From Rhodospirillaceae bacterium (GTDB lineage: Bacteria > Pseudomonadota > Gammaproteobacteria > Steroidobacterales > Rariloculaceae), in contig JAHEEN010000013.1 of NCBI GenBank assembly GCA_024640685.1, positions 1 to 33,652 on the forward strand: 33,652 bases of DNA. The letters run 5' to 3'. A model generated the notes under the pieces. It had not been told where the DNA came from and did no database searches. It was given only the letters and a program-made list of their open reading frames with translations. A program made the translations under genes and the position numbers. Below are positions 1 through 33,652 of this stretch, in pieces; the first letter of the stretch is position 1; each line of letters begins with the position of its first letter.

Positions 1-2
1 TG

Positions 3-380
3 GCTGCAATCGTCGCGGCTTCGGCGCCGGGGATCGAAATTGTTAGTGGCGAGCTCAACGCCAGCGGTAATCAATTCGAGGTCACCGGCACGATGCCTAA
101 CGGCGACGAAGTCGAGGTCGACATGGTGCAGATGAACGGCGCCTGGGCCGTGCTCGAAATTCAGCGCGATATTCCTTGGTCGTCGGTGCCCGCGCAGGTC
201 CGCGAGACGGCTGCGGCGGCGCCGGATGCATTCGAGCCGGTGCGGGTTATCGAAAGCACCCAAGTTGAGGACGGCTCGTTGGTCTATGAGCTGTTTCGGC
301 CAAGAGACGCCAACGCCCCTCCCCGAGGACCGGATTTGGAAGTGCGCTGGCACGAAGGACGCGCGGAAGCGCTGCCGTGA
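3..380 (+). CDS. Hypothetical protein, PepSY-like C-terminal part, 5' truncated by window edge
   Basis: Frame of ORF 93..380 stays open to the window start (AAIVAASAPGIEIVSGELNASGNQFEVTGTMPNG...), so the true start is probably upstream of the window. Confidence 0.55.
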   Translation, partial: AAIVAASAPGIEIVSGELNASGNQFEVTGTMPNGDEVEVDMVQMNGAWAVLEIQRDIPWSSVPAQVRETAAAAPDAFEPVRVIESTQVEDGSLVYELFRPRDANAPPRGPDLEVRWHEGRAEALP

Positions 381-459
381 ACCCTTTTCAGGTATCGAGC
401 TGCGACAAACATCGCAGCGCCGGGTCTGCGTGGATGTGCCTATGTTTATAGGAAGCGTT

Positions 460-1716
460 ATGAAGCTTGCGCGTGTTGCTGCTGTACTGATTATTGGACT
501 CTGGACCGTGACGACGAGTGCCCAGTTTCTATCAGAGGCTCATCCAGAGTCCGTAGGGCTATCGTCAGATCAACTCGAGCGGCTCAGCAGTGTAATCGAG
601 CGAGAGATTGAAGTCGGTAATTTGCCCGGCGCCGTAGTCGGTGTCGCGCGGCGCGGCAAGCTCGCCTACTTTGAGGCTCTCGGCTACCAAGACTGGGCCG
701 AACGCATCCCTATGCGAGAAGACGCAATCTTTTCGATAGCGTCGATGACGAAACCGATCTTTGCTGTTGCAGCGATGACGCTATACGAGCAAGGTTTGTT
801 GTTACTGGACGAGCCTGTGGGCTCCTACTTGCCCGAGCTCGCTGATCGCGTGGTCGCAATCGATGACTCCGGCACCAAGACGGAGCCCGCGCTTCGGCAA
901 CCTACGATTCAAGATTTGATGCGTCATACGTCCGGCTTTGTCACTGGAGCTCAAGGGAGCGACGCGCTGCATGCTCGATATCCGCGCTCATTGGTTCGAC
1001 AAGCACTGACGGAAGATGAATTTATCGGAGCACTATCGAAGCTCCCACTACGTTATCAACCGCGAACGACTTACGAGTACGGGCCTGGATTCGATATTCT
1101 CGGGATCATCATCGAACGCATAACCAAGAAATCCATTTTCGAGTTTCTATTCGACGAAATCTTCGAACCGCTTGGAATGGTTGATACCTCGTTTCAAATT
1201 CCGGCGGACAAGGCGGCGAGGCAAGCAAGGCCGTTGCCGAAGGACCCGATCTCCGGGGCCGATCAAGAGGCGCGAGATCACTCCACCGCTCGGGGCATCG
1301 ACTGTGGCAGCGGTTGCCTGGTATCGACCGCACGAGACTATCTAGTATTTGCTCAAATGCTGTTGAACGGCGGAGTTTTCGATGGCAACAGGGTGCTCGG
1401 GCCAAAGACCGTCGAGCACATGACGTCCGATCAAATGGGTTCAGACATTGACCTTAGCCGCCTGTACGCATCGTACATCTCTCAGGCATATGGCCATGGA
1501 TATGGATTAGGCGTCGCTGTTCGGCGGTCACCAGGCCTCGGGTCAACGATTGGGTCGCGGGGCGATTTCAAGTGGGCCGGCGCCGCGGGAACGGCGTTTT
1601 GGGTAGATCCAGAAGAAGAACTGGTCATCGTATTCATGAGCCAGGCAGGCGGTCAGATTCGAGGGTATTACCGTCAGCTAATTCCAAGCCTGATCTATCC
1701 GGCATTACTAGATTGA
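460..1716 (+). CDS. Exported serine hydrolase, beta-lactamase/class C (transpeptidase-like) family
   Basis: In-frame ATG at 460 gives signal peptide MKLARVAAVLIIGLWTVTTSAQ; SMTK (SxxK) motif, YEYG at the YxN position, LMRHTSGF typical of the family. The 226 start in the ORF track overlaps the upstream gene and is unlikely. Confidence 0.88.
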   Translation: MKLARVAAVLIIGLWTVTTSAQFLSEAHPESVGLSSDQLERLSSVIEREIEVGNLPGAVVGVARRGKLAYFEALGYQDWAERIPMREDAIFSIASMTKPIFAVAAMTLYEQGLLLLDEPVGSYLPELADRVVAIDDSGTKTEPALRQPTIQDLMRHTSGFVTGAQGSDALHARYPRSLVRQALTEDEFIGALSKLPLRYQPRTTYEYGPGFDILGIIIERITKKSIFEFLFDEIFEPLGMVDTSFQIPADKAARQARPLPKDPISGADQEARDHSTARGIDCGSGCLVSTARDYLVFAQMLLNGGVFDGNRVLGPKTVEHMTSDQMGSDIDLSRLYASYISQAYGHGYGLGVAVRRSPGLGSTIGSRGDFKWAGAAGTAFWVDPEEELVIVFMSQAGGQIRGYYRQLIPSLIYPALLD

Positions 1717-1812
1717 ACAGTACACAGAAATCTTGCGATGGCAGTCGTTGCGAGTTACGACGATGACTGACGTTGCTGCACTACGAGTGCGTCGTCGAAT
1801 CGTTGTAGCTGC

Positions 1813-3291
1813 TTACACTCGGCCGCCGCCCCGTAGCGGATTCGGCGGAAATTCTTCGGGATGATCGGCGCGGTAGATCGCTTCGGCCGCCATGAAATAG
1901 TCCATCGTCTCGCCCTGCCAGCGACACCCGGCCGTCTCGGCATCGATGTCTAGCCCGCTTTGACGATTGGCTTCGAACAGCGGTAACACCGCCCCAGCCG
2001 TTTCAGGCCCGACGTCGTAAATACGACTGCCGTCCGGTCGCGTGAATATGAATACGCCATCATCGGTCGCCGTGAGACCAAAGCCACCCTCGTGCACGAG
2101 CCGATGATGGAAGCGACAGAGCGTAACGAGGTTATCGAGCTTCGTCTCCCCACCATTGGCCCAGTGCTTGATGTGATGCCCCTCGGTGAATCGTGTGTGT
2201 GTACAGCCCGGAAACCGACAACCGCCGTCGCGGGCCTTGAGCGCACGTTTGAGTGCCGGTGGGATCGCCCGTGTGCGCCGCCCGATATCGAGCGGATTAC
2301 CGTCACGATCCTCGATCAGTCCGACCAGTGCGCCGCCGCAGCCCAGGCGTTTGGCCGTATCGATCGCAAGACTAGGGCCGTCCTCGACCTCACAGCACTG
2401 GAGTCGCTCCGTGTCAGACGTAGTGGGCTGTGTCAGTGCCGCCTCAGCGATATGCACGACGACCTGATACCGCTCAGCCACTGAGCCTAGGTCATTTTCC
2501 CGACAGCCCAGCGCCTGTTGGGCGATCTCAACGAGCGCATCGGCCCGCCGTGCGGCTATCGGTTCGGTCACCTGCTCGCGAGCTGAATCGTCTGAAAATG
2601 TTTCCGCTGAAACATTAGACTGAGTCTTATTCTTATTTAAACCCCCATCGGGCCGATCGTCTGATTCGAGCTGGTCCATGACGGCCTCGAGGGCTTACTT
2701 GACGAGTGCGCCGAGCTCACCGGGCAGCTTGCCGTGGATCGTGAGCCCGCCATCGTCCTCGTAGTAGAACCGTAGATACCGATTTCGGTGCAGCTCCTCA
2801 GAACAGGCCGCCTCCTCCGCACGCCGTGCACGACGATAGCGGCGTACCAGCGACTCGATGTGATGTGCGGTGCCATAGAGGGCGATATTCAGTAACTTCG
2901 ATTCGTTCTCAGGCGTTGCCAGACGCGTCATTGCACGCACCTTCGAGTAGGAGATCTGACCTTTCTCGAACGCCGCACGGGTCTCAGGCAGAGAGACCAG
3001 CGCTCGAGCGACCCGGACCCGTTCCCGAGCGGCCACAGCCCCGATACCGCACTGCCAGTTGAGCCACTGAGCCGTATTGCCCAGACCGTGGCGTGCATAG
3101 CCCTCTCGGCGATCGAACTCGGCAACAAGCTTCAAAAACCGATAGCCAGCAGCGTTGATGTGGCCCCAGAGCTCGGTGATTTCGGCCTCCAGCTGCGAGA
3201 GCCCCTCTTGTGAGGCCCTATAGGCCTGGAGCTTTTCTTCTCCATTCATGATGCCATCCATGGACTGTATTAATATCCAGTATAGTGCCAT
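1813..3291 (-). pseudogene. DUF222 / HNH endonuclease (13E12-type) gene interrupted by an in-frame TAA
   Basis: ORFs 2695..3291 (DUF222-like part) and 1813..2679 (HNH part: CRFPGCTHTRFTEGHHIKHWANGGETKLDNLVTLCRFHHRLVHEGG) share one frame, separated only by TAA at 2697-2695: ...GELGALVK*ALEAVMDQLESDD.... Confidence 0.8.
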
Positions 3292-3469
3292 CTAATCCCA
3301 TATTTATCAATTACTTAATTGAAAAAAACGGGCGTATTTGATCGCCTTCTTACACCTCCAGAACAAGTCGAGTCGAGCCACGCCGCCGAGGCTGCGCCGA
3401 CCCTGGTGATATATTCTCGGGATCGGGCAAATGAGCGGCCAGTGTCGTTTCCAAAGGAAGTAACCATTC

Positions 3470-3859
3470 ATGAGACAGACAACGGTATTTGGATGGGTGA
3501 TCTTCGCTGCCGCACTCTGTCTAGCCGGCTGTGCGCAAGACATCGGATCGGAAGGGGCTAGTGCGGGTGCGTACGTCGTCGCAAACTTCAGCATCACCGA
3601 CGCGGAAGTTTACTCGGCCTACCCGCCCCTCGTGCGCCCGATGCTTGCCGCGCACGGTGCCGAGGTCTTGGCTGTCGACCGCGACAGCGAAGTCGTCGAA
3701 GGCCAGGCAGGACACAATACCGTCGTCATACGTTTCCCATCGAAGGAAGCGGCGCGCGCTTTCTATGACTCGCCTGAGTATCGAGAGATCGTCGCCCTAC
3801 GCACGGACAACAGCGACGGCTTTCTGGTACTCATAGAAGGCGTCGCCGCGCCGGAATAG
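3470..3859 (+). CDS. DUF1330-like lipoprotein
   Basis: Lipobox CLAGC; YVVANFSITDAEVYSAYPPLVRPMLAAHGAEVL...VVIRFPSKEAARAFYDSPEYREIVALR matches the DUF1330 pattern. Confidence 0.8.
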   Translation: MRQTTVFGWVIFAAALCLAGCAQDIGSEGASAGAYVVANFSITDAEVYSAYPPLVRPMLAAHGAEVLAVDRDSEVVEGQAGHNTVVIRFPSKEAARAFYDSPEYREIVALRTDNSDGFLVLIEGVAAPE

Positions 3860-3958
3860 TTGGCAGACCGCAGATTGGCCGATTGACAGCGGCCGTTCGC
3901 CAAACGTAACTTGCTGCGTGACGATCACTGGCGAGTACTGCACGGAGGCGGCAGACGC

Positions 3959-4357
3959 ATGACACGGATTTTTCCTTTACTGCTCTTGCTGGCAGCCGCG
4001 CCGGCATCGGCACAACCTTTCGGCCTCGAGGACCTTAGCGGAGGCGAGCTGTTCGCACGGTTCTGCGCGAGCTGCCACGGTGAGTCGGGCCGTGGCGATG
4101 GGCCTGTCGCCGCAACACTGAACACCCTCGTCCCGGATTTGACGCGCATCGCCGAGCGTTACGGCAGCTTCGCTGCCGACGACATTCGCCAAACGATCGA
4201 CGGGCGTTCGCTCGTCGTCGCGCACGGCACACGCTTCATGCCCGTCTGGGGCTATGAGTTCTGGGTCGAAGAAGGCGCCGACATTACCGCCGAAAGCGCC
4301 GCGCGCGAGTTCATCGACCGTATCGTGGAGTATCTGCGCACGATTCAAGCTGATTGA
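3959..4357 (+). CDS. c-type cytochrome, single heme, periplasmic
   Basis: Signal peptide MTRIFPLLLLLAAAPASAQ; CASCHG heme motif; downstream RFMPVWG supplying a plausible axial Met. In-frame ATG at 3959 preferred over 3911. Confidence 0.85.
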   Translation: MTRIFPLLLLLAAAPASAQPFGLEDLSGGELFARFCASCHGESGRGDGPVAATLNTLVPDLTRIAERYGSFAADDIRQTIDGRSLVVAHGTRFMPVWGYEFWVEEGADITAESAAREFIDRIVEYLRTIQAD

Positions 4358-4384
4358 TACGCACACCGCGAACGTGGCCAGCAA

Positions 4385-5269
4385 CTAGCGCCGACGATCG
4401 GGCCATTGCGCCCACGCCGTGCCCGCGACGATCGACGCGGCGACGACAAGCAGCGGTAGCGTAATCAACTCGTCCAACAGGATCGCTGCGAGCGTAACGG
4501 TGACTACGGGCTGTGCGAGCTGCCACGATGCAATGCGCGTGACGCCGCCGCGGTCCAAAGCCCAGAACCAGGCGACGTATCCCCCGATTGTCCCGAAAAG
4601 CGCGAGATAGAACATCCCGATCCAGCTGGGGGCGTCGACACTCGACCAATCCGTTCTACCGAGTAGGGCTACGGCAATAGGCACGAGCAAGATGGCCGCC
4701 AGTGCGATACCCCAGAATGTCGTCGCCCACGTACCGATGACCGGTGTCGTTTTTGCGCCCGCGATGTAGCCGATCGCACACGCGATGACGCCGAGAAAAA
4801 TGATCAAATCGCCAACGATCGACGCCTCCCCGGCCACATCGCGAGCCGTTTGCGCGATCAACCCGACGGTACCGATCACGGCGATCGACGAACCTAACCA
4901 CCAGCGCACGCGTGGCCAGCCGGCGCCGACTGCCGACGCAAACAGACCCGTGACGATCGGAATGAGTGCCAAAATCAGCCCTGCATGCGTTGCCGTGGTC
5001 ATACCGATACCGGCGCTGAGCAGCACCGGCCATATCGCGAAGCTCGTGATGCCGGACAACGCCAGGAGCAAGCGATCGTGTCCTGACGTCGGAAACGGCA
5101 GTCGAAGCGCAAGCGCAAGCGCGACAGCAATCGGCCCGGCAATGATGGCGCGGAGCACGCCGATCGTGACCGCATCGATCGTCGATACGGCGACCTTCGT
5201 CGCGACGGGCGTCGCACCCCAAAATACGACCGCCAACAGGGTCACACCGTAGACGGCCATCGATGCCAT
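4385..5269 (-). CDS. EamA/DMT-family transporter
   Basis: About 10 hydrophobic segments; start MASMAVYGVTLLAVVFWGATPVATKVAV is typical of EamA proteins. Confidence 0.88.
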   Translation of the reverse strand: MASMAVYGVTLLAVVFWGATPVATKVAVSTIDAVTIGVLRAIIAGPIAVALALALRLPFPTSGHDRLLLALSGITSFAIWPVLLSAGIGMTTATHAGLILALIPIVTGLFASAVGAGWPRVRWWLGSSIAVIGTVGLIAQTARDVAGEASIVGDLIIFLGVIACAIGYIAGAKTTPVIGTWATTFWGIALAAILLVPIAVALLGRTDWSSVDAPSWIGMFYLALFGTIGGYVAWFWALDRGGVTRIASWQLAQPVVTVTLAAILLDELITLPLLVVAASIVAGTAWAQWPDRRR

Positions 5270-5421
5270 GCCGGGTCTCCTAGAAACGCGGAAGCTTATA
5301 CGACGAAAAGCAGTTATTCGAGAAAGTCGGCGATAGCAACTGACCGAAGAGCGCTTGCAGAGGTCGTAGACGCGAGGCGACTTCGCTAAACTGAGAAGAT
5401 CACCAGGTGGGGGGATTAAGA

Positions 5422-6222
5422 ATGAGAAAATTATTTTGCGCGATGGTCACGGTTGTCTTATCGGCACCCGTATCCGCACAACTCGCCGTTCCTAACGACA
5501 ATGGGATCACGTTCGGTCACATCCATCTGAACGTCTCCGACCCGGACGAGCACGCTAGGCTCTGGACCGAGCATTTCGACGGTGAGGTCATTCAGCGCGG
5601 CAACCTGAAATTGGTGAAGTTTCCGGGATTTCTGCTCGCGCTCAGAGAGCAGGAACCGACCGGCGGTACGCAAGGCTCCGTCATGAATCACTTCGGATTC
5701 AAAATCCGCGACTTGCAGAAATTCCTCGATGACTGGCGCGCAGCGGGTTATACCGTTGATCGAGAGTTCACCGGCTCCGAGGGCCAGCCTAACGCGTACG
5801 TGACAATGCCCGACGGTGTCTGGGTCGAACTGCAAGAAGACCAGATGCTACCGGTAGACGTCTGGGGTTATCACATTCACTACCGGGCGCCGGAGTACGA
5901 GTCCCTGCTCGACTGGTACGTCGATGTGTTCGATCTAGAGATTCGCCCCCGCGGAAGGATTCCGACAACGACCAACGTGCCCGGCATGAACATGAGCTTC
6001 GCAACGTCGGAAGACCCGGTCGTCGGCACCAAGGGTCGCTCGCTCGATCACATCGGCTTCGAGATCGACAATCTCGAGGCCTTCGTGAACAAGCTCAAAG
6101 CACGCGGTATCAAATTCGACGTCGACTATCGGGTCATCGAGGAGCTGGACATCGCTCTGGCGTTTCTGACGGACCCGTCCGGCGTCTATATCGAACTGAG
6201 TGAAGGGCTCGATCAGTTCTGA
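5422..6222 (+). CDS. Exported VOC (glyoxalase-like) family protein with two VOC modules
   Basis: Signal peptide MRKLFCAMVTVVLSAPVSAQ from ATG 5422; ITFGHIHLNVSDPDEHARLWTEHF and WGYHIHYRAPEYESLLDWYVDVF start two VOC-like halves. Confidence 0.82.
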   Translation: MRKLFCAMVTVVLSAPVSAQLAVPNDNGITFGHIHLNVSDPDEHARLWTEHFDGEVIQRGNLKLVKFPGFLLALREQEPTGGTQGSVMNHFGFKIRDLQKFLDDWRAAGYTVDREFTGSEGQPNAYVTMPDGVWVELQEDQMLPVDVWGYHIHYRAPEYESLLDWYVDVFDLEIRPRGRIPTTTNVPGMNMSFATSEDPVVGTKGRSLDHIGFEIDNLEAFVNKLKARGIKFDVDYRVIEELDIALAFLTDPSGVYIELSEGLDQF

Positions 6223-6225
6223 GAT

Positions 6226-6618
6226 ATGCGCCTAGCATTCATATTCCTTGCAGCGCTCTACATGCCCACCGCGATGCAAGCGGTTTTCGCGCATCACTCG
6301 CAAGGCATGTATGACATCTCCACTTTGATCTCGCTGGAGGGCACGATTCGGCGCGTTCGCTGGACTAACCCGCACGCTTGGGTCTTCGTCGATGTCGAGG
6401 ACAACGATGGAAACGTGCAAATTTGGGCTCTCGAAGGCGGCAGCCCAGCGGCGGTTGCCGGTGAAGGCGTAAATAGAGACCACCTTCTACCGGGCGATCG
6501 CGTCGGCGCGCGCTGCCACCCGCTACGAGATGGTTCTGCGGGCTGCGTCCTCGGGTTCGTAACGCCCATGCACGGCGATCCCGCACGTGGACACGGCGTA
6601 GAGCGGCCCTGGAATTAA
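6226..6618 (+). CDS. DUF6152-like exported protein
   Basis: Signal peptide followed by AHHSQGMYDISTLISLEGTIRRVRWTNPHAWVFVDVED, a pattern I associate with DUF6152. Confidence 0.72.
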   Translation: MRLAFIFLAALYMPTAMQAVFAHHSQGMYDISTLISLEGTIRRVRWTNPHAWVFVDVEDNDGNVQIWALEGGSPAAVAGEGVNRDHLLPGDRVGARCHPLRDGSAGCVLGFVTPMHGDPARGHGVERPWN

Positions 6619-6619
6619 C

Positions 6620-7258
6620 GTGTTGCGAGGCAGGCTTCTTCTGGTAGCGATTGCGGCAGCTGCGCCGTATTTGGCTCTGGAAACGGCTAACGCACAGCCT
6701 CAGGACTCGAGCCAGTATCTCTCCTTCGAAGATCGATTCAGCGCTGACTTTCCGACTACCCCGACAATCCGAGAGACCACGTACACGACGGAATTAGGCG
6801 TCACGCTTCCTGCACGCGTTTATCGTGCTGAGGATGACTTTGCTGAGTACGCAGTCACTGTCGTCGACTGGCGCGACTCGGAGGCACTGTATGAGACATT
6901 CTTGTCGGGATGCCAAGACTGCGACGGTGCGATGGCAAACGATATTCGCGGCGCGATGCTTCACGCCGCCTTCGGCGTCGTCGGTCGCGGCGGCCAGGTG
7001 ACGTATCTGGGCCAGATCGAGACTAGTGACGTAGAAGGGGTACGGATTCACCTCCTGCAGGAGGATGGCTCACGCACATACGCAACCGCGCATTGGCACG
7101 AGTACCGCCTCTATATCATCGAAGCGACCGCTCCTCCCGGCGCCCCGCCACCGAATTTTTTCCCCGTGTCGATTGGATTCATCGACGAGGAAGGCCGTCG
7201 CGTCGGATATGAAGAGAGATACGCGCCTCTCTTTCCAAGGCCTGCTCGGAGCCGATGA
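6620..7258 (+). CDS. Hypothetical exported protein
   Basis: GTG start right after the previous stop, signal peptide MLRGRLLLVAIAAAAPYLALETANAQ; no family recognised. Confidence 0.65.
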   Translation: MLRGRLLLVAIAAAAPYLALETANAQPQDSSQYLSFEDRFSADFPTTPTIRETTYTTELGVTLPARVYRAEDDFAEYAVTVVDWRDSEALYETFLSGCQDCDGAMANDIRGAMLHAAFGVVGRGGQVTYLGQIETSDVEGVRIHLLQEDGSRTYATAHWHEYRLYIIEATAPPGAPPPNFFPVSIGFIDEEGRRVGYEERYAPLFPRPARSR

Positions 7259-7589
7259 CCGGAGAGGCTCAACGATAATTTTCTCGATGCGTCCAACGAC
7301 TCAAGGTCCTGATCCAGGACTCTGCCCGGCCGGGCGAGTTCATGCCTCCAATCGAACTATTCGCTCGCCGGGAGCCTCCTCTGGTCGCTCATAGCGATGG
7401 TCAGGCGCCGACTAGGCCTCAATCTGCCTAAGCTCGGGAGGATTACAGAGTCTCCACTCGGAGACTGAGCAACGACGCCGACGGCCGAGGCTCGGTTCGA
7501 TGGGATTATGTCAGAACTGTGATCGGTTTCTCAGGCACTACGTGGATTTATGTCAATAGTAGCGTCCAGTAGGAGTCTCACTGACCGGA

Positions 7590-8063
7590 ATGAATCTCAG
7601 ATTGGGCAGCGTGTTTAGAATCTGGTGGGCCATCCAATGGCGAGGCGCACTAGTGGGCAGCTTGTTTGGCGCCGTCTGTTATTTTCTCTGGCAGGCACTG
7701 CCCCTGCCCATGCTCCTTTCCGCCGGGGCGACCGAGGAGTTGGTTTATGGGCTCGCCGTGTTGGCTACCGCTCTGATCGGTATTTCATTTGGACTGCTGA
7801 CCGTGCGTTGGTTTCTGCATGCGAGCTTCTCGGAGCTTCAGCTCATCGTGGAGAGTCAGGAGCCGCGTGAGCCTCCGAAGTTTCGCATCGAGCCGCGCAT
7901 AGGAAACCTCGTCACCAATAGCGCTCGAAGTAAGCCGATCCCTCTGGAACCTGCCGCCGCCAGCTCGAAGCGGCCGGCCATCGGTAACGGCCCAGTTCGA
8001 CCCACGACACGAGAACCAAAGATTCTAGGCGGTCACCGATCCGGCCACGCTCGGCCGCACTGA
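7590..8063 (+). CDS. Hypothetical membrane protein
   Basis: Two hydrophobic segments (GALVGSLFGAVCYFLWQALPLPM, LVYGLAVLATALIGISFGLLTVRWFL) and a charged, Pro-rich tail. Confidence 0.5.
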   Translation: MNLRLGSVFRIWWAIQWRGALVGSLFGAVCYFLWQALPLPMLLSAGATEELVYGLAVLATALIGISFGLLTVRWFLHASFSELQLIVESQEPREPPKFRIEPRIGNLVTNSARSKPIPLEPAAASSKRPAIGNGPVRPTTREPKILGGHRSGHARPH

Positions 8064-8207
8064 TCCAACAGCAAGACCGCGAATCACCCGTCGTTCAGTA
8101 GCCGCCCGTCGCGAGGCGCCCGTTTAACATAACTGTGAACTACGTCGAATTCCTTGCATGCCGTTCAGGCCTACACTGCGGACTCGATTACCAATGGAGC
8201 AGCAGTC

Positions 8208-8441
8208 ATGTCGACCAGAGCTTCAGAACCTTTGGTTCTCAAGCGTCTGCCTACGGCCGCGATTCCGTGCAACGGGGCTGACGCACTGGCTCAGAAGTTT
8301 GCGTCTCGTGTGGAGTGGATGCGACTACAGGGCATAGGCATTGATCTGGAGAAGCCGAAACGCTTGGCTAACGACTCAGGCTGCTTCAATGGGGGGCCGC
8401 GTCGCCCGGTAGATCAGAGCGTCGTAACGAGACCGAACTAG
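8208..8441 (+). CDS. Small hypothetical protein
   Basis: ATG at 8208 preceded by a GGAG-like site (aatggagcagcagtcATG); no similarity recognised, could be spurious. Confidence 0.3.
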   Translation: MSTRASEPLVLKRLPTAAIPCNGADALAQKFASRVEWMRLQGIGIDLEKPKRLANDSGCFNGGPRRPVDQSVVTRPN

Positions 8442-8490
8442 TGTGTTGCTTCTGTATTGACTGAAGCGCAAAACCAGTGGGAGAGAAAAC

Positions 8491-9090
8491 ATGCGTTGGC
8501 AGATACTTTTTTTTGGACTCGCGTTTGCATGCGCCAACACGAGCTCACTCGCCGTCAATCCAGTGCTCGGCCAGCTCGAATTCATTCCGGATAGCCGGAT
8601 CGAGGGCGATGCCGGCGTGTGGATAGACGGCCAATATGTCGGCTTCGTAAGAACCTTGCGTGGCGCCGACCGCCTCGTGCTTCTGCCGGGCGAGCACAGT
8701 GTCCGGTTTCAGCTACTCGGGTATCAGGAGCTCGAGGGCACGATTGTGATTGAGCCAGGTACCAAGAAGCAATACCGGCTCAAGATGGTCGAAGCGCCGA
8801 ATATGACGTATCCGGAGAAGGAGGATACGGCTCGGCTGCGCTTTCTCGTGCAGCCAGAGGACGCCGCGATATTCATGAATGATGTTTTCGTTGGCCATGT
8901 CGATCGGTTCGATGGCCGCACCGGGATGCGGGTCGCGGCGGGCACCTATCGGTTTACGATCGGACTGCCTGGGCACGAACCATTCGAAACTTCGCTCACG
9001 GTGCGTGCCGGCCAGACCTATGAGATCAAGACATATCTTCAAGAAGGCGATCTGGGCGGGCAGGCCGACGTGCTATCCGAGCGACAGTGA
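8491..9090 (+). CDS. PEGA-domain protein, two PEGA-like repeats
   Basis: Signal peptide; GVWIDGQYVGFVRTL...LLPGEHSVRFQLLGYQELEGTIVI and AIFMNDVFVGHVDRF...VAAGTYRFTIGLPGHEPFETSLTV. Confidence 0.75.
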   Translation: MRWQILFFGLAFACANTSSLAVNPVLGQLEFIPDSRIEGDAGVWIDGQYVGFVRTLRGADRLVLLPGEHSVRFQLLGYQELEGTIVIEPGTKKQYRLKMVEAPNMTYPEKEDTARLRFLVQPEDAAIFMNDVFVGHVDRFDGRTGMRVAAGTYRFTIGLPGHEPFETSLTVRAGQTYEIKTYLQEGDLGGQADVLSERQ

Positions 9091-9269
9091 GCCGCCCCTA
9101 ACGCCAGACTAGCCCGGTTCGCCGGATATCGAGGCGCGGGAGAGCGGCCTGAAATATCGGTAAGAAGAGAAAATTTGGGCGGATCATTGTTGTTCTCCCA
9201 GTTCGACGAAATCTCCGTCCTACTGAGAGCTTGACTTCAAACGATTGGGAATCGCGTGCAATCGCCGCC

Positions 9270-9950
9270 TCAGAGCGCCCGATAACGACGCTCGTCGTAT
9301 AAGGCCCCGATGCTGGCCTGAGCCTCGGCTCTGTACCGAATCGCATGTGCCGACAGGGTATTGCCTTCCTGACTCGGGAGATCGGACCAGACCTCGAACA
9401 GGGTCATATGATTTGTGCGGCTCGTCTGAATGATGACACCGATGTCGATCGCGCCGGGTTGCTGCCGGCTGAGCGTCACGAATGTCTCGAGCGCAGCCAG
9501 GCCCGCCTCCAGACCGCTGCGCACGAAGTCCACATGAGTCAAAACGACGATGTCGCCGGCGTTCCCGGTCCCTGTCGTGCCCATGACCGGCGAGCTTGGG
9601 CGCTCGTCGTAGGGGCTATAGAGTAGCGGCTCCAAGCCGCCGCGAAATGCCGCGGTTGCCGAAGACGCAGCATGTGCGTCCTGTGCGCGTTGATCCGACC
9701 ACGCTTCGAGAATCGCGAAATGACCCGGCCGTTCGATGCGCTCGAGAATCTGGAAACGCAGGTTGCCGGATTCGGCCATGGCCGATCGAGCGTAGTCATC
9801 GAGGAGCGTTTTCACGCGGTAGATCTCAGCCGGCAGCACCTCGATGTAGGAAACGGTAAACACGGGCGCGCGTTCCTGCGCGAACAGTGTGTGCGGCAAA
9901 CTCGCGGCGAGTATAAGCACTCCCAGTAATCGCATGACGCTACGCTGCAT
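9270..9950 (-). CDS. Exported protein with two antibiotic-biosynthesis-monooxygenase (ABM)-like modules
   Basis: Signal peptide MQRSVMRLLGVLILAASLPHTLFAQ; VFTVSYIEVLPAEI...GHFAILEAWSD...YDER and VVLTHVDFVRSG...NHMTLFEVWSD...YDER are parallel halves. Confidence 0.78.
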   Translation of the reverse strand: MQRSVMRLLGVLILAASLPHTLFAQERAPVFTVSYIEVLPAEIYRVKTLLDDYARSAMAESGNLRFQILERIERPGHFAILEAWSDQRAQDAHAASSATAAFRGGLEPLLYSPYDERPSSPVMGTTGTGNAGDIVVLTHVDFVRSGLEAGLAALETFVTLSRQQPGAIDIGVIIQTSRTNHMTLFEVWSDLPSQEGNTLSAHAIRYRAEAQASIGALYDERRYRAL

Positions 9951-10075
9951 GGCCCCTCTCCCTCAGCGGATGCTGCACATGAGGAAATGGAGGCTTAGAT
10001 CCGATTTCCAATTCCCCTCTGTCGCCCTTTTATTTCAGGTGTAAACCATGTGTCCGGAATGGACCGATCGTGAAT

Positions 10076-10152
10076 TGGCGCGCCCGGAGAGATTCGAACT
10101 CCCGACTTCCGGCTTCGTAGGCCGGCGTTCTATCCAGCTGAACTACGGGCGC
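10076..10152 (-). tRNA. tRNA-Arg (anticodon ACG), 3' CCA encoded
   Basis: Reverse complement GCGCCCGTAGTTCAGCTGGATAGAACGCCGGCCTACGAAGCCGGAAGTCGGGAGTTCGAATCTCTCCGGGCGCGCCA: acceptor GCGCCCG/CGGGCGC, anticodon arm CCGGC-CTACGAA-GCCGG, TTCGAAT T-loop, discriminator G plus CCA. Confidence 0.96.
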
Positions 10153-10347
10153 ACGCTTTAAAAACAATTACTTATGATCGGTGATCGTATCGATATTGCG
10201 TCGACCTCGGCACCGGGCCGCTATTCTACCCCAACCACTGCCGCTTTCGAGCGCTGAACGACGCAACCCCGCACCCAGGCCATCGCGTGACTTGTCACGC
10301 CGATTGCCTATACTCGATGACGAAGACCGCTGGGAGGGTCACCAGCG

Positions 10348-11403
10348 TTGTTGAGAAGAATACAAACACGGACCAGGGCGCTGCTAATACCGCTGCTCGC
10401 GGCTGCGCCGATCACGGCGCTCGGCCAGGACAGCTCCGGGCTACCGCTGTTCGCGGACGATGCACGCTTGAGTCTGCGCATCGAAGCACCGATGCGCACC
10501 CTGTCCCGAGATCGCCGCGACCGCGAAGAGCTCGAAGGCATTCTGACTTACACAGACACCGCCGGCAGCGAGGTCACGCTCGACTTGCAGGTCCGAACGC
10601 GCGGCAACTCGCGCATGAATATCTGCACGTTCCCACCGCTGCGGCTGAATTTACGGCGCCGCCAAGTCGAAGGCACACTGTTCGCCGGACAGAATCAGCT
10701 CAAGCTCGTCACTCTCTGTAAAGATCAGACGGCGTATCGCGATTACCTCGCGCTCGAGTACTCGCTGTACTCGGTGTTCGCGTTGCTGACCGACCGCTCC
10801 TATCGCGTTCGCTGGGTCGACATCGACTATGTCGACACAGATCGCCGCCGGCCCGACGTCGAGACGCGCAGCGGCTATCTAATCGAGGAGGACACCGAGC
10901 TCGCAGCGCGCACCGGCATGGAGGTTTGGCGCGCCGATACACTCGATCTGGCGATACTCGATCCTGTGCAGACGGCCCAGCTTGCCCTATTCCACTACAT
11001 GGTCGGCAACACGGACTGGGCGGCGACCACCGGCCCGCCTGGCGAGCGTTGCTGCCACAATGGCGATCTGTTCCGCGATTCGACGGGCCAAGCGGTCGTC
11101 GTGCCTTACGATTTCGATCAGTCCGGCCTGATCGACGCCGACTATGCGACGCCCGCCGACAACCTACCGATTCGTAGCGTTTCGCAACGCCTGTTTCGCG
11201 GTTACTGCGTCCACAACGACAGGATAGACGACATCATTCGTCAACTGACCGACGCCCGCAGCGACATCGAGGCCGTATTCGAAAGCGCCGAAATACGCGA
11301 GCGTACGCGAGAGCGCGTACTGCGCTACATAGATGACTTCTACGAGATTCTTGCCGACCCTGACGAGCGGGCTGAACGCATCAACGCCGCTTGCCGCGGC
11401 TAA
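10348..11403 (+). CDS. Exported hypothetical protein, possible CotH-like atypical kinase fold
   Basis: TTG start with signal peptide; LQVRTRGNSRMNICTFPPLRLNL, FAGQNQLKLVTLCKD, ALFHYMVGNTDWAATTG...CCHNGDLF...VVVPYDFDQSGLIDADYATP resemble CotH-type proteins. Confidence 0.6.
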   Translation: MLRRIQTRTRALLIPLLAAAPITALGQDSSGLPLFADDARLSLRIEAPMRTLSRDRRDREELEGILTYTDTAGSEVTLDLQVRTRGNSRMNICTFPPLRLNLRRRQVEGTLFAGQNQLKLVTLCKDQTAYRDYLALEYSLYSVFALLTDRSYRVRWVDIDYVDTDRRRPDVETRSGYLIEEDTELAARTGMEVWRADTLDLAILDPVQTAQLALFHYMVGNTDWAATTGPPGERCCHNGDLFRDSTGQAVVVPYDFDQSGLIDADYATPADNLPIRSVSQRLFRGYCVHNDRIDDIIRQLTDARSDIEAVFESAEIRERTRERVLRYIDDFYEILADPDERAERINAACRG

Positions 11404-11424
11404 CACCGCACTGCGCCACTCCAA

Positions 11425-12135
11425 TCAGTCCGTTCGATCCTGTCTCTCGATCTCGGCGAGCTTGCGGGCCTGCTTGGCCGCCTCGACGGGATTCGCACCG
11501 TAGTCGATGCCCCAGAGAATCACGGACGCAAAACAGAAAAATAACGTCATGACGACGCCGACTCCAAGATAACCGATACCGGAAGCGAGACCGACGCAGA
11601 TTGCTGCAAACACGTAGATCCCATCTAACGCATCGGGTAAGCGCACACGAAACCGCACGGCAGTGACGAGTGCGGCTAAGCCGAATGCGAGTGCGAGACT
11701 ATCTTGAATGAGCAACACGACCGTCGTCGCGCAGATCGGTAAGACGATCAAAGCCTCGACGAACGCCTTGCGATATCCCTGCGGATGCTTGATCGACATG
11801 TAGACCCATGTGATTGGGATCATCAACACGATCGTCCCGAGCAAGCTTGCAACGAGAAACAATGCGGCATGCAACCGTGTCGACCACGGTCCTTCGTGGT
11901 CCGGCTCCGCTAGGTTCGGCGCCTCGGCTGCTGTGCCGTTAGTGAGCTCGAACACCTGCCGCGCGGTGTCCGATACGTCGAGCGCACGACCGCCGAACGG
12001 AAGGTACACTTGGCTCTGAGGAATCGCCGTCGCCAGCGTTGCGAGTGCAGCGAGGAGCACGGCGAAATAGATCGCAAGCCGCGCAGCCAGTCCTTTCGGG
12101 GTAATGAGATTAGTTCGCAACGCGCCCTCGTCCAC
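11425..12135 (-). CDS. DUF4956-like membrane protein
   Basis: GTG start; hydrophobic segments and YRKAFVEALIVLPICATTVVLLIQDSLALAFGLAALVTAVRFRVRLPDALDGIYVFAAICVGLASGIGYL, typical of DUF4956. Confidence 0.78.
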   Translation of the reverse strand: MDEGALRTNLITPKGLAARLAIYFAVLLAALATLATAIPQSQVYLPFGGRALDVSDTARQVFELTNGTAAEAPNLAEPDHEGPWSTRLHAALFLVASLLGTIVLMIPITWVYMSIKHPQGYRKAFVEALIVLPICATTVVLLIQDSLALAFGLAALVTAVRFRVRLPDALDGIYVFAAICVGLASGIGYLGVGVVMTLFFCFASVILWGIDYGANPVEAAKQARKLAEIERQDRTD

Positions 12136-12194
12136 GGTGCATTAGCTCGGCGTGGTAGTCTATCACCCGAGACACGGTTGCCGAGGAACGCTTA

Positions 12195-14033
12195 GTGAGG
12201 CCATCGCGCCGTTGCACTCTTGTCGCATGCATCTGCAGCGCGTTTGCCGCGCCCGCGCTGGGCGAGGAACCTTGGCGCATTGAAACGGCCGACCGGCTCA
12301 TCGCGCTCGCCGATATTCACGGCGCATATACCGAATTTCGCGACATGCTCGTCCAGGTCGGTGTTATCGGCACTGACGATAGCTGGGCAGCCGGCACGAC
12401 GCGACTCGTGATCGTCGGCGACGTGCTCGACCGCGGTCCGGATTCGCGTCTGGCTCTCGACCTGATTATCGCACTGCAAACGCAAGCGCGAGCCTCGGGC
12501 GGTGACGTTCACTTCGTGCTCGGCAATCACGAGGTCATGAACCTGACCGGAGACATGCGGTACGTCTCGGCTGAGGAATACGCCGCATTCGCCGCCGCAG
12601 AGACGCCCGACATGCGTGCGGCTGGTCTCGCCGATTTCATGGCCCGTGCAGAAGCCGGCGTCACGCCCGAGGCTGCCGAAGCCGAGTTCAACCGCCGGTA
12701 TCCGGCCGGTTTTTTTGCGCATCGAGCGGCTTTCGGGTCGGGTGGACACTACGGCGCTTGGCTGCTCGAGCAACCAGTGCTGCTCGTCGCCCACAATTCG
12801 GTTTTCGTCCACGGCGGGCTGTCGCGGCGTCTTGCCGGCGTGTCGGGCGGCGACATCAACGTAAGCCTGAAGCAGCAGCTGCGCGCGTACGTCGACGGCG
12901 TCGAGCGGCTGACGGCGGCCGGCGTGCTGTCACCGATCGACGACTTCTACGACCATACTGCGCTCATTGCCAGTTTCGAGGCACGCGTTGCCGCAGGAGA
13001 AGCGAGCTGGGCCGACGATGTCGCGGCAACAGCGAGCCGCGTCGTCGAGCTCAATGAGGCAGCGGTGTTCGCGCTCACAAGCCCCACGTGGTACCGCGGC
13101 ACGGTGGGTTGCAGCCCGTTCGTCGAGCAAGACCATTGGACCGCGATGCTCACCCAGCTCGATGTCGAGCGCATTGTCGTCGGCCACACGCCGACACCCG
13201 AATACCGTATTCTGAGCCGGATGTCGGGCGGTATTCTACGCATCGATACCGGCATGCTCGGCAGCTATTACGGCGGTCAAGCAGCAGCACTGCTGATCGA
13301 AGCGGATTCGGTCACGGCGGCGCACGCCGGTGAGGCCGACACTGCAGCCGTCATGCCACAGCCGCGGCGCGTCGGCCGGCGGCCGGAGGCGTTGACCGAC
13401 GACGCGCTCGCAGCTCTGCTGCGCGACGGCAACATTGCGGCGCAACAGGTGAACGAGACCGGCCAGGTTCGTGTGACCGTCAGCGGCGACGGCATATCGG
13501 TCGAAGCCGATTTCATTCCTGCGAGTGGTGACACCGAGCGTCCCGCGGTCGCGGCCTATGCGCTCGATAGATTGCTGGGGCTCGACATGGTGCCGGTAAC
13601 GGTCTCGCGAGCAGTAGACGGCGTCGACGGCTCGCTACAATTTCGGCCAGCAGGCACGCTAACCGAGTCGCAGCGCAGCGAGCGAGGCACGGGCGGCGCA
13701 GCCTGGTGTCCGCTCAGGGATCAGTTTCCCGCAATGTACGTTTTCGACACGCTCGTCTTCAACGAAGGGCGTAGCGTCGAGCAGATCGCCTACGACCCTG
13801 AGAGCTTCCAGCTGATGCTGCTCGGCCACGAGCGCACGTTCTCGACACGACGCGGTCGGCCCGCGCACTTGCGCGAGGCGGCGCTCGACATCAACGCGGC
13901 ATGGCGGGACGCGCTCGTGCGCCTCGACGAGGACGTGTTGTCGGCCGAGCTCGGTGATTGGCTGAGTCGCCGGCAGGTACGCGCGCTCGCTCGGAGAATT
14001 GACGACGTTTTAGAGGACGCGGCGGAGAATTAG
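12195..14033 (+). CDS. Exported metallophosphoesterase with C-terminal FAM20/PI3K-like (probably inactive) kinase domain
   Basis: Signal peptide; ADIHG, GDVLDRGPDS, GNHEVMN and GHTPTPEYR calcineurin-like motifs; C-terminus AAYALDRLLGLDMVPVTVSRAVDGVDGSLQF...YVFDTLVFNEGRS...LLGHERTF...LDEDVLSAELGDWLSRRQVRALARRIDDVL resembles bacterial kinase-fold proteins. Confidence 0.82.
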   Translation: MRPSRRCTLVACICSAFAAPALGEEPWRIETADRLIALADIHGAYTEFRDMLVQVGVIGTDDSWAAGTTRLVIVGDVLDRGPDSRLALDLIIALQTQARASGGDVHFVLGNHEVMNLTGDMRYVSAEEYAAFAAAETPDMRAAGLADFMARAEAGVTPEAAEAEFNRRYPAGFFAHRAAFGSGGHYGAWLLEQPVLLVAHNSVFVHGGLSRRLAGVSGGDINVSLKQQLRAYVDGVERLTAAGVLSPIDDFYDHTALIASFEARVAAGEASWADDVAATASRVVELNEAAVFALTSPTWYRGTVGCSPFVEQDHWTAMLTQLDVERIVVGHTPTPEYRILSRMSGGILRIDTGMLGSYYGGQAAALLIEADSVTAAHAGEADTAAVMPQPRRVGRRPEALTDDALAALLRDGNIAAQQVNETGQVRVTVSGDGISVEADFIPASGDTERPAVAAYALDRLLGLDMVPVTVSRAVDGVDGSLQFRPAGTLTESQRSERGTGGAAWCPLRDQFPAMYVFDTLVFNEGRSVEQIAYDPESFQLMLLGHERTFSTRRGRPAHLREAALDINAAWRDALVRLDEDVLSAELGDWLSRRQVRALARRIDDVLEDAAEN

Positions 14034-14957
14034 TCAGTACAGCGAGTACTGTGCGTTCGCAGCAACGTACGCATCGACGTACTCGCTGTAGTAAGCCTTC
14101 GCGCGCTGTGTCAGCGCCCCGCCTCCGGCCGGAAACTCGAGCTCGGTGCCGTCGGCTAGCCGCAGCGATCTGACGGGCATGACCTCTCGAGTGGCACTCG
14201 TGACGAAGCATTCGGTCGCCTCGATCAGCGCCGCCTGCGTCAGCTCCTTCTCGAACGTCGCAAGACCGTTGGCCTTGCACGCGGTACGCACAGCCGCTTT
14301 CGTCAGGCCGCGCAGATTGCCTGACGATTCGGCAGGCGTCACGAGCTTGCCGTCGAGCACAAAAAACACGTTGCTATTCGATGCCTCCGTGATACAGCCC
14401 GCGTGATTCAGCATCAAGCAATCGTCGGCGCCGAGTGCCCTAGCTTCGATGACGCCGAGCACGTTGTTCAGATAGTTACCGCCCTTGATATTCGGGTCGA
14501 GCGCAGTGACCGGATTGCGTTTCGTCTCTGTAATCGCAAGCCTCATGCCCTCGGTGTAGAACTCGGCCTTCCACGCTTGCAGTGCCTTGACGATGATCAC
14601 GTAGCGCGTCGTTAGACTCTCGGCCGGATACAGGTCTACGGGACCCTCGCCGCGCGTGACCGCATAACGAACGTACACGTCGCGGCCGCTCTGCTTGGCA
14701 TTCGACATCCGCACGGTTTGCCGGATCTCCTCGGCCATCTGATCCTTGTCGAGATCCAGCGTCATTGAGATCAGCGCGGCGGAGTTCTCGAAACGGGCCC
14801 AATGCTCGTCGTAGAACAACGGCACGCCGCCGTAGGTCCGAAAGACCTCGTAGATCGAATCGCCATACAGAAACCCGCGGTCCATGACCGGCACGCGCGC
14901 ATCTTCGGTGCGCGTGATCAGGCCATCGACGTTGGTCATGCTCTCGAAACCTTCCAT
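14034..14957 (-). CDS. Class IV aminotransferase (branched-chain / D-amino-acid type)
   Basis: MTNVDGLITRTEDARVPVMDRGFLYGDSIYEVFRTYGGVPLFYDEHWARFENSA; GGNYLNNVLGVIEARALGADDCLMLN; start could also be 14939. Confidence 0.88.
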   Translation of the reverse strand: MEGFESMTNVDGLITRTEDARVPVMDRGFLYGDSIYEVFRTYGGVPLFYDEHWARFENSAALISMTLDLDKDQMAEEIRQTVRMSNAKQSGRDVYVRYAVTRGEGPVDLYPAESLTTRYVIIVKALQAWKAEFYTEGMRLAITETKRNPVTALDPNIKGGNYLNNVLGVIEARALGADDCLMLNHAGCITEASNSNVFFVLDGKLVTPAESSGNLRGLTKAAVRTACKANGLATFEKELTQAALIEATECFVTSATREVMPVRSLRLADGTELEFPAGGGALTQRAKAYYSEYVDAYVAANAQYSLY

Positions 14958-15030
14958 GCTGGATTCCTGTACGGTCGACCGGACTCACTCACCGGCTGGG
15001 ACGGCTATGCTATCGCGATAGCGTGCACGG

Positions 15031-16344
15031 TCACACCGGTACGCTCACCTTGACGACCTCGCAGTCGCCACCGGCGCCGCTGACTCGATACTCGCCGACG
15101 TCAACCGGAACAAGCGCCGACTGCCCTTTCTCCAGCGTGCCCAGGCGTGTCGTGTCGGAGCCGTCGATCTCGACACGACCGCTGATGACGTGCAGGCAAT
15201 GGGCGCCCTCGGCCGGCACCGAGATGGCGTCGCCGAGCGCATCGGCCGGCCGCAGGTGCTCGATCCTGAAGCTCTCCGAGTCGATCGAGCAGTAGACGCC
15301 CGGGCGGCCCGGCACGAGCTCAGGCATCGCCATGAAGTCGTCCCGCGTCGTCGCACCGAGGTTCAACACGGCTAGCGCATGCTCTATGTCGATATCGCGC
15401 ATCGGAAAACGCACGTTGTCCCAAGCCCGGAACGTCGGACCGGGAAGACGCACCTCGAGCGCGAGAATCTCCTTGCGCTCGGGGTTGCCGAGAGCATGCA
15501 CCTCTGCTGTCGGCACGGCGTTCGCATCGCCGAGCAATCGCGCCGGGGTCGCATTGTGAATGACTTGCCCGGCGCTCACGGGAATGCTGTTGAGCGCATC
15601 GAGCATGCGCCAGTAAAGCCGCTTCAACGAGATCAGCAATGCACGCGCAGCCGCCCAATCGGACTCCGACTCCAAAAAACCGCCGACAGCTGCGGCGATA
15701 TCCTCGGGCGGCGCATGCCGCGCCGCAAGCCACGGTGCGAGCAGCTGCTGAACAGCCTCGTCGGCCGCAGCCGTGCCGCGCAGCAGCTCGAGAAACTCAC
15801 GCTGCTCGCGCCGACCCGCCGCAAGCTCTGCGGCCAGCGCCGCCGCATCGACGCCTGCCGCAAATCCAAGTCGAATCGTCGCCTCGGGCTCGGCGTCAAT
15901 GACGATGTACGCCTCGGTATGACCCGGCGGATGCCCCTGAACGGACAGCAGCTCCTTGATGTCGAGAACCTTCGGCAGCAGCGGAAACCGCGCCCCATAA
16001 CGCGCAACGAACGCCTCGCCCAATAGCGCTTCGCTGTATGCGGCGAGAAGATCCGGCAACTCGATGGCCGACCCGTCCGAGCACTCAACGAAGCTCGGGA
16101 ATTTCCGCGCTTCGGCATCGTCGTCGAACGCCGCAATCTCAAACGCCTCACCGACCGGCAGGCTGGACGTCGCGACGGGCTGTAGCGCCTGATCCAGACC
16201 CTTGAACTCGAGTAGCTTCGAGCCGCCCCACGGTCGCGGCACCAAATTATTGTTAAACGGCACGATCAACGAGCGGCGAAACTCGTCAACGCAAGCGGGA
16301 TCGCGGGCCGCTATTCTGTCCGCAACCGACTGTTCTTGGGCCAC
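15031..16344 (-). CDS. manA: Type I mannose-6-phosphate isomerase-like protein
   Basis: LVPRPWGGSKLLEFKG, PLLPKVLDIKELLSVQGHPPGHTEAYIVI, C-terminal cupin-like segment. GTG at 16344 has AGAGGAG 7 nt upstream and is preferred over the 16431 start. Confidence 0.78.
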   Translation of the reverse strand: MAQEQSVADRIAARDPACVDEFRRSLIVPFNNNLVPRPWGGSKLLEFKGLDQALQPVATSSLPVGEAFEIAAFDDDAEARKFPSFVECSDGSAIELPDLLAAYSEALLGEAFVARYGARFPLLPKVLDIKELLSVQGHPPGHTEAYIVIDAEPEATIRLGFAAGVDAAALAAELAAGRREQREFLELLRGTAAADEAVQQLLAPWLAARHAPPEDIAAAVGGFLESESDWAAARALLISLKRLYWRMLDALNSIPVSAGQVIHNATPARLLGDANAVPTAEVHALGNPERKEILALEVRLPGPTFRAWDNVRFPMRDIDIEHALAVLNLGATTRDDFMAMPELVPGRPGVYCSIDSESFRIEHLRPADALGDAISVPAEGAHCLHVISGRVEIDGSDTTRLGTLEKGQSALVPVDVGEYRVSGAGGDCEVVKVSVPV

Positions 16345-16481
16345 GCTGAACTCCTCTGCTCGAGCAGCGACAGTATGCCATGCCGTTGATGACAAAACGT
16401 GACTGAGTACCGCGCGAAGGCTCGAAAACATCGCTAGGATCCCTAGTATTTTCAGGCTCCTAGCATCCTTTCCAACAGCCC

Positions 16482-18518
16482 ATGTCAGATTCGCACGACT
16501 TGGCCAAACAGGCCTTCAATATGCTGCAAGACGCGCTCGCTAACTCCGAGGCGCGTGCCGAAGAGCTGAGCGCGGAGCTCGCCCGCAAGCCCGTGAGCAA
16601 GGACAAGCTCGCCAACAAGGTCAGTGTGTTAAATCACCGGCTCGAAAACGTCGAGGCGGAATGCGAGCGCTGGCAGCGCGAAGCCGAGCAGCTCGAGGAG
16701 GTGCTCGCGAACGAGCGCGTCAGGCACGATGCGCTGAAACGCAAGCTCATGGTCGCCGAGTCGGGCCCTGACAAGCTCACTAGAAAAGAGATCAACTACT
16801 GGCGCGCGACCGCCGAGAAGACCGACAATCAGATCAACAGCTACAAGACCCGCATCGCGGCCTTGAAGCGCGAGCTGCGCGAGCGGGCTGCTAGCGACGA
16901 AGGCGCCAGGGCGGATGCTGAAACGGCTGCCAGCGCTAAAGTCGACGGACTGCAGACCGAGATCAAAGAGCTGCGTGCGTCGCTGCAGATGGCCGAAGCC
17001 GGCCTCCACGAAGCTAATCGCACCCGTGACGATCTGAACGAGCAGCTCAATGCATTGAATCACCAGCTCGAGGAAGGCGCAGGCTCGCGCGAAGAGTACG
17101 AGCACCAGGCTCAGCTGGCCTCGACACAACTCGAGGAAGCCCGTGCACGTGAAAGCGCGTTGCAGTCAGAGCTCGAAGCAGCCCAGTCCGCGCTAGCCGA
17201 CCGCGAGCGAGAATCACAAGCCCAAGCCCAGACGAGCGAAACTGCTGGTCAGATTCAAATCGAGCTCGATCGAGCGCAACAGCAAGCCAACGAGCTACGT
17301 ATTGCGCTCGAGCACGCCGAGACGGAGCTTGCCGAGCTCAGAGATGCGCGCGAAGGGCTGGCCGCGGAGCTCGCCGAGTTCCACCGCCGGGTCGAAACTG
17401 AGCAATCCGGTGCACGCGAAGCCGATCGACGACTCGAGGAAGCCACGCGCGAGCTCGAGCAAAGCAAGCAGCGCGAGGCGGCGTTGCGCGCTGAGCTCGA
17501 CGACAGTCAGCGCTCGTCCGAAGGCCAGAGGGAGACGACGCAAGAGCTCAACAATGCCGTTGCGATCGCCGAAAACAAGATCGCCGAGACCGAGACTGCG
17601 CTCAAGGAGCTTCAAGACGAGCTCCGCGAAGAGAAAGAGTACTCGGCAAATCTGAACGAGCTCGCGAACAGTCGCCAAGACGAAATTACAAAACTCCAAG
17701 ATGCCGTCGAAGAGGCCCGCGAGCGCTATGAAGATGCGCGCTGGCGGCTCGAGAAAGCGTCGTACTTCGAGCGTCTGGTCGCAAGGCGCAAAGGCCTGAT
17801 TCGAGCGCTGATCGAAGCGCTGCGCACCAAGAACAAGGCAATGGTCGCGCTGAAGGCCGGCCTCGACAGCCTGCGCACTCACAAGGCAATGCTCGAGGAG
17901 ACGCAGCAGAAGCTATTGGTTCGCATGGAGGCGCTGAAAAAAGAGCTCGGCGCAGCCAAAGAGCGCATCAAGGATATGAAAGCTCAATCCGAAAGCGCAA
18001 CGGCCGCGCGTCAGACAGACGCCGACAGCGAGATTACGACACTACAGGAGCGTCTCGCGACGCAAGCCGAACTCATTCAGTCGCTCGAGGACGAGGTCAA
18101 GGCTGCGAAGAGCTTCAAACGCGATGCGGAAAGCAAGGATTCGGAGGTCGCCCAGCTTCACGAGGAGCTCGAGACGAAGAACACGATCATCGCTCGGCTC
18201 CAGTCGGATATTGACGAACAGCAACGCAAGCTCGCCAAGTTGCGCGGCAGCGACTCGGAGACGGTGCGACTCAAGTCCCTGACCGAGAAGGACCGCTCGA
18301 AGATCGACGTGCTCGAACGAGAAAATGCAGAGCTACGCGCGATGATCGAGAGCGCCGAGCAGCCGGGATCCGGTGGCGGATTCACCGACGAGCGCGAATT
18401 GGAGCTCCAGTCGAAAATCGCAGAGCTAACGGAATCGGTCGACAAGTGGAAGAAGAAGTATCAATTCCTGTCGACTGAAGCCCCCGCTGCGTATCAGAAC
18501 CAGACGGCAGCCAAGTAG
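16482..18518 (+). CDS. Long coiled-coil protein, function unknown
   Basis: 678 aa, Glu/Ala/Lys/Arg/Leu-rich heptad-like composition nearly throughout; no transmembrane segment or ATPase motif seen. Confidence 0.82.
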   Translation: MSDSHDLAKQAFNMLQDALANSEARAEELSAELARKPVSKDKLANKVSVLNHRLENVEAECERWQREAEQLEEVLANERVRHDALKRKLMVAESGPDKLTRKEINYWRATAEKTDNQINSYKTRIAALKRELRERAASDEGARADAETAASAKVDGLQTEIKELRASLQMAEAGLHEANRTRDDLNEQLNALNHQLEEGAGSREEYEHQAQLASTQLEEARARESALQSELEAAQSALADRERESQAQAQTSETAGQIQIELDRAQQQANELRIALEHAETELAELRDAREGLAAELAEFHRRVETEQSGAREADRRLEEATRELEQSKQREAALRAELDDSQRSSEGQRETTQELNNAVAIAENKIAETETALKELQDELREEKEYSANLNELANSRQDEITKLQDAVEEARERYEDARWRLEKASYFERLVARRKGLIRALIEALRTKNKAMVALKAGLDSLRTHKAMLEETQQKLLVRMEALKKELGAAKERIKDMKAQSESATAARQTDADSEITTLQERLATQAELIQSLEDEVKAAKSFKRDAESKDSEVAQLHEELETKNTIIARLQSDIDEQQRKLAKLRGSDSETVRLKSLTEKDRSKIDVLERENAELRAMIESAEQPGSGGGFTDERELELQSKIAELTESVDKWKKKYQFLSTEAPAAYQNQTAAK

Positions 18519-18557
18519 TAGCGCGCCCAGGCCGCTACAGACGCACCGACGGCCGTG

Positions 18558-19214
18558 CTAGTGGGCTAGGTGTGCAATCAACGCGTCGCGCAGTTGCTCT
18601 TTGACATCATCGATAGTAGCAGACTCAGTCAACGCGCTGAGCTGAGTCACGGCAAGGCCCGAGTATCCGCACGGATTGATACGGCCAAACGGCTCGAGGT
18701 CCATCGCAACGTTGAGCGCGACGCCGTGGTACGTGCAGTGGCGGCGAACTCGAAGACCGAGCGCTGCAACCTTTGCGTCGTCGACGTAGACACCACGAGC
18801 GTCACGCGAGCCGCACGCAACGATGCCGTACCGCGCGACGGTATCGACGATCGAAGCCTCGAGCTCATCAACGAGGCGACGCACGGACCACTGCCTACGC
18901 TTCAAATCCAACAATACGTACGCGACGATCTGCCCTGGCCCGTGGTAGGTCACTTGGCCGCCGCGATCGGTGTCAACGACGGGAATATCGGCCGCATCGA
19001 GCACATGCGCTCGATCGGCATTGAGCCCCATCGTGAAAACCGGTGGATGCTCGACGAACCAGATCTCGTCGGGCGTCCGCGCGTCGCGGTCGTCGGTGAA
19101 GCGACGCATCTCAGCGTAGACACCGGTGAGATCACGGTTGCCAAGATCGCGAACTACGATGGCTGTGCCGTCTCGATCGCTCGTGCCGAGCGAATCGACT
19201 TCGATTGGCTCCAC
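18558..19214 (-). CDS. lipB: Octanoyltransferase LipB
   Basis: EHPPVFTMGLNADRAHVL, RGGQVTYHGPGQIVAYVLLDLKRR, AKVAALGLRVRRHCTYHGVALNVAMDLEPFGRINPCGYSG. Confidence 0.97.
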   Translation of the reverse strand: MEPIEVDSLGTSDRDGTAIVVRDLGNRDLTGVYAEMRRFTDDRDARTPDEIWFVEHPPVFTMGLNADRAHVLDAADIPVVDTDRGGQVTYHGPGQIVAYVLLDLKRRQWSVRRLVDELEASIVDTVARYGIVACGSRDARGVYVDDAKVAALGLRVRRHCTYHGVALNVAMDLEPFGRINPCGYSGLAVTQLSALTESATIDDVKEQLRDALIAHLAH

Positions 19215-19222
19215 GCGTTCGC

Positions 19223-19486
19223 TCAGAACACCATGACGATTTCGTCGGTAGACGTCAGCTCACGATAAAGCGCGTCGATCTCGTCGCGGCTCTGCGCATC
19301 GACGACGAACGTTAGACTGACGTAGGCGCCGTTGCGGCTCGTCTGCTCGCGCACATCCGGCAAGCGAAGATTGCTGTAATGCTTACTGACTATGCCTTGC
19401 GCGGCATCTCGGAACTCCGTGTCGTTCCGGCCGACGACCTTGATCGGCACCTCGCATGGAAATGTGAGCAGGCTGTCATCGGACAT
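19223..19486 (-). CDS. ybeD: YbeD/DUF493 family protein
   Basis: LLTFPCEVPIKVVGRNDTEF...SRNGAYVSLTFVVDAQSRDEIDALYRELTSTDEIVMVF; position between dacA and lipB. Confidence 0.92.
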   Translation of the reverse strand: MSDDSLLTFPCEVPIKVVGRNDTEFRDAAQGIVSKHYSNLRLPDVREQTSRNGAYVSLTFVVDAQSRDEIDALYRELTSTDEIVMVF

Positions 19487-19495
19487 CGAGTAGCT

Positions 19496-20629
19496 TCACT
19501 GCAGCCAGAGCGTGATCTCGTCCTTGAGGCGCTCGAAGAACCCGGACTCACCGACATCTTCGAGAACCACGAGCGGCAGCTCGGCCAATGAATCGCCGTT
19601 CAACGATACCCGGACCGTACCGACCAGCCGCTCCTTCTCTAGGGGCGCTACGAGCTCGGACTCGAGATCCATCTCGGCTGCAAGCGAGTCGTATTGCCCG
19701 CGAGGAATCGTGATGAACAGGTCATCCGTGACGCCGAGCTGAACGCTCTCGGACTCGCCCTTCCAAACCCTCGCCGTCGTGATCTCCGCGCCGTCCGTGT
19801 AGAGACGATGCGTCTCGAAGAAACGAAAACCGTAGTTCAACAATGCCTGCGTCGCATCGGCACGCGACTCAGGGCTTTGCGTACCTAGCACGACGGCCAT
19901 GAGCCGCATGCCGTCGCGTTCCGCCGACGTCACGAGACAATAGCCAGCCGCATCCGTGTGCCCGGTCTTGAGCCCATCGACCGAATCGTCGCGCCATAGC
20001 AACGAATTGCGATTGTGCTGGCGAATGCCGTTGTAGGTGTACTCGAGCTCCGAGTAATAACCGTAATACTCGGGAAACTCGGCAATGATCGCCTGCGCCA
20101 GCGTCACGACGTCGCGGGCCGTCATCACGTGATTATCGCCCGGCAAGCCGGTCGAATTCTGGAAATGGCTACCGGTCATCCCAAGCATCTCGGCATGATG
20201 GTTCATCAACGCGACAAACGTTTCCTCGGAACCGGCGACATGCTCGGCCAGCGCGACGCTCGCATCGTTGCCCGACTGGATGATCATGCCGCGGATCAAG
20301 TCCTCGACACCGACTTCGGTACCGACCTCGATGAACATCCGAGAGCCCGGCGTGCGCCAAGCCTTCTCGCTGACGCGCACTTGATCCGACAGACTGATCT
20401 GACCCTCATCGAGCGCGTGAAAGACCGCATACGCAGTCATGAGCTTCGTCAGACTTGCCGGCTCGACCGGTTGATCGGGCGCCTGCTCGGCCAACACCCG
20501 GTTACTCGCAAAGTCCATTAACAGGAAGCTGCGTGCTCCGACCTGGGGAGGCGCGGGAATCGGGACCTCGGCTGCGAAGCTGGATACCGCAACGAGGGGG
20601 ATCAGCAAAATCGTCCAGACGCGAGTCAT
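19496..20629 (-). CDS. dacA: D-alanyl-D-alanine carboxypeptidase (PBP5/6 type)
   Basis: SLTKLMTAY (SxxK), SGND (SxN), DGLKTGHTDAAGYC (KTG); signal peptide from in-frame ATG 20629 (MTRVWTILLIPLVAVSSFAA). Confidence 0.95.
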   Translation of the reverse strand: MTRVWTILLIPLVAVSSFAAEVPIPAPPQVGARSFLLMDFASNRVLAEQAPDQPVEPASLTKLMTAYAVFHALDEGQISLSDQVRVSEKAWRTPGSRMFIEVGTEVGVEDLIRGMIIQSGNDASVALAEHVAGSEETFVALMNHHAEMLGMTGSHFQNSTGLPGDNHVMTARDVVTLAQAIIAEFPEYYGYYSELEYTYNGIRQHNRNSLLWRDDSVDGLKTGHTDAAGYCLVTSAERDGMRLMAVVLGTQSPESRADATQALLNYGFRFFETHRLYTDGAEITTARVWKGESESVQLGVTDDLFITIPRGQYDSLAAEMDLESELVAPLEKERLVGTVRVSLNGDSLAELPLVVLEDVGESGFFERLKDEITLWLQ

Positions 20630-20684
20630 CGATAGTCTCCTGTGACAAAGTCCGTTTTTCGTGCCGAGTCTCAACGCCCGGCCG

Positions 20685-21536
20685 TTAATTCACAACTACG
20701 AGCAAGCTTTCGTTCAGGCCGATCGCGCTGAGCTCGCGACGAACGTCATCGAACGCCGCAACACCGCCAGCCAATGGGCCAATACGAACCCGGTGCAACG
20801 CACCGGTACTTGCGGATTCCGTTACGACAAATGCGTCGCTATGGCCGCTCGTTCGAAGCCGACCGACGAGTTGCTCGGCGTTGTCGCGGCTGGAGAACGC
20901 GCCGACTTGTGCGAACACTTGCGGCCCTGCTCCATAAACAGAATCCAAATCGGCCGCCGCGGCCTCCGAGATCAAGCTGAACCGCGGTTGCGGCCGCTCC
21001 TCCGGCGCCGGCGCCGCCGCAACCCGAGCGCCCGGCAGTTCACCGCTGACCGGTACACCGAGCGCCCGCACTTCGACGTTGGCGGTGCCGTTTCTGATCA
21101 TTTCGAGTTCGCTTGCGGCCGCGTACGACAAGTCGATGATGCGTCCGCCGACAAACGGCCCTCGGTCATTAATCCTGACGATGACGCGCCTATCGTTCTC
21201 GAGGTTCGTGACCTCGACCCACGTCGGTATCGGCAGCGTCTTGTGCGCGGCTGTCAAGCCGTGCATATCGTAGGCTTCACCGTTTGCCGTCGCACGGCCG
21301 TGGAAGTCCTCGCCGTACCACGAAGCGACGCCCCGCTCGCGATAATCGACGCTGTCCGTGCGAGTGTAGTACGTCTCACCGAAGACTTCATAGACTGGCG
21401 CATTACCGGCCCGCGTGCGCTCAGGCGCGATGATCGATTCACGATCGATCTCGAGCGGACGCTGCGCGCCGCCCGAAGCGCAGCCTGCAAGTGCGGCCAC
21501 GAGCACGGCGACGCCGAGTAGGCGATATGCCATCAT
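20685..21536 (-). CDS. rlpA: RlpA septal ring lytic transglycosylase (lipoprotein with SPOR domain)
   Basis: Lipobox LAGC; ERGVASWYGEDFHGRATANGEAYDMHGLTAAHKTLPIPTWVEVTNLEN; C-terminal SPOR-like QVFAQVGAFSSRDNAEQLVGRL. Confidence 0.95.
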   Translation of the reverse strand: MMAYRLLGVAVLVAALAGCASGGAQRPLEIDRESIIAPERTRAGNAPVYEVFGETYYTRTDSVDYRERGVASWYGEDFHGRATANGEAYDMHGLTAAHKTLPIPTWVEVTNLENDRRVIVRINDRGPFVGGRIIDLSYAAASELEMIRNGTANVEVRALGVPVSGELPGARVAAAPAPEERPQPRFSLISEAAAADLDSVYGAGPQVFAQVGAFSSRDNAEQLVGRLRTSGHSDAFVVTESASTGALHRVRIGPLAGGVAAFDDVRRELSAIGLNESLLVVVN

Positions 21537-22576
21537 GCCTCATCCTCCGAGTCAGCCGTCGTCTGGGCAGCCGCAACGCGGCGCGCCTCGGCGACAATCG
21601 CGTCGGCGAGCTGCTTGACGGCGAGCGCGTACATGACGCTGCGGTTATAGCGCGTGATGACGAAGAAGTTATGGAATCCGACCCAATACTCCGTGCCGTC
21701 GTAGCCCTCGAGACCGAGCACTGTCGCCGGCGCCGATTCGGGCAGCGCGGTCGCAAAATCGTAGCCGGCTTGCGCCAGCGCACCGACACTGTCGTTGAGA
21801 TCCATGCTGTTCGCAGGCGTCCCGGCACTCGCATCCCCGCGCCGCATCGCCGGCACGATGACCGGCTCGTCGGTACGCCAGCCGTGCGATTTGAAGTAAT
21901 TAGCGACACTGCCGAAGATGTCTTCCCAGTTACCCCAAAGATCGCGACGGCCGTCGGTATTGCCATCGACGGCGTAGGCTCGATAGCTCGTCGGGATGAA
22001 CTGCCCGGCCCCCATCGCGCCCGCATATGATCCGAGCGCCTCACGCGGGTCTATGACCTCTTCGCGCGTCAGCAACAAGAACGCCTCGAGCTCGTTACGA
22101 AAAAAGTTTGCGCGCCGGGGATACGAAAATGCCAGCGTGCTCAGCGCTTCGAGCACGCTGTAGACACCCATGCGCGTGCCGAACCGCGTCTCGACACCGA
22201 GAATTGCAACGAGTATCTCCGCCGGGACGCCATAGGCCTCGCTCGCGGCAGCGAGCTGCGCACGATGCTCGTCCCAGAACGCCGCTCCGGCCGTGATGCG
22301 ACTGTCCGTGACGAAAATGTCGCGGTACTCGTGCCACTCGAGCACGCGTTCGGCCGGTCGGGAAATCGACTCGAGGATCCGCTCGTTGACTTCGATGTCG
22401 GCGAACATAGCCTCGAGCTCACCGCGATTGAAGCCGTGCGTTGCAGCCATCCGCGCAATGAACTCAGCTTGCGTCTCTTCGATATCCTGAGCGACAACGA
22501 ACATCGGAGCGATGAACGCAGCGACCGCGAGTGCGGCCGAAAACTGAGTGAGCGGCTTCCAGATTCCCACCATCAT
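21533..22576 (-). CDS. mltB: Lytic murein transglycosylase B
   Basis: VPAEILVAILGVETRFGTRMGVYSVLEALSTLAFSYPRRANFFRNELEAFLLLTREE...GSYAGAMGAGQFIPTSYRAYAVDGNTDGRRDLW. ATG at 22576 overlaps the rodA stop (ATGA). Confidence 0.95.
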   Translation of the reverse strand: MMVGIWKPLTQFSAALAVAAFIAPMFVVAQDIEETQAEFIARMAATHGFNRGELEAMFADIEVNERILESISRPAERVLEWHEYRDIFVTDSRITAGAAFWDEHRAQLAAASEAYGVPAEILVAILGVETRFGTRMGVYSVLEALSTLAFSYPRRANFFRNELEAFLLLTREEVIDPREALGSYAGAMGAGQFIPTSYRAYAVDGNTDGRRDLWGNWEDIFGSVANYFKSHGWRTDEPVIVPAMRRGDASAGTPANSMDLNDSVGALAQAGYDFATALPESAPATVLGLEGYDGTEYWVGFHNFFVITRYNRSVMYALAVKQLADAIVAEARRVAAAQTTADSEDEA

Positions 22577-23706
22577 GGCGCCAGCAACTTCTTGTTTCCT
22601 TGAATCGCGACGAGCATACCGAAACCGGCCATGAGCGTCACCATCGACGTCCCGCCGGCGCTGATGAACGGCAGCGGCACGCCGACGATAGGCAGCAATC
22701 CGGAGACCATGCCTGCATTGACGAATACATAGAAAAAGAACGTCAGGCTCAGCGCGCCGGCCAGCAGCCTCGTATACGTTTCTTGCGCCTGCAGCGCAAT
22801 GAAAAGTCCACGGCCGATCAACGCGAGATACAGTCCGAGCAGCAGCAACAGCCCGAGCAAGCCGAACTCCTCGCCCATGACGGCGAACACGAAGTCCGTA
22901 GAGCGCTCCGGCAAGAATTCGAGATGCGCTTGCGTGCCGTTCAACCAGCCTTTGCCGAAGAGCCCGCCCGAGCCCAACGCAATCTTGGACTGAATAATGT
23001 TGTATCCGGCACCGAGCGGATCGGTCTCCGGGTTCAAAAACGTCATGACACGGGCGCGCTGATAATCGTGCATGTAGTTCCACAGCAACGGTGCGGAACC
23101 GACGGCGAGCACGCCGGCAGCGACGATCAATCGAAAGCTGACGCCGGCCAATAAAATGGTAATTCCGCCAGCGGCGACGATCAGCAACGCGGTGCCGAGA
23201 TCCGGTTGCCGCGCAACCATCAGCGCCGGTGTGAACACGATCGCGAGCAGCACGAACAACTGAGAAAAACGCGGCGGCAACGTGCGCTCGTGCATGAACC
23301 ACGCAACCATCATCGGCACAGCGAGCTTCATGATCTCGGAAGGCTGAAAGCGCACGACACCGAGATCGAGCCAGCGTTGCGCGCCCTTGCCGATGTCGCC
23401 TCTGATCTCGACGAGCGCCAGCAGCACCATACCTAGACAGAAAACCCACGGCGTCCACCGCCGCAAGACGCGGGGCGGTATTTGCGCAATGACGAGGAAG
23501 GCGCCGAACGCTATCGCAAGCCGAATACCTTGGCGCAACAATAACGCACTGTTCTCTTCGAGTGCGCTGTAGAGCACGATAAAACCGTAGGCGCTGATCG
23601 CGAGCAGAATGACGAGCAGCGGCAGATCGATGACGACGCTGCGAAACTGCAACGGTCGCAGCACAGCCGCCGGGTGCTTGCCGAGCTCAATGCTCCCGAG
23701 TGACAT
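22573..23706 (-). CDS. rodA: Rod shape-determining protein RodA (SEDS glycosyltransferase)
   Basis: SEDS features: AQRWLDLGVVRFQPSEIMKLAVPMM, DLGTALLI, LNGTQAHLEFLPERSTDFVFAVMGEEFG, GVPLPFISAGGTSM; start MSLGSIELG at 23706. Confidence 0.96.
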   Translation of the reverse strand: MSLGSIELGKHPAAVLRPLQFRSVVIDLPLLVILLAISAYGFIVLYSALEENSALLLRQGIRLAIAFGAFLVIAQIPPRVLRRWTPWVFCLGMVLLALVEIRGDIGKGAQRWLDLGVVRFQPSEIMKLAVPMMVAWFMHERTLPPRFSQLFVLLAIVFTPALMVARQPDLGTALLIVAAGGITILLAGVSFRLIVAAGVLAVGSAPLLWNYMHDYQRARVMTFLNPETDPLGAGYNIIQSKIALGSGGLFGKGWLNGTQAHLEFLPERSTDFVFAVMGEEFGLLGLLLLLGLYLALIGRGLFIALQAQETYTRLLAGALSLTFFFYVFVNAGMVSGLLPIVGVPLPFISAGGTSMVTLMAGFGMLVAIQGNKKLLAP

Positions 23707-25606
23707 ACTCAGTTCCCATGAAATAAACATCGAGCAAAGTGCGCGCAACCGGCGCGGCCGCACTCGCGCCGCCACCGCCATTTTCGACGACGACGGCAAC
23801 CGCAATCGTTGGGCTTTCTATCGGCGCAAACGCGATGAACAATCCGTGGTCGCGCAACCGCTCGGAAACGTTTTCCGCATCGTACTTTTCTTCCTGGGCG
23901 ATCGAAAACACTTGGGCCGTTCCGGTTTTCCCGGCGACGCTATACGGCGCATCGTTCATCGTATTGAACCCGGATCCTCGCGGCTCCCCAGTGACACCAG
24001 CCATTGCATCGTGAATGTACTGCCACTGCGAGTCGTCGATATCGAGCGGCTCGATTCCGACGGGCTCCAAGTCGACGCGCTCCGCGGTCGTGCCGTTCTC
24101 GGTCGCGATGACGAGACGCGGCCGGTACCCGACACCACGGTTTGCGAGCACCGCGGTCGCGTGCGCGAGCTGAATGGGCGTAACGAGCGTAAAACCTTGA
24201 CCGATGCCCGTGATGACGGTCTCGCCGGGAAACCAGACTTGGTCCTCGCGCCGCGAGAAGTTTCTGCGCTTCCACTCACGCGACGGCACAACACCACGAC
24301 GTTCGCCACTGATGCCGATACCCGTCTGCGCACCGAAACCGAACGATTTCAGAAACTGCTCGATCTTATCGATACCGAGCTCGACAGCAAGGTTGTAGTA
24401 GTAGACATCGCAGGACTGCACGATTGCATCGTGCATGTCGACGAGACCGTGTCCTTGCGGACGCCAGTCCCGATAACGATGCGAGTTGCCGGGCAGCATG
24501 AAGAACCCCGGACACATCGACCGACCGTTCGGCTCAATCGACGCGTAAAAAAGCGCGGCCAGACCGAGAAACGGCTTGACGACCGAGCCCGGCGGATACG
24601 TGCCGGCCAATGCGCGATTGAACAATGGATTGTCCGGATCGTTGTTGAGCTCGCGAAAGTCCTGCTGACTAAGACCCGTCGTGAAGCGATTCGGATCGAA
24701 CGCAGGCGTGCTGACCAACGCGAGGACGTCACCGTTGCGCGGATCGATTGCGACAACGGCACCGCGAAACTCCCCCAACGCCGCCTCGGCAGCGAGTTGT
24801 AGCTCCATATCCAAACTCGTGACGAGGTTCTGACCCGGCGCCGGCCACAACGTCTCGAGGCCGCCGCCAAACGTCGTCGAATCGACCTGATCGCTGCGGC
24901 TGGCCGGATCGAGCAGCACACGGCCCTGCGCGTTGACGACCTGTTGACGGTAGCCAGCATTGCCGTGAAGCTCGAACTCGAAGCCCCGCTCGACGCCGGT
25001 CTTGCCGATATGCGACGTCGCAGCGTACTCGCTGCGCTCGATGAGCTCGAGATCGGCCGTCGAGATACTCGCGACGTAGCCGATTGCATGGGCTGCCGAC
25101 GCCCCATAGGGATAGTGGCGAACGAGCCCTTCGCGAATATCGATACCCGGATGCTGATGTCGACGCACCGCAAACCTCGCAGCCGTCTCCTCGCTCAACG
25201 TACCGAGCACGACATGCTCGAAGCGGCGATGGGAGCGAACGAGGTCGAGCAGTGCGGGGCGATCCTCGACATCGACGAGACCGAGCTCGACGAGCGAATC
25301 GAGCGATGCGTCGAGATCCGAGATCTGCTCCGGTATCAGCACGAGCTCCCAGGCCGGAAGGTTCTCGGCCAAAATTTTTCCATTGCGGTCGTAAACGAGG
25401 CCTCGGGTCGGCGGCAGCGGCTCGATGCGCAATCGGTTGCCTTGCGAGAGATCGGCGAACGTTTGATAGTCGACGATCTGTAGCTGCACGAGGCGGTAGA
25501 TCAACACGCCCGTCAGCGCGACCATGACGACGACCGCCGCAACGATCCGCGTGAAGAACAGGCGCTGCTCTTTCCAGTGATCCTTTAACGGTACTGCGGC
25601 GCTCAT
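23687..25606 (-). CDS. mrdA: Penicillin-binding protein 2
   Basis: YPPGSVVKPFLGLAAL (SxxK), QSCDVYYYNLA (SxD), VAGKTGTAQVF (KTGT); N-terminal TM segment. Confidence 0.97.
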   Translation of the reverse strand: MSAAVPLKDHWKEQRLFFTRIVAAVVVMVALTGVLIYRLVQLQIVDYQTFADLSQGNRLRIEPLPPTRGLVYDRNGKILAENLPAWELVLIPEQISDLDASLDSLVELGLVDVEDRPALLDLVRSHRRFEHVVLGTLSEETAARFAVRRHQHPGIDIREGLVRHYPYGASAAHAIGYVASISTADLELIERSEYAATSHIGKTGVERGFEFELHGNAGYRQQVVNAQGRVLLDPASRSDQVDSTTFGGGLETLWPAPGQNLVTSLDMELQLAAEAALGEFRGAVVAIDPRNGDVLALVSTPAFDPNRFTTGLSQQDFRELNNDPDNPLFNRALAGTYPPGSVVKPFLGLAALFYASIEPNGRSMCPGFFMLPGNSHRYRDWRPQGHGLVDMHDAIVQSCDVYYYNLAVELGIDKIEQFLKSFGFGAQTGIGISGERRGVVPSREWKRRNFSRREDQVWFPGETVITGIGQGFTLVTPIQLAHATAVLANRGVGYRPRLVIATENGTTAERVDLEPVGIEPLDIDDSQWQYIHDAMAGVTGEPRGSGFNTMNDAPYSVAGKTGTAQVFSIAQEEKYDAENVSERLRDHGLFIAFAPIESPTIAVAVVVENGGGGASAAAPVARTLLDVYFMGTEYVTREH

Positions 25607-25610
25607 CGGA

Positions 25611-26099
25611 TCAAACCCGTACTTGGGCGTCGCGCCTGAATTGGTCGAGATAACCGAGTATCAAAGGCGAGACCAGAGCGCTTGCGAGCAGCGGTGCCCA
25701 ACGCTCGACGATCGGCACCGTGCGCCCGGCGACACCGTCGATCCAAAATAGCACGAACTCGTAGAGCGTCAGCAGCAGCACGATCGTCATGCCGAACTGC
25801 CAGACCGGAAACACGCGGATACGCAGATGAAATCGCAGCGTCAAATACACGACGACGACGAGCGCCAGCGCGTGCTGACCAAGCAGCGCGCCGGACAACG
25901 TATCGAGAAGCAAGCCCATCCCAAATGCCGTCAGGAGACCAAAGCGCTCCGGCGCCATCAGGCTCCAGAAAATCAGGATCAGCGGCACCCACTCTGGACG
26001 AAACGCCGCGATCGATGCCGGCAGCGGCATGATCGTCAGCGCGAGCGCCACGACGAACGTGATCAGCGCGAAACGCAATGTCAGCCGTCCCTCAGCCAT
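25611..26099 (-). CDS. mreD: Rod shape-determining protein MreD
   Basis: Small polytopic membrane protein between mreC and mrdA; PEWVPLILIFWSLMAPERFGLLTAFGMGLLLDTLSGALLGQHAL. Confidence 0.93.
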   Translation of the reverse strand: MAEGRLTLRFALITFVVALALTIMPLPASIAAFRPEWVPLILIFWSLMAPERFGLLTAFGMGLLLDTLSGALLGQHALALVVVVYLTLRFHLRIRVFPVWQFGMTIVLLLTLYEFVLFWIDGVAGRTVPIVERWAPLLASALVSPLILGYLDQFRRDAQVRV

Positions 26100-26998
26100 C
26101 AGCGGGCCTCCGCGAGGCTAGTGGGACGCTCGGCGTCGTGGCGATCGGTCAGCTCGGTCTCCGCGGTCCAGACGAGCAAGACCTCTCGGGCACGGTCGAG
26201 CATAGCGGCGGGCTGCACGTAGATCTCGGAAAAACCCTGCCCTGGTCGCCGCTCGACGGAGCTAACGTAACCAACCGGATAACCGGATGGGAAGACGCCG
26301 CCGAGCCCTGAGGAGATGATCAGGTCGCCTACCTCGACGTCGGCTGTGTTCGGTAGGTACGGCATACGCAGTCGGCCGCTGTCGCCGGTACCGATCACGA
26401 TCGTTCTGAGCCCGTTGCGATTGATCGCGACCGGCAGTGCATGATCGGCGTCGCTGATCAGCACGGCCTCCGACGTAAACGGCTCGGCGTGCATGACCTG
26501 CCCTACGAGCCCGTCGGCATCGAGCAAGGCCTGGCCGACGTAGACGCCGTCAGTCGAACCTCGATTGATGGTGAAACGCTGCCGGTAGGGATCGAGATCG
26601 ACTGCGAGCACTTCGGCAATTAGGACGCGGTCGGCGGCCTTCGCGCTCGAATCGAGCATCGCTCGCAGCCGCCGGTTCTCGGCTTCGAGCGCATCGAGAC
26701 GCTGCAGTCTGACGCCGGCGTCGAGCTTCTCGAACTTTAACGCCTCGTTCTCTGTCAACAGCGCTGAACGCTCGGCCATGGCCGCGTCCACCCATCGCCA
26801 GCCCCGAACGGGCAAATCGACGGCGAGTTGGATCGGGTAGACGAGCACGGAAAACGCTTGGCGGATCGTGCGCAGATGCTCGTCACGATGGTCTAGCACC
26901 ATCAACGACAAGCTGACGATGCAAATCAGGAAGAAACGGAAGCCCAGTGAGGCGCCACCTCGTGCGAAATCGCCGCCAGTTCCTCCTGGAGCAATCAT
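26099..26998 (-). CDS. mreC: Rod shape-determining protein MreC
   Basis: N-terminal TM, coiled coil, NRGSTDGVYVGQALLDADGLVGQVMHAEPFTSEAVLISDADHALPVAINRNGLRTIVIGTG. Confidence 0.95.
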   Translation of the reverse strand: MIAPGGTGGDFARGGASLGFRFFLICIVSLSLMVLDHRDEHLRTIRQAFSVLVYPIQLAVDLPVRGWRWVDAAMAERSALLTENEALKFEKLDAGVRLQRLDALEAENRRLRAMLDSSAKAADRVLIAEVLAVDLDPYRQRFTINRGSTDGVYVGQALLDADGLVGQVMHAEPFTSEAVLISDADHALPVAINRNGLRTIVIGTGDSGRLRMPYLPNTADVEVGDLIISSGLGGVFPSGYPVGYVSSVERRPGQGFSEIYVQPAAMLDRAREVLLVWTAETELTDRHDAERPTSLAEAR

Positions 26999-27047
26999 GG
27001 CCTACGCCACTCCTGTGTCCGTTCGGGTTCTGCGCGAGCCGGATCGA

Positions 27048-28106
<1,059 letters not shown>

Positions 28107-28199
28107 CTAAAAGAAACCGATCTCGCACTTTAGCAACGGGTAGGACAATCGGCAAGCGAGTAGTATAGTAAAATGTGTCCTACGTCCGAGTTCTAAGCC

Positions 28200-28487
28200 G
28201 TGTCCGTCACACCCGAAGACGTCAGCAAGCTCTGCACCCTCGCCCGCCTCGAGATCGGCCCCGAAGAAAGCGCCGATTTGGCCACCAAGCTGTCCGAGAT
28301 CGTTCGGATGGTCGGCGAGCTTCAGGCTCAACAGACCGACGGCGTCGTACCGATGGCCCACCCGCTCGATCAGCCGCAACGCCTGCGCGCGGATGCTATC
28401 ACCGAATCGGACGCGAGGGACCGCTACCAAGAGAATGCGCCGCAAGTCGAGCGCGGACTCTATCTCGTCCCCAAAGTCATCGAATAA
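28200..28487 (+). CDS. gatC: Asp-tRNA(Asn)/Glu-tRNA(Gln) amidotransferase subunit C
   Basis: VTPEDVSKLCTLARLEIGPEE...LDQPQRLRADAITESDARDRYQENAPQVERGLYLVPKVIE; GTG start; upstream of gatA/gatB. Confidence 0.95.
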   Translation: MSVTPEDVSKLCTLARLEIGPEESADLATKLSEIVRMVGELQAQQTDGVVPMAHPLDQPQRLRADAITESDARDRYQENAPQVERGLYLVPKVIE

Positions 28488-28561
28488 CCGAATGACTCAT
28501 CTCGCTGCCGACTGCGTCGTCGACAACTCGACGTACGTGGACTCTTGAGATTGGCACCAGC

Positions 28562-30016
28562 ATGCATACGGATACACTGACGGCATTGAGCGAAGCGCTC
28601 GCGGCGAAGAAAGTCTCGGCCGTCGAGCTGACCGAAACGTTTCTCGATCGGATCGCTCGCTGCAACTCCGAATTGAACGCGTTCGTCACCGTTGCAGCGG
28701 ACAGTGCGCTCGACGATGCGAAGCGCGCGGACGAGCGCATTGCCAACGGCTCGGCGACACCGTTGACCGGCATTCCGATCGCGCACAAGGATATCTTCTG
28801 CACGGAGGGCCTCAAGACGTCGTGCTCGTCGCGGATGCTCGACAACTTCATAGCCCCTTACGACGCAACTGCGGTTGCAAAGCTACGCGACGCCGGCGTC
28901 GTTCTTCTCGGCAAGACGAACATGGACGAGTTCGCAATGGGCTCGTCGAACGAGACGAGTTACTACGGCCCGGTGCGGAATCCTTGGGATACGACGAAGG
29001 TACCCGGCGGTTCTTCCGGCGGCTCGGCAGCCGCTGTTGCAGCGGGATTGTGTTGCGCCGCCACGGGCACCGATACCGGCGGCTCGATTCGACAACCGGC
29101 GGCTCTGACGGGCCTGACAGGCATCAAGCCGACCTATGGGCGCGTGTCCCGCTACGGCATGATCGCGTTCGCATCGAGCTTGGACCAAGCCGGCACGCTG
29201 ACGCGCTGCGCCGCGGACGCCGCGGCGATGCTGACCGTCATGGCAGGCTTCGATCCGCGAGACTCGACGTCGTTGGCGGATCCCGTCCCTAACTACTCGG
29301 CGTGTCTCGAGACGCCGTGGAATGCGATTCGAATCGGCGTCCCGGAAAACTTTTTCGATGACGGGCTCGACGCCGACGTTGCCGCGGCAGTGCGCGATGG
29401 CTTGGCGGTCTTCGAGAAACTGGGTGCCACGATCAAATCGATTCGCCTCGAGCACATCGGCCTGTCGGTGCCCGTCTACTACGTCGTCGCACCTGCCGAG
29501 GCTTCGTCGAATCTTTCGCGATACGACGGCGTGCGATTCGGCCATCGCGCCGAGAACGTCGACGATTTGCTCGACTTGTACAAACGCTCGCGCGGCGAAG
29601 GCTTCGGGGCCGAAGTCAAGCGACGCATACTGACAGGCACATACGTGCTGTCGACCGGTTATTACGACGCGTACTATCTTCAAGCGCAGAAAGCCCGGCA
29701 GCTGATCGCCAACGACTTCAAGGAAGCGTTCACCGATGTCGACCTCGTCGTCGGCCCAACGACGCCGACGCCCGCTTTCGGTATTGGGCAGAAAGTCGAC
29801 GACCCGATCCAGATGTATTTGAACGATATCTACACGATCGGCGCGAATCTCGCCGGGCTGCCCGCGATGTCGATACCGTGCGGCCTCGTCGATGGCTTAC
29901 CGGTCGGCCTGCAGCTCGTCGCCCCGCACCTGTCTGAGGAACGTTTGCTGAAGGCCGCGCACTACTTTCAACTCGAGACCGACTGGCACCGCCAGGTGCC
30001 CTCCGATTTCGCGTGA
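28562..30016 (+). CDS. gatA: Asp-tRNA(Asn)/Glu-tRNA(Gln) amidotransferase subunit A
   Basis: Amidase signature: [79 protein letters not shown]. Confidence 0.98.
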
Positions 30017-31467
30017 CGGAGACCGCCGTGGATTGGGAAATCGTCATCGGCCTCGAGATTCACACTCAGCTGGCAACGCAAAGTAAGATCTTCTCCGGCG
30101 CTGCGACGGCCTATGGCGCACCGCCGAACACGCAGGCGTGTCTCGTCGACCTCGGCTACCCTGGCGTGCTGCCGGTGCTCAACGAGCAGGCCGTCGTCAT
30201 GGCGATCAAGTTCGGCCTCGCGACGCATTGCGAAATCGCGACGCGCTCCGTTTTCGCGCGCAAGAACTACTTCTACCCGGACCTGCCGAAGGGCTACCAG
30301 ATCTCGCAGTACGAGCTGCCGATCGTCCATTCGGGCCATATAGACATTGCGACGTCGCAAGACGGCTTCAAGAGAATCGGGATCACGCGCGCGCATCTCG
30401 AGGAAGACGCAGGCAAGTCGCTGCACGAGGATTTTCACGGCCAGTCGGGCATCGATCTGAATCGCGCCGGCACACCGCTACTCGAGATCGTCTCCGAGCC
30501 CGATCTGCGCTCTGCGGACGAAGCCGGCGCATACATGCGCAAGATTCATGAGCTGGTCCGATATCTCGGTATCTCCGACGGCAACATGCAAGAAGGCTCG
30601 TTCCGTTGCGACGCCAACGTGTCGGTACGCCGCAAGGGCGATGCGCAGCTCGGCACTCGCACGGAGCTGAAGAATCTCAATTCGTTTCGATTCGTCGAGA
30701 AGGCCATCGAGATCGAGGCCGAGCGGCAGATCGACGTGCTCGAGGACGGCGGTGAGGTCGTTCAAGAAACGCGGCTCTACGATTCGGATCGCGACGAGAC
30801 ACGCCCGATGCGCAGCAAGGAAGAGGCCAACGACTACCGCTATTTCCCGGACCCCGATCTTCTGCCGGTCGTCGTCGATGCCAGTGTCATCGAGTCGATC
30901 CGTGACGGGCTTCCCGAGCTGCCCGACGCGAAGCGCGCACGCTTCGCCGAGCAGTACGGATTGTCCGAGTACGACGCCGACGTGCTGACCGGCAGCGCCG
31001 ACCTCGCCGACTATTTCGAGCGCGCGGCCGCGGCAGCGCCGAACACCGAGTCGAAGACGGTCGCGAACTGGGTGCAAGGCAAGGTCATCGCGGCGCTCAA
31101 CGAAGACGGCCTCGAGATTGCCCAGTCCAAAATTACTGCAGCGGTGTTGGGAGATCTGCTCGAGAAAATCACCGACGGCACGCTATCCGGCAAGCTCGCG
31201 AATGAGGTCTTCGATGCTGTTCGCAGTGGCGAGGGCAGCGTTGCCGAGATCATCGACGAACGCGGTCTCGAGCAAATCACCGATGCGAGCGCGATCGACG
31301 CGCTCGTGGCCGACGTCTTAGCCGCTCACCCGGATCAAGTTGGCCAGTTCCGCGAAGGCAACCACAAAGTATTGGGATTCTTCGTCGGCCAAGTCATGAA
31401 AGCCACGCAGGGGAAAGCGAACCCTCAACAAGTCAACGAGGCGTTGCGCCGCTTGCTCGCGGAATGA
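30013..31467 (+). CDS. gatB: Asp-tRNA(Asn)/Glu-tRNA(Gln) amidotransferase subunit B
   Basis: [55 protein letters not shown] overlap with gatA stop; C-terminal YqeY-like tail. Confidence 0.98.
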
Positions 31468-31471
31468 AGCA

Positions 31472-32317
31472 TTGAACGAGCTGCAGTCATTCGTCTTCGA
31501 ATCGCTGAGCATCCGCGGCACGATCGTGCGCTTGAACGAGACCTGGCAGCAGGTCGTGGCGCAACACCACTACCCAGAGCCGGTCGAGCGGCTGCTCGGC
31601 GACGGCATCGTCGCAACGATACTGCTCGCATCCGGCCTCAAGGGCCATCCGCGCATCTCACTGCAACTCCAAGGCAACGGTCCGATTCGCTTGTTGCTGG
31701 TGCAATGCTCGGGAGCGCTCGAGGTGCGCGGCATGGCGCAGTGGCGCGAGGACCTGGCCGACGAGGCGCTGCTCGGCGACGGCCGGATCGCCGTTAACGT
31801 CGATCCGGAAAATCACGGCCCGAAGTACCAAGGTATCGTGCCGCTAGCCGGCACGACGCTGGACCAATGCCTCGAGGCGTATTTCGATCAATCAGAGCAG
31901 CTAGCGACTCGCTTATATTTAAGGTGTCACGATTCGGGTGTCAGCGGACTGCTGCTGCAAGCGCTGCCCGCGGCCGATGATGCGAGCGATGCGCTCGCGA
32001 CGCTAGCCGCGCTCGCGGCAACCGTCACCGGCGAGGATCTGCAGCGCTTGGAAGCCGAGACGCTGCTCCGGCGGCTGTTTGCAAGCTATACATTACGCTT
32101 GTTCGCGCCCCGTGCCGTGACCCACGACTGCCGCTGCACGGCCGAGCATCTGGCCGGCATCGTGCGAATGCTGGGCGCAGCCGAGGTCAACGACATCCTC
32201 GACGAGCAAGGCAAGGTCGAGCTGACCTGCGAATTCTGCAATCGCAGCTTCCGCTACGACGAGGCCGCGATCGCAACGATCCTTGCGGGCGGCATCAGCA
32301 CGCCGCCGATGCACTGA
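31472..32317 (+). CDS. hslO: Redox-regulated chaperone Hsp33
   Basis: C-terminal zinc motif HDCRCTAEHL...VELTCEFCNRSFRYDE (CxC...CxxC); TTG start. Confidence 0.93.
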   Translation: MNELQSFVFESLSIRGTIVRLNETWQQVVAQHHYPEPVERLLGDGIVATILLASGLKGHPRISLQLQGNGPIRLLLVQCSGALEVRGMAQWREDLADEALLGDGRIAVNVDPENHGPKYQGIVPLAGTTLDQCLEAYFDQSEQLATRLYLRCHDSGVSGLLLQALPAADDASDALATLAALAATVTGEDLQRLEAETLLRRLFASYTLRLFAPRAVTHDCRCTAEHLAGIVRMLGAAEVNDILDEQGKVELTCEFCNRSFRYDEAAIATILAGGISTPPMH

Positions 32318-32405
32318 CCTTTTTTGACATAACGTGCACCGGGCCACCCCCCCCTGGGCCGATCCCCGTCGTCCTGCAATTTCGGACCACAGCTGTGCTC
32401 AAGCG

Positions 32406-32434
32406 TTGACATGCCTTGCCATCTCTCGTATATA
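32406..32434 (+). promoter_or_regulatory. Putative sigma70 promoter of the ArsR-MTase/metF transcript
   Basis: TTGACA (32406-32411), 17-nt spacer, TATATA (32429-32434), about 30 bp before the ATG at 32464. Confidence 0.65.
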
Positions 32435-32453
32435 ACAACATCTTTATATACGA
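32426..32453. promoter_or_regulatory. Perfect 10-bp inverted repeat, probable operator for the ArsR-family gene
   Basis: TCGTATATAA-caacatct-TTATATACGA, overlapping the -10 element. Confidence 0.75.
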
Positions 32454-32463
32454 CTGTTAGCAA

Positions 32464-33378
32464 ATGGAGAATGCCGAGCAACTCGCCACGGTCTTTCGCG
32501 CGCTCGGCGACCCGAGCCGGCTCCGCTTGCTGCACGCGCTCGAGCAGGGCGAGCTCACGGTCGGCGAGATCACGGAAGTCACGGGCTTGAGCCAGCCACG
32601 GGTGTCGCGACACCTGAAGCTGCTCGTCGATGCGCGTGTGCTGCGCCGGGCGCGGGACCGCAACGAGGTCTACTATCGCGCAAACACTGACGTCGACCGA
32701 CGCCGCCTCGTCCAGGACGCACTCGACGGCTTGTCGCTGGAAGATCCAGACGTCGCGCGCGATCAGTCGCGGCTTTCGGCGATTCTCGACAGACGCTCCG
32801 CACGCGCCGAGATGCTGCTCGCCGAGCTCGGCATCAAGCCCGTCGACGCAAGCACCATCGATGCCGTTGGATCCACGCTCGCGGATCTACTCGAGATTGG
32901 CGCTGACGATGCAGCCGAGGACACGGCACCGCTAGGACGCTGCCTGGATCTCGGCACCGGCATGGGCACGATGCTCGGGCTGCTCGCCGAGCACGCCGAT
33001 CATATCGTCGCAATCGATCGCTCGCGTGAGATGCGGCTCGTCGCCCGCGCACGCGCGCTGGCCAGTGGCCTTGCGAATTGCACTATTCAAGACGGCGATA
33101 TGTATGCATTGAGCTTCACGCCGGCGAGCTTCGACACCGTCAGCATCGACCGCGTGCTCGGCGTCGCGGACCGCCCATCTGCCGTCGTCGCCGAAAGCGC
33201 GCGGATGCTCAAGCCCGGCGGCCGCATCGTCGTCGTAGAAACGCAACTGTCGCGCGTGGATCAGCGCTTGCTCCTGGATTGGCTCACGTCGGCACAATTC
33301 AAGGCGACGACGATCGAACGTTGCGATGACGGCTTGGCCTGCGTCGCTGTCGCGCACGCTGGAGGATCGCTGCAATGA
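32464..33378 (+). CDS. ArsR-family regulator fused to a SAM-dependent methyltransferase-like domain (SahR-like)
   Basis: N-terminal wHTH ATVFRALGDPSRLRLLHALEQGELTVGEITEVTGLSQPRVSRHLKLL; C-terminal RCLDLGTGMGTMLGLLAEHADHIVAIDRSREM and MLKPGGRIVVVE; no CxC metal motif in the HTH region. Confidence 0.9.
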   Translation: MENAEQLATVFRALGDPSRLRLLHALEQGELTVGEITEVTGLSQPRVSRHLKLLVDARVLRRARDRNEVYYRANTDVDRRRLVQDALDGLSLEDPDVARDQSRLSAILDRRSARAEMLLAELGIKPVDASTIDAVGSTLADLLEIGADDAAEDTAPLGRCLDLGTGMGTMLGLLAEHADHIVAIDRSREMRLVARARALASGLANCTIQDGDMYALSFTPASFDTVSIDRVLGVADRPSAVVAESARMLKPGGRIVVVETQLSRVDQRLLLDWLTSAQFKATTIERCDDGLACVAVAHAGGSLQ

Positions 33379-33652
33379 CGCCGCCACTCGTGTCGTTCGA
33401 GTTCTTCCCGCCGACGACCGAAAAGATGGAGCAAGCGCTGTGGGCGTCGGTGACCGCACTCGAGCGGCTGTCGCCACGGTTCGTGTCGGTCACCTACGGC
33501 GCCGACGGCTCGACCCGCGATCGTACGCATCGCATCGTCCAACGGATTCACAACGAGACGTCGCTGGTCTGCGCCCCGCACTTGACTTGCGTCGGCGCAA
33601 GCCGCGAAGACATCCTCGAAATCGCAGCAGGCTATTTGCGCGAAGGTATTGC
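33375..33652 (+). CDS. metF: Methylenetetrahydrofolate reductase, 3' truncated by window edge
   Basis: MTPPLVSFEFFPPTTEKMEQALWASVTALERLSPRFVSVTYGADGSTRDRTHRIVQRI...PHLTCVGASREDI; ATG overlaps the upstream TGA. Confidence 0.95.
   Translation, partial: MTPPLVSFEFFPPTTEKMEQALWASVTALERLSPRFVSVTYGADGSTRDRTHRIVQRIHNETSLVCAPHLTCVGASREDILEIAAGYLREGI

Follow-up and report, generated by a model that had tools for sequence, protein, structure and literature searches.

We report that the gene at 12195-14033 of the window (the whole stretch of 33,652 nucleotides analysed here) encodes what is, as read from its sequence, a metal-dependent PPP-family phosphatase of the Shewanella-like type, predicted to be active, fused to a domain that is a pseudokinase of FAM20/PI4KII-like fold, arisen by loss of its catalytic residues. 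The protein is probably exported to the periplasm, since the N-terminus is signal-like, as the earlier note on this DNA had claimed, and a comparable hydrophobic stretch is found in 98 of 100 homologs. There is one copy of the gene in its 3.5 Mb draft genome and homologs occur in 143 of the 396 genomes of an order-level survey; scans of the locus for a sigma-70 promoter and a terminator gave nothing above chance. The features discussed below are collected in Table 1.

Table 1. Coordinates of the features of the window (upper rows) and of related loci (last two rows).
Feature	Position	Strand	Remarks
CotH-like putative secreted kinase, candidate opposing enzyme	10348..11403	+	weak Pfam CotH match
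DUF4956 membrane protein, conserved neighbour	11425..12135	-	Pfam PF16316 E=6.5e-9
Phosphatase-pseudokinase gene	12195..14033	+	612 aa, GTG start, ORF open
Predicted signal peptide, about aa 1-23	12195..12263	+	MRPSRRCTLVACICSAFAAPALGEE
Calcineurin-like (Shewanella-like PPP) phosphatase domain, aa 34-375	12294..13319	+	PF00149; PDB 1v73/2zbm/2z72
ADIHG metal motif, aa 39-43	12309..12323	+	A for G at first position of GDxHG
GDVLDRG motif, aa 75-81	12417..12437	+	
GNHE motif, aa 110-113	12522..12533	+	
VHGG motif, aa 205-208	12807..12818	+	
Cys306, phosphatase side of predicted disulfide	13110..13112	+	co-occurs with C505
GHTPTPE motif, aa 330-336	13182..13202	+	
FAM20/PI4KII-like predicted pseudokinase domain, aa 390-612	13362..14030	+	AF2, Foldseek, profile matches
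I441 at beta3 Lys position	13515..13517	+	K or R in intact relatives
A451 at conserved αC-region Glu/Asp position	13545..13547	+	E/D in 103/113 relatives
Cys505, kinase-domain side of predicted disulfide	13707..13709	+	co-occurs with C306
NEGR, degenerate catalytic loop, G525 for Asp	13761..13772	+	NxDR in intact relatives
LLGHERTF, degenerate metal-binding segment, G544 for Asp	13818..13841	+	LIDHxRAF in intact relatives
Mirror-image tandem paralogs	L081:5926-11248 and L076:707-6084		
Divergent secreted FAM20/PI4K-like kinase family	L145:6727-7782, L158:3206-4288, L155:235-1290 and relatives		HxDxNxGN ... (I/V)D(N/H)GVAF

Residues 390-612 taken alone match no database family with confidence, the best hit being a sub-threshold one to TIGR03843 (SCO1664) at 15.4 bits against an NCBIfam cut-off of 172.4. 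An AF2 model of this domain, built from 106 homologs, reached a pLDDT of 94.9 and a pTM of 0.91, and its best PDB matches in Foldseek are PI4KIIα (3e-7) and FAM20A (8.6e-7, TM 0.70 on the query), with further matches to PI3Ks, CtkA and HipT. The earlier note had proposed a kinase-like fold for this half, to be abandoned if structure prediction and Foldseek found none; that fold is what the search returned. A profile of 29 intact-looking relatives finds FAM20B (4.8e-12), FAM20A (9.4e-12) and FAM20C (2.3e-9) in the PDB, and a profile of 39 degenerate-clade sequences alone still finds FAM20A at 1.3e-4, so that the intact relatives are not the sole basis of the fold assignment. Since the domain is conserved in more than 150 proteins and the degenerate and intact groups align end to end in hhalign (E=2.5e-56), the resemblance is not a matter of chance. 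Membership of the FAM20/PI4KII-like kinase superfamily, at the level of the modelled fold, is well supported.

The residues expected of an active FAM20-like kinase (K, E, D, N and D) are replaced in this domain by I441, A451, G525, Q530 and G544, Q530 standing at the position of the Asn that follows the catalytic-loop Asp; the Lys, catalytic Asp and metal Asp are thus all gone, and homologs are intact at the aligned columns. Both Asp-to-Gly changes had been noticed in the earlier note, which placed NEGR correctly, whereas the whole of FDTLVFNEGR, given there as 13761-13772, occupies 13743-13772, and LLGHERTF, given as 13822-13839, was slightly displaced. That note also proposed an alignment of homologs at these positions, and neither of the two outcomes that it named as overturning its reading came about. 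Among the close homologs examined, none has the two Asps together, while K/R, E/D, NxDRNxxN and IDHxRAF are kept at the same columns in distant fused relatives from the Steroidobacteraceae, Kangiellaceae, Acidobacteria, Myxococcota and Latescibacterota. Because these distant relatives hold Asp at exactly aligned positions, the domain reads as a true pseudokinase by loss; alignment error as the source of the missing Asps is ruled out, the intact relatives aligning without gaps around both motifs. Among relatives the lost positions vary freely, with I, Y, T, A, S, R and L among the residues found there. In Fam20C, the mutants K271A and D478A, equivalent to I441 and G544, are unable to bind ATP (PMC5413348). 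The losses of Lys and Glu and the intact fused relatives go beyond the earlier note, as do the Cys pair, the reciprocal loss and the neighbourhood pattern described below.

The phosphatase half presents the opposite picture, with nine of the nine catalytic residues checked intact. The phosphoesterase motifs that had been read from the sequence before (ADIHG, GDVLDRG, GNHE and GHTPTPE) were all located, and with VHGG they make up the PPP series GDxHG, GDxxDRG, GNHE, H(G)G and GHT; D40 and H42 of ADIHG are kept in 102 of 102 fused proteins with a dead kinase. Pfam Metallophos (PF00149) matches at E=5.8e-9, phmmer finds the Shewanella phosphatase 1v73 at E=3.5e-23 and Foldseek finds 2zbm at 7.8e-17. 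The nearest solved structures are protein tyrosine phosphatases (the Shewanella cold-active enzymes), and ApaH-like enzymes likewise lie near in the fold comparison. The catalytic domain and all of the motifs are shared with the cold-active enzyme (1v73/2z72); the solved Shewanella-like enzymes, however, have no kinase-fold domain, whereas the window protein adds C306 and a pseudokinase that is predicted to be docked.

A pair of cysteines, one in each half, suggests how the two domains may be held together. In fused proteins C306 and C505 are both present in 120 cases and both absent in 31, with no mixed case, and neither is found in lone domains. The full-length model (pLDDT 96.3, pTM 0.93) predicts a fixed arrangement of phosphatase and pseudokinase, and this model and the perfect co-occurrence of the cysteines lead us to predict an inter-domain disulfide, C306-C505, which fits an oxidising compartment.

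A survey of about 160 loci revealed kinase decay in fusions with the phosphatase and nowhere else. Lone kinase-domain proteins have both Asps in 29 of 29 cases; L172, which at first looks like an exception, is a fusion cut by a contig end and lies outside the 29. The 149 assessable fused proteins divide into 102 with a dead kinase, 41 with both halves intact and 6 with an altered phosphatase. All nine phosphatase residues are intact in every one of the 102, each of the six proteins with an altered phosphatase retains an intact kinase, and loss of both halves was not seen (Fisher, 8e-4, or 9e-3 with only the four clearly dead phosphatases, neither value corrected for ancestry). On a phosphatase-domain tree the two Asps require 11 and 10 changes, which, as minima from a quick tree whose root was not inferred, are not dated events; from these changes we take loss to have been probably repeated. 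The two opposite forms can be found within one operon in the Kangiellaceae loci L081 and L076, where an intact phosphatase with a dead kinase is followed by a transporter and then by a paralog with a dead phosphatase and an intact kinase; in L081, SNVFG, GEKVNSD and SEKE replace GDIHG, GDMLDRG and GNHE.

The degenerate domain is itself well conserved. Its identity to the two nearest relatives is 59.8 and 61.7%, against 58.1 and 59.7% for the phosphatase, and within the degenerate clade it has an invariant non-catalytic residue set, including E107, R110, R142 and Q126 (domain numbering), and a mean column identity of 59%. Fusions with a dead kinase, more than 100 proteins, span Woeseiales-type, Kangiellales and Acidobacteria lineages. 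In the Acidobacteria the two domains are often separate, adjacent genes, a lone intact kinase lying within 4 kb of 17 of 30 lone phosphatases. In one acidobacterial genome (G762) the phosphatase/kinase family has about 15 matches, a local expansion, with four lone intact kinase ORFs within one 14-kb locus (L099). Elsewhere, a 575-aa protein (L111:7138-8862) has an intact kinase domain after about 380 residues that are unlike the phosphatase.

The state of the kinase tends to go with particular genes nearby. For 141 non-redundant fused genes we counted neighbours up to 4 kb away. A transporter was found beside 26 of 42 with an intact kinase (the other 16 having none nearby), 2 of 35 that have lost the first Asp only, 0 of 3 that have lost the second only and 4 of 61 that have lost both; the corresponding counts for a CotH-like gene are 0/42, 2/35, 2/3 and 48/61. 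The p-values of these associations, about 1e-11, ignore shared ancestry. Of 8 phylogenetically independent pairs, 3.5 favour the transporter link and 0.3 speak against it, which is the expected direction but, in so small a sample, not significant (median p 0.25), and the link of the CotH-like gene with a dead kinase amounts to one or a few events. A CotH-like gene also adjoins a phosphatase without any kinase domain (L110), and the transporter lies between a lone kinase and a lone phosphatase in L103 and L112.

By its sequence the transporter is of the TLC ATP/ADP type, transport itself being putative: four of five pass the PF03219 cut-off and the fifth matches MFS_1 only. Since PF03219 alone is insensitive to this subfamily (it misses L122), genomes were counted by profile search, in which only matches above about 400 bits were accepted, so as to clear the many MFS matches near 200 bits. 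Five of the six dead-kinase genes with a near transporter also have a separate intact secreted kinase in the same locus, the sixth running off its contig, and in seven more loci, where the transporter lies at a distance of about 8 kb, an intact secreted kinase adjoins the transporter. These kinases include a divergent FAM20/PI4K-like family, with no Pfam assignment above cut-off, whose readable members keep HxDxNxGN and (I/V)D(N/H). That the transporter subfamily always accompanies a FAM20-like kinase is ruled out by L203-L207, L209-L212 and L214, which have no detectable neighbouring kinase. The same subfamily is also found near proteins of about 1000 aa with PPDK_N and PEP-utiliser domains, another type of ATP-using enzyme (L201:3880-6969, L203:3693-6692, also L204 and L214).

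In the window itself the gene order is CotH-like (+), DUF4956 (-) and phosphatase-pseudokinase (+), and a DUF4956 gene is present in 18 of 53 dead-kinase loci against 0 of 26 intact ones. The CotH-like protein scores 14.6 bits against a gathering score of 23.8 for CotH (PF08757), and its family aligns to CotH in hhalign with a probability of 60%; a search of the PDB with its profile gave no match. The family has invariant GNTD, HN and PYDFD motifs, and the CotH catalytic residues (D223, N238, D255 and D257 in A5) are invariant. With the CotH spore-coat kinases it shares the GNTD...HN...PYDFD pattern, predicted secretion and a weak similarity, and it differs from them as a distinct, Cys-rich Gram-negative family. 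One 870-aa ORF from the same taxonomic family as the window (L213:601-3210) joins a TLC/MFS-type transporter (residues 19-442) to a CotH-like domain (residues 457-794), and because of this fusion we consider the CotH-like family to be tied to the same ATP logic. Searches of the window's genome found no canonical CotH gene at 1e-10, no intact paralog that might serve as partner kinase and, by profile search, no cassette-type transporter, the only match being of the MFS background. Downstream (19496-28091) lie cell-wall elongation genes that read as DacA-, RlpA-, MltB-, RodA-, PBP2-, MreC- and MreB-like; they are not conserved neighbours in the relatives examined.

The explanation that we favour, and hold to be rather probable, is that this is an exported PPP phosphatase which its pseudokinase docks or regulates and which a separate secreted kinase opposes. 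The ancestral form would have been a kinase-phosphatase pair, adjacent and then fused, often served by a TLC-type ATP/ADP transporter; once a further secreted kinase was at hand, catalysis would have been lost from the fused copy and the phosphatase kept. The disulfide would clamp the pseudokinase onto the phosphatase. Unable to bind Mg-ATP normally, the pseudokinase would serve for docking or allosteric control and would present phosphorylated substrates outside the cytoplasm to the phosphatase, while the separate kinase, here most likely the adjoining CotH-like protein, would add the phosphate. The fold, the catalytic losses and the intact phosphatase are well supported; beyond them we infer, with less confidence at each step, regulation or docking by the pseudokinase, the bond between C306 and C505, the identity of the partner kinase and its supply of ATP. 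Counting against this explanation are the intact-kinase loci with no transporter nearby, the transporters with no FAM20-like neighbour, the lack of significance in independent pairs, the weakness of the CotH similarity and the absence from the window's genome of a cassette-type transporter to supply the CotH-like protein with ATP.

The substrate need not be a protein. FAM20B, the best profile match of the intact relatives, acts on xylose, PI4KII, the best fold match, acts on lipid, and the proximity of ApaH-like enzymes to the phosphatase fold points the same way, so that the target of kinase relatives and phosphatase might be a small molecule, a lipid or a glycan outside the cell, with the pseudokinase as its binding domain; with protein tyrosine phosphatases as the nearest solved relatives of the phosphatase, we think this somewhat unlikely. 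We regard as unlikely, too, and a little more so, a purely structural role, in which the phosphatase needs the ex-kinase domain in order to fold or stay stable and the domain has no part in docking or regulation. The rigid two-domain model and the co-occurring cysteines would suit such a prop, and lone phosphatases, including that of L110, bear on it in both senses: phosphatases without the domain exist, but they show that the catalytic domain can do without it, and the invariant non-catalytic set and mean column identity of the degenerate domain are more than a prop seems to need.

The free variation at the catalytic positions would also be expected of a functionless, dying remnant, yet the domain is still open, as well conserved as the phosphatase and still fused across the lineages of dead-kinase proteins listed above, which makes neutral decay very improbable. 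Least likely of all, by a little, is a new catalytic activity. SelO and SidJ, pseudokinases that AMPylate or glutamylate, are precedents elsewhere, and the invariant E107, R110, R142 and Q126 would be in keeping with it; SelO and SidJ, by contrast, retain nucleotide and metal ligands, whereas here the Lys, the Glu, the Asn and both Asps have gone.

Several known systems can be set beside the favoured reading of a docking or regulatory pseudokinase. The FAM20 family has kinases alongside a pseudokinase that acts as a regulator (PMC7948968, PMC5865150), and the window protein shares with FAM20A and FAM20C the fold, N-lobe sequence and extracytoplasmic location. It differs in being bacterial and fused, with a phosphatase as its partner in cis, and in lacking the Lys and metal Asp, whereas FAM20A has an inverted mode of ATP binding and serves to activate a kinase. 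All 29 of the intact-kinase relatives scanned match the TIGR03843/SCO1664 model (best 1.1e-19), unlike the window protein, which is below the cut-off, has no catalytic residues and is an exported fusion. The bacterial STK pseudokinases ActPs, GLW, CP1, DYD and DLHK likewise lack catalytic motifs within a kinase fold but, unlike the window protein, belong to the canonical STK family (PMC12599244); the same review has FAM20 in a reference only and no phosphatase fusion. Neither the fusion nor the cassette turned up in the literature covered, subscription papers and preprints lying outside that coverage.

To our knowledge, protein phosphorylation outside the bacterial cytoplasm has been little explored, and it raises the question of how ATP would reach a periplasmic kinase. 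That intact-kinase relatives are often beside an ATP/ADP-type transporter points to a set of proteins that put phosphate on and take it off outside the cytoplasm, and the TLC-type transporter is a candidate answer to the question of the ATP source. We suggest, tentatively and with less confidence than we have in the explanation of the single protein, that secreted FAM20-like or CotH-like kinase, secreted PPP phosphatase and an ATP/ADP-type exchanger feeding the kinase may form a conserved cassette, a bacterial counterpart of eukaryotic secretory-pathway phosphorylation, in which fused copies can lose either activity, never both, and of which the window protein would be the phosphatase-only end state. 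Lone kinases and phosphatases, intact fusions, dead kinases and dead phosphatases make up a natural series in which the origin and use of pseudokinases can be tested.
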